Shown here: positions 1-64,000 of the stretch, piece after piece | How the letters are laid out: every line of letters starts with the position of its first letter | Numbering within the stretch: the stretch's first letter is position 1 | Source: Legionella cherrii | Lineage (GTDB): Bacteria > Pseudomonadota > Gammaproteobacteria > Legionellales > Legionellaceae | Direction of reading: 5' to 3' | Length of the DNA stretch: 64,000 nt | Assembly: GCF_900635815.1 (NCBI RefSeq) | Contig: NZ_LR134173.1 | Span: forward strand, 843,501 to 907,500 | Translations under genes and position numbers: made by a program | Notes under the pieces: generated by a model | Told to the model about the DNA's origin: nothing | What the model saw: only the letters and a program-made list of their open reading frames with translations | Databases searched by the model: none

Positions 1-207
1 TTTATCTTTAGGTAACTTGCCCAAGTCCAAATTGGTCAATGCGGCGGCTTTTTTTAAGATACCAAAAGCGTGAGTGACTTCACGCGGCATAATGTCCTTG
101 CCTATATTAAAGTGATGTAATGATCGTTCAGTCTGTGCACCCCAATATTTGTCGGCAGGGACAGCGATTTCACCCATGCTATCAGATTCTATGCGTGTTT
201 TGCTCAT
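1..207 (-). CDS. fumC: Class II fumarate hydratase, N-terminal part (runs off left edge)
   Basis: The last 69 codons before the left edge read as the start of a class II fumarase, which interconverts fumarate and malate in the TCA cycle. The ATG is at 205-207 on the minus strand. The first residues ([25 protein letters not shown]) contain the TRIE-x-D-x-MGE and WGAQT-x-RS signatures of the fumarase C N-terminus, followed by the ILKKAAA segment. The catalytic regions lie outside the window. It is divergent from rsmE, with a 209-base intergenic region that holds a palindromic repeat. The identification is firm from the N-terminus, although aspartase is a related family. Confidence 0.88.
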
Positions 208-305
208 GGTTTTTAATTTCCTTAGACCCTAGTGAAATAAAAAATTCTAACACATAGGGCAAAAATAAGTAATTTTTGTTATAGTATTGGCATAATTAGT
301 GATCC

Positions 306-397
306 GTAGCCTGGGAACCGTGGTAAAAAACCAGACTCTTTGCCTATAAACCCGGATTACATAATGCTAATTCGGACTTTCAAAGCCTCCAGGCTAC
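306..397. repeat. Palindromic interspersed repeat with 9-base terminal inverted repeats
   Basis: The element begins GTAGCCTGG and ends CCAGGCTAC, which are exact inverted repeats. Its centre carries a degenerate CCCGGATTAC...GCTAATTCGG pair. A related element lies at 5645-5729, so this belongs to a dispersed family. It sits between the divergent fumC and rsmE genes, where their promoters must also lie. Confidence 0.6.
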
Positions 398-416
398 ATA
401 AGAGAACCACCAGCAC

Positions 417-1145
417 ATGAGAGCAGTACGTATTTATCAATCTGGAAACTACCATACAGGCCAACATTTAGAATTATCTCCCGAAGCCAGTCAACACGTT
501 GGGGTTGTTTTGCGTATGCAGGTTGGTGAAAAGCTCACTTTATTTTCTGGTGATGATCGCGAGTTTGACGCAACTATAGTTGCTGTGAAAAAAAAACAAG
601 TCACTGTAGTCATCGGTTCGATAAATGAGGTAAGTCGTGAATCACCATTGGCTATCCATTTGGCTCAAGCGATTTCCAAGGGGGAGCGCATGGAGTTCGT
701 CATGCAAAAAGCAGTCGAACTCGGTGTGACCAGTATTACTCCTCTTATTACGGAGCGGTGTGTCGTCAAATTAGATAAGGAGCGAATGGCAAAAAAACTC
801 CATCAATGGCAGGCCATTGTCATTGCCGCGTGTGAACAATCAGGAAGGAATCAAGTTCCTGCAGTAAATTCACCCATCGCTTTAGAACATTATGTCCGTG
901 AGGTTCAGGTTGGATTGAAATTGATCTTGCACCCAGGGGAGAATAAGAATTGGCGAGATTATATGATTGGATCTGCTGCGATTGCATTGCTTATTGGCCC
1001 GGAAGGAGGATTAAGTGATCACGAGGTTCAATTGGCATGTCAGCATGGATTTCAACCTTTATCCCTAGGGCCAAGAATTTTACGCACAGAAACCGCGGCA
1101 CTTACTGCATTAAGTCTGTTGCAAGCGATAGGCGGTGATCTATAA
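417..1145 (+). CDS. rsmE: 16S rRNA (uracil1498-N3)-methyltransferase RsmE
   Basis: RsmE is a SPOUT-fold enzyme that methylates U1498 of 16S rRNA in the 30S subunit. The 242 residues match the usual length. An N-terminal PUA-like part (residues 1-70, with HVGVVLRMQVGE) is followed by the AISKGERMEFVMQKAVELGV segment. The C-terminal knot carries the diagnostic LLIGPEGGLSDHEV and LGPRILRTETAALTAL motifs for S-adenosylmethionine binding. The ATG at 417 is preceded by AAGAGAACC. It is the first of three forward housekeeping genes (rsmE, trxA, rho), separated by gaps large enough for separate promoters. Confidence 0.95.
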   Translation: MRAVRIYQSGNYHTGQHLELSPEASQHVGVVLRMQVGEKLTLFSGDDREFDATIVAVKKKQVTVVIGSINEVSRESPLAIHLAQAISKGERMEFVMQKAVELGVTSITPLITERCVVKLDKERMAKKLHQWQAIVIAACEQSGRNQVPAVNSPIALEHYVREVQVGLKLILHPGENKNWRDYMIGSAAIALLIGPEGGLSDHEVQLACQHGFQPLSLGPRILRTETAALTALSLLQAIGGDL

Positions 1146-1269
1146 TAGTACTTGTAGTCAGTCTCTCTCAATGCGAAAATCTAAAAGCATAATGCTACTA
1201 ATATAAATATATTCCTTGATGCAGAGTGAGTTTGGCGATTAACTTATTTTAAACAACAGAGGTTGACTC

Positions 1270-1596
1270 ATGAGTGATCTTATTAAAACAATATCAGATG
1301 CAAGTTTTGAACAGGATGTAATCCATGCTAATAAGCCTGTTTTAGTTGATTTTTGGGCTGAATGGTGTGGTCCATGTCGCGCATTGACCCCTATATTGGA
1401 AGAAGTGGCTGCTACTCATGGTGAGCAAGTAACTTTTGCCAAGATTAATATCGATGAGCACCCACAAACACCAGCAAAGTTTGGTGTGATGAGTATTCCA
1501 ACATTGATTTTATTTAAAAACGGTCAGGTTGAAGCTGTAAAAATGGGTTTGCTTTCAAAATCTCAATTAAGTGCTTTTGTTGAGAGCCACGTTTAA
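1270..1596 (+). CDS. trxA: Thioredoxin 1
   Basis: This is a cytosolic dithiol-disulfide oxidoreductase that reduces ribonucleotide reductase, Msr enzymes and other partners. At 108 residues it has standard length. The active site WCGPC is at about residues 32-36, preceded by VLVDFWAE, and the cis-proline loop MSIPTL lies near residue 75. No signal peptide is present. An AACAGAGGTTG ribosome-binding region precedes the ATG. It lies upstream of rho, as in Escherichia coli, where trxA and rho are also neighbours. It is a plausible electron donor for the MsrB-MsrA protein encoded at 20356-21226, which is an inference from the family. Confidence 0.97.
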   Translation: MSDLIKTISDASFEQDVIHANKPVLVDFWAEWCGPCRALTPILEEVAATHGEQVTFAKINIDEHPQTPAKFGVMSIPTLILFKNGQVEAVKMGLLSKSQLSAFVESHV

Positions 1597-1660
1597 TTTT
1601 TTATTTTTCTATATAAAAAATGTTGTATCTTATAGTAAAGCTGTGATAGCCTGTTGCAAT

Positions 1661-1709
1661 ATGTGATATAATACAAATATATCACATAGGCAGCAGAATC
1701 CTTAGCTGC
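1661..1709 (+). promoter_or_regulatory. Two hairpins in the trxA-rho intergenic leader
   Basis: A perfect 10-base stem (ATGTGATATA at 1661-1670 with TATATCACAT at 1678-1687, loop of 7) is followed by a 5-base stem (GCAGC at 1690-1694 with GCTGC at 1705-1709). They lie in the 178-base region between trxA and rho. rho leaders are autoregulated in enterobacteria, so this could be part of such control, or simply a factor-dependent end for trxA. No long U-tract follows, so this is not a classical intrinsic terminator. Confidence 0.4.
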
Positions 1710-1774
1710 TATTCTTGAATAATATTTTTCCCGGATATCCAATTCGAAATTAATCAACCAATCAAGTGAGAAGT

Positions 1775-3037
1775 ATGAATCTTAGTGAACTTAAGCAATT
1801 GCCTATTGCCGATCTCTTTAACATCGCACAAGAGATTGGTGTCGAGAATCCTTCCCGTATGCGCAAACAAGAAATTATTTTTGCCATTCTTAAGGCCCAC
1901 GCCTTAAAGGGTGAAGACATCCACGGTGATGGTGTTTTAGAAGTCCTGACTGATGGTTTTGGTTTCTTGCGTTCTGCCGATGGCTCTTATTTGGCAGGCC
2001 CTGATGATATTTATGTATCTCCCAGCCAAATCAGACGTTTTGGTTTACGTTCTGGTGATACGATTTCAGGTAAAATTCGTCCTCCCAAAGATAGTGAGCG
2101 TTATTTTGCTTTATTGAAAGTTGATGAAATCAATTACGATTCACCTGATAGTGCTAAACGAAAAATTTTATTTGAAAACCTTACTCCTCTATTTGCTACC
2201 GAGCGCTTGGTCATGGAGCAAGGAAACGGCAGTACCGAAGATTTGACGGCGCGAGTTGTTGACTTGTGTGCTCCTTTTGGTCGGGGACAACGTGGTTTGA
2301 TTGTTTCTCCACCCAAAGCAGGTAAAACACTAATGCTGCAAAACATCGCACGTTCTATAGAAAAGAATTATCCTGAATGTTACCTCATCGTGTTATTGAT
2401 TGATGAGCGTCCCGAAGAAGTAACTGAAATGCAACGTTCTGTCAAAGGTGAAGTGGTTGCTAGTACTTTTGATGAGCCTGCGAACCGCCACGTTCAGGTT
2501 GCCGAAATGGTTATTGAAAAAGCCAAGCGCCTGGTGGAACACAAGCGTGATGTGGTTATTTTGCTTGACTCAATTACTCGTCTGGCGCGAGCTTACAATA
2601 CGGTGATTCCTTCATCTGGTAAAGTACTTACTGGGGGTGTTGATGCCAACGCGTTGCAAAGACCTAAGCGTTTATATGGTGCCGCGCGTAATATTGAAGA
2701 GGGTGGTAGTCTGACTATTATTGCTACAGCTCTGGTAGACACAGGTTCTAAAATGGATGAAGTGATTTACGAAGAATTCAAGGGAACCGGTAATATGGAG
2801 ATCCACTTGAGTCGTAATATTGCTGAACGTCGTGTTTTCCCTGCGATTAATATTAACCGTTCAGGTACACGCCGTGAAGATCTGTTATTAAGCCCTGAAG
2901 ATCTACAACGCACTTGGATATTGCGCAAAATTCTGCAGTCTATGGATGAATGTGATGCGATTGAATTCTTGCTTGAGCGGATGAAGAATCATAAAACCAA
3001 TGCTGAATTCTTTGATGCAATGAAACGGCAAGAGTAG
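1775..3037 (+). CDS. rho: Transcription termination factor Rho
   Basis: Rho is a hexameric RNA-dependent ATPase/helicase that terminates transcription at rut sites. The start is taken at the ATG at 1775, giving [11 protein letters not shown], which matches the conserved Rho N-terminus. An in-frame GTG at 1766 would add only MRS. Domains in order are the helical Rho-N domain (1-45), the OB-fold RNA-binding domain (about 50-125, DGFGFLRS), and the RecA-like ATPase with Walker A SPPKAGKT near residue 178, Walker [17 protein letters not shown] and the R-loop region [13 protein letters not shown]. The product is 420 residues, the usual length. It is followed by a palindromic repeat (3137-3231) and then ubiD. 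Confidence 0.97.
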
Positions 3038-3136
3038 TACATATAAAAAATGCAACCTGGGTGAAGGCCCAAAGAGCCGAAACCCGGGAATTGTTAAGCT
3101 CCTTTCAGGACTGTCTGCCATAAGTCAAGAAGAAAT

Positions 3137-3231
3137 CCCCTCTCGCACTCGTGGGAGAGGGGTAGGGGTGAGGGCGATTAAACAATACCCTCATCCGCCC
3201 TGACGGGCACCTTCTCCCTACAGGGAGAAGG
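3137..3231. repeat. Interspersed repeat, family A (CCTCATCCGCCC...GGGAGAAGG type)
   Basis: It has two arms: a CCCCTCTC...GAGAGGGG hairpin, then TACCCTCATCCGCCC, GGGCACCTTCTCCC and GGGAGAAGG. The same modules occur at 9993-10179, 13912-14013, 30682-30762 and 60225-60271. Here it fills the rho-ubiD gap together with a degraded copy of the CCTGGGT...CCCGGG family at about 3055-3090. Confidence 0.7.
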
Positions 3232-3273
3232 AAAATTTCTTGAAATGGCAGCGAGGTTACTAGGGGATTATAA

Positions 3274-4743
3274 ATGAAATACTCTGATTTAAGAGATTTT
3301 ATTGCACAACTTGAATCACGTGATTTATTAAAACGCATCACCTATCCTGTATCACCCTATCTTGAAATGACGGCAGTCAGTGATCGAGTACTTCGCTCTG
3401 GTGGCCCTGCTCTTCTCTTTACGAACACGCCAAACCATCACATGCCTGTTTTAACCAATTTATTTGGTACTGTTGAGCGTGTGGCGATGGGAATGGGTGA
3501 AGACAGTATCAGTGCGTTGCGGGAGGTTGGCAAATTATTGGCTGCCTTAAAGGAGCCTGATCCACCTAAAGGATTTAAGGACGCGTTTAATAAGCTCCCT
3601 TTGTTAAAACAGGCATTAAATATGGCACCAAAATATGTGAGTGGTGCAGAATGTCAAAACCATGTTTGGGAAAAAGATGAAGTCGATCTGACTTTATTAC
3701 CTATTCAAACCTGTTGGCCTAAAGATGCTGCCCCATTAATCACTTGGGGGCTCGTAACCACCAAAGGACCGCATCAAACGCGTGAAAATATGGGGATATA
3801 CCGACAACAGCTGTTGAGTAAAAATCAATTGATCATGCGTTGGTTGTCGCATCGAGGCGGTGCATTGGATTACCAGGCATGGCAAAAAGCATATCCTGGA
3901 GAACGTTTTCCAATTGCAGTGACGCTTGGTGCTGATCCTGCAACAATACTCGCAGCCGTAACCCCTGTTCCTGATACTTTATCTGAATATGCTTTTGCTG
4001 GATTATTACGCGGCCAACGCACCCGTTTGACGCAGTGCATTGGAAATGATCTGCATGTACCTGCAAGTGCGGAAATTATCCTCGAAGGTTATTTAGAACC
4101 TGGGATTGAGGCGCCAGAAGGGCCTTATGGGGATCACACCGGTTACTATAATGAAGTCCAATCTTTCCCGGTGTTTACTGTGGAGCGCATAACGCATCGA
4201 GACTCCCCCATTTATCACAGTACTTATACTGGCCGGCCACCTGATGAGCCCGCCATTTTAGGTGTTGCATTAAATGAAGTATTTATTCCCTTGTTACAGA
4301 AACAGTTTCCAGAGATTGTTGATTTCTATTTGCCGCCTGAAGGATGTTCCTATCGTTTAGCCGTGGTGACCATCAAGAAGCAATATCCTGGGCATGCGAA
4401 GCGAATTATGATGGCGGTATGGTCATTCTTAAGACAATTTATGTATACCAAATTTGTAATCGTTTGTGATGATGATATTGATGCGCGTAATTGGCAGGAT
4501 GTGATTTGGGCGATGACGACCCGCATGGATCCTGCACGAGATACCGTAATGATGGAAAATACCCCCATTGATTATCTCGATTTTGCTTCACCCGTTTCAG
4601 GTTTAGGCTCAAAAATTGGCATGGATGCAACAAGTAAATGGCCTGGAGAAACTCAAAGAGAATGGGGGGTGCCCATTGTGATGGATGAAGAGATTATAAA
4701 AAAGGTCAATGGCTACTGGTCGTCTTTGGGGTTGGACAAATGA
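3274..4743 (+). CDS. ubiD: UbiD-family decarboxylase (3-polyprenyl-4-hydroxybenzoate carboxy-lyase)
   Basis: UbiD decarboxylates 3-polyprenyl-4-hydroxybenzoate in ubiquinone synthesis, using prenylated FMN made by UbiX. The 489 residues match the family. The N-terminal [20 protein letters not shown] is typical of UbiD. The prFMN/metal-binding and acid residues lie in the segment with MGIYRQQLL and in [12 protein letters not shown] (around residue 287), and the C-terminus has the family motif [11 protein letters not shown]. Its last four bases (ATGA) overlap the start of the flavin reductase, so the two are translationally coupled. The other ubiquinone genes of the window (ubiE, ubiJ, ubiB) are 20 kb away on the other strand. 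No ubiX is visible. Confidence 0.95.
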
Positions 4744-5435
4744 AGGAAAAAACAGTTAAAGCTCTTGTAGACGATATTTCACCGTTGACAGACAGTATTA
4801 TGCGCTTGGTTTTGACTCCAGAGACTTACGTAGATTATCAAGCGGGACAATATTTACAAATTATTTTTAACGAAGAAGCTTTTAGCTATTCTATTGCTAA
4901 TGCGCCATTAGGATCGCATAAATATGAACTGCATATTCGACATAGCTTGGATAATCCCTACAATCAGCGGTTATTTGCCCATATCAAAGAATCGGGGGCG
5001 GTGACTCTTCGTTTGCCTTTTGGTACCTGTTCCATTGAGCATTTGTATCCAAACCGTCCTATAGTATTTATCGCGGGTGGAACTGGATTTGCGCCAGTAA
5101 AAGCGATGATCGAGCAGTTATTATCGACTTCAGATACTCGGCCTTTTGAGTTATTTTGGGGCGCTCGTTTGCAAAATGATTTATATATGGATGAAAAAGT
5201 AATGGCTTGGCAAGCTCATGTGAGTCGCTTTAACTATTTTTCTTCGGTATCAGAAGATAACGGCGTGCCGCTAGCCTCCTTGGTACTGGCCAAGCATCCA
5301 CAAGATCTTGGTGAATGGCAAATAGTGATTAGCGGACCTTTTGATATGGTGTACAGTACACGTGATGCATTGGTCAATAGTGGGGTTGCACCTGCTCATT
5401 TATTCTCAGATGCATTTAGTTTTGAAGCAAAATAA
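4740..5435 (+). CDS. NAD(P)H-flavin reductase, Fre-like
   Basis: This ferredoxin-reductase-fold protein of 231 residues resembles Fre, which reduces free flavins with NAD(P)H. A flavin-binding beta barrel (1-100) is followed by a nucleotide-binding half with [16 protein letters not shown] (about residue 110), FELFWGAR and the C-terminal LFSDAFSFE. No iron-sulfur domain is present. One oddity is the flavin site: where Fre has R-P-x-S, this protein reads [10 protein letters not shown], so the usual arginine seems to be replaced. It overlaps ubiD by 4 bases (ATGA) and is followed 11 bases later by a small membrane protein. Pairing with ubiD suggests a supply of reduced FMN for cofactor maturation, which is an inference. 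Confidence 0.85.
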
Positions 5436-5446
5436 GGAAGCATTTT

Positions 5447-5641
5447 ATGGAGACTTTATACCAAATCCTAGGTCTTATTGGTGCCGGATTGATTATTTTT
5501 ATTCTATACCGCGCGATAAAAGGAAGCCCTGAACAATTTAGCAAAGAAAATTTAAATAAAAGTTTTTTTACTATGGGGGTTTTGGCGCTTGTATTGATTG
5601 GTTTTATTGCGCTGTTAGTTTTAATTTTAAGAAATACATAA
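5447..5641 (+). CDS. Small two-helix inner membrane protein
   Basis: I do not recognise a named family. The 64-residue product has two clear hydrophobic stretches (about 5-23, LYQILGLIGAGLIIFILY, and about 41-61, FFTMGVLALVLIGFIALLVL) separated by a short charged loop containing KGSPEQFSKEN. This predicts a helical hairpin in the inner membrane with a basic connecting loop. The ATG is preceded by AAGGAAGCATTTT and lies 11 bases after the flavin reductase, so it is probably the third gene of the ubiD operon. Function unknown. A repeat follows directly after its stop. Confidence 0.72.
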   Translation: METLYQILGLIGAGLIIFILYRAIKGSPEQFSKENLNKSFFTMGVLALVLIGFIALLVLILRNT

Positions 5642-5644
5642 AAA

Positions 5645-5729
5645 GTAGCCTGGGTCAGGCGCAAGCCCTGACCCGGGGAATTGAGCCAGATCTTCCCGAT
5701 TACGCTGCGCTAATCAGGGCTGCAAAGAC
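5645..5729. repeat. Palindromic interspersed repeat between convergent genes
   Basis: It starts GTAGCCTGGGTCAGG, contains CCTGACCCGGGG, and continues with CCCGATTACGCTGCGCTAATCAGGGCTGC. Paired arms are GGGTCAGG...CCTGACCC and CCCGATTA...TAATCAGGG. It relates to the element at 306-397. It lies between the ubiD operon and the convergent hspQ gene and may act as a bidirectional transcript end. Confidence 0.6.
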
Positions 5730-5732
5730 CAT

Positions 5733-6044
5733 CTAATGTGGGGGATGTGCATTACTGTAATGTCCTCCATTTTCTTTTAAATAAAATCCAATATGCGGAT
5801 TGTTAATAGGCACTCGGCTGGTATCTGCGATCAACATGCATTCCTCCACATAAGTGATTTGGCTGCTGTCATCAACCAACAAGCGATACCACGGATTGCG
5901 CGTAGCAAATTCGCGTTTATGTGCTTGTGGATTATAACGACCCGAAGCCTGAAATAAGGGGTCTACATCGACAACAATCGCTCTGTAGCGGCTGTGTTTA
6001 TGAATGACTAAATCTCCAATATTGAATTGTGCAATTTTGTCCAT
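5733..6044 (-). CDS. hspQ: Heat shock protein HspQ (hemimethylated-DNA-binding protein family)
   Basis: In enterobacteria HspQ is a heat-inducible factor that binds hemimethylated oriC DNA and acts as a specificity enhancer of Lon. The 103 residues match the family length. Visible hallmarks are FNIGDLVIHKHSRYRAIVVDVDP at the N-terminus, NPWYRLLVDD in the middle, and TYVEECML followed by NPHIGFYL near the end. It is a cytosolic single-domain protein. The gene is monocistronic, convergent with the ubiD operon and separated by 206 bases from the isochorismatase gene upstream. No heat-shock promoter could be recognised with confidence. Confidence 0.93.
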   Translation of the reverse strand: MDKIAQFNIGDLVIHKHSRYRAIVVDVDPLFQASGRYNPQAHKREFATRNPWYRLLVDDSSQITYVEECMLIADTSRVPINNPHIGFYLKENGGHYSNAHPPH

Positions 6045-6250
6045 CTAAGCCTCTTTGTTGTGCATTTTGAATAATATATCGGACGAAATGAAATAAGCTT
6101 GAAGGGTAAAGAAAAGACAAAGAAAAAATAATGACTCAAAATTGATGGCTGATGAATCAAAAAGCAAATTGTTGGGCTTCTGGTTTTATGTCGGCAAATT
6201 GTTTGTTTGGGTCTTAATTTGTTCTTATTTGCTTCATTTTCTAATGGTTA

Positions 6251-7213
6251 TCACTCTGGATTCGAGCGAAAATGAGGCAATTCAATAGTCAGTATGCCTT
6301 GTTCTGCATACGCGTGCTGAACCGCTGTCCACACTTCATCATATGAGTTGATGCCTGGAATAATCAGATAGTGAACGCAGGGATCCAGGATGCATACTTT
6401 TTCTCCAGCCGCTGCCAAGCCTTCAGCAGCTTGTTGTACACAAATATTTCCGCATATGCCAGTAAGCATGAGCTCGCTGTAGGCTTGATTGTGAAAAAAC
6501 TGCAGAAATGACAGAGCACTCTCATCATAAATGGGGTTCCCTGTATTTAAAAATTGAGGATCACTTAATTCAATTTTTTCCTTAAGTTTCATTCCTGCCT
6601 CAGGAGCGGAAAAATTGATTTTAGCAAAGCGATAAATCGGGATATTTTCTTTCAGATTTTTTAGTCGTTCCTCTATGGGCTGAGAAATCGCTGCACCGAT
6701 GGTGCCATTAAGGCAATGGAGTCCATATTGACCCTTATGCGGATTAAATGGCAGCAATTCATTGTGTTCAATCTTTAGTGTTTTTTGCGTATGCACTATC
6801 CCATAACTTTGCAGCATGATTTGAGCATCGATGTTGTCTAGAGTCCGTTGGAACACATGTGCATCTTGAGTGGTAATAATCTCAAGATGATGCCCAAGCC
6901 TGGGATAATCGATAATGAGTTCACTAACCGCATCAAGTAATGCCATATTACGAAACAAAGTATGTTCGCCACCCGGGGCATATAAGGCAAAGTCTTCTAG
7001 CACGAAGTCATTTTGAATGTCGACTAGTATGAGGGCTAATTTTTTTGTTTCACTGAGTTTTTTAAGGACTATATTTTTTAATTCTTCTTTTAATCTGGGA
7101 TCAGTTTTATCATATTGTTGATTTATTTTTTGAAAGCGAGAAGCGGCATTTTGACGTAATAATGCCTGGGCGTGTAGGTGTTGTGTCAATCTTAATTCAT
7201 TAGACATATTCAT
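6251..7213 (-). CDS. Isochorismatase-family cysteine hydrolase (nicotinamidase-like)
   Basis: The core has the alpha/beta fold of isochorismatases and nicotinamidases. The catalytic aspartate is in ALILVDIQNDF (about residues 60-70) and the nucleophile cysteine is in LTGICGNICVQQAAEGLAA (about residue 258). A segment reading YGLHCLNGTIGAAI resembles the nicotinamidase HC-x-x-GT-x-GA motif. At 320 residues it is longer than the usual 180-220, with an N-terminal helical extension of about 55 residues and an insertion between the aspartate and cysteine regions. A nicotinamidase role is therefore possible but unproven. The gene stands alone. Start: ATG at 7213, with another in-frame ATG at 7207. 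Confidence 0.75.
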   Translation of the reverse strand: MNMSNELRLTQHLHAQALLRQNAASRFQKINQQYDKTDPRLKEELKNIVLKKLSETKKLALILVDIQNDFVLEDFALYAPGGEHTLFRNMALLDAVSELIIDYPRLGHHLEIITTQDAHVFQRTLDNIDAQIMLQSYGIVHTQKTLKIEHNELLPFNPHKGQYGLHCLNGTIGAAISQPIEERLKNLKENIPIYRFAKINFSAPEAGMKLKEKIELSDPQFLNTGNPIYDESALSFLQFFHNQAYSELMLTGICGNICVQQAAEGLAAAGEKVCILDPCVHYLIIPGINSYDEVWTAVQHAYAEQGILTIELPHFRSNPE

Positions 7214-7274
7214 TTTATCGTAATAACAACATTAGGCTGAATAATACAAATTTAAAAAACTTATTACTATTATA

Positions 7275-7365
7275 GTAGCCCTAGTTTTCAGGGAATGGAT
7301 GTCGGTGTACTCTACTTGGGTTTTCATTCTGAGGAGGGGTGCATCCCTTTCTGAAAGGGTTTTTT
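7275..7365 (+). ncRNA. Possible small RNA with intrinsic terminator
   Basis: A strong intrinsic terminator (CCCTTT at 7345-7350, CTG loop, AAAGGG at 7354-7359, then six T) points rightward, yet no forward gene lies upstream: the flanking genes are both on the minus strand. Upstream, TATTAT at about 7267-7272 could be a -10 box. The roughly 90-base interval has a CCCT...AGGG hairpin near its start and three GGA triplets (AGGGAATGGATG and GAGGAGGGG), the type of motif bound by CsrA/RsmA. No LetA-type box was seen upstream. The extent and strand are inferred from the terminator. Confidence 0.35.
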
Positions 7366-7380
7366 GTTGCGTAAAAATTG

Positions 7381-7403
7381 GATCCCCGCCTTGCGCGGGG
7401 ATG
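7381..7403. terminator. GC-rich hairpin downstream of the coiled-coil gene
   Basis: GATCCCCGC and GCGGGGATG form a stem with a short CTTGC loop, 33 bases past the stop of the minus-strand gene at 7436-9136. It resembles the tips of the GTCATTCCCGC repeat at 40613-40702. It may protect or end the transcript, but there is no clear U-tract. Confidence 0.35.
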
Positions 7404-7435
7404 ATATTTAAGCTGGCAGATTACTCTAATTATTA

Positions 7436-9136
7436 TTAAATCTCGAATAGCGTTCGGATGTCTTCCAAGGCTTCATCCACCGGAGCTTCAATTTCTTTTT
7501 GAGCTGCCGTTTTGTCAAAGAAGGGCGTTGCTCTTCCAGTCAGAGCTTTTGAACAAACCAACTTGCCTAATGTAGCCACGCTTAATAAGAAATTGCCGAG
7601 GATTACATACCATGGTGTGTGTCCACTCATCACATCATCTTGGCTGTGTAATCGTGCCTTAACTTTCATTTCAAATTGTTGGTAGGCATCTTTACTGGGA
7701 AGCCCCGCTTTATTTTGATAAACGAATTGATCGACATCTTTTGTAAGATCCGCAGCAAGTTTTGTTATTATTCCCTTTTGAGGCTCGGACAAGGTTCTTG
7801 CATAACGCTCTATATCTGTAATTTTTCCATATAAATCATGCATTTTTAGGGCATATTGTTCCTCTTTACCTTTTTTCTTTTTCAAAGCGGAAAGCGCTTG
7901 GCGTACTTGGGTAGAAAGGTTCTCTACTGCTTCAGGTCTCGCATCTGCATCCATGAGCTTCACTGCAATTCGACTCAGCGTCGCTTGCAATTTGACTCCA
8001 GGAAATTCATCAATTTGAGTCATAATTTTCTTCAGCAACGCGTCACTGTTTCCGGAGTCCACGTAGGTTTTGAATAACCCAGTATTTTCGTTAACTAACT
8101 CGTCTATGAATTGTTCGCGAAACTCCTTATCAGTTGCGTCAAAATAATCTTTAGCACGATAATACTTATTCTGGTTACGCTCCTGTTTATAGTTTTCAAG
8201 CATTTTTTTAAATTCATTGGCAAGAATCACACGTGGTTGTTTTAACTCTTCTTGGCGGACTAACTCTTCTTGCTGCAGTCGTTGTTGTCGTTCTAGTTCC
8301 TGTTGTTGCTCTCGGGCTCGTTGTCTGTCCTGCTCTTCCTTTTGCTCTATCTCTTTAATTTTCTGATCAAGTGCTGTTGCTTGCTCTTCGAGTTCCCTAA
8401 TGGTAACGGCGTCTATTTGTGTGATTCGCAACGACAGCTCATTGACTTCAGCGGCTAATTTATCGCGCTCTTCAAAGTTGGAAGTTAATTTGCTTTTGAG
8501 TTGTTCCAATGTTTTTGAAGTATTTGAGAGTGAGCCTAAATAATGTTCATCTTCGTTGCAAGCAAATTCTTGTGTTGCAATTTTTTTGGGAACAATAGTG
8601 GATAATTTTTTATAATCGGTACTTTTCCAAGTTAAAAAATAATGCGATGGATCCTCTCCTAAAATTTCCAGCATCAGTTTAAAACCGGTATTTGCAGGGT
8701 TTTTACGGCTAGGAAGACCTGATTCATTGGCAAGTCTTGCAAGTTCGTTAGGATCATAAGCGTTAAAACCTAAATTAAGGTGATTTTGCACGGCTTGCAA
8801 AAAATTTAATAATTTCTCTGTCTTATCGGGATGTGCTATTTCTTGATAATTCGTTTTGGCCTTCTCGATAATATCAAATTGTCCCTGAAGATGTTTTAAA
8901 ACATCTTCGTTATTTAGGGTATCGAGATGCTCTGAAGCGCTTGCCTGTAAGTGTATGAGTTCTAAAGTCTCAGGGACCGTTTTTGTTATGATAGTTTTAT
9001 TATCTGTATTATATTTTTCAATCCGTAGTTCAATTTCTAACTTTCTCTTTTGCAACCGGGCAATTTCTTCTCTTTGTGCAACGATTTGCTTTTGTTTCTC
9101 TTCATACTGTCCGACTAATTCATGTTTCTCTATCAT
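7436..9136 (-). CDS. Large coiled-coil protein, candidate Dot/Icm effector
   Basis: I recognise no named domain. The 566-residue product has heptad-rich charged helices at about 1-45 and 205-300, the second ending in an E/Q/R-rich tract (QQQELERQQRLQQEELVRQEELKQ region, 277-300). A helical middle part follows, with one moderately hydrophobic segment near 515-535 (WYVILGNFLLSVATLGKL). There is no signal peptide. The C-terminus is acidic and ends DIRTLFEI, compatible with the glutamate-rich tail plus hydrophobic end seen in many Dot/Icm substrates. The gene is isolated between a candidate small RNA and tatC. The effector assignment is an inference from composition only; a structural cytosolic protein is the alternative. 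Confidence 0.5.
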   Translation of the reverse strand: MIEKHELVGQYEEKQKQIVAQREEIARLQKRKLEIELRIEKYNTDNKTIITKTVPETLELIHLQASASEHLDTLNNEDVLKHLQGQFDIIEKAKTNYQEIAHPDKTEKLLNFLQAVQNHLNLGFNAYDPNELARLANESGLPSRKNPANTGFKLMLEILGEDPSHYFLTWKSTDYKKLSTIVPKKIATQEFACNEDEHYLGSLSNTSKTLEQLKSKLTSNFEERDKLAAEVNELSLRITQIDAVTIRELEEQATALDQKIKEIEQKEEQDRQRAREQQQELERQQRLQQEELVRQEELKQPRVILANEFKKMLENYKQERNQNKYYRAKDYFDATDKEFREQFIDELVNENTGLFKTYVDSGNSDALLKKIMTQIDEFPGVKLQATLSRIAVKLMDADARPEAVENLSTQVRQALSALKKKKGKEEQYALKMHDLYGKITDIERYARTLSEPQKGIITKLAADLTKDVDQFVYQNKAGLPSKDAYQQFEMKVKARLHSQDDVMSGHTPWYVILGNFLLSVATLGKLVCSKALTGRATPFFDKTAAQKEIEAPVDEALEDIRTLFEI

Positions 9137-9244
9137 TTTACGCTCACATCTAAATGATCAAAATATGGGCACTGATTATAAAACAAAATCATTGAATGGT
9201 CATTAAGTGAGCATTATTTTTGTTTAAAATAAATGCAAAACAGC

Positions 9245-9934
9245 TTAAATGAAATAAATGGCCAGAATAATCCCGGTTTCGTAGAGCAGACAAAGCGGAA
9301 CCGCGAGCATGATTTGGGAAAACACATCGGGGGGAGTCAGTAACATCCCTACAATAAAAGCGCCAACAATGACATAGGGTCTGATTTTTTTTAGCGTCAC
9401 AACCTCAATGATGTTTAAACGCACTAAGACAAAACAAATTAACGGCACTTGAAAGCAAAATCCAAAGGTCATGAGCATTCGAGTAATAAAATCCAATGCA
9501 TAACTCATATCGGGCATGTAACGCACCCCTTTCGGCAGTGCATGGGCAAAAAAATGGAACATAAATGGCAGGACCAGATAAAAACAAAATAAAACTCCAG
9601 CAAGAAACAGTAAGAGGCTGAAGCTTAAGGCGATGCGCAGCGTAGTTTGTTCTCTTGGATACAGGCCGGGACTGATAAACCGCCAAAATTGAAATAAAGC
9701 AATTGGAGCACTTAGTAATAGTGCCGCATCCGCAGCCAATTTAAGTGGCGTAAATACTGGAGAGGTTACTTGGGTAGCAATTAAGCCTTCCTGAGCAGAA
9801 AGTGAGTGCAGTAGCGGGCTAACAAGCGCCTGGAATAAATCATTCGCCCAAAAAAAGAAAATAAAAAATAATCCGCCAAACCAAATCAGGGTCTGTAATC
9901 CACGACGGCGCAGTTCTAAAAGATGATTGAGCAT
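9245..9934 (-). CDS. tatC: Sec-independent protein translocase subunit TatC
   Basis: TatC is the receptor of the twin-arginine translocon: it binds RR signal peptides and recruits TatA for export of folded proteins. At 229 residues it is slightly short of the usual 240-260. It begins MLNHLLELRRRG, the conserved HL-x-ELR-x-R cytosolic motif, and shows about six hydrophobic segments. The FWRFISPGLYPREQ loop (after segment two) matches the conserved F-x-PGL region. It is not adjacent to tatA/tatB, which lie at 24800-25212 next to ubiB. I recall the same split for Legionella pneumophila. No other gene is in its transcription unit. Confidence 0.95.
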   Translation of the reverse strand: MLNHLLELRRRGLQTLIWFGGLFFIFFFWANDLFQALVSPLLHSLSAQEGLIATQVTSPVFTPLKLAADAALLLSAPIALFQFWRFISPGLYPREQTTLRIALSFSLLLFLAGVLFCFYLVLPFMFHFFAHALPKGVRYMPDMSYALDFITRMLMTFGFCFQVPLICFVLVRLNIIEVVTLKKIRPYVIVGAFIVGMLLTPPDVFSQIMLAVPLCLLYETGIILAIYFI

Positions 9935-9992
9935 GAGTATTGTTTATGCATAGGTTAGAATCATTACCTTATCACTCTCATTAAGGTAAAAG

Positions 9993-10179
9993 GAATCCCC
10001 TCCTCCTAGGGTGGAATAGGGCCAGGGTGCGGGTTCATTGATCACAATCAGTACCCTCATCCATCCTCCGGGCACGTCCTTCCTATGTTCCGTCATCCCG
10101 AGTGCAACAAGGGAGCTCAATGCTGTAGCAGCGTATTTCAATGAGGAGATCCCTTGCGCTGCTCGAGATGACGGGAGAA
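9993..10179. repeat. Composite repeat: family B palindrome nested in a family A element
   Basis: The outer arms are of family A (CCCCTCCTCC...TACCCTCATCC...GGGCAC and AGAAGGGAA). Between them, at 10091-10175, sits a family B element that begins CGTCATCCCGAGTGC and ends GCTCGAGATGACGGG, an inverted pair. It fills the gap between tatC and the 3' end of panD, and no gene is seen in this 278-base stretch. Confidence 0.6.
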
Positions 10180-10212
10180 GGGAACATTTCCTCCCATGAA
10201 AAAATGGCAGTT

Positions 10213-10614
10213 TTAAACTTCCGCAAGTTCTTTGCTTTTCATTCCAATTTTTTCAGGTCTTATTTCTCTTAAACGATTAAATTGATCAACAAAAACTACA
10301 GTTGGAACCAGGTTTGCACAGTCTTCTTCCAAAACTTGGGTAAAAGAGGCAATAATGATTAAATCCCCAGGAGTGACTAGATGTGCTGCTGCTCCATTAA
10401 CGCAAATTTCAGTAGAGCCTGGTTTGCCGGTAATCGCATAAGTCTCAAATCGAGTACCTGCAGTGATATTCCATACATTAACTGCTTCATAAGGCAATAT
10501 ATTTGCCGCTTTAAGAAGCTCTGGAGAAATAGTAATGCTTCCTTCATAGTCCAAATCGGCTTCAGTGACACAAGCACGATGAATTTTGGATTTTAACATT
10601 TTTCTATAAGCCAT
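10213..10614 (-). CDS. panD: Aspartate 1-decarboxylase precursor
   Basis: PanD makes beta-alanine from L-aspartate for pantothenate and CoA synthesis, using a pyruvoyl cofactor formed by self-cleavage. The self-cleavage Gly-Ser pair is visible in LDYEGSITIS (residues 25-26 from the chosen start). Further family signatures are ANILPYEAVNVWNI and the C-terminal PTVVFVD. The ATG at 10614 gives MAYRKMLKSKIHRACVTEADL, which fits the family; an upstream in-frame ATG at 10635 would add seven residues. The gene stands alone between a composite repeat and the divergent rsmA. panB and panC are not in the window. Confidence 0.95.
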   Translation of the reverse strand: MAYRKMLKSKIHRACVTEADLDYEGSITISPELLKAANILPYEAVNVWNITAGTRFETYAITGKPGSTEICVNGAAAHLVTPGDLIIIASFTQVLEEDCANLVPTVVFVDQFNRLREIRPEKIGMKSKELAEV

Positions 10615-10868
10615 AAAGATCCCAGCCTTGTTCATAGTGGGCGAATTTTACACCAAATTGTGAAGTTTATGCTATACCCAAGTACCCCCAAAAGGCTCAT
10701 TTTGGACGGCTTTTTTGAGTTAACTTGGGAATCTAAATTTCATGCTTGGATTTTAAAGCCGATTGAGTGTTGGTCATGGAAAACCCGCATTCTACTTCGT
10801 TTTGTTTAGGCTACTTTTTATTGAGGATGCACGTTATAATTGGTTTTTTATTTATGGGGTGAACTAAG

Positions 10869-11639
10869 GTGAGGCATAGCCCACGTAAGCGGTTTGGCCA
10901 GAATTTTCTACAAAACCGGCACATTATTGATGACATTATACGCGCAATCAATCCGCAAGCGGAAGATAATATGCTGGAAATTGGTCCAGGCTTGGGTGCG
11001 TTAACTGAGCCATTGCTGCGCCGTTTAAATTATTTAACCGCTGTCGAAATCGATACCGATTTACAAAAATATCTGGCAGAGCGCCCTATCGCGCAGGGGA
11101 AATTACATTTGGTTGCTGCAGATGCGTTAACCCTGGATTACAGCCAATTTGGCTCTCAATTACGTGTGGTAGGTAATTTACCCTATAATATTTCCACTCC
11201 ATTGCTACTTCATTTGTTACGATTTGCTTCATACATAGAAGATATGCATTTTATGCTGCAAAAGGAAGTTGTAGAGCGTATGGCAGCACAACCGGGCACT
11301 AAAGCCTATGGCCGGTTAACGGTGATGTTGCAGTATCATTGTGCTGTGGAGCATTTGTTTGATGTACCCCCAGAAGCATTTGATCCACAACCCAAAGTAG
11401 ATTCAGCGGTGGTCCGCCTTATACCCCATCGTGTTTCACCCTTTGAAATAGTTTCTGTGGCGCAGCTGGAGCGATTGGTGGCGAGTGCTTTTGCTATGCG
11501 CCGAAAAACACTGAATAACAATTTAAAGGGAATAATAACGGTTGAGCAATTGAGTACTTTGGGAATTGATGGAAATAAAAGACCAGAACAGATTTCTATT
11601 CCTGAATATGTTCAACTAGCGAAATTTATTTCCAATTAG
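10869..11639 (+). CDS. rsmA: 16S rRNA (adenine1518-N6/adenine1519-N6)-dimethyltransferase
   Basis: RsmA (KsgA) dimethylates A1518 and A1519 in helix 45 of 16S rRNA, a late 30S assembly check. The start is a GTG at 10869, preceded by a GGGGTGA ribosome-binding region. [18 protein letters not shown] is the conserved N-terminus, [15 protein letters not shown] is the S-adenosylmethionine site (motif I) and [11 protein letters not shown] is the catalytic motif IV. The C-terminal helical domain (200-256) is complete, at the usual length of 256. It starts a forward run through a TraI_2-like gene to apaH. In E. coli rsmA is followed by apaG and apaH, so apaG is absent here. Confidence 0.96.
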
Positions 11640-11694
11640 TGTAAAATTAATCATCATGGACATAATTTTTCAATCTTGGAGTTACTAAATTATT

Positions 11695-13044
11695 ATGGAG
11701 ATGGCCTTGTTTCATCGTCAACGTCAGCGTAAAGGTTCCTTGTCCTCACAAGGTAAATCTTTAAAAGATTTAACACGCATTGTTAATGCAAACCTTATTT
11801 TGTCAGAAGATAAGCGGCAGACACTACTTAAGAGAATGAGAATGTTATCGGGTCTGGAGACCGCGCGATATGACAGTTTATGCGGCATCCTGATTAATAA
11901 CCTCGTTCACTATTGTCAAAATTTACCAGAAACGACAAATAGTTATTATTCACAGCAAGGTGGGCTTGTGGATCATGCGCTGAATCGTACTGAAGCGGCA
12001 TTGAGCCTCTTTCAGGAGTTCATGGTACAGGATCAGCCTGATCTACTCTCCGAAGAACAAAAACTTTGGCAATATGCACTGTTTTCAGCAGCAATGCTGC
12101 AAGGGATAGGCAAGTTATTCGTTGATTATCGTGTGAGTTTTTATGATGCCAATGGACAATTTTTAAAAGAATGGAACCCGCTGCTTGAAAATATGACCAG
12201 TACTGGGGTTTATTACTTTTACGAATTTGAAAAAGAGCCCGAAATTGAATTTCGACGTCGTCTCAATTTATTGTTGGCAAGAACCTTAATGCCTGCGAGT
12301 GGATTTGCCTGGTTAGCGTCTAATCCCGAGGTTCTTGCAGTGTGGCTTGCCTTATTAAATGAAGATGAACGTTCTGCCGGTACGTTAGGCGCCATCTTAA
12401 TTCGAGCCGAAGCGATTGCTATCCAGCGTTATTTACTTGAATTTATGGTGAGAGGTACTGCTGCTCATAGTGGTGGTCGTTACCGTGCAGGTACTTTCTC
12501 TGGCGGACAACCCGAAACCTTATTAGAAAAAGAACAGACCGTAGGTATGGAGTTTATCCAATGGATGATAAAAGCCTTAGGTGAAGGCCGAATTATGGTT
12601 AACAAAGCCCCGTTATTTATGGTCCCCGGGGGGATGTTGATGTGTGCAGAAATGTTTCAACTATTCGTTCGTGAACATCCTGAATATAAAAATTGGCAAG
12701 CGGTTCAAAATGGATTTTTATCTTTAGGCTTACATAATCTTGCTGCTGATGGTGGGGTTCTCAGCCGATTTGAAACAAAAAATCAAATGGAAACTGGAGT
12801 TGTATTTTCTAAGTATGCTCTCGCTTTACCGGAATCCGTCAAGGTTGTGCAAATGAGTACAGGAAAAGTTGAATCTATGTCTGCAACAGAATTGATTCAT
12901 AAAGCACAATTTAGTAGTCAGTTTACTCAGCAACAAAGCACTGGTTTGACTCATTCATTGCAAAAATTAGACGCGGCAGGAAAATGGCAAGCCTTTGAAT
13001 ATGAAGGACATGGCCTTAAGCCGGGAGCAAAAAACGGTGTCTGA
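11695..13044 (+). CDS. TraI_2/MobH-like domain protein between rsmA and apaH
   Basis: The 449-residue protein resembles the TraI_2 (putative helicase/relaxase N-terminal) family. After a basic N-terminus there is a segment [25 protein letters not shown] (about 80-105), whose GGL-x-DH-x-L is the HD-like signature of that family. [17 protein letters not shown] follows, matching the second HD-like motif region. No helicase walker motif and no relaxase tyrosines were recognised. It overlaps the preferred apaH start by 8 bases, and no mobility genes are nearby, so it behaves as a resident gene in the rsmA-apaH unit. Its biochemical role is unknown; an HD-type hydrolase is possible. Confidence 0.6.
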
Positions 13045-13852
13045 TTATGCAATTGGGGATGTGCAGGGTTGTTATGAACCATTGCAACGGTTATTGGAGC
13101 TCATTGATTTTGATGACAAAACGGATCGGCTGTGGTTTGTTGGTGATTTGGTAAATCGAGGCCCTGAATCTTTGGCGGTTTTACGTTTTGTCAGCTCTTT
13201 ACCTGTTACGCCCCGCGTGACCCTTGGCAATCATGATTTACATTTGTTAGCCTCCCTCTTTGGGGGTAGGCCATGGAAAGGACACGATGATACCTTACAG
13301 GAAGTAATGCATGCTGCTGATGGTGAAAGCCTAGGCCATTGGTTAAGAAAACAATCCATTTTGTATTATTCGCCAGAACTTGAAGTGGTTATGTGTCATG
13401 CGGGAATTTGTCCCTTGTGGGACTTGCCACAGGCAATGCAGCTTGCCCGGGAGCTCGAAGAAGTCCTGGCAGGTGAACATTATCGCGAATTTTTATCGAA
13501 TTTATATGGAAACCAGCCCGATATCTGGTCAGATGAGCTCAAGGGGACCGATAGACTGCGGGTGATTACTAATTATTATACGCGCATGCGGTTTTGCGAT
13601 GCACAAGGACGGCTCGAGCTGAGTTATAAAGGAACTATTGCTCAAGCACCCGCAAATCTTTATCCTTGGTATGAGGTACCGTGTCGTAAAGAAATTGATG
13701 TAGATATTGTTTTTGGACATTGGGCTGCTTTAATGGGGAAATGTCCTAATCCCAAAATTCATGCAATAGATACCGGATGTCTTTGGGGTGGCCAATTAAC
13801 TGCATTACGTTTGCAGGATATGCAACGATTCGCAGTCTGGAATAATAAATGA
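13037..13852 (+). CDS. apaH: Symmetrical bis(5'-nucleosyl)-tetraphosphatase
   Basis: ApaH cleaves Ap4A to two ADP and can decap Np4-capped RNA. It has the metallophosphatase motifs in order: [12 protein letters not shown] (start), [30 protein letters not shown] and VFGHWAAL. The preferred start is the GTG at 13037 (VSDYAIGD), matching the compact family N-terminus. It overlaps the previous stop by 8 bases, with GGGAGC upstream. In-frame ATGs at 13013 and 12995 would lengthen the N-terminus. The stop at 13852 overlaps an ATGATG at 13849 that opens the tolC-like frame, so coupling to the export operon is possible. Confidence 0.94.
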
Positions 13853-15616
13853 TGTTACGAAACAAGTTGAGCTTCTTCTCTTCAGCCTTGATTGCCATCA
13901 AGTTAAGAATTTTCTCTCTCGCTCGTGGGAGGGGGGTAGGCGAGAGGGTTCACTGGTCAAAATCAATACCCTCATCCGCCTTAATGGGTACCCTCTCCCC
14001 GTGGGGCGAAGGAAAATTCGTTAACTTAATGGCAATGGGGGCGGTACCTAAGCGATGGGTGGCCGTTATATCTTTTGTAATCTGCTCCCTGTTCGGATTT
14101 AATGCTTGGTCAATTCCGGTAAGTGACGATTTACAAGTAAAACAAGCAGAGCAACGATTGCAAACAGCAATCAAAAATCCTGAATTTATGTTACACAACT
14201 GGATAGAGTTACCCACCTCACCGGCAGCCCGTAATAAAAAAGTTCATCAGCTGAGTCTAAGAGAGGCGATTTTATTGGCCTTACGCTACAATCCCAACAT
14301 TCAAAATGCCGAGCTAGACCGTATCGTACAACGCTATCAATTACGTTTAGCGCACAATCAGTTTGAACTGCAATATGCTTTAGGTGCTTCTGGAGTACTG
14401 CAAAAAAGCAGGTTCAATGGTGTGGGTACGGATACGACCCATACGCTATTAGCCAGTCCCGAGTTCAATTTGAAAACGAAACTCGGCACAGAAGCCAATT
14501 TATCGATAAATAATAACGTCAATGAAAATAACAATTACAATCCGGTATTGAATTTTTCTTTAACCCAGCCTTTATTGCGTGGTTTTGGGAAGTCTGTAAA
14601 TGAAGCAGCGCTTTTAGATGCCGAGGACAATGAGTGGTTAAACAAATTAAACTTACAACAGTCAGTTGCCGATCAAGTCACACAAGTCATTATGGCTTAT
14701 CGAATGCTCATTTTGAGTGGTAATAATTTGCAGAATCAACGATTGCAGTTAAAAGAAGCAAAAAAATCTTATGAGATTAATGAAAAAAAAATCAAGGCGG
14801 GTCAATTAGAACCAACAGGCAATATTCAGCAATCCTACCAAATCGAATCCTTAAGTTTAATGGTAGAACAGGCTGAAAATGATTTTCAAACCGCATCACA
14901 GGATCTTTTGCAGACTATAGGTCTTGATCCAGAAATGCATATCTCAGTTCCCAGTGATGTTGCATTAGATAAACTCGCAGTTCCCAATTTACAGCAATCC
15001 ATTGATCAGGCATTGAATCATAATACCGTTTATTTAGCACAAAAAATGACATTGCGAGCCGATGAGCGAGCCTATAAGGTGGCTAAAAAATCAACAATTA
15101 TGGCAATTGGATGTGTCAGGAAACGTGCAAAGTGGGGTGGTGAATGATGTCACTGGCGTTAATGGTGGATTGAATGGTATTTACAATGGAAACAACATCA
15201 CGCAAGCAGCGCGTTTGACCCTAACTGTTCCTTTACATGATATCGGTCGTCGCAGCCAACTGATAAACGCTAAAGTACGTTTGGAAAAAGACCGCTTAAA
15301 TTTACTGGCTACTAAACGAGCATTAATAACGAATATAACCAATACCATTAACAATATAAGAAGTTTGGCAAAACGTTATCAATTAGCACTCAAACAAGTG
15401 AAATTGGCAGAGCAGTCTTATGCCCTGGAGAAGAAAAAACAGCAAGCGGGGATATCGAGTGCATTGGATGTGAACAACACACAGAATCAGCTGATTCAAG
15501 CACAGTCTGGATTAATCAATGCAAAGATGGCCTATCTCAATCAGATATCAAATCTGCAAAGGACTTTGGGAACAACGTTGGAGCATTGGCACATTAAATT
15601 AAGGTATGGTGGATGA
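13849..15616 (+). pseudogene. TolC-family outer membrane efflux protein, frame broken by one extra A
   Basis: The two halves of a TolC-like channel protein lie in different frames (13849-15147, then from about 15089 to 15616). Removing one A from the A6 run at 15085-15090 joins VAK to NQQLWQLDVSG and restores a continuous protein. The repeated outer-membrane-efflux helices are visible: LSLREAILLALRYNPNIQNAELD in the first half, LNFSLTQPLLRGFG, and in the second half ALDVNNTQNQLIQAQ and YLNQISNLQRTLG. The likely start is the ATG at 14029 or 14035, giving a signal peptide (WVAVISFVICSLFGFNAWS). The 60 codons upstream translate a repeat element. It overlaps the adaptor gene by 4 bases. It forms the outer membrane exit of the adjacent ABC exporter. 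A sequencing error is more likely than true decay. Confidence 0.82.
13912..14013. repeat. Family A interspersed repeat inside the tolC 5' reading frame
   Basis: It has the CTCTCTCGCTCGTGGGAGGGGGG arm, TACCCTCATCCGCC, GGGTACCCTCTCCCC and GGGGCGAAGG, matching the copies at 3137-3231 and 60225-60271. It lies just after apaH and before the probable tolC start, yet the frame remains open through it. Confidence 0.7.
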
Positions 15617-16758
15617 ATAGGTTATACAAATCAAAATTTATCATTTTATTATTGAGTGGGCTTCTTCTATCCGCATGTGGTCATCACGAAAAGAAAAAAA
15701 CGGTTGCATTACACCGCTATAAAGTCGAAGAACAAACCCTGCATAAGACCCTACATTTTACGGGAACGGTGCAACCGTTGCATGAAAATACCATTGCCAG
15801 TCCAATCGAAGCCGTGGTTGAAACCATGAATTTTCATTATGGGCAATTGGTTAAAAAAGGCGATATGATTTTAACGCTTAACTCAACTGAGTTACAAAGA
15901 CAATTTAACGAGACCTTAACGGAATATTTAAAAGCCAAAGACAGTTATACCATAGCAAAGGCTAAATTTGTTGGGACTCAGGACTTATGGAATTCAGGTC
16001 TATTATCCAAAAATAATTACATGAGTGAAAAATCAAATGTAGATACCGGCCGGGTTACTTTAATGCAATCCACACGAAAGCTGACTGAAATGTTGGAAAA
16101 ATTAGATGAAAACAGTCCAAAAAATTTATCTGCTTTAAGTTTGGCTGATTTCGATAAGATAAAAACCATTTTGGCGGCGAATCACAATCTGATTCGTTTA
16201 AAAGCGTCTGGTGATGGAATACTCCTGTACCCACCGAAAGCCGGTGAGGATAAAAGTGCACGCGTTACTGTAGGCTCTACCGTAAAGTCAGGTCAAGTTA
16301 TTGGTTTAATTGGTGATTTATCGGGGATCCGTATTGAAATTGATGTCCCTGAAATTGATATCACGCAAATTCAAACAGGCATGGACGCGACAGTAAGTGG
16401 GGTTGCATTCGGTAAATATCAATTAAAAGGGCAATTAGTGGTAGTCAATGCGCAGGCATCCACGAACAATGGCTTACCTTTTTTTACTGCAGTAGTTGAA
16501 GTGAGAAACCTGACTGCTGAGCAGCAACGTTGGATCAAAGTGGGCATGAGCGCATCCATAGAAATTAGTGTTGATAATGGGAAACAACTTCTAGTACCGA
16601 TTGCTGCAATAAAGCGGGAGAAAGGCCAAAGTGTGGTGCACGTGCAAACTAAGCCCAATGTTACGGAAAAGCGCGTGATTACGACCGGTGCCGCACAGGC
16701 GGATTTAGTGGTTGTTGAGAGCGGTTTAAAGGCCGGCGAAGTGGTGGTTTATGAATGA
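15613..16758 (+). CDS. Periplasmic adaptor (membrane fusion) lipoprotein of an ABC efflux system
   Basis: This is a HlyD/MacA-type adaptor that bridges the inner-membrane ABC permease and the TolC channel. The N-terminus, ending LLLSGLLLSACGHHEKK, is a lipoprotein signal peptide with lipobox LSAC (cysteine near residue 22). A lipoyl-like half (NTIASPIEAVVETMNFHYGQLVKKGDMIL, 58-86) is followed by an alpha hairpin (about 90-175), the second lipoyl half (ASGDGILLYPPKAG) and a beta barrel (VGMSASIEIS). The 381 residues are usual for MacA. It overlaps tolC upstream by 4 bases and the ATPase downstream by 8, which shows tight coupling. The substrate cannot be told from sequence. Confidence 0.88.
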   Translation: MNRLYKSKFIILLLSGLLLSACGHHEKKKTVALHRYKVEEQTLHKTLHFTGTVQPLHENTIASPIEAVVETMNFHYGQLVKKGDMILTLNSTELQRQFNETLTEYLKAKDSYTIAKAKFVGTQDLWNSGLLSKNNYMSEKSNVDTGRVTLMQSTRKLTEMLEKLDENSPKNLSALSLADFDKIKTILAANHNLIRLKASGDGILLYPPKAGEDKSARVTVGSTVKSGQVIGLIGDLSGIRIEIDVPEIDITQIQTGMDATVSGVAFGKYQLKGQLVVVNAQASTNNGLPFFTAVVEVRNLTAEQQRWIKVGMSASIEISVDNGKQLLVPIAAIKREKGQSVVHVQTKPNVTEKRVITTGAAQADLVVVESGLKAGEVVVYE

Positions 16759-17548
16759 TCTCGTTATAAATTGCGATAAAAGCAATGTCTTTGAAGAGGG
16801 GCGCGTTCTGAAGCAATTGACTCCGGCATTAAAACCGCTAGATCCCAGCACGATTAAAAAAAATCAACAACCGTTAATGAAGCTCTCTAATATTGTTAAA
16901 ACTTATCATCTTGAAGGAATCAGCACCACGATTTTAAAAGAAGTATCGCTGACCGTAAATGAAGGAGATTTATTGGCGATTGTAGGTGCTTCCGGTTCTG
17001 GTAAATCGACTTTAATGAATATTATGGGACTTCTGGATAAGGCAGATGCGGGAACCTATTTATTAAAAAATCGTAATGTTGCCGCTTTAACCGATGATGA
17101 GTTAGCTGAGTTAAGAAATCAAAACATTGGTTTTGTATTCCAACAATTCAATTTATTACCAAGATTTAGTGCCTTGCAAAATGTGGCATTGCCGTTAATT
17201 TATCGAGGTGTTGGTGCTGCTGAAATTAAGGAAAGAGTGCTTGTGGCTCTTGAGCGGGTAGGTATGCAGCAGTATGCACAGCACCGACCTACGCAATTAT
17301 CCGGTGGACAACAGCAACGCGTTGCCATTGCGCGTGCTTTGGTAACCGAGCCACAAGTGATTTTGGCAGATGAACCGACAGGTGCTCTTGATTCACGTAC
17401 GGGTAATGAAGTAATGAATTTATTTTTAAGTTTGCATGCTCAGGGACGTAGTATCATTATGATCACCCATGATGAGCAGATTGCCGCTTTATGTCAGCGA
17501 AAAATCACACTTGTGGATGGTTTCGTGATGACGGAGACTGCATCATGA
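16751..17548 (+). CDS. ABC transporter ATP-binding protein (MacB/LolD type)
   Basis: This is the nucleotide-binding subunit of the exporter. It has Walker [10 protein letters not shown] (near residue 77), Q-loop [13 protein letters not shown], signature [15 protein letters not shown], Walker [13 protein letters not shown] and H-loop IMITHD. The phrase [20 protein letters not shown] is typical of the MacB/LolD/FtsE-like 3.A.1.122 group. In full-length MacB the ATPase is fused to the permease, but here the two are separate, overlapping by 4 bases at ATGA (17545-17548). An N-terminal extension of about 40 residues (ahead of MKLSNIV) is unusual. An alternative start at the ATG of MKLSNIV (16877) would remove it. 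Confidence 0.92.
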
Positions 17549-18735
17549 ATTTTGCAGGACATTGTCAGCAAGCTTTGGTGAATTTGACTGCCGCTAAGTT
17601 ACGCTCTTTTTTAGCAGTTTTAGGCATTTTAGTGGGTACTGCTGCGGTGGTTGCTTTAATTAGTTGTGGCCAACTTGCTACCGAAAAAGCGTTAGCTCAA
17701 TTCAAGGCATTAGGTACCGATTTATTGGCAGTAGCTGTTTATCCTAAAACGACTGAAAAATCTGGGAGCATGGAATCTGTCTCTGTAGCTCAATGGGAAC
17801 AATTGCCGGAGCGAATACCTTACATTGTCGATATGGCACCCTACAGTACGGCATATCAACCCTTGAGTTTTCAAGGTAAACAAATGCAAGGAGCTGTTAT
17901 TGGCGCGAATGAGCATTTGGCAAAAATCGTGCACATCAAATTAGCTGCCGGTCATTTTGTTTCTTTTGTTGAGTCCTATGAACATTACTGTGTTATTGGT
18001 GCAGGTTTAGCGCGACAAATCCAAGAAATTAGTTTTGATGATCCCATTGGCAAACAATTACGCATCGGACAATCTTTATACACAATCATCGGCGTGGCTG
18101 AGCCTTGGAAAGAAAATGGATTTTTTAATGAAGACATCAATCAGGCCGCTATCATTCCATTGGCTGGAATTAGTCTGGTGAGTAAAGATGCGAAAGTGAA
18201 TAATGTGGTTCTGGAGTTGAAACCGGATAGCCCTATCGATGAGGTGATTGAAGAAATAAAACAAATTATTGGTTCCATCGCTCCGAAACTAAGTGTTTTT
18301 TCACGTAGTGCCAAACAAATTATTGCCAGTATGGAAAATCAAGGACATATTTTTACTTTATTGCTTGCGGTAATTGGTGGAATTTCACTTTTAGTGGGTG
18401 GAATTGGGGTGATGAATGTTATGCTGGTTTCAGTCAGTGAGCGTAAAAAAGAAATTGGTATTCGTAAAGCAGTTGGTGCTAAAAATAGCGAGATTCAGGC
18501 ATTATTTCTAGTGGAATCAGTGATGCTTTCTTTGCTGGGAGGGATTCTTGGAGTGATTTTAGGTTTAATTTTTACACGTATTTTGGCCTATTTTAGTGAT
18601 TGGAATTTTTCAATCTATCTTCTCCCTCCTCTAGCGGGTTTTTTGGTCTCGGCAGCCACTGGTATTTTCTTTGGTTTTTATCCCGCACGACGTGCTGCAA
18701 AATTAGAGCCCGTAGTTTCTCTCCGGAGTGAGTAA
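17545..18735 (+). CDS. ABC transporter permease, MacB family (FtsX-like)
   Basis: The inner-membrane permease has the MacB topology: one N-terminal helix (SFLAVLGILVGTAAVVALIS), a long periplasmic domain (about 50-270), then three helices (LLLAVIGGISLLVGGIGVMNVMLVSV, ALFLVESVMLSLLGGILGVILGL, LLPPLAGFLVSAATGIFFGFYPA). The cytoplasmic loop SERKKEIGIRKAVGAK is the FtsX/MacB coupling motif, and the end PARRAAKLEPVVSLRSE is characteristic. The start is the ATG at 17545, which overlaps the ATPase stop. About 397 residues, normal for a permease without fused ATPase. It closes the export operon. MacAB-type pumps move macrolides, siderophores or peptides; the substrate here is unknown. Confidence 0.92.
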   Translation: MNFAGHCQQALVNLTAAKLRSFLAVLGILVGTAAVVALISCGQLATEKALAQFKALGTDLLAVAVYPKTTEKSGSMESVSVAQWEQLPERIPYIVDMAPYSTAYQPLSFQGKQMQGAVIGANEHLAKIVHIKLAAGHFVSFVESYEHYCVIGAGLARQIQEISFDDPIGKQLRIGQSLYTIIGVAEPWKENGFFNEDINQAAIIPLAGISLVSKDAKVNNVVLELKPDSPIDEVIEEIKQIIGSIAPKLSVFSRSAKQIIASMENQGHIFTLLLAVIGGISLLVGGIGVMNVMLVSVSERKKEIGIRKAVGAKNSEIQALFLVESVMLSLLGGILGVILGLIFTRILAYFSDWNFSIYLLPPLAGFLVSAATGIFFGFYPARRAAKLEPVVSLRSE

Positions 18736-18751
18736 TCGGATTGAGTTGTAA

Positions 18752-18886
18752 CCTGGGCTCAGGGCAGCAGAACTTTCGTCATCTCAAGTGCATGAGGAAT
18801 ATCCCAATACATTGTGCTACAACAATAAGCGCCCTGCACTCGGGATGACGGTAAAAGCGCTGCAGGTTCCGCTGCCCTGCACCAGG
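18752..18886. repeat. Nested palindromic repeat after the export operon
   Basis: The outer arms CCTGG...CAGGGCAGC (18752-18768) pair with GCTGCCCTG...CCAGG (18871-18886). Inside is a family B element: GTCATCTCAAGTGC (from 18779) pairs with GCACTCGGGATGAC (to 18849). One palindrome is therefore inserted in, or built around, another. It could end transcription of the export operon. Confidence 0.6.
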
Positions 18887-18978
18887 CAAGATATTAAAGT
18901 TCAATTACCTTTCTATTGCATGGAATTTATAAGTACCTTATGATGAAAAATCATTTTTATCGTTAAATGGACTTGCAT

Positions 18979-19175
18979 ATGTTAAAAAAATCTTTGGCTG
19001 TGATGGTCTTAACATCCAGCTTTTTTTCTTTTTCATTTGCTGATTCTCCACGTTACTTGCATGATGGCGTTTGTTAACTCTGGCCGATACGGTTGAGTCG
19101 TTTAACTTAATCTTGCAGTTACAGTTAACTCAAACTGAGAAAGACGATATAACGGCATTTATGGAAGCATTGTAA
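18979..19175 (+). pseudogene. Remnant of an exported di-haem cytochrome c peroxidase-like protein
   Basis: An ATG at 18979 opens a signal peptide (MLKKSLAVMVLTSSFFSFSFA) that runs straight into DSPRYLHDGVC and a stop at 19075-19077. In another frame from 19077 the reading TLADTVESFNLILQLQLTQTEKDDITAFMEAL continues to a stop at 19173-19175. The P-x-YLHDG...TL-x-x-V...LT-x-x-EK-x-D-x-x-AF-x-x-AL pattern is the C-terminal end of cytochrome c peroxidase/MauG family proteins. The haem-binding body is missing, so this is an internally deleted and frameshifted relic between the export operon and mltB. No other gene is seen in 18736-19381. Confidence 0.6.
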
Positions 19176-19381
19176 TACTCACGTTATAATCGCTTGTCTT
19201 TGCCAGCCAGAGTGCTATGAGGTCTGAGTGAAGCGTACTGGAATTTTGGTGGGTGACAGGCGGTTCCGCAGCGCTTTACTAGGCTGTAAATAAGAAAACA
19301 GGCTACGGTTTTAAGAGATATGGTCTATCTTAAATATTAAGATGGCAGTCAGATAATCAAAAAGAATCAGGGGGAAGGGCT

Positions 19382-20350
19382 ATGAAAAAGTGGGGACTTG
19401 CGATTATCGCCTGTGTTCTAGTACATCATGTTGCCTTTGCACAACAGAATTGGAAGGATTGGGTTGCTGGTGTCAGAGCGGAAGCATTGCAACAAGGGGT
19501 TTCGCCAGAGACGTTTGATGAAGCTTTTGCAGGAATCCACGAGCCAAGCCATCAAATTAAAGGACTTTTGCGTTCGCAGCCAGAACATCGACTTACTTTT
19601 ATTAAGTATCGCAATACTCGGGTCGATGCGTATCGAATTGCGATAGGACGTAAGGAATATAAAAGAAACCAGTCTGTATTGGAGGCAGTAGCGAAGCAAT
19701 ATGGGGTAAATCCATGCTTTATCGTGTCTTTTTGGGGGATGGAAACCAGCTATGGTACTTATATGGGGAATTTTCCTGTAGTGAAAGCCTTGGCGACCCT
19801 TGCCTATGACTCCAACAGAAAAGATTTTTTCCGTAAAGAGTTATTTATTGCTTTACGTATTTTGAATGAGGGCCATGTCAGCTTGGCTGATTTCAAAGGG
19901 GAATGGGCTGGAGCCTCAGGACAGCCGCAATTTTTACCCTCGAGTTGGGTTAAATACGCTGTTGATTATGATGGAGATGGTCGAAAAGATATTTGGAGGA
20001 GCAAACCCGATGTCTTTGCGTCCATTGCAAATTACATGAAACAAAATGGATGGCAAACGGGGGAGCCATGGGCAGTCCAAGTCAAGTTGCCGCGTAAATT
20101 TGATATGGCCCTAGAAGGTAAAACCATTGTGAAACCAGTGAGTGAATGGAATGCGATGGGGGTGCGTACAGAAGATGGAAAACCCTTGCCCTATCAAAAT
20201 TTGCAAGGCAGTATCGTTCAGCCATTGGGTGGCCCAACCTTCTTAACCTTCCCCAATTATAAGATGATTTTGCATTATAATAATTCTATCTATTATGCAG
20301 GGGCCGTGGGTTATTTAGCAGATAAAATTTGCCAAGGGCAACAAAGGTAA
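19382..20350 (+). CDS. mltB: Lytic murein transglycosylase B
   Basis: MltB cleaves the MurNAc-GlcNAc bond of peptidoglycan, leaving 1,6-anhydro ends. The N-terminus, ending in VLVHHVAFAQQ, is a cleavable Sec signal peptide without a lipobox, so it is probably periplasmic. The catalytic glutamate lies in FIVSFWGMETSYGTYMGNF (about residue 123). Further family motifs are ALATLAYD, EWAGASGQPQFLPSSW and the calcium-loop-like YDGDGRKDIW. The 322 residues fit the family. A GGGGGAAGGGCT ribosome-binding stretch precedes the ATG. The msr gene begins 5 bases after the stop, so the two are probably co-transcribed. Confidence 0.93.
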   Translation: MKKWGLAIIACVLVHHVAFAQQNWKDWVAGVRAEALQQGVSPETFDEAFAGIHEPSHQIKGLLRSQPEHRLTFIKYRNTRVDAYRIAIGRKEYKRNQSVLEAVAKQYGVNPCFIVSFWGMETSYGTYMGNFPVVKALATLAYDSNRKDFFRKELFIALRILNEGHVSLADFKGEWAGASGQPQFLPSSWVKYAVDYDGDGRKDIWRSKPDVFASIANYMKQNGWQTGEPWAVQVKLPRKFDMALEGKTIVKPVSEWNAMGVRTEDGKPLPYQNLQGSIVQPLGGPTFLTFPNYKMILHYNNSIYYAGAVGYLADKICQGQQR

Positions 20351-20355
20351 AGTCT

Positions 20356-21226
20356 ATGGACACTTATTTAGATAAAACAGCCAGCTTAACTCCTTTAGCA
20401 AAAAGGGTAATTTGTGATAAAGCCACAGAATATCCGCATACGGGTTCTTACAATTTTGTAATGACAAGCGGTACCTATTTGTGCAGACGCTGTGGTTTGG
20501 CCTTATTTCGTGGGTCAAGCCAATTCAGCTCTGGCTGTGGTTGGCCAAGTTTTGACGATAATATTGTTCATGCGGTACAACAGATTCCTGATCGCGATGG
20601 CAGACGTATGGAAATACTCTGCTCACGCTGTGATGCCCATTTAGGACATGTTTTTACTGGAGAATATTTTACCCAGAAGAATTTGCGTCATTGTGTTAAT
20701 TCAGCTTCCATTGATTTTGTGGCAGACAGCCAGGTATTGGATACTGAAGAAGCCATCATGGCTGGTGGGTGTTTTTGGGGGGTTGATCATTTTTTAAAGC
20801 AAATACCCGGGGTTCTTCGTGTTGAGGTGGGCTATACAGGTGGGGTTACTTCAGAACCGAGCTATGAGCAAGTGTGCCAAGGCAATACAGGACATTATGA
20901 AGCCGTACGGGTTATCTACGATAAAGATAAAACCGACTACCATCAGGTTTTAAAACGTTTTTTTTGAAATACATGATCCCACGCAAAAAACAGGGCAAGG
21001 TCCTGATATAGGTCAGCAATATCAAAGCGCCGTATTCTATTACACTCAAGAACAATTGGAAGAAGCAGAAACTTTAATGCAAATGCTGCAAAAAAGAGGT
21101 TTTCAAGTAGCTACTCGTCTTTTTCCAGTACAAACATTTTGGCCGGCAGAAGAATACCATCAGGATTATTATGCCAAACATCATAAAGCACCTTATTGTC
21201 ATCAACCAGTAAATCGTTTTGGTTAA
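20356..21226 (+). pseudogene. MsrB-MsrA fusion methionine sulfoxide reductase, frame broken by one extra T
   Basis: The protein would repair both methionine sulfoxide epimers. The N-terminal MsrB domain (1-125) has the zinc pairs C43/C46 and C89/C92, SGCGWPSF, and the catalytic RHCVNSASIDF (C113). The C-terminal MsrA domain starts about residue 130, with GGCFWG (C139) and GYTGG. The frame stops at 20967 within KRFF. Deleting one T of the T8 run at 20958-20965 continues as EIHDPTQKTGQGPDIGQQYQS and on to VNRFG and a stop at 21226, completing MsrA. The usual fusion order is MsrA-MsrB; here it is reversed. No signal peptide, so cytosolic. Probably intact in life, with the break an artefact. Confidence 0.88.
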
Positions 21227-21252
21227 GATTTTGGGTTGTGGAGGGGTAGGAC

Positions 21253-21738
21253 ATGGAATTTACTTTTCGAATTGCTAAGAAAAAAGATCAAGAAGAAATC
21301 CTGACTTTAGTAAAAAAATTGGCTGAACATGAGCGAAAAAAACCAGAAGAAGTGCAGTTGACTTTAGAGAAAATTGCGTCGCATGGTTTTGGACGAAATA
21401 GGTATTTTTATGTCTTATTGGCTGAATATAAGAAAAAACCTGCGGGGTATGCGTTATATTTTTTCACCTACTCGGCCTCGGCAGGCGCACCTATACTTTA
21501 TATCGATGATCTGTTTGTGGATGAACTCTATCGGAGCTATGGCTTGGGTACATTGTTGTTGTCGCATCTTGCTCGATTGGCAATTGAGAAAGAATGTTGC
21601 CGGTTGGAGGGACATACCGTTACTTGGAATAAAAGAGGCATTGAATTCTTTGAGTTTATAGGAGCAAAACCGCGGACGGATTTACTGCAGTTTCGTTTAT
21701 CAGGAGAACCTTTAAAAAAATTGGCTGCACAAACATAG
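21253..21738 (+). CDS. GNAT-family N-acetyltransferase
   Basis: This single-domain Gcn5-related acetyltransferase of 161 residues uses acetyl-CoA. The start FTFRIAKKKDQEEILTLVKKLAEHE is typical of the spermidine/diamine or thialysine acetyltransferase-like subgroup. Motif A (LFVDELYRSYGLGTLLLSHLARLA, with R-x-x-G-x-G-like Y-RSYGLG) binds CoA pyrophosphate. The end HTVTWNKRGIEFFEFIGAK corresponds to motif B. The acceptor is unknown; a polyamine or amino acid is suggested by the subgroup only. It follows msrBA by 26 bases with GGAGGGGTAGGAC upstream of the ATG, and is convergent with the MFS gene 6 bases away. Confidence 0.87.
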   Translation: MEFTFRIAKKKDQEEILTLVKKLAEHERKKPEEVQLTLEKIASHGFGRNRYFYVLLAEYKKKPAGYALYFFTYSASAGAPILYIDDLFVDELYRSYGLGTLLLSHLARLAIEKECCRLEGHTVTWNKRGIEFFEFIGAKPRTDLLQFRLSGEPLKKLAAQT

Positions 21739-21744
21739 GGTGGC

Positions 21745-22926
21745 TTATTTTTTCAGATTGACCATCACAATCCCTAAAAAAGGAAATGCCAACAATTGGA
21801 CTGCAATAGAGAAGATAACCAGTGCAGAAATGGACATATCGTAAAGTACGCCCATGATCACGCTGCCTAAAAACCAAAACACACCAAAGCCAGTATTGAA
21901 TACTCCATAAGCAGAACCCCGTTTTTCTTTAGGTACTATGCCCGCAACTATCGCACGCATCAGCGATTCATGGGCACATACGCCAATACTCCATAAAATA
22001 ACCCCTGATAAAGCCAGACTGGAGTTGCCAAAAAAAACTAAAGGCGCAAAAAAACAAGATAAAAAGGAAATAAGCACCAGAATAATAAAACCATAACGAT
22101 CATAAAGAGATCCCAGCAATGGGGCGCTTACTATATTAAAGCCTTTTGCTATAGCATAAGAAATTGGAATCCACAGCGGAGATAAAATCCCGGTTTTCTG
22201 AAAGTGAAAAGCGATTAAAGGAAAATCGGCATAACCTGCCGCAATAAGCGCGGCTCCTGATAAGTACAACCAAAAAACGGTGTTCCTATTCATGCCCGTT
22301 ACTTCAAGTGTATCGTGATGTACCTCCAAATCTTGAGGACGTGGATAGAGCCATCGGGCGAGCCATAAAGTACTTAAGGCACATAATGCGGGAATTAAAA
22401 GTAAGGCAAAGCAGTACCGATATTCTAATTTTAAATAAAGAGCTAGGGCAAGAATCAAAGGACCTAACATCGCACCAGTTTGATCCAATGCTTCATGTAA
22501 GCCAAAAGCCCACCCCAGTCCTTTTTGTTGTCCAGCATGGGCAAGCATGGCATCACGAGCCGGTGTACGAATCCCTTTACCCATGCGTTCTGTAATAATG
22601 AGAACAGCGGCAATCCACCATTGACCGGCGAGTGCTAACAAAGGAACAGCCAATAAATTAAAGGTATAACCTAGAATGGTAATGGTCCAATACTTGTGCG
22701 TGCGATCGGCAAGGTAGCCTGAAACCATGCGCAGCGCATAGCCTAATAACTCCCCAAAGCCTGAGACAAATCCAACAACAGCTGCATTCGCCCCTAATAG
22801 TGCCAAGTAGGGTCCGGTGATACTGCGTGATCCTTCATAAGTCATATCAGCAAAAAGACTAACAATCCCCGTAAGGATAATGAATTTAAGCGCAGTGTCT
22901 TTGGATAAATCTTTATGAAGGCTCAT
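21745..22926 (-). CDS. Major facilitator superfamily transporter
   Basis: The 393-residue integral membrane protein has about 12 hydrophobic segments. The motif RMVSGYLADRTHKYW between the second and third helices is the MFS motif A variant (G-x-LADR). The loop ERMGKGIRTPARDAMLAH after helix four is characteristic of a subgroup of putative efflux MFS proteins, and the repeat IVPKEKRGSAYGVFNTGFG is the second-half counterpart. The substrate is unknown. It is convergent with the acetyltransferase gene. Upstream (22927-23163) I see no gene; a weak CCCGGGT repeat trace lies near 22963. Confidence 0.85.
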   Translation of the reverse strand: MSLHKDLSKDTALKFIILTGIVSLFADMTYEGSRSITGPYLALLGANAAVVGFVSGFGELLGYALRMVSGYLADRTHKYWTITILGYTFNLLAVPLLALAGQWWIAAVLIITERMGKGIRTPARDAMLAHAGQQKGLGWAFGLHEALDQTGAMLGPLILALALYLKLEYRYCFALLLIPALCALSTLWLARWLYPRPQDLEVHHDTLEVTGMNRNTVFWLYLSGAALIAAGYADFPLIAFHFQKTGILSPLWIPISYAIAKGFNIVSAPLLGSLYDRYGFIILVLISFLSCFFAPLVFFGNSSLALSGVILWSIGVCAHESLMRAIVAGIVPKEKRGSAYGVFNTGFGVFWFLGSVIMGVLYDMSISALVIFSIAVQLLAFPFLGIVMVNLKK

Positions 22927-23132
22927 GAGTTCGTCGTTACGAGATAGATTTCATTATTTATAGCCCGGGTGAAAGTTTGGTTCAACCAATCACCCATAGC
23001 ATCCATCAATCTATTATAAGCATCCTAACGAGTATTTATACAGATGTGCAAATCCTTAAAATCCTAAATATTCATTTTTGCCAGAACTAATGCACTTATC
23101 TCAAAGCATTGAGTTAAAGGAGGAAGTAAAAG

Positions 23133-23191
23133 ATAAAAATAGCGTAAAATATGAACTGAGAGTTTGAAAATAACCCACTGGGCACTATACT
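23133..23191 (+). promoter_or_regulatory. Promoter and upstream element of the first duplicated unit
   Basis: A TTGAAA at 23164-23169 and TATACT at 23186-23191, spaced 16, form a good sigma-70 promoter for the gene at 23250. The block TAAAAATAGCGTAAA begins about 53 bases before the -10 and is repeated at the same distance before the second unit (see 23776-23833), which suggests a conserved regulator site. The rest of the 323-base gap 22927-23249 shows no coding region. Confidence 0.6.
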
Positions 23192-23249
23192 TTTAACTAG
23201 GTAATTTGTTACTTACCAAAAGTGTTTTCATTTGTTGCAGAGGTTCATC

Positions 23250-23606
23250 ATGTTGTATTCAAAATTATCCAAAGCATGTTTAGGAACGACTCTTTCATTC
23301 GCACTGGTTATGCCTTGCTATGCGCTTAATGTCACAACAGCAGCGCAAGCAAAAGCAGTCGCTGTTGCCCCGAGCATATCCCGTCCCAATTCTTCAGCAG
23401 TGACTAGTGCTGCAATGGCACGCTATAAGATGGCAGGATTTAATACCATTGTTACGGGAAAAGGAGCAGGCAGTACCAATCTGACTACCCTACGTAGGGT
23501 TTCCACCGCGAAGACAAGCGCTCCAGCTGCTGCCGCCCCAGCTGCTACCGCCCCAGCTGTAAACAAGACTACGCGAGGGGGCTTTCTAGGCTTTAAAAAA
23601 CGTTAA
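23250..23606 (+). CDS. Exported Ala/Thr-rich protein, copy 1
   Basis: I recognise no named family. The start chosen is the ATG at 23250 (MLYSKLSKACLGTTLSFALVMPCYA), which is shared with copy 2 and forms a Sec signal peptide ending around CYA-LN. An in-frame TTG at 23232 is less likely. The mature 93 residues are low-complexity Ala/Thr/Val, with the core AMARYKMAGFNTIVTGKGAGS, an AAAPAATAPA tract and a basic end GGFLGFKKR. Copy 2 at 23901 shares the signal peptide, the RY-x-x-x-GF-x-x-IV core and the GFKKR end. It has its own promoter and intrinsic terminator. The location would be periplasmic or extracellular; function unknown. Confidence 0.7.
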   Translation: MLYSKLSKACLGTTLSFALVMPCYALNVTTAAQAKAVAVAPSISRPNSSAVTSAAMARYKMAGFNTIVTGKGAGSTNLTTLRRVSTAKTSAPAAAAPAATAPAVNKTTRGGFLGFKKR

Positions 23607-23640
23607 TTCCAGTTTGATGACAATCGGAATCGCGCATCAT

Positions 23641-23680
23641 ATTCCCTCTTATTGGAATCGATAAGGGGGAATGTTTTTTT
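23641..23680 (+). terminator. Intrinsic terminator of the first duplicated unit
   Basis: ATTCCCTCTTAT (23641-23652) pairs with ATAAGGGGGAAT (23661-23672) across an 8-base loop and is followed by a seven-T run at 23674-23680, 35 bases after the stop codon of the gene at 23250-23606. Confidence 0.85.
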
Positions 23681-23775
23681 AGCGGATTAGCGCATCGATG
23701 TCTCGTTAACCCAATCCCCAAACACTGTTTTTGACCTCGAAGGAGAACACCCAGGCGGAGTCTGAGTTTAAATAC

Positions 23776-23833
23776 TAAAAATAGCGCAAATCTTAAACAA
23801 TTACATGGAAATTTAGCTTCTCATGACTATACT
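23776..23833 (+). promoter_or_regulatory. Promoter and upstream element of the second duplicated unit
   Basis: TGGAAA at 23806-23811 and TATACT at 23828-23833 (spacing 16) match the layout before copy 1. TAAAAATAGCGCAAA at about 23776 sits 52 bases before the -10, against 53 in copy 1. Downstream of both -10 boxes the leaders also share AGGT-x-ATTTGTT and GTTTTCATTT...TTGCAG, so promoter and 5' leader were duplicated with the gene. Confidence 0.6.
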
Positions 23834-23900
23834 TTTTTATAGGTGATTTGTTTCAACAATTACCTGATGTTTTCATTTTTTTGCAGGGGTATTAATCATC

Positions 23901-24599
23901 ATGTTGTATTCTAAATTGTTCAAAGCATGCTTTGGAAGTGTGTTTTCTTTTGCGCTCATTTTGCCAAGTTATTCTGTTCATGCCGCAACTACAGCTGCGG
24001 CTTCTGCATTGGCAACAACAACAGCTTCAGCTACTGCTGTAGCGCCAGCAAGAGTTAGCAGTGCCGGATCTGCAACAGCAGCGACTGGGGTGTCCGGTGT
24101 GGGTGCTGCAACAAGTACGTCAACTGGACTAGCTAATGTGGGTTCTGCAACCTCTTCATCGACGGGGGTGACCAGCGTAGGTTCTGCAACGTCATCGACC
24201 GGACTGACTGGCGTCAGCTCTGCAACCGGATCCTCATCCACTGTAACTCATGTCGGTTCAGGAGGGACGACAGCTACTCCAGTTACTAATATAAATACAG
24301 GTCCGACGAAGGCAGCAACTGTGGCTCCGGTAACTAAAGTCGGTACTCCAGCTACAGTAAAAACAACAGGTGTAGCTAATCCTGCAGCAGTTCAGCGCTA
24401 CGGGTTTGTGGGATTCCGAGGGATTGTTGGCGGTGGAGGTACCGCTGTTGGTGGAAAAGTCACTGTATTGCATAAAGCAGCTGTAGGAAAGACTGCTCCT
24501 GCCGCATTGACCGCTCCGGCAAAGGCTGTAGCTCCTACAACCGCAATAGGTAAAACAGGGGCATTTCGAACTGGAATTTTTGGTTTTAAAAAACGTTAA
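23901..24599 (+). CDS. Exported Ala/Thr/Ser/Gly-rich repeat protein, copy 2
   Basis: This is a 232-residue paralogue of the protein at 23250-23606. MLYSKLFKACFGSVFSFALILPSYSVHA is a Sec signal peptide. The following region (about 50-125) consists of imperfect repeats of the form V-GSAT-SS-TG-T/L, for example LANVGSATSSSTGVTSVGSATSS. A Thr/Pro/Val stretch follows, then VQRYGFVGFRGIVGGGG, which corresponds to RYKMAGFNTIV in copy 1, and the shared basic end GIFGFKKR. There is no cysteine after the signal. The composition suggests an extended, surface or secreted polypeptide. The size difference from copy 1 is due mainly to the repeat region. Function unknown. Confidence 0.7.
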   Translation: MLYSKLFKACFGSVFSFALILPSYSVHAATTAAASALATTTASATAVAPARVSSAGSATAATGVSGVGAATSTSTGLANVGSATSSSTGVTSVGSATSSTGLTGVSSATGSSSTVTHVGSGGTTATPVTNINTGPTKAATVAPVTKVGTPATVKTTGVANPAAVQRYGFVGFRGIVGGGGTAVGGKVTVLHKAAVGKTAPAALTAPAKAVAPTTAIGKTGAFRTGIFGFKKR

Positions 24600-24626
24600 T
24601 TTCAGACTTACTGTAGGGACATTTAT

Positions 24627-24667
24627 AGCATTCCTTCTTATTTTAACTGATAGGAAGGAATGCTTTC
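24627..24667 (+). terminator. Intrinsic terminator-like hairpin of the second duplicated unit
   Basis: AGCATTCCTTC (24627-24637) pairs with GAAGGAATGCT (24654-24664), followed by TTCATT. It is at a similar distance after the stop as the terminator of copy 1 and shares the ATTCC...GGAAT core, so the terminator seems to have been duplicated too, though the U-tract is weaker. Confidence 0.65.
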
Positions 24668-24799
24668 ATTCGTGTTGACCAAAGCCCCATTTGACGTATC
24701 GACGTGCACTTCAATCAGCGTTTTCAGCACAAATTTTTGGCGGCTAAGAGATACGAAGCCAGTTAGGTTACCTGGCTTGCTTTACTATTTTTCCTAAAT

Positions 24800-25030
24800 T
24801 TAGGACGATTGTTCCTTTTTATATTGCTCATCTGCTTCTTTAGCCTTACGTTGATTTTCTTGTAATTGAACTGCATTAAGTTGCTCTTGCCACAACGAGG
24901 CCGCTTGGGCTTTAAGCTGATTAAATTTTCTTAGTAATAAGCCTAAATGGGTTGCCAGCATCGGGAGTTTTTTGGGTCCAAAGACAATGAGGGCAACAAT
25001 CAAAATGACAAGAAGTTCACCACTGCTCAT
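24800..25030 (-). CDS. tatB: Sec-independent protein translocase subunit TatB
   Basis: TatB forms the receptor complex with TatC for twin-arginine signal peptides. The 76-residue protein has one N-terminal membrane helix (ELLVILIVALIVFGPKKLPML), in which FGPKKLP is the Tat hallmark hinge, and then an amphipathic helix and a charged tail. It is short for a TatB (E. coli 171), but TatB in many bacteria is of this size; position after tatA supports B rather than a second A. It overlaps tatA by 4 bases. It is the last gene of the ubiE-ubiJ-ubiB-tatA-tatB run. Confidence 0.85.
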   Translation of the reverse strand: MSSGELLVILIVALIVFGPKKLPMLATHLGLLLRKFNQLKAQAASLWQEQLNAVQLQENQRKAKEADEQYKKEQSS

Positions 25031-25212
25031 GAGGATTTATTATCCTCTTTTGAGGAGTCCTGTGTTTGTTCTTCATTCAACGCTTTGCGAAAATTGCGAA
25101 TTGCTTCACCAAGATCTGTGCCTATGGTTTTCAATTTAGAGGTGCCAAAAAGGGCAACAATAATGATTAGAATTAATAATAAAGAAAGAGGGCTGATGCC
25201 ACTTAATCCCAT
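25027..25212 (-). CDS. tatA: Sec-independent protein translocase subunit TatA
   Basis: TatA oligomerises to allow passage of folded RR-signal proteins. The ATG at 25212 gives MGLSGISPLSLLLILIIIVALFGTSKLKTIGTDLGEAIRNFRKAL, with the membrane helix, the FGTSKL hinge (FG-x-x-KL) and the amphipathic helix with GTDLGEAIRNFRKA. An upstream ATG at 25245 lies inside ubiB coding sequence and is unlikely. The acidic/Ser tail is usual. The first base after its ATG region is 2 bases from the ubiB stop, so it is co-transcribed with ubiB, as in E. coli. Confidence 0.93.
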   Translation of the reverse strand: MGLSGISPLSLLLILIIIVALFGTSKLKTIGTDLGEAIRNFRKALNEEQTQDSSKEDNKSS

Positions 25213-25213
25213 G

Positions 25214-26863
25214 TTAGTTCCTCGCGTTGCGGTTAATAAGTACAAACAGACCCGTTAAAATGGCTCCAGTTAAAGCAAGAGGAGCAAGCTGCTTGTGGTG
25301 GATAAGATGCAAATAGTCGAGCAGGCTAACTAAAAGGAAAGAAAGTCCTGCACCCATTGCTATGCTATTCCATTGTACTGCTGGCTTTTCATTTTCTGGC
25401 TGCGCGTTGGCGCGCTCTTTATTTATTATTAATTCTTCTTTTTTAAGCTCTAGAAAATCAAAGAGCAGTTTTGGCATATTCGGTAATTGTTCTGCGAAAA
25501 AGGGAAGATTATGCTTTAATTGGGTGAAGAATGCTTTGGGTCCTATTTGATCTCTTACCCATTTTTCCAGAAAAGGCTTAGCCGTGGTCCACAAATCTAA
25601 ATCGGGATAGAGTTGACGCCCTAGGCCCTCTACGGCCAATAAAGTCTTTTGCAATAAAACCAGTTGGGGTTGTACTTCCATATGGAAACGCCTTGCAACC
25701 TGAAAAAGGCGCAACACGACTTGTGCAAATGAAATGTCTTTTAAAGGTCGTTCAAAAATAGGTTCACAAACAGTACGAATCCCACTTTCGAATTCTTCAA
25801 CACGCGTAGTACGAGCAACCCAACCTGATTCAACATGCAGTTCGGCCACCCGTCGGTAGTCGCGATTAAAAAAAGCGAGGAGATTTTCAGCTAAATAGCG
25901 CTTGTCATTGTCATTTAAGGTGCCCATGATGCCAAAGTCAATGCAAATATATTGGGGGTCTTTGGGATTTTTGTAGGAGACAAAAATATTTCCTGGATGC
26001 ATGTCTGCATGAAAAAAACAGTCACGGAATACCTGGGTAAAGAAAATTTCTACGCCACGTTCAGCGAGTTTTTTTATATCTATTCCATGTGCCTGTAAAC
26101 TATTAATATCTGATACGGGGATGCCATGGATTCGCTCCAGCACCATCACATTGGTACGAGAATAATCCCAATATATTTCAGGAATGTATAAAATCGGAGA
26201 ATTCTCGAAGTTTCTTCTTAATTGAGCTGCATTCGCAGCTTCTCTTAATAAATCAAGTTCATCGAGTAGGGTATGTTCAAACTCTGTTACAATTTCCTTG
26301 GGTTTTAAACGTCTCATTTCAGGCCAATAGCGATCCGCCCATTTGGCGATAGTGTGCATAATGCTTAAGTCTTGCTCAATAATGCGTCGCATATTAGGCC
26401 GTAGTACTTTAACAATTACGTCTTCACCTGTTTTTAAGGTTGCTGCATGGACTTGTGCCATTGAAGCGGATGCCAAGGGTATGGAATCAAATTCAGCAAA
26501 GACTTCGTAGGGGGACAAGCCATAGGCTTTTTCAATAATGGCCATTGCTTGCTCGCTGGGAAAAGGAGGTACTTTATCCTGTAGTTTGCTGAGTTCAAGG
26601 GCGATATCTGGAGGTAAAATATCGGGCCGGGTAGAGAGTGCTTGGCCAAATTTAATGAAAATAGGCCCAAGCTCCTCCAAAGACTTACGAAGTGCCGCGC
26701 CATGGGTTAAATGCTCCTTGCGAAACCAATTCCAAGGATTTAAATAAACAATGAAGCGCAAGGGTGCAAACAATCTTAATGACACCACTACATTATCCAG
26801 CCCGTTTTTAGCCAGAATATAGTTAATGTGAATAAGACGAATGAGCTTTTTAATTGATTTCAT
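25214..26863 (-). CDS. ubiB: Ubiquinone biosynthesis accessory kinase-like protein UbiB
   Basis: UbiB is an atypical (ADCK-type) ATPase/kinase needed for ubiquinone synthesis, possibly extracting lipid intermediates from the membrane. The 549 residues match the family. The KxGQ motif is in [20 protein letters not shown] (about 70-90), the A-rich loop in [13 protein letters not shown], and the catalytic-loop region in [13 protein letters not shown] with CIDFGIMG as the DFG-like motif. Two C-terminal membrane helices ([21 protein letters not shown] and [18 protein letters not shown]) anchor it. It overlaps ubiJ by 14 bases and precedes tatA by 1 base, matching the E. coli order. Confidence 0.96.
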
Positions 26864-27467
26864 AGCGGCTTATTAGTTGATTGACATGAGCCTGAAGGCG
26901 CTCAACGCTTAAAGATAACTCATCGACCTCGGAAAAAAAATCTTCCAATTCATATTTAGTGGGAATCACGCGTAACTCTTCTTGAACATATTCGGACACA
27001 TTTTGCCGCATGGATTCTTCAATTTTCTTTTTTAGGGAGATTCCTTTACGTACAAAAGCACCAATTTGATGTGCCACCACATCTCCGGTAAAGTGAGCCA
27101 GATGTCCTTCCCAATCAATATCCATCTCATCAAATAGCTTTTTTACTTGTTGCCCTAATTCAGTATCTCCAGTCATACGAATTTTATCGTTAAACAACGA
27201 TCGTGCTTTCGATGCGGGTAATAAACTTAGGCGAATTAAACCCAAAGGATTGCTGTGAATGATGGTGTCTGCTTCTTTATCATAACAATCAAGCAAGATG
27301 ATTTCACCGTCTTTAAAAAGTATAAAAAAATTAACATTTAAAGGGCTTATTATCATCTCAAGAGTTTTGTTATCAAGCGCTTTTAGCTTGACTGGCATCT
27401 GTTCATCCAATTTGGCTGCTTTATTAATGGCCATTTGGAGAGCCTTTAAGGAGTATTTTTTTAACAT
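26850..27467 (-). CDS. ubiJ: Ubiquinone biosynthesis accessory factor UbiJ (SCP2 domain)
   Basis: UbiJ is a lipid-binding SCP2-like protein that, with UbiK, organises the soluble Ubi complex. The ATG at 27467 ([22 protein letters not shown]) fits the family; earlier codons would overlap ubiE. The SCP2 domain spans about 15-110 ([33 protein letters not shown]). Then comes [37 protein letters not shown], a UbiJ signature, and a C-terminal helical region ending [17 protein letters not shown]. It lies between ubiE and ubiB, 7 bases after ubiE and overlapping ubiB. Confidence 0.93.
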
Positions 27468-27474
27468 AATGCAC

Positions 27475-28227
27475 TCAATATTTATAGGCAATGTGCAAGG
27501 CAACTATGCCACCGCTGAGATTGTCATAGTGGCAGTCTTCAAATCCTGCATGTTCAATCATTTCTTTAAGTTTGATTTGATTGGGGTGCATGCGTATCGA
27601 TTCAGCAAGGTATTGATAACTGGATTTGTCCTTCGCAATAAATTCTCCTATTTTAGGTAAAATATTAAACGAATACCAGTCATAAATCGGTTTTAGTCCG
27701 GGAAAGGTGGGCGTTGAAAACTCAAGAATCATCACTTTCCCGCCGGGTTTGCATACACGATACATCGAGCGCAGTGCTGCTTCTTTATCGGTGACGTTTC
27801 TCAAGCCAAAACCCATGGTAATACAATGAAAGCTATTATCAGCAAAAGGCAGGCATTGGGCATTACCTTGTACATAATCAATGTTTTTATATAAGCCTTC
27901 GTCTAATAAGCGATTTCTCCCCACATGAAGCATGGCCGAATTGATATCCGCAAGAACAACTCGACCCGAATCACCAACCTTTTTACATAATAATCGCGTT
28001 AAATCGCCACTGCCTCCCGCCAAGTCTAAGACAGACTGTCCGGGTTGTACTTGGCTTAAGGCTACAGTATAGCGCTTCCAAAGATGATGGATGCCTAAAG
28101 ACATTAAGTCATTCATCACATCATAGTTTTTGGCTACGGAATGGAAAACCTCAGCGACCTTCTGTTCTTTTTCATCCCAACCGACAGTCGAGTAACCAAA
28201 ATGAGTTTTTTTTTCTTGATCAGCCAT
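27475..28227 (-). CDS. ubiE: Ubiquinone/menaquinone C-methyltransferase UbiE
   Basis: UbiE methylates the benzoquinol (or demethylmenaquinol) ring using S-adenosylmethionine. The 250 residues are standard. [45 protein letters not shown] is the characteristic N-terminus, [15 protein letters not shown] the S-adenosylmethionine motif, and [35 protein letters not shown] the ubiE/COQ5 signature region. It heads the minus-strand unit ubiE-ubiJ-ubiB-tatA-tatB, the E. coli order apart from the missing tatC. The 203-base gap to the divergent orphan at 28431 presumably carries both promoters. Confidence 0.97.
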
Positions 28228-28430
28228 ACGGAGAACACAGATTTGTTATTTAATGCTCCATATTAACCGATTTTGCAGAGGATACCCAGTCTTATATGAT
28301 CCACGTCTTCATGAGGTAATGTGTATGAGCACGGGAGTTTTTTTATTCAATTGTTTTATTTTTAACATAATCTAGATACTATTTCGCCAAATTTCATTTT
28401 TAAATCAAAAACAAGGGGCAGGTAAAATTT

Positions 28431-29726
28431 ATGAAAGCAATTATTGAGCTTACTTCCATGAATGACAAAGAGGGTACTTCAACCATTAGTGCTGTTAAAA
28501 GGCGAGTCAATCAGCTTTTGGATTTAAATGACGGTGGTTTTAAGTTAGGCGAATCAACCAGTCGCGATAGCGCGGATGGGGCATTAACTGATTTAAGAAC
28601 CCTACCTTTACCTACCTTAGATCCTAAGACATCAGAAATAAGAAGACGTTTAACCTTGTTACAAATCAAATACAATTTAATTCACTTTGAAGAAAAAGTT
28701 AACGAGGGGAGCCAATCTACATTTATTATTACCAAAGTTGCTTATCCTGAATTTCTTAATGTGACTCAAGGTAATTTTCAATTCCCTAAAGAAGATATGC
28801 GTTTTCCTGAAGTCAATGCATTCATCATCAGAAGTGGATTACATGACATCCGTTGTCACTACATTAAAGTGCAAAGGGGTAATCAAATGTTTTATCCCAT
28901 TCAGGATTTGCAAAAACTCGAAGAGCCCGCTCATCAGGAGGGTAATAATGAGGTAGTGAATTATACGAGAAATAATCCTGGTGATCATTTTTCTATCATG
29001 GACTACGTCGCTTCTCAAGATCAAAAAGATTTTAATGAAATTAAGAGTCTGCTCAATAAATTTTGTGACTTGGAGACGAATGATGGATTTTCGCTTTATT
29101 TTCAGTCCAGTAGCTCTGAATATCCAATCGACCTTAGAATTTTTCTCGATAAAGAAGATACAAAAGGAAAGAATGCTCAATTAAGACTCTCAGGGTTTGT
29201 CCAATTCGGAGGCCAATTAATTTATGAAGTAAAGTCCACTGATGATTCCAATCAAATAGCAATTATTATAAAAGCAGTTAATAAAGCGCATTTAGAAAAA
29301 TATTTTACTAATAAAGAACAAGTACATTTAGAGGGAGAGCAATTAGAAAAAGCCCTTACTTTAATTAAAGAGCATTTTCCAAATGATAAACACATCCAGG
29401 ATTTGGTTGTTGTTAGCGGGGAAGGCAGTTATACAAGACCTTTTCCACATATCCGCAGCAAAAAGTTTTGGTCTTTAAGCCAGATTGATCCCAAAATAAC
29501 GGAGGTGCTGTCGGTCCTTGAAAAGTCTGATTGCGTTGATTTCGATCAGAGACCGGAAAATAGATTTACGGTGCAAAAACGCAATAATGCACAGTACATT
29601 AAACCAAACGCCTTTCCCGTTAACTTCCAAAATGATAATTTCCAATTTATTGTCGTACCTAAAAATCTAAATCTTTTGCAAGAAAAGCTTGATAGTTTGG
29701 TGCCTAATATATCATCTACGTTGTAA
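28431..29726 (+). CDS. Orphan soluble protein, unknown function
   Basis: I recognise no domain in this 431-residue product. It has no signal peptide and no membrane segment. The sequence is a mixed alpha/beta pattern with two similar-looking halves of beta strands around charged loops (for example FQFPKEDMRFPEVNAFIIRS and FSLYFQSSSSEYPIDLRIFLDKED). The C-terminus ends LQEKLDSLVPNISSTL. The AGGGGCAGGTAAAATTT ribosome-binding region supports the ATG at 28431. Base use is more AT-rich than in the neighbouring ubi genes. It is monocistronic. A Dot/Icm effector or a genus-specific cytosolic protein are both possible; the sequence does not decide. Confidence 0.5.
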   Translation: MKAIIELTSMNDKEGTSTISAVKRRVNQLLDLNDGGFKLGESTSRDSADGALTDLRTLPLPTLDPKTSEIRRRLTLLQIKYNLIHFEEKVNEGSQSTFIITKVAYPEFLNVTQGNFQFPKEDMRFPEVNAFIIRSGLHDIRCHYIKVQRGNQMFYPIQDLQKLEEPAHQEGNNEVVNYTRNNPGDHFSIMDYVASQDQKDFNEIKSLLNKFCDLETNDGFSLYFQSSSSEYPIDLRIFLDKEDTKGKNAQLRLSGFVQFGGQLIYEVKSTDDSNQIAIIIKAVNKAHLEKYFTNKEQVHLEGEQLEKALTLIKEHFPNDKHIQDLVVVSGEGSYTRPFPHIRSKKFWSLSQIDPKITEVLSVLEKSDCVDFDQRPENRFTVQKRNNAQYIKPNAFPVNFQNDNFQFIVVPKNLNLLQEKLDSLVPNISSTL

Positions 29727-29888
29727 AACCAACTAGAATTCATTGGCTCTCCTCAGTTGTTCGCTGTCATATCACTTTGGGGAGCTGCATGTGAGGGAAA
29801 AGAAAATAATATCAATAAATAATACATTATTATTGTAAAACGATAAATATTTATTATAATTAAATAGTCTTGTTAATGGGTATTTATC

Positions 29889-30431
29889 ATGAAAAAAATA
29901 AAAAACACCAGTCATATTTTGTATCTGCTATTTCGTAATCTTTGTTGGTTTATCCCACTCACGACCAGCTGCTTAATCTTATTTAAATTCGATTGGATGT
30001 GTCATATTGGGGCCTGGTCTTCCTTAATTTCTGCAGAAAAAATCTATGATCCTTCGCATTTTTCTTGGTTGCATCGGAGTGTCTTGTTGGCGATTGAGTG
30101 GATGCCGCTGACAATTACGGTCTTAATCTGCCATAAGCTGGCTAAATTGTTCAGGCTTTTTGAAAAAGGCTATTTGTTTGAAGAGGAAAATATCAAATTA
30201 ATTAAACAGGTAAGTATTTATATGATTTTAGGTGAATTGGTGCAGTTATTTTATCAACCCTTAATGACAGCAGCACTCACCTTTAATAACCCTAAAGGAG
30301 AACGTATCGCCAGTATTACCTTAAATTCAGCAAATTTGTCCACCTTAATTACCGCATTTATTATTTTGGTAGCTTCCTGGATTATTCAAGAAGCACATCA
30401 GCTAAAATCTGAAACCCAATTAACAATTTAA
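29889..30431 (+). CDS. DUF2975-family membrane protein
   Basis: The 180-residue protein has four hydrophobic segments (about 13-35, 65-85, 107-130 and 145-170), consistent with the DUF2975 (YoaS-type) integral membrane family. The loop KLFRLFEKGYLFEEENIKLIKQVS between helices two and three is the family's most recognisable part. It is followed 5 bases later by a small HTH regulator, the usual partner of DUF2975 genes in many bacteria. The role of the pair is not established; a membrane protein with its own repressor is the simplest reading. Confidence 0.75.
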   Translation: MKKIKNTSHILYLLFRNLCWFIPLTTSCLILFKFDWMCHIGAWSSLISAEKIYDPSHFSWLHRSVLLAIEWMPLTITVLICHKLAKLFRLFEKGYLFEEENIKLIKQVSIYMILGELVQLFYQPLMTAALTFNNPKGERIASITLNSANLSTLITAFIILVASWIIQEAHQLKSETQLTI

Positions 30432-30436
30432 GGAAT

Positions 30437-30709
30437 ATGCACGTGTCTATTATTGTTAATCTGGATGTGATGATGGCAAAACGCAAATGCAGGCTGAAGG
30501 AGTTGGCGGAGGCCATAGGAATTACTGAAGCGAATTTGTCTATTTTAAAAAACGGCAAAGCTAAAGCGATTCGCTTTGCGACATTGGAAGCAATTTGTGC
30601 TTATCTAAATTGTCAGCCTGGAGATATTCTTGAATATCATGTGGAACAACAAGCTGATTTAGCAGCGCCTAGTGAAGAGTCTCTTCTCCCGTTTGCGGGA
30701 GAGCGCTAG
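30437..30709 (+). CDS. HTH transcriptional regulator (Cro/CI, YozG-like)
   Basis: This small Xre-type DNA-binding protein has the helix-turn-helix at about 20-45 (RLKELAEAIGITEANLSILKNGKAKAIRFATLEAICAYL) followed by NCQPGDILEY, which closely fits the YozG group that accompanies DUF2975 genes. An AGGA precedes the ATG; a GTG at 30443 is an alternative. The last 12 residues (EESLLPFAGER) are encoded by the start of a family A repeat, so the C-terminus was apparently remodelled when the repeat arrived; the family normally ends near EYV. It is probably an autoregulator of the pair. Confidence 0.82.
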   Translation: MHVSIIVNLDVMMAKRKCRLKELAEAIGITEANLSILKNGKAKAIRFATLEAICAYLNCQPGDILEYHVEQQADLAAPSEESLLPFAGER

Positions 30710-30850
30710 GGTGGGGGCCATTTGTTACAATCAAACCTCATCCGCCCCACCTTTGCCCCTTCTTTCATCGCGTTCGTCATTCCGAGGGAACTCCACGCTG
30801 GAGCACAATATTACAGTGGGAGCTCCCTCGTCCAACCCGGGATAACGGGA
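30682..30850. repeat. Adjacent family A and family B interspersed repeats
   Basis: Family A at 30682-30762 (TCTTCTCCCGTTTGCGGGAGAG, CCTCATCCGCCCC) is followed by a family B palindrome at 30776-30850 (GTCATTCCGAGGGA...AACCCGGGATAACGG). The first part overlaps the 3' end of the HTH gene. The two repeats separate it from the convergent DUF1841 gene. Confidence 0.6.
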
Positions 30851-30865
30851 GCAGGAGGAACTAAT

Positions 30866-31291
30866 TCAAAGGTCAGCTAAAGCCTGTAAGTAATGTGTTT
30901 CATCAGGAGGGAGTTTATTTTTCTGTGAAAGCCATAAGCATTCGGCTAATTGTTCCATCATTAAATGCTCAACTACCAAAGAGTCATTATATTTTTTGAC
31001 TAAATTCTTATAGATAAGATGAATACCGCTTGGGCGATCCGTAGCTATTTGCTCCCTAATTGCCAGATGAAGTCCCATGTGCAGAAATGGATTGGGCTCT
31101 CCTGATTCAGGGAAATAAGTGTGTTGTTGAAATTTATCTTGATTCTCTAACATCTTGTGATATTCAGGATGGGCTAATATCACTTGGACAATCTCATTTT
31201 CTAAAGGGGACAACAATTTTTTATGCTGGTATTTTTCCCAACTGGAAAAAAATAGTTGCCTTGTCTCTTGGATAGTATCGCCGTAAAACAT
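30866..31291 (-). CDS. DUF1841 family protein
   Basis: The 141-residue soluble protein fits the DUF1841 family of Gammaproteobacteria: MFYGDTIQETRQLFFSSWEKYQHKKLLSPLENEIVQVILAHPEYH at the start, then NPFLHMGLHLAIREQIATDRPSGI and HLMMEQLAECLWLSQKNKLPPDE at the end, with conserved histidines in LHMGLHLA and the C-terminal HLMMEQ-x-x-E segment. The biochemical function of the family is unknown. It is monocistronic and convergent with the HTH gene. Confidence 0.85.
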   Translation of the reverse strand: MFYGDTIQETRQLFFSSWEKYQHKKLLSPLENEIVQVILAHPEYHKMLENQDKFQQHTYFPESGEPNPFLHMGLHLAIREQIATDRPSGIHLIYKNLVKKYNDSLVVEHLMMEQLAECLWLSQKNKLPPDETHYLQALADL

Positions 31292-31617
31292 GTATTGCTC
31301 ATATTTTATGAAAGCTTGAGTTTAACGGAAGTGAGTTAGAACAACAATAGAACTCTTTGCAAACGTTACTCAAGAGTTAATTGCTTGGCGGATGCGCCCT
31401 CGAATGCGCCTACACCACCAGACCAGAATCCTCACCCAAAGAGGTGTATGACCAAAAAACTGTTGATTGGAGTACCTATTTGGTGACCTGTGCATTGACT
31501 GGTGCTTCAAGCGCTATGTTGACATGAATTAATGGTTATGAGATATTCACGCTGCGAGGTTGGACTTGCTATGTGTCATTCCACTGGGTCAATTGGCGAC
31601 ACACTGATTGGCCCTTT
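31292..31617. other. 326-base intergenic stretch without a recognisable gene
   Basis: It lies between the start of the DUF1841 gene and the end of the LysE-type gene, both on the minus strand. I see only a partial hairpin near 31388-31412 (GGCGGATGCGCC...GAATGCGCC) that looks like a decayed repeat. A forward open frame entering the LysE gene (31532-31837) has no homology signal and is a shadow. Confidence 0.5.
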
Positions 31618-32259
31618 CTACGAAATCGATTTTCCAATCATCTCTGAAATTAAGCCTAAACAATCGGTTCCGATCTTAATCCCTATCAAGGCCATTAATA
31701 AACCACTAAGTAACTCAATTCCTTTCCACACATTGGCTTTAGTTAAGACGTCGGAAAAATATCGCGCAGTAAATGTTAATGAGCTGAACCAAAGAAAGCT
31801 TGAGGTGAGGACGCCTAATAAAAAAATATGTTCTTGATTGGGATACCCGCTGCTGCCGCCACCGATGATGACCAGAGAATCAATAATGGCATGAGGGTTT
31901 AGTATGCTAAATCCTAAAGCCAGGAGAATAATTTGGGTCTTGGTACGTGGTTGATACGTAGTTTCTGTATTTTTTGCTGATTTTGAAAATGCATTCGCTA
32001 ATGCTTTTGCGGAATAAAAAAGGAGAAATAATGTACCTAACAGCATCATCCAAATTTGTAGAACAGGACGAACGAGTAACAATTCATGTAAGCCTGCAAT
32101 ACTAGAACAAATTAAAATGAGATCACAGATAAAACAGATAACAGCCGAAAGCACCGCATGATTCTTTTGTGCGCCTTGTTTAATCAAAAAGACGTTTTGC
32201 GGACCGAGGGCAATAATTAAAGATAAACCTAAAAGCAAACCATCAAGATAAACAAACAT
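31618..32259 (-). CDS. LysE/ArgO-family amino acid exporter
   Basis: The protein of about 213 residues has six predicted membrane segments. The chosen ATG at 32259 (MFVYLDGLLLGLSLIIALGPQNVFLIKQG) gives the family's conserved start with GPQN-x-F-x-x-x-QG. The longer upstream frame to 32448 is not conserved in character. Other family features are FICDLILICSSIAGL (D in the second helix), the central charged loop, and LALGFSILNPHAIIDSLVIIGG, with the NPH motif of LysE proteins. Basic amino acids are the typical substrates. It is divergent from the cytochrome gene, with about 130 bases between. Confidence 0.88.
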   Translation of the reverse strand: MFVYLDGLLLGLSLIIALGPQNVFLIKQGAQKNHAVLSAVICFICDLILICSSIAGLHELLLVRPVLQIWMMLLGTLFLLFYSAKALANAFSKSAKNTETTYQPRTKTQIILLALGFSILNPHAIIDSLVIIGGGSSGYPNQEHIFLLGVLTSSFLWFSSLTFTARYFSDVLTKANVWKGIELLSGLLMALIGIKIGTDCLGLISEMIGKSIS

Positions 32260-32389
32260 AATCACAATAGAAAAATAATCAAAGATAGCAATTATAACAT
32301 TGCAACTTATGCGTTGTGGAGTATAAAATGCGTCGATTACTCTGTCTCCGTAAGAGAAGCGTACAAAATAAGAACAAATAGGAGGGGGC

Positions 32390-33937
32390 GTGGGCTCTTT
32401 GTTACTAAGAAAGCTAATTGTCACTGCAACTTTGGCCGTACTTGGCATGGCAGGTCAATTATTACATGCAGAAAATGCTGCACCGGCTCAACAGAAATTA
32501 CAAATTCATGATGGATATTATCCTGTTTATCCACCTACGGCTCCAGCTACTGGCGAGCAACAAAGTTTAATTGAGCGCGGGGAGTATTTATCAAAGATAG
32601 GCGATTGTATTTCCTGTCATACCAATGTAAAAGCAGGGACACCTGCCTATGCCGGTGGATTGCCTATAGAAACTCCATTCGGGACTTTTTATAGCCCTAA
32701 TATCACTCCGGATAAAGAAACTGGGATTGGTAACTGGACAGAGAAAGACTTTATTCGCGCCCTTAAAGAAGGTCGGGATCCTAAAGGGAGAAACTATTTT
32801 CCTGTATTCCCTTATATTTATTTTTCTAAAATAACGGATGATGATGCGCGTGCTCTATATGCCTATTTTATGAGCTTGCCTCCAGTTAATTTACCAAATA
32901 AATCATTACCTTTCCCATTTAATGTCCCGGGATCTCGGTTTACTCTGTGGGGATGGAACTTATTATTCTTCTTCCCTGAAGGTCATGGATTTCAATATGA
33001 AAAAGGCCGCTCTCCTGAATGGAATCGAGGAAAATATATTGTAGATGGTCTAGGACATTGCAGTATGTGCCATACCCCTTTAAATCCATTTGGCGCACCG
33101 AAGAACAGATATTATTTGACCGGTGGATTTATCAATGGCTATTGGGCACCAAATATCACCAAGTATGGATTAGAGACTGCAACTCATGAGCAAGTTACCG
33201 ATGTCTTCAAATACAATAAGTTGATAAATAATGCTGGTCCTGTAGCTGGGCCTATGGCAGAAGTAAATCATAATAGTTTGATGTACTTAACTGATGCAGA
33301 TAGGATGGCTATTGCTACCTATCTGAAAACAGTAGCCAGTGAAGAGCCTTTAGGTCTACCACCTTCTCATGAACCTCCTTCGCTCGATCGTGGAAAACAG
33401 GTTTACTTCACGGCATGTGTTATTTGTCACCAAGATGGCGTAATGGGTGCACCTTTAATTGGTAACGCAGCAGGTTGGTATGAGCGATTAAAAACAAGTG
33501 GCTTAACAGGCTTGTATCACCATGCGATTAATGGTTTTAACTCAATGCCGTACAAAGGGGCGTGTGTCACTTGTTCTGATAACGACATCATTTCAGCGGT
33601 TGACTACCTACTGAATGAGTCATTAACTCGTACGGAGTTAGAAAATCTAAAGTCAGGTGGTGCAGAAAAATATCCTGCAAGTGGAGAGGCCGTTTATAAC
33701 GAAAACTGTGCGGCTTGCCATAATGACGGAAAAAATGGTGCGCCTAAAATTGGTGATAAAGAGGCATGGAAATCCCTGATAGCAAAAAACATGGATGTAT
33801 TGATTGAGAATACTGTCAATGGGAAAGGCCATCCGAAAAAAGGCGGCTGTAAGCAATGCACTACCAATGAAGTAATTGAGGCAATTAAGTTTATGGTCAG
33901 TAAATCTAAATCCGAAGGAAACTACTCATTGTGGTAG
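32390..33937 (+). CDS. Exported c-type cytochrome with four haem sites
   Basis: The 515-residue protein starts at a GTG (32390) just after AGGAGG; a TTG at 32399 is an alternative. A signal peptide ends near GQLLHA-EN. CXXCH sites are at C73-H77, C224-H228, C343-H347 and C440-H444. The first half (YLSKIGDCISCHTN, AGGLPIETPFGTFYSPNITPDKETGIG) resembles the cytochrome c subunit of alcohol/gluconate dehydrogenases. The last two domains are repeats of a cytochrome c5-like unit, each with a second, haemless CXXC pair (C392/C395 and C487/C490). It precedes coxB by about 110 bases, so it is probably an electron donor to the oxidase, an inference from position. Confidence 0.88.
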   Translation: MGSLLLRKLIVTATLAVLGMAGQLLHAENAAPAQQKLQIHDGYYPVYPPTAPATGEQQSLIERGEYLSKIGDCISCHTNVKAGTPAYAGGLPIETPFGTFYSPNITPDKETGIGNWTEKDFIRALKEGRDPKGRNYFPVFPYIYFSKITDDDARALYAYFMSLPPVNLPNKSLPFPFNVPGSRFTLWGWNLLFFFPEGHGFQYEKGRSPEWNRGKYIVDGLGHCSMCHTPLNPFGAPKNRYYLTGGFINGYWAPNITKYGLETATHEQVTDVFKYNKLINNAGPVAGPMAEVNHNSLMYLTDADRMAIATYLKTVASEEPLGLPPSHEPPSLDRGKQVYFTACVICHQDGVMGAPLIGNAAGWYERLKTSGLTGLYHHAINGFNSMPYKGACVTCSDNDIISAVDYLLNESLTRTELENLKSGGAEKYPASGEAVYNENCAACHNDGKNGAPKIGDKEAWKSLIAKNMDVLIENTVNGKGHPKKGGCKQCTTNEVIEAIKFMVSKSKSEGNYSLW

Positions 33938-34045
33938 TGTAGTACTGATTGCACTATCCCCCACGAAAGTAGGGGATAAATTGAAAATATATAAAACTAA
34001 ATTGAAGCTAGGTCGCCTAGCTTATTGACAAGACGAGGAACGGGG

Positions 34046-35251
34046 ATGTTAAACAGGTTAAAGATCTGTAGATTATTAACAATGCTTGGTGCCTGGGTTG
34101 CAAGCCAACCCATATTCGCTGCTGCGGATTTCTGGCAGGTAAATATGCATGAAGGGGTAACGCCTGTCAGTAGGGACGTGTACTACTTACATATGGTCTG
34201 TATGGCAGTATGTGCCGTTATCGGGGTTGTGGTATTTGGCGTGATGATCTATTCCATGATTCACCATAGGAAATCTAAAGGTTATAAGGCCGCATCATTT
34301 CATGATAACCCCCGATTAGAAATTGTCTGGTCAATTATTCCTTTCTTAATTCTTGTCGGACTTGCGATCCCAGCTACTCGTGTTTTAATCCGTATGGACG
34401 ATACAAGACAATCAGAAATAATGGTAAAAATAGTGGGTTACCAATGGCGATGGCAGTATGAGTATCTTGATCAAGGAATAAGTTTTTTTAGCACCTTATC
34501 GACACCTTTTGCACAAATTCAAAATAAAGAAAAAAAGAATGATTGGTATTTATTAGAAGTAGACAAACCCATGGTTTTGCCAGTGAATAAAAAAATTCGC
34601 TTTTTAGTTACCTCAAATGATGTTGTCCATTCATGGTGGGTTCCTGAACTAGGTATTAAACGCGATGCGATACCTGGGTTCATGTACGAAGCTTGGGCGA
34701 CAATACAAAAACCAGGAACATACAGAGGGCAATGTGCTGAACTCTGCGGTGTCAACCATGGATTTATGCCTATCGTTGTTGAAGCGGTAAGCCAAGATGA
34801 TTTTGATAAATGGGTTGCTGCGCAAACAAAATCACAAGACCAATATAACAAAGAAGAAGCAACTGCAGCAGCACAAAAAACAATGACCCGAGATGAATTA
34901 CTCACTCTTGGAAAGCAAAAATATGAACAGTTTTGTTCTCCATGTCATAGACCTGATGGCAAGGGTATTCCACCCATGTATCCTGCACTTAAAGGGAGCT
35001 CTGTAGCAACAGGCAATCCTATTTCACGGCATATAGATACAATACTTAACGGTATTCCTGGTTCAGCGATGCAGCCTTATAAAGATCAACTAACCGATGA
35101 GGAAATTGCTGCTATTGTGACGTATGAACGTAATGCCTGGGAGAATAACACTAATGATGAAGTTCAAGCTGCAGAAGTTGCGGCACAACGTCAGAAAGCT
35201 AATCAACAACCAACCATGGTTAATAAAGTTCAAGCTGGAGGTTTGCAATGA
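34046..35251 (+). CDS. coxB: Cytochrome c oxidase subunit II with fused cytochrome c domain
   Basis: Subunit II of a caa3-type terminal oxidase accepts electrons from cytochrome c through CuA. The start is the ATG at 34046 after GAGGAACGGGG; an in-frame TTG at 34025 is less likely. A signal peptide (to IFAAAD) is followed by two membrane helices (about 45-70 and 85-110), then the CuA domain with HSWWVPELGIKRDAIPGF and the copper site CAELCGVNHGFM (Cys, Cys, His, Met). The C-terminal haem domain has CSPCHRPDGKG. The 401 residues are long because of this fusion. It overlaps coxA by 4 bases. Confidence 0.96.
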   Translation: MLNRLKICRLLTMLGAWVASQPIFAAADFWQVNMHEGVTPVSRDVYYLHMVCMAVCAVIGVVVFGVMIYSMIHHRKSKGYKAASFHDNPRLEIVWSIIPFLILVGLAIPATRVLIRMDDTRQSEIMVKIVGYQWRWQYEYLDQGISFFSTLSTPFAQIQNKEKKNDWYLLEVDKPMVLPVNKKIRFLVTSNDVVHSWWVPELGIKRDAIPGFMYEAWATIQKPGTYRGQCAELCGVNHGFMPIVVEAVSQDDFDKWVAAQTKSQDQYNKEEATAAAQKTMTRDELLTLGKQKYEQFCSPCHRPDGKGIPPMYPALKGSSVATGNPISRHIDTILNGIPGSAMQPYKDQLTDEEIAAIVTYERNAWENNTNDEVQAAEVAAQRQKANQQPTMVNKVQAGGLQ

Positions 35252-36867
35252 GCAGTTATACATTAGCACACGATGAAAAACATGACGATCATGGTCCTGA
35301 ACAAGGCAAGGGCGTCTTAGGATTTATAAAACGCTGGTTGTTTACTACAAACCACAAAGACATTGGTACACTTTACTTGTGGCTTGCAATGATCAGCTTC
35401 TTTTTAGCTGGCGGCATGGCATTGCTTATTCGCGCAGAATTATTTCAGCCAGGCCATCGCTTTGTTGACCCTAATTTCTTTAACCAAATGACAACGCTTC
35501 ATGGGTTAATCATGTTATTTGGCGTGGTCATGCCCGCATTTACTGGAATGGCGAACTGGCAAATTCCAATGATGATCGGGGCTCCAGATATGGCTTTGCC
35601 CCGTTTAAATAACTGGAGTTTCTGGATTTTACCTTTTGCGTTTACCTTATTGCTTTCCACAACTTTTCACGCTGGAGGCGGTCCTAACTTTGGGTGGACG
35701 ATGTATGCACCTCTATCTACCAAATACGCCCCACCAAGTACCGATTTCATGATTTTTTCAATCCATATGATGGGTATTTCATCGATTATGGGTTCGATAA
35801 ATATTATTGCGACCATACTCAATTTACGGGCACCAGGCATGACTTTGATGAAAATGCCGATGTTCGTATGGACTTGGTTAATTACCGCCTTTTTATTGAT
35901 TGCAATTATGCCTGTCTTGGCTGGCGCAGTAACGATGATGTTGGCTGACCGTCATTTTGGTACCAGCTTCTTTAATGCAGCAGGTGGTGGTGATCCCATA
36001 CTGTTCCAACACGTATTTTGGTTTTTTGGACATCCCGAAGTATATGTTCTTGTATTACCCGCTTTCGGGGTTATATCCGAAGTAATCCCTACCTTTAGCC
36101 GTAAGCCATTGTTCGGCTATTATTTTATGGTTTATGCGACCGTCAGTATTGCTATATTGTCATTTATTGTTTGGGCGCACCATATGTTTACATCCGGGAT
36201 ACCCCTGGGTGCTGAACTATTCTTCATGTACACCACGATGCTTATTGCGGTACCCACAGGGATTAAAGTATTTAACTGGGTCAGTACGATGTTCAGAGGC
36301 TCCATGACCTTCGAAACCCCTATGTTGTTTGCCTTAGCGTTCGTCTTTTTATTTACTATAGGCGGATTTACTGGCCTGATGTTGGCATTGGTACCTGCAG
36401 ACTTCCAGTATCAAGATAGTTATTTCGTGGTAGCACATTTCCATTATGTTCTGGTTCCCGGTGTAATTTTTGCCTTATTTTCTGCTACCTACTATTGGTT
36501 ACCCAAATGGACAGGCCATATGTATAACGAATGTATAGGTAAATGGCATTTCTGGTTATCTGTTATTTCAGTGAACGTGGCATTTTTCCCCATGCACTTC
36601 TTAGGACTGGCCGGTATGCCAAGAAGGATCCCCGATTATGCGTTACAGTTCACCAATTTTAATATGATCTCTTCAATTGGAGCATTTATCTTTGGTTTTA
36701 CCCAACTGCTCTTTTTATATAATGTGATTGCTACTGTGAGAAAGAAAGGTACTAAAAAAGACATTGCAGCAGGCAGAGCGTGGGAGGGTGCATATGGTTT
36801 AGAATGGACCTTGCCTTCTCCACCCCCGTATCACACATTTACAACTCCACCGAAGTTGGATTTATAG
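35248..36867 (+). CDS. coxA: Cytochrome c oxidase subunit I
   Basis: This is the catalytic haem-copper subunit, which reduces O2 to water and pumps protons. The 539 residues have about 12 membrane helices. Visible are the low-spin haem ligand region MTTLHGLIMLFGVVMPAF, the CuB/cross-link region VFWFFGHPEVYVLVLPAFG (H-P-E-V-Y, with E of the D-channel), IVWAHHMFTSGIP (two CuB histidines), and VVAHFHYVLVPGV (haem a and a3 ligands). This is an A-type oxidase. It starts in an ATGA overlap with coxB and is followed by ctaG 9 bases later. Confidence 0.98.
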   Translation: MSSYTLAHDEKHDDHGPEQGKGVLGFIKRWLFTTNHKDIGTLYLWLAMISFFLAGGMALLIRAELFQPGHRFVDPNFFNQMTTLHGLIMLFGVVMPAFTGMANWQIPMMIGAPDMALPRLNNWSFWILPFAFTLLLSTTFHAGGGPNFGWTMYAPLSTKYAPPSTDFMIFSIHMMGISSIMGSINIIATILNLRAPGMTLMKMPMFVWTWLITAFLLIAIMPVLAGAVTMMLADRHFGTSFFNAAGGGDPILFQHVFWFFGHPEVYVLVLPAFGVISEVIPTFSRKPLFGYYFMVYATVSIAILSFIVWAHHMFTSGIPLGAELFFMYTTMLIAVPTGIKVFNWVSTMFRGSMTFETPMLFALAFVFLFTIGGFTGLMLALVPADFQYQDSYFVVAHFHYVLVPGVIFALFSATYYWLPKWTGHMYNECIGKWHFWLSVISVNVAFFPMHFLGLAGMPRRIPDYALQFTNFNMISSIGAFIFGFTQLLFLYNVIATVRKKGTKKDIAAGRAWEGAYGLEWTLPSPPPYHTFTTPPKLDL

Positions 36868-36876
36868 GTTTGCTGT

Positions 36877-37413
36877 ATGAAAAAACAAAAAGGCCATCAA
36901 AAGTTAATCATAATTTTATCCGGCCTTGTGCTAGGTATGTTTGCCTTTGGCTTTGCATTAGTACCCATTTACAACAGTTTATGTAAGTCACTGGGTATTA
37001 ATGGTAAAACAAATCCCGAGGCAGTCGCTTATGATATAACTAAGGCTAAAATTGATAAAAAAAGAGAAATAACAGTTGAGTTTGTTGCTACCAACAATAG
37101 TGGTGTCCCTTGGGCATTTTATCCCAAAACTCGAAAGATCAAGGTACATCCTGGCGAAATAGCAAAACTTGCCTTTTATGCAGAAAATAAAACGGACCAT
37201 CAGATGACGGTACAAGCGATACCGAGCGTTACCCCTGGTATTGCTGCTAAATATCTGAAAAAAACAGAATGTTTTTGCTTTACTCGGCAAACGTTAAATG
37301 GACATGAGGCTATGGATATGCCTTTACTATTTCATTTGGATGCTGATTTACCCGAAAAAGTAAATACCGTTACATTGTCTTATACTTTATTCGATGTAAC
37401 CGATAAGGCTTAA
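36877..37413 (+). CDS. ctaG: Cytochrome c oxidase assembly protein CtaG/Cox11
   Basis: This copper chaperone delivers copper to CuB of subunit I. The 178-residue product has one N-terminal membrane anchor (LIIILSGLVLGMFAFGFALVPIYNSLCKSLGING) and a periplasmic immunoglobulin-like domain. The copper-binding cysteines are in KKTECFCFTRQTLNGHE (CFCF motif), and VPWAFYPKTRKIKVHPGE and YFTL-like end segments match the family. It sits between coxA and coxC as in most aa3 operons. Confidence 0.95.
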   Translation: MKKQKGHQKLIIILSGLVLGMFAFGFALVPIYNSLCKSLGINGKTNPEAVAYDITKAKIDKKREITVEFVATNNSGVPWAFYPKTRKIKVHPGEIAKLAFYAENKTDHQMTVQAIPSVTPGIAAKYLKKTECFCFTRQTLNGHEAMDMPLLFHLDADLPEKVNTVTLSYTLFDVTDKA

Positions 37414-37519
37414 TGCACTTTTGGTGGTGTGGAGTCTGACAAAGTTCATACGATTTAACAACGCCCAACCATAGAGAGCGTATTTAGAACAGATTATTGA
37501 TACAGGAGATAAAAATATA

Positions 37520-38389
37520 ATGGGAGCACATGGTACTTATTATGTCCCTAAGCCAAGCCATTGGCCTTTGGTTGCATCATGTGGGCTGACTACTCTGCTT
37601 GTAGGTGCGGCGTCTTGGCTTCATCACGATTGGTATGGGCCTTACATATTCAGTATTGGCATGGGAATTATGATTTTTATGCTATTTGGTTGGTTTGGCC
37701 AAGTCATCTATGAGAACTCAAAAGGAGTCTATGACCAACAGGTTGATCGCTCATTTCGTTGGGGAATGTGCTGGTTTATTTTTTCTGAAGTTTGTTTTTT
37801 CGGAGCATTTTTTGGTGCCTTGTTTTATACCCGATTTTGGGTTGTTCCGCTTTTAGGGGGCGATGTACATCCCATCACACATTTTACCTTATGGCCTGAT
37901 TTTAATTCCACCTGGCCTCTATTAGATAACCCCAATAATAAAGTTTTTGCTGGTGCCGAGGAGGCAATGGGAGCTTGGGGATTAGCCGCTGTGAACACGC
38001 TTATCTTATTAACCTCAGGGGTTACTATCACTTGGGCACATTGGGCCTTAAAATTAGAAAAGCACAAGCAAGTACTTATTGGAATGGTTTTAACCATTGC
38101 CCTAGGTATTTTGTTTTTGGTATTGCAAAGCTATGAGTATCATGAAGCATATACCAAGATGAATTTAACACTTTCTGCTGGTATTTATGGAACGACCTTT
38201 TTTATGCTCACAGGATTTCACGGTCTGCACGTAACCTTGGGTACTATTATGCTGATAGTAATCGCGGTTCGTTGCAAGTTGGGACATTTTACACCAGAGC
38301 GTCATTTTGGATTCGAAGGTGTTGCCTGGTATTGGCACTTTGTAGACGTGGTCTGGTTGTTCTTGTTTGTTTTTGTTTATTGGTTATAA
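37520..38389 (+). CDS. coxC: Cytochrome c oxidase subunit III
   Basis: Subunit III (289 residues, seven helices) stabilises the oxidase and its proton-uptake path. It begins MGAHGTYYVPKPSHWPLVASC, a typical coxC start, followed by FRWGMCWFIFSEVCFFGAFFGALFYTRFW (with the conserved F-S-E-x-x-F-F) and the C-terminal FHGLHVTLGTIMLIV and EGVAWYWHFVDVVWLFLFVFVYWL. An AGGAGAT precedes the ATG. The 106-base gap after ctaG shows no small gene. SURF1, ctaA and ctaB, often downstream, are not here; the next gene is unrelated. Confidence 0.97.
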   Translation: MGAHGTYYVPKPSHWPLVASCGLTTLLVGAASWLHHDWYGPYIFSIGMGIMIFMLFGWFGQVIYENSKGVYDQQVDRSFRWGMCWFIFSEVCFFGAFFGALFYTRFWVVPLLGGDVHPITHFTLWPDFNSTWPLLDNPNNKVFAGAEEAMGAWGLAAVNTLILLTSGVTITWAHWALKLEKHKQVLIGMVLTIALGILFLVLQSYEYHEAYTKMNLTLSAGIYGTTFFMLTGFHGLHVTLGTIMLIVIAVRCKLGHFTPERHFGFEGVAWYWHFVDVVWLFLFVFVYWL

Positions 38390-38868
38390 ATACGCTAGGT
38401 TGGGCCTTGGCGCAACGAAAGTGTCCTATGCATTATCTATTCCTAGAAGAGTTGGGCTAAGGCCCAACTCTGAAGAATCGACACATATCTTTTAAAGTTG
38501 GCAGAAATTAGGAAAATTATCGATATTTTTTTATTGTTCATACCTGATAATTGAATGAGTAACTTTGTCGCGCTAAGGATGCAATCCATAATTCCTTGTT
38601 ATTACTTTAAGCATGCTGCTCAAATGTGGGTCTATAGCGGCCGATTTTCTTTAAAATATTATTAATCCAAATAAATCGAACTGTGCGAGGGACGTTTCAT
38701 GATGCAATTTTTTTAGGTCATAAACTCTCTCTAATGGGGGATTGTCGGGCTTATTGGTGCAATTTTGCATCATAAGCAAATCTCATTAATTAAATAGTTT
38801 GCATCTATATTGATTTTTATGTGATTTAAATAAACAATCGCTGCCTTTCAATATTTTGTAGGGTAATT
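38390..38868. other. 479-base intergenic stretch after coxC, with a strong hairpin
   Basis: No coding region is convincing. GAGTTGGGC (38449-38457) pairs with GCCCAACTC (38462-38470) across TAAG, 60 bases after the coxC stop, and a partner GTTGGGCC lies at about 38398. This looks like a repeat-derived transcript end for the cox operon, though no U-tract follows. The remainder is AT-rich and presumably carries the promoter of the gene at 38869. Confidence 0.5.
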
Positions 38869-40515
38869 ATGTTAAATAACTCAACACTCAAACTAGAAGC
38901 AGAAAAGCAATCCGTTAACTACACAACGGCCTGGTCAACTGGCTCTCCCTCTAAATCAAGCGCCACTGTTTCAGTCTTAAAATATGAAGGAACTGTGTAT
39001 CTGGTCACTAATGCCCATGCGGTAGCCAATGCTCATTTTTTAAAAGCGAAATTTAATCAGGGCTCTCATGAAATTCCTGTCACTGCAGTCTGGGTAGACC
39101 CAGTTATGGATGTTGCTATCCTCAAAGCGAATACTGAGGAAGGAGCGAGTTTAATATTAAAAAAAGTGGAGCCTTTAGAAGTAGACACTAAATTTCAAGC
39201 CTCATCTACCGAAGTTAATGCTTATGGTTATCCCGCTGGAGGTAAAGGACTTTCTTTTACCAAAGGCCATATTTCCAGAACTGAAATTTCGCAGATTGCT
39301 TATTCCAATCTTCCCGGAATCACCGTTCAGACGAGTGCTCCAATTAATCCAGGGAATAGTGGGGGACCAATTACAGTACAAGTTAAAGATAAAGAAGTCT
39401 GTGTAGGTATTGTAACTCAAGGAAACACTTCCTTAAGTAACGTAGGTTATTTTATTCCTGCGACCACGGTGGTACAAGTAATAGAAAATTATAAGAAATT
39501 TGGAAAGCTTAAGGATGCAAAATGCATTGATTACGTCACAGTGCCACAAGTTTCCTTCCAATGGCAATCATTAAAAAACTCTGCATTACGACATCAAGTA
39601 GGAATGAAGCCTAGTACTTTAGATGAAGAACTGACAGGAATTTACGTAACAAAGGTATCCAAAAATTCTTGTGCATTTAATAAATTGCAAGACGGAGATG
39701 TTATTCTCGAAATCGATGGTCATCCAATCCTGGCGAATGGGCATGTGGAAGTAGCAGAATTAGGATATCCCATATCATTTCTTTATTTAATCCAAAGAAA
39801 AAAATACATGGATAAGATGGAGTTTCTAATTCAAAGAAAAAATAGCGACAGTGAGCACGAAACACTGAAGATTGAGATTAGATTAAATGAGCAATTGGGG
39901 CGTAATATATTAGGGATTAAGGACGGTAAACCACTTAAGTATCACATTCAGCCGTCTGGAAAAAATGGAGGCTTTGTATTTGTAAAATGCACCCAAGCAT
40001 TAATGGATACTTATAAATCGAATTATGCTACCGGACAAAGGACGATTACCGACTATTCTAATATGCCTCCTATGTTTAATGATTTCACAGCATCTACATT
40101 AGATGACGAACAATATGAAATTGTGGTGTTACATCACATTTTTGCCTCTGAAGATACGGATGGGTATGAAAATTTTGCTTTAAGTCGCGGTGCTTTATGT
40201 GAAAGTCATCGAGTCGTCGAAGTCAATGATAAAAAAATAAATAACTTACATGACTTAGTTACTTTATTGGCCGAGAACGAGCAAAACCCTTCTTCAATTA
40301 AATTTGCCAATGGAAAGAAAGTAGTTATTGCTCCTCAAGTTCCTAACACAAAAAAGGAACTTCAGCAGCGTTATCAAATTGCATTTTTTACTAGCGCTGA
40401 AGTAGCTCGAGGTATTGCGGAAGCTCGTGCTGCCAAGGATGAATTTATAAATAAATTGAAGGCAGTTTACGATGAAAACAAAGAAAGTTTTTTACCGTCG
40501 GAATTTAAAATGTAG
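38869..40515 (+). CDS. Deg9/DegP-like serine protease with PDZ domains, no signal peptide
   Basis: The trypsin-like domain (30-200) has a complete triad: H50 in LVTNAHAVANAH, D81 in VDPVMDVAIL and S164 in APINPGNSGGPI. GYPAGGKGLSFTKGHISRTEI is typical of the Deg9-type branch known from plants and some bacteria. A PDZ-like domain (about 240-330, GIYVTKVSKNSCAFNKLQDGDVILEIDGHPI) is followed by a second region (350-500) with another degenerate PDZ. Unlike periplasmic DegP/DegQ it has no signal peptide, so it would be cytosolic or exported by another route, including Dot/Icm (inference). The gene is monocistronic with long flanking gaps. Confidence 0.85.
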   Translation: MLNNSTLKLEAEKQSVNYTTAWSTGSPSKSSATVSVLKYEGTVYLVTNAHAVANAHFLKAKFNQGSHEIPVTAVWVDPVMDVAILKANTEEGASLILKKVEPLEVDTKFQASSTEVNAYGYPAGGKGLSFTKGHISRTEISQIAYSNLPGITVQTSAPINPGNSGGPITVQVKDKEVCVGIVTQGNTSLSNVGYFIPATTVVQVIENYKKFGKLKDAKCIDYVTVPQVSFQWQSLKNSALRHQVGMKPSTLDEELTGIYVTKVSKNSCAFNKLQDGDVILEIDGHPILANGHVEVAELGYPISFLYLIQRKKYMDKMEFLIQRKNSDSEHETLKIEIRLNEQLGRNILGIKDGKPLKYHIQPSGKNGGFVFVKCTQALMDTYKSNYATGQRTITDYSNMPPMFNDFTASTLDDEQYEIVVLHHIFASEDTDGYENFALSRGALCESHRVVEVNDKKINNLHDLVTLLAENEQNPSSIKFANGKKVVIAPQVPNTKKELQQRYQIAFFTSAEVARGIAEARAAKDEFINKLKAVYDENKESFLPSEFKM

Positions 40516-40612
40516 CAGATTAAAACTTAGCAAATTCGGACTTGGCCCTGAGGGGTCGTCACTTTTTTTGCGCAATTTAGCGGCTTTTAAATGAGCACAT
40601 TCTTTCTATATA

Positions 40613-40702
40613 GTGTCATTCCCGCGCAGGCGGTAATCCATACTGCAAACGAAGTAAGGAATTAATTTGATGGATGGATTCCTGCCTGTGCGGGAATGAC
40701 AC
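40613..40702. repeat. 90-base inverted-repeat element (GTGTCATTCCCG...CGGGAATGACAC)
   Basis: The ends GTGTCATTCCCG (40613-40624) and CGGGAATGACAC (40691-40702) are exact inverted repeats, with further pairing GCAGGC/GCCTG and AATCCAT/ATGGATT inside. It resembles a small non-autonomous, MITE-like or REP-type element. It fills most of the 313-base gap between the protease and the next gene, which otherwise holds nothing recognisable. Confidence 0.7.
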
Positions 40703-40828
40703 GAATTGAGAACAACTGGTTAATTACTCTTAATATTGATTATCGAAAACTCTTTGTATAAAAAAAGGGGGTGGAACCTCCGTCACGTTTCGAACATTCA
40801 TGCAGAAGAGAAATTCAGGCTCATTCGT

Positions 40829-41101
40829 TCATAAACGAGTATTGATCAACAAACCAGGCTGGAATTGAATTTCTTGAATCGTTAATTGATAGGTAAAAAA
40901 TGAGTGAGCAAATTTTATTTCCTCAATAATTGCTTGGCCACGAAAGTGCTTTGCAAAAAAAGAAATCTCAATATCTTTTTCAATATACTCATCACATTTG
41001 AGCTCTAATTTTTCTTCAGACAAACTCAGCAGCTGGCCTACAAATTCATCTTCGCCAATTTTCATTAGAACATAAACAGGTTGGACTGGCTCTATTAACA
41101 T
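40829..41101 (-). CDS. Small conserved-looking protein, possibly PilZ-like fold
   Basis: I do not recognise the family with confidence. The 90 residues are soluble, with alternating beta-strand-like stretches (VYVLMKIGEDEFVGQLLSLSEEKLELKCDEYIEKDIEISFFAKHFRGQAIIEEI) that recall a PilZ-type beta barrel. The RxxxR and D/NxSxxG c-di-GMP motifs are not seen, so any such protein would be a non-binding type. A CAGGAG ribosome-binding site precedes the ATG at 41101. It stands alone, co-directional with parB but 260 bases from it. Confidence 0.5.
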   Translation of the reverse strand: MLIEPVQPVYVLMKIGEDEFVGQLLSLSEEKLELKCDEYIEKDIEISFFAKHFRGQAIIEEIKFAHSFFTYQLTIQEIQFQPGLLINTRL

Positions 41102-41315
41102 TGCAGACTCCTGGCAATATAACCAGCTTATATCTATAAGTGTAGCTTAATATAAAGCTCTTTTTAAAATTTGAACCTATAACAGCGAAACTACCGAGCA
41201 CGCTTGATTGATTGGTTGCATTTGATAGTCTATGACTGAGTACTTTAGGTGGTTGTAACCATTCCTGTTTATCGGGAGAATCAGGCTGGCTACTACACAC
41301 CGATTAACGGATTGC

Positions 41316-41340
41316 AATAACCTAGGAGAGCTAGGTTATT
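41316..41340. terminator. Perfect 10-base hairpin downstream of parB
   Basis: AATAACCTAG (41316-41325) pairs fully with CTAGGTTATT (41331-41340) across GAGAG, 22 bases beyond the parB stop. The position fits the transcript end of the mnmG-rsmG-parA-parB unit, though the U-tract is poor. The rest of 41102-41361 shows no gene. Confidence 0.5.
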
Positions 41341-41361
41341 GGATTGATTACAGGAACAAAA

Positions 41362-42237
41362 TCATTGATGCGTACGACCCAATTGATCAATGATCATTTG
41401 CAAAAAATGTTCATTGTCATAGTGAATAACTAATGAGCCTTTGCCTGCTTTTCCAGGTTTTAGCTTAATTGAAGTTTGCAAATGTTGTGACAGATTGTTT
41501 AACTGCTCGTGGTACGTATGAGAATGGCCTAGATCAGGTTGCTGGTCCTTTATTTTTCCGGATTTAATGCGTTCAACCAACTTTTCGGTTTCACGTACCG
41601 ATAAATTTTTGGCAACAATCAATTGCGCTACTTGATTTTGCTGCTCTTCATCCAACATCAATAAGGCGCGGGCATGCCCCATATCAAGATCACCATGCTC
41701 TAAAAGTTTTTTAACGCCAGTTGATAGGGCCAATAATCGCAGGTAATTACTGACTGCAGTCCTGGATTTACACAAGAGATCTGCAACCTGTTGATGTGTG
41801 AGAGAAAACTCGTTCGTCAATCGATGCATCGCACGTGCTTGATCCATGGCATTGAGATCTTCACGCTGCAAATTTTCAACTAAAGCCATAGCCATAGCTG
41901 TCTCATCATCAACTTGTTTTAAAATCACTGGAACTTCGGTAAGTCCTGCTAATTGGCTGGCTCGCCAGCGACGCTCACCGGCAATTATTTCATAACGCCC
42001 GCTACTCAATTCACGAACTAATAGCGGTTGAAGCAAACCTTGCTTTTTAATGGATTGGGCAAGTTCCATTAGAGGTGCCTCTTCCATTTCGCCACGAGGT
42101 TGATATTTTCCTGGTTGCAAACAATCTATAGAAAGCTTTAGGCTTTCAGCTGGGGGCTTCTCATTTAAAAGAATACCATTTGATTGGCTTAATAAAGCGG
42201 ATAAATTACGCCCTAAACTACTACGTTTTACTGTCAT
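41362..42237 (-). CDS. parB: Chromosome partitioning protein ParB
   Basis: ParB is the CTPase clamp that loads at parS and spreads on the origin region. The 291 residues have a typical N-terminal part: KRSSLGRNLSALLSQ, LSIDCLQPGKYQPRGEMEE, then the nucleotide-binding box II region YEIIAGERRWRASQLAGLTEVPVI with GERR, ENLQREDLNAMDQA and a helix-turn-helix (LTHQQVADLLCKSRTAVSNYLRLLAL). The C-terminal dimerisation region ends LQMIIDQLGRTHQ. It is 12 bases after parA. No exact parS palindrome was found by eye in this window. Confidence 0.96.
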   Translation of the reverse strand: MTVKRSSLGRNLSALLSQSNGILLNEKPPAESLKLSIDCLQPGKYQPRGEMEEAPLMELAQSIKKQGLLQPLLVRELSSGRYEIIAGERRWRASQLAGLTEVPVILKQVDDETAMAMALVENLQREDLNAMDQARAMHRLTNEFSLTHQQVADLLCKSRTAVSNYLRLLALSTGVKKLLEHGDLDMGHARALLMLDEEQQNQVAQLIVAKNLSVRETEKLVERIKSGKIKDQQPDLGHSHTYHEQLNNLSQHLQTSIKLKPGKAGKGSLVIHYDNEHFLQMIIDQLGRTHQ

Positions 42238-42249
42238 AAATTACCCCAT

Positions 42250-43020
42250 TTATCCTACTACAGTCTGTTTATTAATTAACTCGGAAGCAAGGACCATATA
42301 GGCTGCTGCGCCGGGTGATGTTTTATCGTATTGTAAGGCAGGCAACCCATGGCTGGGTGCTTCAGCAAGTCTGACATTACGTGGTACTACGGTTCTGTAG
42401 ACCTTGGTTGGAAAGTGTTCTATAAGCTGTTTCGACACCTCGGAGCACAATCGATTACGCGCATCGTACATGGTTCGTAACACCCCCTCAAGGTGCAAAC
42501 GAGGATTTACTGAGGCTCTAACCTGTTCGATAGTCGATAGCAATGCCGCTAAGCCTTCAAGAGCGTAGTATTCGCATTGCATAGGGATAAGAACTGAGTC
42601 TGCAGCTACAAATGCATTGATGGTCAAAGTATTCAACGCGGGTGGGCAATCGATCAAGACGAAGTCATAATTATTTTGAATGGGCTGTAATGCTTTATAT
42701 AAGAAGGTTTCACGATGATTGCGTTCCATCAGGCTGACTTCAGCTACCGTTAAATCATCATTTCCGGGGATTAAATCATAACCACATGTGGTGGCAAGAC
42801 ATGCCTGCTCTGCAAGACAATCATGTAATAAGACATCATTGGTGGTATGTACCAACTGACTTTTATCCACGCCACTACCCATAGTTGCGTTACCTTGTGG
42901 ATCCAAGTCAATAAGTAAAACGTGTTGTCGATTTGCTGCTAAAGAAGCAGCTAGATTAATCGCTGTAGTGGTTTTGCCTACCCCACCTTTTTGGTTGGCA
43001 ATGGCTATAACTTTTGCCAT
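42250..43020 (-). CDS. parA: Chromosome partitioning ATPase ParA
   Basis: ParA/Soj is the DNA-binding ATPase partner of ParB that moves origins apart. The deviant Walker A is at the very start (IANQKGGVGKTTTAINLAASLA), the A' motif is DLDPQGNATMGSGVD, and Walker B is FVLIDCPPALNTLT. The 256 residues fit the chromosomal short type without an N-terminal HTH. It lies upstream of parB, and between it and rsmG sits the 104-base palindrome at 43074-43177. Confidence 0.97.
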   Translation of the reverse strand: MAKVIAIANQKGGVGKTTTAINLAASLAANRQHVLLIDLDPQGNATMGSGVDKSQLVHTTNDVLLHDCLAEQACLATTCGYDLIPGNDDLTVAEVSLMERNHRETFLYKALQPIQNNYDFVLIDCPPALNTLTINAFVAADSVLIPMQCEYYALEGLAALLSTIEQVRASVNPRLHLEGVLRTMYDARNRLCSEVSKQLIEHFPTKVYRTVVPRNVRLAEAPSHGLPALQYDKTSPGAAAYMVLASELINKQTVVG

Positions 43021-43073
43021 GATTTATTCCTTGGTTGAACCTGAAAAGCAGTGAACTAGAGCTTACCCTTCTA

Positions 43074-43177
43074 CTATCTTGGCCAAAATGGCCTAATTTT
43101 CTGTGCTCCGATACTCACATACTTCGTGTATGCTGCGTTTCGGTGCTCGAAAATTAGGCCATTTTGGCTCAAGATAG
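43074..43177. repeat. 104-base long palindrome between rsmG and parA
   Basis: CTATCTTGGCCAAAATGG (from 43074) and CCATTTTGGCTCAAGATAG (to 43177) are the ends of a nearly continuous inverted repeat. It also pairs CCTAATTTTC with GAAAATTAGG and narrows to CATAC/GTATG around a TTCG-containing loop. It would make a long cruciform or RNA stem. It lies within the mnmG-rsmG-parA-parB run and so may separate rRNA/tRNA modification from partition gene expression. No other copy was noticed in this window. Confidence 0.75.
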
Positions 43178-43190
43178 CGAAATCCAAGCC

Positions 43191-43832
43191 CTAGTTGACC
43201 CCACTATTCTTAGGTTGATTTTCAATAATGACGCAACAGCGTTCGCCTTCAACCCCTGCGACAGTATAATGTTTTACCGTGCAGTTTTGCTTTATTTCAT
43301 TCAATTCTGTATCAGGATAACGCCCTTTCATTGCCAGCCAGATTCCTTCATCAGCAATAAGATGTTGCGTCCACTGAATCATTTGTTCAAGGCTACTAAA
43401 AGCTCGACTTACTACTGTATCAAAACCTTGAGTTGGGTGGTAGTTTTCGACTCTAAATTGTACAATTTCAACATTTTTTAAATTGAGCTGTCGTTTTACT
43501 TCGTGCAGGAAGCGCGTTTTTTTACCGTTAGAGTCCAACAAAACAAAATTAAAATCGGGTCTAGCCAAAGCGAGTGGGATACCCGGCAAGCCTGCACCGG
43601 TTCCTACATCAATAATTTGATTTCCTTTAAGCCAAGGTAAAATAGCCAGGCTATCCAATAGATGCTTACCAACCATAGACTCAAGATCACGAATTGCTGT
43701 GAGATTATAAGCTAAATTCCACTTATTAAGTAAGAATAAATAATCAGATAAAGAGGGGAGCAGTGCCTGCAAATTAAATTGCTGCAAACCCTCTGCGAGT
43801 TGTGGTTGTATTCTTGCTATTGATTCCTTCAT
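43191..43832 (-). CDS. rsmG: 16S rRNA (guanine527-N7)-methyltransferase RsmG
   Basis: RsmG (GidB) methylates G527 of 16S rRNA; its loss gives low-level streptomycin resistance. The 213 residues match. The S-adenosylmethionine site is [37 protein letters not shown], preceded by [23 protein letters not shown], and the end has the typical KGRYPDTEL segment. Its ATG overlaps the mnmG stop by 4 bases, so the two are coupled. Confidence 0.96.
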
Positions 43833-45703
43833 GCCTCAATTCGCTGTTTTTTTAAATGGACTAAAAGAAGCGACAAGGCCGCAGGAGTGACGCCAGAAAT
43901 ACGACCAGCCTGGGCTAAAGTAGCAGGTTTAATGTTTGTAAGTTTTTGGATTACTTCATTGGATAATCCGCTGACCTCACTATAATCCAGCGACTCAGGT
44001 AATCTCGTATTCTCGTGTTTACGCATTTTTTCTATATCTTGCTGTTGTCTTTCGATATAACCTGCATATTTGTTTTGAATTTCGATTTGCTCGCTCACCT
44101 CTGTGGTTAACTCAGGCAAGTTTAAATCATCGAGCATTAATAAATGCTGATAATTTATTTCAGGTCGTTTAAGAAATTCAGAGGCCCGATTATCGTGTTG
44201 CATGGGATTGAGCAGTATATCTTTTAAGCGTTCATTATGTCCTACACGCACCCAAGTGTTATGCAGTAGCGCCTGAGTAGATTCTATTGCTTCAGTTTTA
44301 GTAGAGAAATGTTGCCAACGTTTTTCGCCGACTAAACCTAATTCCCTACCTTTAGCCGTTAGGCGTAAATCTGCATTATCTTCCCGTAAAAGCAGACGGT
44401 ATTCGGCACGAGAAGTAAACATTCGATAAGGTTCTTGAGTTCCACAGGTGATGAGATCATCAATCAACACGCCAATATACGCTTCATCACGTCGTGGGCA
44501 CCAAAGTTCTTTTTCTTGAACCTGTAGGGCAGCATTCATGCCGGCAATGATTCCTTGTGCTGCAGCCTCTTCGTAGCCGGTTGTTCCATTGATTTGGCCC
44601 GCGAAAAACAAATTGGGAATTGGTTTCGTCTGCAAGAACGAAGTTAATCCACGAGGGTCAAAGTAATCATACTCAATCGCATATCCTGGACGAGTAATAT
44701 GGGCGTTCTCAAAACCTTTAATCGTACGGACAAACTGTACTTGAACTTCAAAGGGCAGGCTTGTAGAAATACCGTTGGGGTAAATTTCTTCAGTGGTCAA
44801 CCCTTCAGGCTCGACAAAGATTTGATGTGATAATTTATCCGCAAAACGAACAATTTTATCCTCAATAGAGGGACAATAGCGTGGTCCCACTCCTTCAATA
44901 ACTCCTGCATACATAGGTGACTGATGGAGATTATTGCGAATAATTTCATGTGTGGCTTCTGTTGTATGGGTAATATGACAAGGCACTTGTTGTGGATGAT
45001 CACTGGCATGTCCCAGATAGGAAAAAACAGGTATGGGTGTATCACCAGGCTGCACCGTCATTTGGCTGTAATCTAAGGAGCGACGATCAATACGTGGCGG
45101 TGTTCCAGTTTTTAAACGTCCTACCGGTAAATCAAGATCACGTAAGCTTTTTGCTAAAGCAATCGCTGGGGGATCACCTGCTCGACCACCAGCATATTGG
45201 TTCATTCCTACGTGAATTTTTCCCCCCAAAAAAGTACCAACGGTCAAGACCACCGCGCGAGCTCGTAAGGTAAGGCCCATTTGGGTAACTACTGCGGTTA
45301 CACGGCCTCCTTCAATCAATAAATCATCAACAGCTTGCTGAAAGAGAGTCAGATTTTCTTGCGTTTGGAGTTGTTCTCTAATGGCTTGTCGATAAAGCAC
45401 GCGATCGGCTTGTGCACGAGTAGCGCGCACGGCAGGTCCCTTAGAGGCATTAAGCGTTCGAAATTGAATTCCGGCTCTATCCGCTGCTTTTGCCATCGCC
45501 CCATCCAAAGCATCAATTTCTTTGACTAAATGTCCCTTTCCTATACCACCGATGGCTGGATTACACGACATTTGACCGAGCAAATCCATGTTATGAGTCA
45601 GTAATAATGTTTGTGCGCCCATGCGTGCTGCAGCCAGAGCAGCTTCTGTGCCCGCATGCCCACCACCTACTACAATAACATCGTATAATTTTTCAAGATT
45701 CAT
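43829..45703 (-). CDS. mnmG: tRNA uridine-5-carboxymethylaminomethyl modification enzyme MnmG
   Basis: MnmG (GidA), with MnmE, makes cmnm5U at the tRNA wobble position using FAD, tetrahydrofolate and glycine. The 624 residues are standard. The FAD-binding [21 protein letters not shown] is at the start, followed by [23 protein letters not shown] (with the conserved cysteine), GTPPRID and the second signature [16 protein letters not shown]. The C-terminal helical domain ends [17 protein letters not shown]. It heads the mnmG-rsmG-parA-parB run, the arrangement found near many bacterial origins. No dnaA or obvious oriC is in the window. Confidence 0.98.
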
Positions 45704-45923
45704 GACTGATCAATATTTGTGAAACAAAAAGAGGAATTATACACTTTTTTATTCATTGTCCCAATATCGCCTGCATTTTTAGCCAAAAAATGCAATAAAG
45801 GTGCTGAAAACTATTTAACTGGATTTATCCAGATAAGATTTAAACCATCCTTTTTCTATTCATCTCTACATCATAATTAATTTGTTATACTTGAAATGGG
45901 AATTAATTTTATTGAGATAAGCA

Positions 45924-47201
45924 ATGTTCTTTAAGACTGATATTGAAACATTTGAACAGCTAGAAGCTGATTCGGTAGGGTACTTAAGAAAAAAAATAAA
46001 CACTATGAAAGGAATTAAAGCATCCAAAAAGTCGATTGCTTTGGCGATATTACGAATGCTTCCTTTCGCGAGTAAATTTATTGATTCTTTAGAGGGTGCC
46101 GGAAGTGCGATTAATCACTTGGTCATGGTAGAAGGCATTGTAAATCATGCTTCAAGTGCAGCAGCTGAAGGTTTTCATATTATTAAATTGCTGACGAGCA
46201 TCACTGATTTTGTGGAGGTTCCGATTATTTATTTTGGTGCTTATATAACCAATCAAAAAGTACCTTTCACTTTGTCGCGTAATGCGCGTTTTGTGTATGC
46301 TGCAGTAATTTTGGGACTTACAATAACTGCTTTGGCTTTCCCTCCAGCAGCTCCTATTATTGTCTTGGTTACCTCAATCACTGCATTGGGTCTGAGTCTA
46401 ATTACACTGACTAAACTTTATTACAAACGTTATGAACTGGAAGACAAGACAGTCAATATCAAAGAACAAATCGAGGCTAAAAAAATTCAGCTAAAGACTT
46501 TAATTGATAATTTAGAACAATTAGAGGCAGATGCTAAAAAAGCGAAGGAAGATGGAAAAATAGAGGAATATAAGACCCTAGAATCACAAATTGAAAGTGA
46601 ACGAAGTACCATTAAAGAGCAATTTAATTCATTACAAGAATTACTTAATAATCAAGTACGCTGCGAGCAAAAATTAGAAAAGTTGCGTACCACTGCTGTT
46701 TGGGATAAATCAGCCGGCGTCGCCTTTGCTTCATTGGCACTCATTGGAGCAATATTCAGTTTAATCGCTCCTCCCGTAGGACTTGGAATACTTGCGGTAA
46801 CCGCTTCTTTGGCAATTGCCTATACGGTTGCACGACTGACCTTTCCCTTGTTCAAGTCTCTTGCAAATAAAATAGTTAATTATGTAACAGGAAAATCTGA
46901 ATCTACTAAAGAAGGGAATGAGGAGCCAGCAGAGAAAGAGGCTCTGACCGAATCAGAATTTGATAGCTCGGCTAAAAGGGTTAAAAAGGATATGGCTGAC
47001 ATAGAAAAAATTGCAGAGCGATTAGAACACACCGTAGCGAGTGAGCCAATCAGTCATTCTGGAGCACAACCCGATCAATCTGCGCATGCCCTTGTTTCCG
47101 AAACGCTATTTAAACCGGTGTCTCAAAAGAATGAAGATGATGAAGAAAGTGAGGGTATAAAAGAGCAAAATGATGAGGAGCACAATAATTTAATGCAATG
47201 A
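45924..47201 (+). CDS. Membrane and coiled-coil orphan protein, candidate Dot/Icm effector
   Basis: I recognise no named domain. The 425-residue protein has a basic N-terminal helical part, a hydrophobic hairpin (about 128-160, FVYAAVILGLTITALAFPPAAPIIVLVTSITALGLSLITL), a long coiled coil (about 170-245, EQIEAKKIQLKTLIDNLEQLEADAKKAKE), and a second hydrophobic hairpin (about 265-300, AGVAFASLALIGAIFSLIAPPVGLGILAVTAS). The tail is hydrophilic and ends in an acidic block (NEDDEESEGIKEQNDEEHNNLMQ). There is no signal peptide. Two membrane hairpins, a coiled coil and a glutamate-rich C-terminus are common in Legionella effectors that sit in host membranes. This is an inference from features, not homology. 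Monocistronic, divergent from mnmG. Confidence 0.55.
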   Translation: MFFKTDIETFEQLEADSVGYLRKKINTMKGIKASKKSIALAILRMLPFASKFIDSLEGAGSAINHLVMVEGIVNHASSAAAEGFHIIKLLTSITDFVEVPIIYFGAYITNQKVPFTLSRNARFVYAAVILGLTITALAFPPAAPIIVLVTSITALGLSLITLTKLYYKRYELEDKTVNIKEQIEAKKIQLKTLIDNLEQLEADAKKAKEDGKIEEYKTLESQIESERSTIKEQFNSLQELLNNQVRCEQKLEKLRTTAVWDKSAGVAFASLALIGAIFSLIAPPVGLGILAVTASLAIAYTVARLTFPLFKSLANKIVNYVTGKSESTKEGNEEPAEKEALTESEFDSSAKRVKKDMADIEKIAERLEHTVASEPISHSGAQPDQSAHALVSETLFKPVSQKNEDDEESEGIKEQNDEEHNNLMQ

Positions 47202-47338
47202 GAGTGTCCAGGAAGGACACGAATACAAACTATACACTCATTTTAAGGTTCAAAATGACTATGCCCCTAGTCATGTTGAGCAGCATGAGCGAGAGTCACA
47301 AAATAGAAGCTAGGTTGTTCTAAAAATCTCAATGCGTA

Positions 47339-47363
47339 CATACTGCACATTCAGTGCAGTATG
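47339..47363. terminator. Perfect hairpin between convergent genes
   Basis: CATACTGCAC (47339-47348) pairs with GTGCAGTATG (47354-47363) across ATTCA, in the 203-base gap between the convergent orphan at 45924 and batD. The symmetry would serve both directions, but no U-tract is present. Factor-dependent or repeat-derived function are both possible. Confidence 0.4.
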
Positions 47364-47404
47364 CCGGAGCTTGCTGGCAATGAATCATTCTAAAAATGAA
47401 CTGT

Positions 47405-49069
47405 TCAAGACGGATTAATAGGCGGGAGGTCATTTTTGTTTTCTTGTTTACGTGCATTATTTTTTTTCATTTGTTGTATACTGCGCCACAATTCATCCCC
47501 ACGCCACAAGACTTTTTCTTTGCTTTTGTACAAAACTTGCGACAGAATTTGCACTTGTTTTTTAAAAGGCGCATCAGCAGTAAGACGTGTTAAGTCAGTT
47601 AGATTCAATATGGGGGCATCTGGCCAATGCATTCTAGCCCATTTTAATAAGGCATCACGCGCTCGTTGAGGATTTCCTTGTGCACAGGCTTTATGAAGTT
47701 CGTTTAATGCGGTTTTGTATCGACCCTTTCCCGTATTTTTATTACGTCTTTGCCAAGCCCATAGCGCCATAGTAAACAGCCAGGCAAACGCAAAAAGTGC
47801 AGCCACTACCCAGGCCCAATTGAATTGTGCTGATGACGTGGACTCCACCGTGTTTTGGATGGGTTGGGTAATCGTTTGATTTTTGCTTACTGCAGGTTGA
47901 TTGGGATTTGCTGCAGGGACGGGGGCGGTATTCGAGGGGGTCACTTCAAGTGTTTTTGCAGGCAAGGTGGCTACTTCTTCTTTTCCTGTTTCTGTATTGA
48001 ACCAAGGGAGTTTTAACTCTGGGATTGTTATTTTTCCTGATTTATTGAATAAATAGGTAATCTTAATCTCAGTGCGGCCAATCAGTTCTCCTTGCGTTAC
48101 CCTATTTTTATCTTTACCTTTCTCCGGGTAAACACTAACCCCATCTGTTTCAGCAAAATTGGGTGTAGGTAAAAGTTGTGCAGGAACACCCACGCCCTCA
48201 ATAATGACGTTACGAATTAATGTGTTGCCTTGAGGGATGGTTGGAGCGGAATTTTCATACTGTTCGAATAATTTAACCCCTTTGGCGGGCAACCATATTT
48301 TACCTGAAAATTCTTTGGGTATGGGTTGTACATCGAGACTAATCGTTTTGTCCGTAGCTTTAACTCGTTCGGGATTAAAGTCATAGATCAAAGCGGTAAA
48401 AACTGGGGATTTAATTTTTAGAGGGCCACTTTTTTGAGGAAAAATAGCATAATTTTGTTCTTCAACAATAAAGGTCACCCCATTTTTTTGGATTTGAGAG
48501 CGTCTGTTTTCACCTAAAGGAACAATCAAGGCATTTTCTACTTGAGGACCTTGGTAGTCTGCATCTAAAAGATGTTTCGAATTGTATAAAGTAACTTTAT
48601 AAATAATTTGTTGGTTTACATAAGGATTTTTTTTATCAACTTGAGTCGTTAAATAAAGATCTTGATTTCGCTGGGGGCTAGCCGAAGTAGGTGTGTTTTG
48701 AGAGGTTCCTGCAGTGACATCAATTGTTAATGGTTTTGTATATTCATTGCCGATTTTAATCCCTGGGATTGTTAATTTACCTTGTTTTTGGGGTTTTAAG
48801 GTGACGGTCCATTCGCTGGATGATTGAGATTGCCCATTGATAATGGAATAGTTCATGCGGCGTTCGGTGCCAAGGATCATAAAATCTTTTTGTAAGGGGG
48901 TCAGGTCAGGAATACCCCCATTTTGTAAATTATCTTGAGTCAGAATTAATCTGAATGAATCATCGATACTTATTTGAGAGGGCTCAACCTGTACTTGTAC
49001 TTCAGCATAAACTAATGTACTGAATAAATAAAAAAAACCAATAATTATTAATTTTCTCATTGATACCAT
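47405..49069 (-). CDS. batD: BatD-family protein
   Basis: BatD proteins (oxygen-tolerance/aerotolerance family) are exported, membrane-anchored proteins of MoxR-Bat operons. The 554 residues have a signal peptide (IIIGFFYLFSTLVYA), a large beta-rich periplasmic part (VQVEPSQISIDDSFRLILTQDN, then several Ig-like modules, with TVTLKPQKQGKLTIPGIKIG as the conserved phrase) and one membrane helix near the end (FNWAWVVAALFAFAWLFTMALWAW), followed by a cytosolic helical tail. It is the last gene of the operon and overlaps the TPR gene by 13 bases. The biochemical role is unknown. Confidence 0.85.
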   Translation of the reverse strand: MVSMRKLIIIGFFYLFSTLVYAEVQVQVEPSQISIDDSFRLILTQDNLQNGGIPDLTPLQKDFMILGTERRMNYSIINGQSQSSSEWTVTLKPQKQGKLTIPGIKIGNEYTKPLTIDVTAGTSQNTPTSASPQRNQDLYLTTQVDKKNPYVNQQIIYKVTLYNSKHLLDADYQGPQVENALIVPLGENRRSQIQKNGVTFIVEEQNYAIFPQKSGPLKIKSPVFTALIYDFNPERVKATDKTISLDVQPIPKEFSGKIWLPAKGVKLFEQYENSAPTIPQGNTLIRNVIIEGVGVPAQLLPTPNFAETDGVSVYPEKGKDKNRVTQGELIGRTEIKITYLFNKSGKITIPELKLPWFNTETGKEEVATLPAKTLEVTPSNTAPVPAANPNQPAVSKNQTITQPIQNTVESTSSAQFNWAWVVAALFAFAWLFTMALWAWQRRNKNTGKGRYKTALNELHKACAQGNPQRARDALLKWARMHWPDAPILNLTDLTRLTADAPFKKQVQILSQVLYKSKEKVLWRGDELWRSIQQMKKNNARKQENKNDLPPINPS

Positions 49070-50046
49070 CCGCGTTCCCTTCGTAAATGATCACGTAAGA
49101 ATTTTTCTCGCATTAAACCACCAGGATCATCTGGAATCAAACGTAACCACTGTTCTTTTGCTTGTTGTTTTTCTCGCTCTGCTTCGGACTGAGCTTCGCT
49201 ATTGCTTGGGTTATTCTTTTCTTTGTTTTGCTGATCTTTGTTTTGCTGATCTTTATTTTGCTGATCCTTGTTTTGCTGATCTTTGTTTTGTTGATCCTTG
49301 TTTTGCTGATCTTTGTTTTGCTGATCTTTGTTTTGCTGATCTTTGTTTTGCTGATCTTTGTTTTGCTGATCTTTGTTTTGTTGATCCTTGTTTTGTTGAT
49401 CCTTGTTTTGCTGATCTTGGTTTTGTTGATCTTTGTTTTGTTGATCTTTGTTTTGTTGATCTTTCTTTTGTTGATCTTTGTTTTGTTGATCTTTCTTTTG
49501 TTGATCTTGGTTTTGTTGATCTTGGTTTTGTTGATCTTGGTTTTGTTGATCCTTGTTTTGTTGATCTTTGTTTTGTTGATCTTGGTTTTGCTGATCTTTG
49601 TTTTGTTGATCTTGGTTTTGTTGATCTTTGTTTTGCTGATCTTTGTTTTGTTTCTTTTCTTTATCTTGTTTCAAAAGATCTTCAACTAGCTTACGGTTAT
49701 AAAGGGCGTCTTGATCTGCTGAATTGAGCGCTAATGCTTTATCATAAGCTTTAATTGCCTCTTCATATTGCCCCATATGCGCTAAGGCATTACCTTGATT
49801 ATAGTAGCCTTGTTCATTTTTTAATGCTTGATACAACTCAGCAGCTTTTTGGTAATCGCCTGCACGATATGCCGCAGCAGCAGCCCAATCATTGCGTTGA
49901 AACGTTTCTTTGGCTTGTTTGAATTGATTTTTTGCCATTAAGTCTCGTCCTTGTTGATCCGCGGTAGACCATAAGTCCTGCCAACTAAAGGCATGGGCCG
50001 TTAAAGAAATAAATGAGCAGCATAAAAGAATAAAGTAACGCATCAT
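49057..50046 (-). CDS. batC: TPR protein of the Bat operon (BatC-like) with 28 pentapeptide repeats
   Basis: The 329-residue protein has a signal peptide (FILLCCSFISLTAHAF), a TPR region (about 40-120, QFKQAKETFQRNDWAAAAAYRAGDYQKAAELY and YYNQGNALAHMGQYEEAIKAYDKAL), and then 28 tandem copies of a five-residue unit, mostly NKDQQ or NQDQQ (residues 134-273). An acidic/basic tail follows, ending in LRLIPDDPGGLMREKFLRDHLRRERGWYQ, a conserved C-terminus of these VWA-operon TPR proteins. The repeat replaces the usual short Q/E-rich linker. It overlaps batB and batD. It probably forms a periplasmic platform, an inference from the family. The repeat number may differ between strains. Confidence 0.85.
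   Translation of the reverse strand: MMRYFILLCCSFISLTAHAFSWQDLWSTADQQGRDLMAKNQFKQAKETFQRNDWAAAAAYRAGDYQKAAELYQALKNEQGYYNQGNALAHMGQYEEAIKAYDKALALNSADQDALYNRKLVEDLLKQDKEKKQNKDQQNKDQQNQDQQNKDQQNQDQQNKDQQNKDQQNQDQQNQDQQNQDQQKKDQQNKDQQKKDQQNKDQQNKDQQNQDQQNKDQQNKDQQNKDQQNKDQQNKDQQNKDQQNKDQQNKDQQNKDQQNKDQQNKDQQNKDQQNKEKNNPSNSEAQSEAEREKQQAKEQWLRLIPDDPGGLMREKFLRDHLRRERGWYQ
49228..49647. repeat. 15-base tandem repeat tract (about 28 copies) in the Bat TPR gene
   Basis: On the plus strand the unit is TTGTTTTGCTGATCT with variants (TTGTTGATC, CCTTGTT, TTGG), in exact 15-base phase. It encodes NKDQQ, NQDQQ or KKDQQ. The phase is kept throughout, so changes in copy number would keep the frame. Confidence 0.92.
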
Positions 50047-50972
50047 ACAACGATCCTCTGTATCCAGCCACGTCGAAATACAGGCAACAGCAACAACAAC
50101 GCAGGAATTAAAAACCAGCGTCCTTCATCGCGCCAAAGGGGTATGTCATCGTCTTGGCTTAAAACAAATTCGTTATTATTACTTGAATTGAGCCATTGTT
50201 CTAAGTCATGGGAGTCTGGGGTATATTGTACCAATTGTCCTCCACCTGCATCAGCAAAACGGCCAAAAAGGGGATTCAGATTTTTATCTGCTTTGACTGG
50301 CATAATCGAAGAATAAATCCCAGATTCCGCTAATTTTTTTGCGAGAGCAATTGCCTCATCGGAGGGGGTATCTGCAGTTAATACCAAAATTTGTCCTTGG
50401 TTATAACCTGCTTGTTTGATGAGTTTACTGGCTTCATTCAAGGCACTATCAAGATTCTGTCCGGTTACGGGCATGATATCTGGGGTTAGCGAAGAAAGTA
50501 GGGATGAAATAGTTTGCCCATCATCAGTCAGTGGTGAAACAACAAAAGGTTCACTGGTAAAGGCCACAAGACCGAATTGCCCTACCTCTTTGTGAGCAAA
50601 CAAATCATGCAGCTTAAATTTTGCTCGGCTTAAGCGGTTGGGTGTTAAATCGTTAGCCATCATATTTTCTGACATATCTAAAACGAGAACTCGAGGTTGT
50701 ATGGGCTTATAGGTTGCTACGGGCAGTTTATACCAAACAGGACCGGCGATGCTCAAAATCATGAATAGAATACTTAAAAACAGACACAGCATAGAACTCA
50801 TCCGTCGACCTTGGCCTTTTTTCTGCAATAGATGACTCAATAAATGGGAATCACAGACTTCTGACCAAGAATGTAACTTCGGTTTTTGTCGCCATAAAAC
50901 GAAAATCAATCCTAATAAAGGCAAAATCATTAAAAGCCACCAAGGCCTCAAAAAATGAAAATCTGCAATCAT
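50043..50972 (-). CDS. batB: VWA-domain membrane protein BatB-like
   Basis: The 309 residues have two membrane helices at the N-terminus (WWLLMILPLLGLIFVLW and MLCLFLSILFMILSIAGPVWY), a von Willebrand A domain (about 85-265), and a C-terminal helix (WFLIPALLLLLPVF). The metal-site motif reads VLDMSENMMANDL, so the canonical DxSxS is DMSEN, with the last serine replaced. TPDSHDLEQWL replaces part of the usual end. It pairs with the next VWA gene, which it overlaps by 4 bases. Confidence 0.85.
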   Translation of the reverse strand: MIADFHFLRPWWLLMILPLLGLIFVLWRQKPKLHSWSEVCDSHLLSHLLQKKGQGRRMSSMLCLFLSILFMILSIAGPVWYKLPVATYKPIQPRVLVLDMSENMMANDLTPNRLSRAKFKLHDLFAHKEVGQFGLVAFTSEPFVVSPLTDDGQTISSLLSSLTPDIMPVTGQNLDSALNEASKLIKQAGYNQGQILVLTADTPSDEAIALAKKLAESGIYSSIMPVKADKNLNPLFGRFADAGGGQLVQYTPDSHDLEQWLNSSNNNEFVLSQDDDIPLWRDEGRWFLIPALLLLLPVFRRGWIQRIVV

Positions 50973-51997
50973 GATTTTAATGCCCCCCGACTTGATATCG
51001 CTGAGTTTACGCTCAAGGTCAGGTCTGCTTTGCTAATTAGCCAAGAGAAACAAAGTAATAGTGCCATACCAACACACCATGGATAATATTCTTTTTGTGG
51101 CCGCACAGTCGCTTGTTCCTGGCTTACGGTTTCCAACTCGTTAATGGTTTTATAAATAGAATGTAATGTTTCAGTATCTGTAGCACGGAAATAACGACCG
51201 CCAGTCATGTCAGACATTTTTTTTAAGGTCTCTTCATCCAAATCTGCGGAAGCATTTTGCATGATAAAATCACCCACTAAGGCTCTTGAATCTGCTTCAG
51301 ATCCTAAGCCTATGGTGTAGATTTTAATTCCTTCTTCTTTAGCGAGTTCTGCTGCTTTTAGTGGGGCAAGTATGCCGGAATTATTTGCTCCGTCAGTCAA
51401 TAAAATCAGAATTCTTCCTTTTTTGGGAACATCATCCAGCCGTTTTACAGCCAGACCAACGGCATCGCCAATGGAGGTGGTTTTCCCTGCAAGGCCAGCG
51501 GTGGCATCTTCAAGACGTAAAAGAATGGTATGTCGGTCATAAGTAAGTGGTGTCTGTAAGTAAGCGCGCGTTCCGAAGAGGATCAGACCAATTTTGTCTC
51601 CTGACCGATCGCGTACAAATTGCTCCGCGGCACTTTTTACTACGCTTAAACGACTTACAGGTCGTCCATAGAGGAGCATATCAGGAATTTCCATACTGCC
51701 AGATAAATCTAAAGCCAGCATGATGTTAAAACCTTCACGCGCAATGGGTTTGGGAGCACCAATCCAACGAGGGCCTGCTAAAGCAATAACCAATAATAAC
51801 CACACCATAGCTGGAATTATGAGTGAGTATTGTGCTGAAACAGAACGTTTCTCTTGATCGGCGATGAGGACCATATCAGCAAAAAAAGGGACTTTCAATG
51901 CAGCCGGCAATTGTACTTTGGCTCTTGGTATTAAAAACCAAAAGAGTAAGGGTAAAGGTAACAGGATTAAAACCCAAGGATTGGCTAATTCGAACAT
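50969..51997 (-). CDS. batA: VWA-domain membrane protein BatA-like
   Basis: The 342 residues carry a membrane helix pair near the N-terminus (WVLILLPLPLLFWFLIP and IIPAMVWLLLVIALAGPRWIG), a VWA domain with intact metal site LALDLSGSMEIPDM (DxSxS), GLILFGTRAYLQTPLTYD and ILLTDGANNSG, and a C-terminal helix (WCVGMALLLCFSWLIS). It is the usual BatA of MoxR operons. It overlaps the DUF4381 gene by 13 bases upstream and batB by 4 bases downstream, so the proteins are probably made together. Confidence 0.9.
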   Translation of the reverse strand: MFELANPWVLILLPLPLLFWFLIPRAKVQLPAALKVPFFADMVLIADQEKRSVSAQYSLIIPAMVWLLLVIALAGPRWIGAPKPIAREGFNIMLALDLSGSMEIPDMLLYGRPVSRLSVVKSAAEQFVRDRSGDKIGLILFGTRAYLQTPLTYDRHTILLRLEDATAGLAGKTTSIGDAVGLAVKRLDDVPKKGRILILLTDGANNSGILAPLKAAELAKEEGIKIYTIGLGSEADSRALVGDFIMQNASADLDEETLKKMSDMTGGRYFRATDTETLHSIYKTINELETVSQEQATVRPQKEYYPWCVGMALLLCFSWLISKADLTLSVNSAISSRGALKS

Positions 51998-52470
51998 GGC
52001 ACTCTCCTTTGTTTAATCCAGAGTTGTGCCGTGGTAAACAAGGGTTTGAGATCCATGGTTTCCCCTGTTTTAAACGGAGCATCTAGCAACATGTCTTTTA
52101 CCAAATTAAAATCAAGTCCTTTGCTGGTTTCATTTAAAAATTTAAGCCAGTCTTCCCCATGCAAACTGGCAACACGTTCCCTTGGATAATAGACAAGAGC
52201 GACTCGGCGTAACAATTCTGAAACATGAGCACTGGCCAACGAGCTGTTCTGTTCTTTTTCATAGTTTTTTAGATAGTCATTTAACAAAAGCAAAGCGTGT
52301 TTCTTGGCCAATGCATGGCGATGTCTTTTATAAGCACCATAAGCGAGTAGGATTGCTATAAATAAAATGAGCCCCATCAGAATGTACCATCCAGGAGCCA
52401 ATGGCCACCAACCAATCGGGGTAGGAAGATGGATGTCTTTTAACTGTGCCAAGGGATCAGTGTTAGCCAC
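51985..52470 (-). CDS. DUF4381 family membrane protein of the Bat operon
   Basis: The 161-residue protein has one membrane helix (ILMGLILFIAILLAYGAY, about 28-46) preceded by LKDIHLPTPIGWWPLAPGWY, the characteristic DUF4381 start. The cytosolic remainder (about 48-161) has ALLLLNDYLKNYEKEQNSS, HVSELLRRVALVYYPRERVASLHGEDWLKFLNET and ends LFTTAQLWIKQRRVPCSN. These are the family features. It overlaps the DUF58 gene by 8 bases and batA by 13. Confidence 0.85.
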   Translation of the reverse strand: MANTDPLAQLKDIHLPTPIGWWPLAPGWYILMGLILFIAILLAYGAYKRHRHALAKKHALLLLNDYLKNYEKEQNSSLASAHVSELLRRVALVYYPRERVASLHGEDWLKFLNETSKGLDFNLVKDMLLDAPFKTGETMDLKPLFTTAQLWIKQRRVPCSN

Positions 52471-53374
52471 GAGACCTCCTGGGAAACGTTTGACGCACCA
52501 CCTGTGCTAAATTTACATCTGCTGTAACCTGTACATACTGAATGCACAAGCGTCGTAATTGATTTTGCAAATGCTCTATGCGCTGTTGGCAATATTGCTC
52601 ATAAGCCGTGTTCACTGAATGTAAGCTGGTATCAAGTATTATTTCTTGCTGTCCATTCGTCATCGCATATTGCTGTGGTTTTGGCGGCGAAAGTTCCACA
52701 CGATCACAAATATGATAGGCCAGGATGTCATTATGGTAGCGTAATCGATTTAAATGCTTTTCACATTCACTGTCCATAGAGTAAAAATCACTGATCAGAA
52801 CCAGGATACTCCCTGGTCTCACCACGCGCCGTAAGCGTGCTAATGCATCACTAAGCAACCTGGGTTTGGCTTCTCTTTGTTCTTCGCTCTGATCAGTATA
52901 TCGACTCAAAGAAGCTAACAAAGGCAGTACCCCCATATCACGACTGCGAGGAGTAAACTCACTGTGATCCGTGGCGGAGAAGAATACACCACCTACTCTA
53001 TCGCCTTCCTTGATTACTGTCCAAGCAAGAAGCGCTGCTAATCGGGCTGCAATTACTGATTTAAACGCAATGCGGGTACCGAAAATCATGGAAGGATTAA
53101 AATCTGTGAGAATGACTACTGGTCTTTCACGCTCTTCTTGATAAATTTTGACATGCGGCCTACCTGTACGTGCAGTAACGCGCCACTCCATATGGCGTAT
53201 TTCATCACCTGCCTGATAATTCCTAACTTCGGCAAAATCCATGCCACGACCACGTAATTTGGATAAATGATTGCCGGACCGTATTGCTTTACCCTCCGGG
53301 TGATAATGAACGGATTGCACGTAACGCCTTAAATCAATTAACTCATTTAATTCTGCAATAACGCCATTAGCCAT
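52463..53374 (-). CDS. DUF58 family protein of the Bat operon
   Basis: The start is the ATG at 53374 (MANGVIAELNELIDLRRYV), with GAGG upstream; the frame is open to 53431 but the extension is unlike the family. The DUF58 core motif is visible: GRGMDFAEVRNYQAGDEIRHMEWRVTARTGRPHVKIYQEERERPVVI, followed by a VWA-like domain (ILTDFNPSMIFG, SILVLISDFYSMD). It is soluble and probably cytosolic. It follows moxR, from which it is separated by 122 bases, and starts the chain of overlapping genes. Confidence 0.9.
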   Translation of the reverse strand: MANGVIAELNELIDLRRYVQSVHYHPEGKAIRSGNHLSKLRGRGMDFAEVRNYQAGDEIRHMEWRVTARTGRPHVKIYQEERERPVVILTDFNPSMIFGTRIAFKSVIAARLAALLAWTVIKEGDRVGGVFFSATDHSEFTPRSRDMGVLPLLASLSRYTDQSEEQREAKPRLLSDALARLRRVVRPGSILVLISDFYSMDSECEKHLNRLRYHNDILAYHICDRVELSPPKPQQYAMTNGQQEIILDTSLHSVNTAYEQYCQQRIEHLQNQLRRLCIQYVQVTADVNLAQVVRQTFPRRSRG

Positions 53375-53496
53375 AAAAACCTCATATACTTCATATGCTG
53401 TGAAAATGGGGGTTGAACCCGCCAAATTCAAGGCTATTCATTTGTTGGGCCAGCCCATGCATGAGGGGACTTAATGGTAGTGTCCTAAACCCCAAG

Positions 53497-54498
53497 CTAC
53501 GGAACAGCAACTAAACGTAATAAAGAGTCAATAAAATCATCGCTGTGGATTCCTTCTGCCTCAGCTTCAAAACTTAACAAAATTCGATGGCGTAATACAT
53601 CATGCGCAATGACATGAATGTCATCTGGAGTGACATAATCTCTACCAGAAAGCCAGGCATGCGCTTTGGAACAGCGGTCCAAAGCAATGGTGGCGCGAGG
53701 GCTGGCACCAAAACGCAACCAACGGCCCAGTTCTTCACTGTATATACCTGGATTACGTGTTGCTACCACTAATTGCACCAGATAGTTTTCCAATGCTTCG
53801 CTTGTATGCACATTAAGTACTTGTTTCCGTGCTTCAAATAATGTTTTTTGTGATAATTTCTCTGACGAGGCTGGTTTGGTGGCCATTGCAGCGCCTAAGG
53901 CTTCTTTGCGTGATAAGGCCAATATATCGTGCTCTACTTTGGCATCAGGGTAACTAATTTTTACGTACATCAAAAATCGGTCCAATTGGGCTTCAGGCAA
54001 AGGATATGTTCCTTCCTGCTCAATGGGGTTTTGTGTTGCCATCACCAAAAATAATTCAGGCAGAGGATAGGTCTTACCTCCTATAGTCACTTGTCTTTCA
54101 GCCATTGCCTCAAGTAAGGCCGATTGTACTTTTGCTGGGGCACGGTTAATTTCATCTGCTAAAAGCAAATGATGGAATATAGGACCTGGTTGAAATACAA
54201 AAGAACCATTTTGTGGATGATATACATCCGTACCGGTTAAATCGCCAGGTAATAGATCAGGTGTAAATTGGATGCGATGAAAATTACCTTCAACCCCATC
54301 AGATAACTCTTTAACCGCCCTGGTTTTTGCCAATCCGGGGGCGCCTTCTACCAGTAAATGGCCATCAGCAAGTAAGGCAATGAGCAAACGTGAGATTAAT
54401 TCATTTTGGCCTAAAATTTGCGAATTTAAGCGATGACTTAACTGTAATATTTGGTGTTGCACAGCATTTCCAGTCTTATTGTCTTCTACCTGCTCCAT
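53497..54498 (-). CDS. moxR: MoxR-family AAA+ ATPase
   Basis: MoxR ATPases are chaperone-like and act with VWA partners. The 333 residues have Walker A LVEGAPGLAKTRAVKEL, Walker B HHLLLADEINRAPAKVQSALLEAMAERQVTI, sensor 1 LFLVMATQNPIEQEGTYPLPEAQLDRFLM, and the C-terminal lid with LRFGASPRATIALDRCSKAHAWLSGRDYVTPDDI, all hallmarks. It is the first gene of the Bat operon. Confidence 0.95.
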   Translation of the reverse strand: MEQVEDNKTGNAVQHQILQLSHRLNSQILGQNELISRLLIALLADGHLLVEGAPGLAKTRAVKELSDGVEGNFHRIQFTPDLLPGDLTGTDVYHPQNGSFVFQPGPIFHHLLLADEINRAPAKVQSALLEAMAERQVTIGGKTYPLPELFLVMATQNPIEQEGTYPLPEAQLDRFLMYVKISYPDAKVEHDILALSRKEALGAAMATKPASSEKLSQKTLFEARKQVLNVHTSEALENYLVQLVVATRNPGIYSEELGRWLRFGASPRATIALDRCSKAHAWLSGRDYVTPDDIHVIAHDVLRHRILLSFEAEAEGIHSDDFIDSLLRLVAVP

Positions 54499-54599
54499 AA
54501 TTTCTACCTTAATATAAAAAACATCGAAGAATCAAATTAAGAGAACTTATCCTAACGTGAATTGTACGCGCTGCCAAGTGGGGAAGAACAACTGAATTA

Positions 54600-54670
54600 T
54601 CGTCAACTCGAGCATCGTGAGGGATGATGAGGCTTTTGTCGAAGTGATGGCCGCTGCACTCAGGATGACA
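54600..54670. repeat. Degenerate family B palindromic repeat
   Basis: CGTCAACTCGAGCATCGTGAGGGATGA and CTGCACTCAGGATGACA form the decayed arms of the GTCATCCCGAGTGC...GGGATGACG family seen at 10091-10175 and 18779-18849. It lies between the HEPN-like gene and moxR. Confidence 0.5.
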
Positions 54671-54717
54671 TCAGAAGCCTAAGGCTAAGTCTCGTTTCAT
54701 CCAGGCCACGGTATTGA

Positions 54718-55161
54718 TTATTGCTGATAATCAGGATGAAGTTCTAGTGGCATCATCGTTTGTAGCTTTTGATAAAGGGAAAGAATTTCTTCACAAAAAA
54801 CATGGAGCTGTTGTTGATTTTCCCATAAATCGTAATCCGTTCCCTTAAGAAAAACCTGTTGCTTTGCTAGAGTCTTTAATAAAACAAGTTCTTGACGAGA
54901 AAAACCCAAATGGCTATTTAATTCAACCAGTTCCATAAGTTTCTTGTGTTCTTTAACGGGACGGTGCTCATGCAAGCAATAAGCTTTTAATGTCAGTTGA
55001 AACGCTTGGTACATCAGCGAGGTGACGGGGGTCAATACGGCAAGTGGATCGGCTTGTCGAAAGGTCCAATCGGTAATTTGTTGTAACAGATAATCTGCAG
55101 CATAGGCATGTTGTGTTGCAATATTGAGCATTTCCAATGGGGATAAGTAACGTTTGTCCAT
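54718..55161 (-). CDS. HEPN-like helical protein
   Basis: The start is the ATG at 55161 (MDKRYLSPLEMLNIATQHAYAADYLLQQ), preceded by AGGAACAG; the longer frame to 55233 is less likely. The 147-residue helical protein has a four-helix pattern and the phrase YQAFQLTLKAYCLHEHRPVKEHKKLMELVEL, which resembles the HEPN fold of nucleotide/RNA-related proteins. The RxxxxH active-site motif of HEPN ribonucleases is not obvious, so no toxin role should be assumed. It is divergent from dus, 114 bases away. Function unknown. Confidence 0.55.
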   Translation of the reverse strand: MDKRYLSPLEMLNIATQHAYAADYLLQQITDWTFRQADPLAVLTPVTSLMYQAFQLTLKAYCLHEHRPVKEHKKLMELVELNSHLGFSRQELVLLKTLAKQQVFLKGTDYDLWENQQQLHVFCEEILSLYQKLQTMMPLELHPDYQQ

Positions 55162-55275
55162 AAAAAGCTGTTCCTGTTTAATTCGGTACCTTTGGTTTGC
55201 GCAGCAGATTTTAACTGCTTTTTTTAGGTTCAAGTATGTTAAAATAGGCCCTCATTATATCCATGAAATAAATTG

Positions 55276-56247
55276 ATGCACGCTTTTCTTAATAGTTCTT
55301 TGCAATTAGGTTCTTTGACTCTAGCCAATCGATTAATTCAAGGCCCTTTGGCTGGTTATAGTTGTGCACCATTCAGAATCTTATTTAATCGATATGCGTC
55401 ACCTGCATATTGTGTTACTGAAATGAGTTCTGCAACGGATATCCTGTATAAACACACTACAAACTCACGTTATCTTTACCGAGCGCCTCAGGAACAGATT
55501 CTTGCTTATCAAATTGCAGGGACCGAGCCGCACATTCTGGCACAAGCAGCGCAACAGTTGCAGCTCAATGGCGCCGATATCATTGATATAAATTGTGGAT
55601 GCCCTAAACCTAAAATACGTAAAAAGGGGGCGGGAAGCGCCTTGCTGGAAGTTCCAGAGCAATTGGTTCACATTATAAAAGAAGTTCGCGCAGCAATTAC
55701 TATTCCTTTAACAATTAAAATTCGGATACAAGGCAATAAACAGGATCTTGTGCTGGCGAAGAGAATTGAAGAAGCGGGAGCGGATGCACTGATTGTGCAT
55801 GGGCGGCGTTGGATTGATGACTACGATGTGGCCTCAGATTTAGAGCAAATCGCGCAAATCAAACAAGGTATTACTATTCCCGTGATTGCAAATGGCGATA
55901 TTCACGATGTTAGCAGTTTACAAAGGGCGATCGAGATAAGTGGTTGTGATGCGTATATGATATCGCGCGCAGGAACTGGCAAGCCTTGGCTTTATCAGGA
56001 GTTACTGCAACCGTCGCACGGTGTTGTGAACCTTGATGAAAAAATTAATTTATTTATGCACCACTTACAGGGTCTTGCTGCTTTAGAAAATGAATATAAG
56101 GCCATTTTGCAAAGTAAATCTTTAGTACGTTACTATTTTCGATCAATGTTTGATGCGTCATTGTTGCAACGTTTTTATCAATTGGACTCACTAGAAAAAA
56201 TACATCAATTTTTTGCTGAATTTACCACAGATACAGTCTTTATTTGA
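55276..56247 (+). CDS. tRNA-dihydrouridine synthase family protein
   Basis: The FMN-dependent enzyme reduces uridine to dihydrouridine in tRNA. The start is the ATG at 55276 (MHAFLNSSLQLGSLTLANRLIQGPLAGYS); a TTG at 55273 adds one residue. The TIM barrel carries PLAGYSCAPFR, AYQIAGTEPHILAQAA, IDINCGCPKPKIRKKGAGSALL (catalytic cysteine) and IPLTIKIRIQG. IANGDIHDV and the phrase SGCDAYMISRAGTGKPWLYQE follow. The C-terminal helical domain is present. The 323 residues fit. The subtype (A, B or C) is not clear from sequence alone. Confidence 0.9.
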   Translation: MHAFLNSSLQLGSLTLANRLIQGPLAGYSCAPFRILFNRYASPAYCVTEMSSATDILYKHTTNSRYLYRAPQEQILAYQIAGTEPHILAQAAQQLQLNGADIIDINCGCPKPKIRKKGAGSALLEVPEQLVHIIKEVRAAITIPLTIKIRIQGNKQDLVLAKRIEEAGADALIVHGRRWIDDYDVASDLEQIAQIKQGITIPVIANGDIHDVSSLQRAIEISGCDAYMISRAGTGKPWLYQELLQPSHGVVNLDEKINLFMHHLQGLAALENEYKAILQSKSLVRYYFRSMFDASLLQRFYQLDSLEKIHQFFAEFTTDTVFI

Positions 56248-56309
56248 TGGTCATCAGAAAAATGCTTTTTGTTAATTCAATTTTTAGCTGGAGCATTTGA
56301 AGAAATCCA

Positions 56310-58178
56310 TTAGATGAGATCACTATAATCTTGTTGATAGACATGCAGATGTTGTAATCGGTCGGCTACTTTTTGGGCTCCTTGCGGATCACCGTTTTCA
56401 AAACGAAGTTTAGCCAGATAATTGAGATAGAGCTCTATATAATCTGGAGGAATAGGATAATGAAGGCCGGCCTCCAAAACCTGCTGCGCGGACAGCAGTT
56501 CTTTTTCCTCTACTAAAAAGCGGGCAAAAGTAAGTCGAGCCAAACAAAAATGTGGATTATTTTTTAGCGTCTTAAGAAAATATTCTTTTGCTTCTCGGGG
56601 CTCATTAAAGACTAAGCTTTGTAGCAAAGCCATTTGAAAATAAGAACGGGCAAAGTAGGGATTCATGGCGATTGCCTGATTAATAGCATGTACCGCTTTT
56701 TTTGTCCAAAAATGACGCAGGTGCTCCGAGGTTGCACTCTGGATCAATTGGAGGTAAGCATCTATTTGCAGACTTTGAATTTCTACAAAATGAAATGACT
56801 TTAAAGCCTGATTGCTGTAATGAACAGCTTGGCGAAATTGTTTTTCCTGAAGGGCGGTCTGCGTTTTCCCTATATAGTGTTCCAGGATTAAAAAACGAAT
56901 AAAGTAACTGCTTAAAAGTAAAAGAAATATCATGAGGCTGCTTTGTAAAATCCAAATAATTTTGCCAGCTGACAAAGAATAAATACGGACACAGCCTTCT
57001 TTCTTAAAGAAATAATAGAGATATCCTAAACAACATCCCATGAGGAGATTCATGGGAAATACGTAGAAGTTGAAATCAATAATACTATGGCAAATTAAAG
57101 CACCTAATGCGGCAAAACAGGCCATAGCTTGGATACAGGTTATGGGATTTTTATTTTGCTTTTTTAAGTAGCGGCTTAAATAAACAACGAAAGTTACCAT
57201 CACCCCAAGTAAAATAACTACACCAGGAACTCCTGTTTCTATCAATAATTGTAAAAAGTCATTGTGGGCGTATTCGAGATTTGAGCCATCACCGGGTAAA
57301 CTAAATGCAGGATAGTACTGTTTAAAATTGAAAATACCTAGACCGTACCAAGGGGTTATTTGCCATAAGTGCCATGCTCCTTGCCAAATAACGAGACGTG
57401 ATTTTTCATGAGCAAGTAAATCCAGCCGATGATGTATGGCAGGTTGAGCCAAGAGATACAAAGTGATCAAGGCCAGAACCAGAACTGCGGATAATTGAAA
57501 AATCGTTTTTATTTTTATCGCATGACGAGACAACGCAATTTCTAGTACCGTGAAAAAAATAAAACAAAGGATAACACCGCGGCTTAATGCCGCGAATAAA
57601 GCAAAGGCGATGATGTATATACTGATTAAAAGAGAAGCCTTATGAAGTATCTTGTGTACTTTGGATGGGGTTATGTCAATAAGTTCATGATTTAAGCTAA
57701 AGAATTTTCCCATTAATAACAGGTTAACCATCATTAAAAAGGCTGCGGCAGTATTTTTACTTGCAAAAAATCCAGTAGGCATTGCATTTCTAACCAAGAG
57801 TTGCATCAGCGCATACACCGCACAGATCAAACCCAAAACCCAAAGTACCCTTAGCAAATTTTGCCATAGCCATTCATTAAGCGGATTTTGAGTCACTAAA
57901 AAAAATCCAAATACCCAGGCCGTACACTGGAAAATGCCGAAAAAAGCGGTATTAGGAACCCAGCCCAGCAGCGGCGGGATAGTTGTCCACCCAAGCCAGA
58001 GAGCCAACCAAAAGGTTAAGGTGGATGATTGAATCGATTTTGCAGGCCAATGAAAACAAATAGAATTCATAAGAACTACGAGCATCAGGCTGTAGCTGAT
58101 CAGTAAAATAGAATAATCACTTGTTCCTTTGAACAGAAACGATGCGATCAGCAGAAGGAAAAAGAGGGCTCCTAGCAT
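56310..58178 (-). CDS. O-antigen ligase-like membrane protein with C-terminal TPR region
   Basis: The first 450 residues have about ten to twelve hydrophobic segments, with the Wzy_C-type loop ARSRLVIWQGAWHLWQITPWYGLGIFNFKQYYPAF and EYAHNDFLQLLIETGVPGVVILL (the AHNDFL-like motif of WaaL/Wzy/PglL enzymes). The last 150 residues are soluble TPR-like repeats (QALKSFHFVEIQSLQIDAYLQL, AIAMNPYFARSYFQMALLQS). This layout resembles PglL-type O-oligosaccharyltransferases or O-antigen ligases. No glycan genes are nearby. The longer-than-usual 622 residues and the TPR tail are consistent with the PglL group. The substrate is unknown. Confidence 0.75.
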   Translation of the reverse strand: MLGALFFLLLIASFLFKGTSDYSILLISYSLMLVVLMNSICFHWPAKSIQSSTLTFWLALWLGWTTIPPLLGWVPNTAFFGIFQCTAWVFGFFLVTQNPLNEWLWQNLLRVLWVLGLICAVYALMQLLVRNAMPTGFFASKNTAAAFLMMVNLLLMGKFFSLNHELIDITPSKVHKILHKASLLISIYIIAFALFAALSRGVILCFIFFTVLEIALSRHAIKIKTIFQLSAVLVLALITLYLLAQPAIHHRLDLLAHEKSRLVIWQGAWHLWQITPWYGLGIFNFKQYYPAFSLPGDGSNLEYAHNDFLQLLIETGVPGVVILLGVMVTFVVYLSRYLKKQNKNPITCIQAMACFAALGALICHSIIDFNFYVFPMNLLMGCCLGYLYYFFKKEGCVRIYSLSAGKIIWILQSSLMIFLLLLSSYFIRFLILEHYIGKTQTALQEKQFRQAVHYSNQALKSFHFVEIQSLQIDAYLQLIQSATSEHLRHFWTKKAVHAINQAIAMNPYFARSYFQMALLQSLVFNEPREAKEYFLKTLKNNPHFCLARLTFARFLVEEKELLSAQQVLEAGLHYPIPPDYIELYLNYLAKLRFENGDPQGAQKVADRLQHLHVYQQDYSDLI

Positions 58179-58264
58179 TTGATGAAGACGCGACGTAATA
58201 ACTCACCCCCTGCCTATGTGCTATGGCCTATCTCTGGAAGGCCATTTGGATGGACCGTCATAGA

Positions 58265-58285
58265 TGCCGCGGATAACCCGCGGCA
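58265..58285. repeat. GC-rich hairpin (TGCCGCGG/CCGCGGCA)
   Basis: TGCCGCGG (58265-58272) pairs with CCGCGGCA (58278-58285) across ATAAC, between the outer membrane protein gene and the downstream ligase-like gene, both on the minus strand. It could terminate or stabilise the outer membrane protein transcript. Confidence 0.4.
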
Positions 58286-58332
58286 CATGCATGATTGGAT
58301 AAGGGTAGTGCTAAGTGCAAAGGACTTTAACA

Positions 58333-59343
58333 TCAAGAAAGCCATTTTGCTTTGATAAAAGGACCATCCAGGGAGAAATCATTCTGGGTTACAACAGTTG
58401 AAGGATTAGAGTTCCCTCCGGGAGGAAGCAGAAACATATCAAAATAATGTTGCCACATCCAACCGCCCATTAAGGTAAGTTGTCCACTACTGCAGTTACC
58501 CCATTGATAGCTTAACCCTAATTGTGCTTCCAATTCGGGAACGATATGGGAGCCTTTGGCTTGTGCGCTAAAGGGAAAAACATTCGGTCCGCTTATATTT
58601 GCCCCTGATAATTTTGCTTTTCTTTCGCCAAGGAGTATGGCTGTAGCACTTTGAGCAAATACCGCAAAACCGTGGTTCAGGTTATGAGCCATATCTATCC
58701 CCACACGAGGGCCGGCACCTTGGAATTTCGTATGAGCCACTGATTCTTGTGTCAGAGTATTAGGTGGGAAGAAAATGACATTTTCAAAATCATACTCAGC
58801 GCGTTTAATCTTGGAGTTGACATATTGTCCTCCGCCATAAAAACGAATGTTTGTGTTTTCACCGAAGGAGCTGCTTTGTGCCAATTCAAGATTGACCGCA
58901 TCAAAATAAGTGTCAAATCGCAAATTAGTAGTAATATCTGCTACAAATGGGTTTACCGCTGGATTTTCATTGATGTAGGTAAGAACACTACTGGAATGGG
59001 TTCCTCTAAAGTGCAACCAATTTAAATTAAGGTCATTTCCTGTATTAAAGTGATAGCCTCCTTCCAACAAAAACCCCCAATCCCAAGAGGATTTAATGGT
59101 ATTGAACGTTTGGGTAATTGTACCATCCGTTTGGAAATGATTTATAGTCAATGCAGGATTGAGCAGGTCTGAATTAGTGTTTGGTTGTAAATATAAAGCG
59201 CTAATGCCTATTTCCCATGCATTGCATGGACAGGGAACGGTAACATCATCAGTCTCGCAAGAGGGTTTGATTACCCCCATAGCCCCAGCATGCAGCAAAC
59301 TGGTATTTAAGGCAATAAATAGAAAAGCTCCTGTTTTTTTCAT
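58333..59343 (-). CDS. Legionella-type major outer membrane protein homologue
   Basis: The 336-residue protein has a signal peptide (GAFLFIALNTSLLHAGAMG) and a mature beta-barrel pattern with alternating hydrophobic residues. It resembles the Legionella_OMP family: cysteines in KPSCETDDVTVPCPCNAWEIGISALYLQP, WDWGFLLEGGYHFNTGNDLNLNWLHFRG, the GFAVFAQSATAILLG segment and the end GPFIKAKWL. Cysteine cross-linking of the porin is known in the genus. It is one of several paralogues usually found per genome, so it may not be the main porin. Confidence 0.85.
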   Translation of the reverse strand: MKKTGAFLFIALNTSLLHAGAMGVIKPSCETDDVTVPCPCNAWEIGISALYLQPNTNSDLLNPALTINHFQTDGTITQTFNTIKSSWDWGFLLEGGYHFNTGNDLNLNWLHFRGTHSSSVLTYINENPAVNPFVADITTNLRFDTYFDAVNLELAQSSSFGENTNIRFYGGGQYVNSKIKRAEYDFENVIFFPPNTLTQESVAHTKFQGAGPRVGIDMAHNLNHGFAVFAQSATAILLGERKAKLSGANISGPNVFPFSAQAKGSHIVPELEAQLGLSYQWGNCSSGQLTLMGGWMWQHYFDMFLLPPGGNSNPSTVVTQNDFSLDGPFIKAKWLS

Positions 59344-59418
59344 AAAGTCACGGTCTCCTTGTGTTTTTTACCTATTATTTAATAAGTTTCTTCATTAAGC
59401 AATGAGAGAATCTTTTAT

Positions 59419-60174
59419 TTAGCCTATCAAGCTTCTCCCGCCATCCACCTTAAGTATTTGCCCTGTGATATAGGGGTTTTCAGCCAAAGCTAAAACGGCC
59501 TGGGCTACATATTCTGGATCTCCATGTTTTTTTAAGGGTGTTTTCGCAATAATTTCTTCTTTTCTTTCTGGAGTGAGCGCATTGAAATGCTCAGGCCAGG
59601 CGGTTGCGCCTGGAGCAATGGCATTGACCCTGATTTCGGGAGCAAATTCGCGGGCCAAGCTTTTCGTTTGCATTTCCAAGGCAGCTTTGCTTTGACAATA
59701 CGCTGAGTACCCTTTCAATGGTTTTTCTGCATGGGTATCCGTCAGGTTGATAATGGCTCCAGAGTGTTTGGCCAGTAATGGGCGCGCTGCCAGGCTCAGT
59801 AAAAAAGGTGCTTTAACATGGACATTAAAAAGAGCATCCCAATCCGTTTCAACAAATGCAGTAAATTCAGTACGGATGAAAACGGAAGCATTATTGACTA
59901 ATAAATCCAAACGACCGGTCCAATCTTGTATGGAGGTAATGATCTCTTCTGCTGCACACGATTCGGTTATTTCTCTTTGTAAAACAAAGGCGCTATTTGG
60001 TCGTTGCTCATTTAAACTCGCTGCAAGAGAATGAGCTTCTTGCAATGAGTGATGGCAATGAATGATTGTTTTATATCCTGCTGCATGCAGGGTTTTGACA
60101 GTTGCGGCACCAATACGACGTGCTCCGCCAGTGACTAAAGCAACCTTTGCTTCTTGTTTGTTTGTCGGATTCAA
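59419..60174 (-). CDS. Pteridine reductase, short-chain dehydrogenase family
   Basis: The 251-residue NADPH-dependent enzyme starts VALVTGGARRIGAATVKTLHAAGYKTIIHCHHS, where TGGARRIG is the glycine-rich motif of PTR1/FolM-type pteridine reductases with the RR for NADPH. DLLVNNASVFIRTEF follows, then the catalytic tyrosine-lysine AYCQSKAAL and the end PEYVAQAVLALAENPYITGQILKVDGGRSL. Such enzymes reduce dihydropteridines or dihydrofolate. It is 160 bases from midA and 1.3 kb from a pterin synthase, so a shared pterin route is likely (inference). Divergent from midA. Confidence 0.88.
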   Translation of the reverse strand: MNPTNKQEAKVALVTGGARRIGAATVKTLHAAGYKTIIHCHHSLQEAHSLAASLNEQRPNSAFVLQREITESCAAEEIITSIQDWTGRLDLLVNNASVFIRTEFTAFVETDWDALFNVHVKAPFLLSLAARPLLAKHSGAIINLTDTHAEKPLKGYSAYCQSKAALEMQTKSLAREFAPEIRVNAIAPGATAWPEHFNALTPERKEEIIAKTPLKKHGDPEYVAQAVLALAENPYITGQILKVDGGRSLIG

Positions 60175-60224
60175 TGTATGTTCCCTATTTTTAGATTATC
60201 CTGGGTTTTGCCTATTTAAAAGAA

Positions 60225-60271
60225 GCCCCTCATCCGCCCTCACGGGCACCTTCCCCCCACAAGGGGGGAGG
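60225..60271. repeat. Short family A repeat between pteridine reductase and midA genes
   Basis: GCCCCTCATCCGCCCTCACGGGCACCTTCCCCCCACAAGGGGGGAGG is a compact version of the family A element, with the CCCCCC...GGGGGG hairpin. It sits in the divergent promoter region. Confidence 0.65.
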
Positions 60272-60333
60272 AAATAATTTGCACTTGGCGGGGTTGCCCA
60301 GGTTTTTATCTACAATTTTTTAAATGACTAACT

Positions 60334-61446
60334 ATGAGTATATTACAAACTTTACATACCCTACTGGCTCAGCGCCAGTCGATTCCCTTTGTGGAATTCA
60401 TGCAGTGTGCATTGTACGCCCCTGGTGAGGGATATTATAGTTCTGGGTTACAAAAATTAGGTGAACAGGGTGATTTTATTACCGCCCCTGAGTTAACTCC
60501 TTTATTTGGTAAAACCTTAGCAAATCAATGCCAACAGGTGCTCATGAACCTTGAGTCTCCTGTTTTATTCGAATTTGGTGCGGGCTCAGGGGCTCTTTGT
60601 GTCGCTGTTTTAGAACAGCTAGAAGAGCAAAATTCTTTGCCAGAAGCATATTACATTTTGGAAGTCAGTGCCAATTTACAGCATCGCCAACGCCAACTTA
60701 TAGCACAAAAAATTCCTCATTTAGCCCATTTAGTTATCTGGCTTGATCGTTGGCCGAAAGTTCCTTTTAATGGGGTGGTGTTGGCGAATGAAGTCCTCGA
60801 TGCGATGCCAGTACATCGTTTTATGAAAACCGAAGAAGGGATTATGGAAAGTTATGTTGCTTTGAATGAGCAGCAGCAATTAACTGAGCGGTTCGAGCCC
60901 TGCCATAATCAACGCTTGCTGGATTACATAAAGAACAGATTATCGTTGCCTGATGCGCCTTATCTCTCTGAAGTGAATCTTTTTATTGATGATTGGATTC
61001 TGAATATTTATCAGATGTTAAAGCAAGGGGTGGTTTTTTTAATTGATTACGGATTCCCTCGCCATGAGTATTACCATCCAGATCGTAATCAAGGAACGTT
61101 AATGTGTCATTATCAACATCACAGTCATCCGGATCCTTTATTACATCCGGGAGAGCAAGACATTACTGCACATGTGGATTTTACGCATGTAGCAGAAGCC
61201 GGACAACAAGTGGGTTTTCATATTGCGGGTTTTACGAACCAAGCCTCTTTTTTGCTGGCTAACGGTTTGCTAAGCTTATTAAATACATTAGATGACGAGT
61301 TAGAGCAAGTACGAGCAAAACAAGCAATAAAACAGCTTACCCATCCTAGTGAAATGGGGGAGTTATTTAAAGTAATCGCCTTGAGTAAGAATGTAGAAGT
61401 TTCCTTAAACGGATTTCTATTAAATGATAAACGAGTGAGTTTATGA
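60334..61446 (+). CDS. MidA/NDUFAF7-like SAM-dependent methyltransferase (DUF185)
   Basis: The 370 residues match the family that includes mitochondrial NDUFAF7 (arginine methylation of a complex I subunit). The N-terminus has IPFVEFMQCALYAPGEGYYSSG and DFITAPELTPLFGKTLANQ, a signature. The S-adenosylmethionine site is LFEFGAGSGALCVAVLEQL. VVLANEVLDAMPVHRF and LIDYGFPRHEYYHPDRNQGTLMCHYQHHSHPDPLLHPGEQDITAHVDF follow, typical of the family. The bacterial substrate is unknown. It overlaps the pterin synthase gene by 4 bases. Confidence 0.9.
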   Translation: MSILQTLHTLLAQRQSIPFVEFMQCALYAPGEGYYSSGLQKLGEQGDFITAPELTPLFGKTLANQCQQVLMNLESPVLFEFGAGSGALCVAVLEQLEEQNSLPEAYYILEVSANLQHRQRQLIAQKIPHLAHLVIWLDRWPKVPFNGVVLANEVLDAMPVHRFMKTEEGIMESYVALNEQQQLTERFEPCHNQRLLDYIKNRLSLPDAPYLSEVNLFIDDWILNIYQMLKQGVVFLIDYGFPRHEYYHPDRNQGTLMCHYQHHSHPDPLLHPGEQDITAHVDFTHVAEAGQQVGFHIAGFTNQASFLLANGLLSLLNTLDDELEQVRAKQAIKQLTHPSEMGELFKVIALSKNVEVSLNGFLLNDKRVSL

Positions 61447-61949
61447 AGATAAAAAAATACCTAACCACAGTGGAATTACAAAAAGAGTCCATGAAATTTT
61501 CTGCTGGCCACACGACCATTTTCTCTGCAACTGAAAGAGAACCATTACACGGTCATATGTATGGCGTTTATTTGGCACTCACCACTTGGGTTGAAGAAAA
61601 TGGGATGACTTTTGACTATCGTTATTACAAAGAACGTATTCATAAATTATGTCGTTATTTAAATCAAACGTTTCTGATGCCGCAATTTTCTCCTTTTCTG
61701 GAATATGCTGAAGATAAAGAATATTATTATTTTACGTTTAACCACAAAAAAATCCCTTTTCTTAAAGAAGATGTGACTTTATTGCCAGTAACGAATATTA
61801 CCGTTGAAGAGTTATCACGTTGGTTTGTGAATGAGTTGATTAAAGATAAGGCAGAGCTGGATCGACATCGTATTGAACAGGTGGTGGTTAAGGTGTTTTC
61901 GGCTCCGGGACAATCAGCTAGCCATCAATGGCAAAGAGTGCATGAATAA
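61443..61949 (+). CDS. 6-pyruvoyl-tetrahydropterin synthase family protein, PTPS-III-like
   Basis: The 168-residue T-fold protein has the zinc histidines in MKFSAGHTTIF and LHGHMYGV. The catalytic cysteine, which in QueD stands four residues before the HGH, is absent: the sequence is ATEREPLHGHM. The glutamate three residues before HGH (E-P-L-HGH) gives the ExxHGH motif described for PTPS-III enzymes, which can replace dihydroneopterin aldolase (FolB) in folate synthesis. VTLLPVTNITVEELSRW is the family end, with acidic residues. It is coupled to midA (4-base overlap) and overlaps priA by 8 bases. A QueD or PTPS-I role is the alternative. Confidence 0.75.
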   Translation: MKIKKYLTTVELQKESMKFSAGHTTIFSATEREPLHGHMYGVYLALTTWVEENGMTFDYRYYKERIHKLCRYLNQTFLMPQFSPFLEYAEDKEYYYFTFNHKKIPFLKEDVTLLPVTNITVEELSRWFVNELIKDKAELDRHRIEQVVVKVFSAPGQSASHQWQRVHE

Positions 61950-64000
61950 CAGCGATCACGAACATTCTAGTGGGAAAAATTCGGTGTCAACAACTCATGA
62001 TATCTCTTTAGAGTGTGTCGATGATGAAAGCTCTGGGAACAAACCGCAGGACAACGTGACTGTTTTTCAAGTCTGCATTCCACACACGCATCGAGATGGT
62101 TTTGATTATGTCGCAGAAGGTTTAAACCCATGTATCGGTGCTCGAGTGTGGGTTCCTTTTCGCCAACAAACTCGGCTAGGGGTGGTAATTGGTAAAGTCA
62201 ACTCTTCGCATGATGTGACTTCCCTAAAAAGCATCGGTACGGTTATTGATGAGCAACCTTTAATCGATGAAGCCATGTTGGCTTTATGCTCCTGGATTGC
62301 CAATTATTATCAATCGCCTTTATCTGAAGTATTACCCCTGGCTTTACCTAAAAAATATCGTTTGGGAGAGCCTTGCCAATTACCTATGGGGGATTTTTAT
62401 CAACTGGTATTACCTTTGGATGAGGCCCGAAAGCGTATCCCTGCCCGTGCGCGTAAGCAACTGGAGCTTATCGAATTCTTGAGTGCCCAAAAGGAACCGG
62501 TGGCCAAACATCGTTTGACTGAGAAGGGATTTAATTCCACGCAACTTTGTAACTTACTTGCAGCACAAGTTATTTCTTTGTCCCAGCAAATCATGCTGCC
62601 AGAAAACACAGAGGCGTCATTACCATCCCCCTTAACACTTAATGCCGAACAAGCTGTGGCTGTAGCGGCAATCACGGAAGCATTACATCAATACCAATGC
62701 TTTCTATTACAAGGGGTTACCGGGAGTGGCAAAACAGAAGTCTATTTGCAGGTCATCGCGCAAATATTAGCGCAAAAAAAAACAAGTCTTGGTTCTAGTT
62801 CCCGAAATCGGGTTAACCCCGCAATTAGTCTCACGCTTTACGGCGCGTTTTAAGCAGCCAATTGCTGTAATTCATTCCAGTTTGAATGAAACGGAGCGAC
62901 AAGTTGCATGGCAATTGGCAAAGGAAAGCAAGGTACAAATGGTGATTGGAACGCGGGCTGCACTGTTTACACCTATGCCCAATTTAGGACTCATTGTCAT
63001 TGATGAAGAGCATGATGCATCATTGAAGCAAATGGAAGGAGTACGTTACTCTGCCCGAGATGCGGCCCTAATGCGGGCGCATTTGGCCAACATCCCTATT
63101 ATTTTAGGTTCAGCAACTCCTAGCCTTGAAAGCATGCATAATGTGAAGCAAAAGAAATACGCCTTGTTACGTCTGAATCATAAAGCGCTTTCAATTACCC
63201 CTTTGCATTATCAACTGATTGATTTACGTTCGCAAACATTACAGCATGGTTTGGCAGCAACAACGTTACACGCCATTAAAGAGCATTTACGCAAACAAAA
63301 TCAGGTACTGGTATTCATCAACCGTCGTGGGTTTTCCCCAGTTTTGTTATGCCATCAATGTGGCTGGATGGCTGACTGTCGTGCTTGTGATAGCCATTTA
63401 ACTTTGCATAAACAGTTAGGACAGATGATCTGTCATCATTGTGGATTGACCCAAAAAACTCCGAGTCATTGCCACAGCTGTCATAGCATGGAATTGATTC
63501 CAGTTGGAGCAGGTACCCAACGCATCCATGAGTTTCTAAGTGCTTACTTTCCGGATACGGAGGTGGTGCGCATCGATCGTGATGCCGTGCGTAAAAAAAA
63601 ACGCTTTAAATGAGCAGCTACACAAAATTCATCAAGGCGAGGCACAGTTAATCGTTGGCACCCAAATGTTAGCAAAAGGCCATCATTTTCCTCGTCTCTC
63701 TTTAGTGGTTATTCTTGATGCAGATGCGGGATTTTATAATCAGGATTTTCGAGCTCTAGAGCATTTAGGGCAGCTATTAATGCAAGTTTCAGGGCGTGCA
63801 GGGCGAGCAGACCAAGACGGCCAGGTTTTGATTCAAACGCATTTACCCAATCACCCTTTACTTAATTTATTGATTCAGCACGGATATGATGCTTTTGCGG
63901 ATGCATTATTAACTACCCGGCAACAGGCGCAACTTCCTCCTTTTCACTATTTGGCCATGATCAGGGCACAAGGAAAAGTTGCTGGGAGTGTATTAAAATT
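61942..64000 (+). pseudogene. priA: Primosomal protein N' (replication restart helicase), broken by two extra A, runs off right edge
   Basis: PriA recognises stalled forks and loads the DnaB system. It lies in three frames (from 61942 to about 62782, 62783 to about 63600, and 63601 onward). Removing one A from each of two A9 runs (62774-62782, 63593-63601) restores a continuous protein: LAQKKQVLVLVPEIGLTPQ and RKKNALNEQLHKI. Visible are the 3'-end-binding N-terminal domain, Walker A GVTGSGKTEVYLQ, DEEHD, the zinc-binding cysteines in CHQCGWMADCRACDSH and CHHCGLTQKTPSHCHSCHS, and helicase motifs V and VI (ILDADAGFYNQDFRALEHLGQLLMQVSGRAGRADQDG). The start is the ATG at 61942; a GTG at 62056 would match the compact family N-terminus better. 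Probably intact in life. Confidence 0.88.

What the first reader, a model, noticed from the sequence alone, without database searches (positions are those of the whole stretch)
23133..24667. Tandem duplication of a whole transcription unit for exported Ala/Thr-rich proteins
Both units share the upstream block TAAAAATAGCG at 52-53 bases before the -10, the TATACT box, the leader, the signal peptide, the RY...GF...IV core, the GFKKR end and the terminator core. Copy 2 has expanded a V-GSAT-S-x-TG repeat. I do not know this protein family. The conserved distance of the upstream block suggests co-regulation, and the low-complexity exported product suggests a surface or secreted role.
Basis: partly seen in the sequence, partly recalled or inferred. 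Interest (0 to 1): 0.7.

Follow-up and report, generated by a model that had tools for sequence, protein, structure and literature searches.

The report
Secreted acid-free protein pair in Legionella
Two neighbouring genes in a Legionella species encode small, apparently exported proteins with many positive and no negative charges, found so far only in close relatives, and the shared block in front of both genes is the leftover tail of a lost regulator gene.

Summary
Two complete units stand in tandem at 23134-24667, between an MFS gene and tatB. Relatives were found in 3 further Legionella genomes (4 of 45). The duplication predates the split from L. steigerwaltii. L. steelei lacks the genes, and in Legionella sp. 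PATHC038 the two copies have collapsed into one chimeric gene. The proteins are under purifying selection (dN/dS 0.23-0.50).

Two points are new. (1) The 'upstream block' is the decayed 3' end of a lysR gene that still stands beside tatB in related species. It was duplicated with the unit and lies exactly 52 nt before the -10 box in all 7 units. It may now serve as an upstream promoter element, but the evidence for that is mixed. No regulon was found: in 45 genomes only the 7 units score highly. (2) All 7 proteins lack Asp and Glu, with predicted pI near 12.

Most likely role: exported, disordered polycations that bind polyanions in the envelope or outside the cell. This resembles E. coli Asr in working principle, without sequence relationship. 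The history is well supported; the function is inferred.

The parts
23134..23163 (+). Upstream block of unit 1: relic of a lysR 3' end (the match reaches up to about 23120)
23164..23191 (+). Promoter of unit 1: TTGAAA, 16 nt, TATACT
   Evidence: conserved in 7 units
23200..23217 (+). 5-pair hairpin near the predicted 5' end of the mRNA
   Evidence: pairs kept in 7 of 7 units; covariation not significant
23250..23606 (+). Copy 1, 118 aa: signal-peptide-like start, RYKMAGFNTIV core, GFKKR end, no Asp or Glu
23639..23680 (+). Terminator-like hairpin with T run
23776..23805 (+). Upstream block of unit 2: second copy of the lysR relic (similarity starts about 23763)
23806..23833 (+). Promoter of unit 2: TGGAAA, 16 nt, TATACT
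23842..23864 (+). Leader hairpin of unit 2
23901..24599 (+). Copy 2, 232 aa: low-complexity repeat region, RYGFVGFRGIV core, GFKKR end, no Asp or Glu
24627..24664 (+). Terminator-like hairpin of unit 2 with a poor T tail
   Evidence: I2; not called

Best explanation
An orphan gene for a small exported, acid-free, strongly basic and probably disordered protein came to stand directly behind a decaying lysR gene in the common ancestor of L. steigerwaltii, L. steelei and the window's group. The whole unit, lysR tail included, was then duplicated in tandem. Strongly supported: duplication before the species split; purifying selection on the proteins; lysR origin of the upstream block; fixed spacing of the block; later absence in L. 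steelei and chimera formation in PATHC038. Inferred: each unit has its own sigma-70 promoter, to which the A/T-rich relic contributes as an UP-like element; a 5' hairpin may stabilise the mRNA; the proteins leave the cytoplasm by Sec and act as polycations that bind polyanions (LPS, extracellular DNA or other proteins), in the manner of the disordered periplasmic protein Asr of E. coli. Separate confidence: history about 0.85, promoter role of the relic about 0.4, polyanion binding as the function about 0.35.
For: lysR origin: a profile made only from the 7 units was run on 28 loci; besides the two loci that hold the family it hit 5 (E 4e-5 to 0.0017 in that small search), each at the 3' end of lysR. 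Against five lysR ends, the four copy-1-type units score 20-28 with 0 of 300 shuffles as good in 20 of 20 comparisons; in scans of three whole loci the lysR end is their best 60-nt window in 12 of 12 cases. Among 11 genomes with this lysR, six share the same C-terminal end; there all 24 comparisons with copy-1-type units have 0 of 200 shuffles as good (scores 16-28; the best of 62 other windows per locus, scored with two units, 11-14.5). Timing: copy-2 genes of own, PATHC035 and L. steigerwaltii form a clade with support 100 in DNA and 97 in protein. Selection: dN/dS 0.23, 0.23, 0.33, 0.50 and 0.28 for five between-species pairs, against 0.02-0.05 for ubiB and ubiE. Charge: 0 Asp/Glu in 7 of 7 proteins; only these two of 59 non-overlapping window ORFs of 100 aa or more lack both. 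70 differences own2/st2 without an acidic residue (6.7 expected, P 0.0009), 41 for own1/st1 (3.6 expected, P 0.022). Chimera switch in PATHC038.
Against: No transcript or protein data. No signal-peptide predictor was run; export rests on inspection. Copy-2-type units match lysR less well: in whole-locus scans the lysR end is their best window in 5 of 9 cases, and 0-16 of 200 shuffles do as well. Two further lysR-bearing loci among the 28 (L031, L041) gave no profile hit, and 5 of 11 lysR genes with another C-terminus do not match beyond one isolated case. Constraint on the block is mixed: own1/st1 0.80 and st1/st2 0.80 exceed all 100 shuffles, but own2/st2 0.67 and own1/own2 0.70 do not; between own and PATHC035 the block (0.87, 0.77) is no more conserved than the spacer (0.83) or the sequence above it (0.89, 0.85); and the sequence above copy 1 in L. 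steigerwaltii is next to a transposase gene, so it is a poor yardstick. dS between the two copies is saturated in own (2.6) and PATHC035 (2.2) but only 0.97 in L. steigerwaltii, about the species distance. The acid-gain test is rough and not significant for close pairs (P 0.55, 0.12, 0.17). Hairpin covariation is not significant (63 of 500 shuffles). The structure model is poor (pLDDT 48.6). The source of the coding sequence is unknown.
Confidence: 0.47

Rival explanations
1. The upstream block is the binding site of a regulator that controls a wider set of genes.
For: Fixed 52-nt spacing in 7 units; position just above the -35 box.
Against: Matches the lysR 3' end; the exact pattern occurs only in these two units in the genome. 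With the promoter-leader model 41 of 45 genomes have some match at E <= 0.5, but outside the 7 units none exceeds 21.2 bits (E 0.0013) (stricter filters, 86 candidates scored per genome). A site used at two promoters only, or a more degenerate motif, is not excluded.
Confidence: 0.12
2. The block is only passive debris: it came along with the duplication and has no function now.
For: lysR origin; between own and PATHC035 it is no more conserved than its surroundings.
Against: No indel between block and -10 box in 7 units; own1/st1 0.80 identical while the inter-unit spacer is at shuffle level, 0.55.
Confidence: 0.4
3. The gene came in by horizontal transfer from an unsampled source and only landed behind lysR.
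For: No similarity of the gene bodies to the lysR-tatB spacers of other species (36 body comparisons, least 11 of 200 shuffles as good); transposase genes beside copy 1 in L. steigerwaltii.
Against: No donor in three searches of 5.8 billion proteins (in two only the best 7,992-7,994 candidates were scored, and the method needs shared 5-residue words).
Confidence: 0.4
4. The proteins carry a pilus/secretin N-terminal domain (PF13629) and serve a secretion or pilus machine.
For: 3 of 8 members hit PF13629, best E 0.012.
Against: 13.7 bits against a cut-off of 23 for copy 1 of the window; 5 of 8 members have no hit to it; no pilus or secretin gene was noticed among the adjacent genes listed.
Confidence: 0.03

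Closest known systems
Asr, acid shock protein of E. coli
   Same: Small exported low-complexity charged protein; described as a periplasmic, intrinsically disordered chaperone that is very abundant in acid (PMC10746267, passages)
   Different: No Asr family among Pfam matches of 8 members up to E 5; acid induction untested; here no Asp or Glu at all and two short conserved motifs
Lineage-specific (orphan) small secreted proteins of bacteria
   Same: Narrow distribution (4 of 45 genomes), fast evolution, low complexity, signal-peptide-like start
   Different: Tandem pair whose upstream region can be traced to the tail of a lost lysR gene, with a documented collapse into a chimera
UP elements of strong sigma-70 promoters (recalled)
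   Same: A/T-rich sequence above the -35 box at fixed spacing
   Different: Inherited from a coding 3' end; activity untested; fit to the UP consensus was not computed

Membership tests
Asr family (acid shock protein) | Match to the family profile in Pfam | tested here: not met
   8 members scanned to E 5; three families hit, none of them Asr
Asr family (acid shock protein) | Exported, disordered, charged low-complexity protein | tested here: inconclusive
   Composition computed; export by inspection only; low pLDDT fits disorder but does not show it
Asr family (acid shock protein) | Induction by acid | not testable with these tools
   no expression data
PF13629 pilus/secretin N-terminal domain | Score above the gathering cut-off | tested here: not met
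   13.7 bits against 23; 3 of 8 members hit, best E 0.012
Tandem duplicate gene pair | Two homologous complete units, adjacent, same strand | tested here: met
Orphan gene family | No relatives outside a narrow clade | tested here: met
   within the limits of those searches
Sec-exported protein | Cleavable signal peptide by a predictor | not tested
   no predictor at hand; start read by eye

The most novel reading that the evidence does not exclude
A young gene was born or captured behind a dying regulator gene and recruited that gene's 3' coding tail as its upstream promoter element; the tail was duplicated with the gene and kept at fixed spacing for both copies, while the product settled into an acid-free secreted polycation held by selection.
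Probability: 0.3. Interest if true: 0.65.

Novelty: new member of a known kind. Interest (0 to 1): 0.42.

Why it matters
The locus is a comparative series (intact lysR; relic alone; relic plus gene pair; relic plus chimera) showing how the upstream region of an orphan gene can come from the end of a dead neighbour, and how tandem copies later fuse. The absence of acidic residues across species is a testable constraint on an uncharacterised protein family. It also warns against reading a conserved upstream block as a regulator site without looking at what stood there before.

Tried and rejected
Pfam and NCBIfam gave no family for the window proteins apart from a sub-threshold PF13629 match. A profile search of solved-structure sequences gave 0 matches. 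AlphaFold2 on copy 1 gave pLDDT 48.6, so no fold search was made. A regulon was sought with the exact pattern and a promoter-leader model. Origin from the spacers of other species was tested in 72 comparisons; the best was 3 of 200 shuffles (spacer of sp. 515359 against a steigerwaltii promoter-leader), which is expected at that number of tests. A remnant of the gene's 3' flank in L. steelei was sought in 3 further comparisons without success (12-62 of 200 shuffles as good). Literature: six searches, of which I saw listings and abstract starts, showed no paper on this gene family among the rows listed; one search was loose (469,389 papers, 8 listed). One paper, PMC10746267, was seen as passages. 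That the family is not in print rests on these searches of an open-licence library only.

Full report
What is there. The window lies in a 3.73-Mb chromosome whose nearest named relatives are Legionella. Between an MFS-type gene (21745-22926, minus) and tatB (24800-25030, minus; name from its sequence and neighbours, recalled) stand two units on the plus strand. Each has a sigma-70-like promoter with a 16-nt spacer ending in TATACT, 58 or 67 nt between the -10 box and the ATG, a gene with a signal-peptide-like start, a core RY..GF..IV, the end GFKKR and a terminator-like hairpin. The exact block-to-TATACT pattern occurs only twice in the genome.

Relatives. The family profile matches 4 of 45 Legionella genomes at E <= 0.01: the window's own, G017 (Legionella sp. 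PATHC035, pair), G019 (L. steigerwaltii, pair) and G042 (Legionella sp. PATHC038, one gene). Names follow from contig lengths. Copy 2 searched in 92 genomes gives 12 at E <= 1; outside these four the best is E 0.019. In 28 tatB-anchored loci from public genome contigs, tblastn at E <= 1 finds the family in two, PATHC038 and L. steigerwaltii. Three searches of 5.8 billion proteins return three clusters: one named for PATHC035, one for L. steigerwaltii, and one unnamed that is 95% identical to the PATHC038 gene.

History. A tree from three neighbouring housekeeping proteins (26 loci, 1,020 columns, midpoint root) supports own + PATHC035 (99), these with PATHC038 (100), L. steigerwaltii + L. steelei (95) and all five together (97). 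In trees of the units, without the chimera, the copy-2 genes of own, PATHC035 and L. steigerwaltii form a clade (100 for 241 columns of promoter, leader and gene start; 97 for 92 protein columns), so the duplication predates the split. One number does not fit neatly: dS between copies is 2.6 in own and 2.2 in PATHC035 but 0.97 in L. steigerwaltii, about the distance between the species (0.72 and 0.98); exchange between its copies would explain this. L. steelei has tatB and the MFS gene 480 bp apart with no family gene between them. Given the tree, it most likely lost the pair. In PATHC038 the one gene of 135 aa resembles copy 1 from the promoter onward and copy 2 from about coding position 270-300 through the terminator: identity to own1/own2 goes from 0.92/0.55 to 0.15/0.85 in neighbouring windows. 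That is the product expected of recombination between the tandem copies.

The upstream block. A profile made from the 7 units alone hit, among 28 loci and besides the two family loci, five others, each at the 3' end of a lysR gene that converges on tatB. Two further loci in that set with a lysR (L031, L041) gave no hit. In one search the four copy-1-type units match five of six lysR ends with 0 of 300 shuffles as good (20 of 20), and the sixth (L031) not at all. In whole-locus scans the lysR end is their best window in 12 of 12 cases, and that of the copy-2-type units in 5 of 9. Of 11 Legionella genomes with this lysR, six share the C-terminal end. There all 24 copy-1-type comparisons have 0 of 200 shuffles as good, and the 18 copy-2-type ones 0-16 of 200. 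The five with a different end do not match, apart from one weak case. The window's genome keeps no close lysR (best match 26% identical). L. steelei keeps a piece of the tail without the genes. So the block is vestigial coding sequence that was duplicated with the unit.

Does the relic do something now? The spacing to the -10 box is 52 nt without gaps in 7 of 7 units. Between own and L. steigerwaltii, block identity is 0.80 (copy 1) and 0.67 (copy 2), against 0.55 for the inter-unit spacer; only the copy-1 value exceeds all 100 shuffles. The two steigerwaltii copies share 0.80, own1/own2 0.70 (within shuffles). Between own and PATHC035 the block is not better conserved than its surroundings. 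I think a role as upstream promoter element somewhat possible (0.4); passive debris is about as likely.

The leader. A 5-pair hairpin near the predicted 5' end forms in 7 of 7 units, with one double change and three G-U pairs; 63 of 500 shuffles reach this covariation, so support is modest.

The proteins. dN/dS between species is 0.23-0.50 in five comparisons, against 0.02-0.05 for ubiB and ubiE: constrained, but fast. None of the 7 proteins (105-232 aa) has an Asp or Glu, and the predicted pI of the mature parts is about 12. Of 59 non-overlapping window ORFs of at least 100 aa only these two lack acidic residues (median fraction 0.10). Single-base neighbours would give 8-10% acidic replacements. 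Own2/st2 has 70 differences without one (P 0.0009), own1/st1 41 (P 0.022), own1/own2 51 (P 0.009); close pairs are uninformative (P 0.12-0.55), and the pairs are not independent. The middle of copy 2 differs in repeat unit and length between species. AlphaFold2 gives no confident fold.

Function. From composition and the signal-like start I take these to be exported polycations that bind polyanions. Asr of E. coli (PMC10746267, passages) is the nearest in working principle, without sequence relationship. This is inference.

Wider locus. In L. bozemanae (L040) and L. wadsworthii (L031) a lysR gene and a biosynthetic cluster stand between tatB and the MFS gene. The corresponding genes of L. anisa (L042) match a pvcA-type isonitrile synthase, dioxygenases and P450s, all below the curated cut-offs; the equation of the L040 and L031 genes with these rests on position and appearance. 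The window's MFS gene thus looks like the last survivor of that cluster.

Noticed in passing
21745-22926: The MFS gene beside the pair looks like the surviving last gene of a lysR / pvcA-like / dioxygenase / P450 / MFS cluster that some relatives still carry between tatB and MFS.
   Followed up: partly
L043 6238-6756; L077 154-663 nt after lysR; L027 6284-6853; L028 6283-6852: Other small uncharacterised genes (169-189 aa, rich in Lys and Glu by eye) stand downstream of tatB in other Legionella species, so the interval looks like a place of repeated small-gene turnover; the L043 gene has no NCBIfam match.
   Followed up: partly
L058 3656-5023: In L. steigerwaltii an IS701-family transposase gene (above cut-off) and a 92-aa IS110-like piece (below cut-off) lie directly upstream of copy 1, where the window has the MFS gene.
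   Followed up: partly
L031 6276-6794: L. wadsworthii has a highly repetitive ORF (repeated NQSRNVERM-like units) between tatB and lysR.
   Followed up: no
L030 6001-6225: L. steigerwaltii has a second tatB-like gene, 83% identical to the window's, on another contig among other genes.
   Followed up: no
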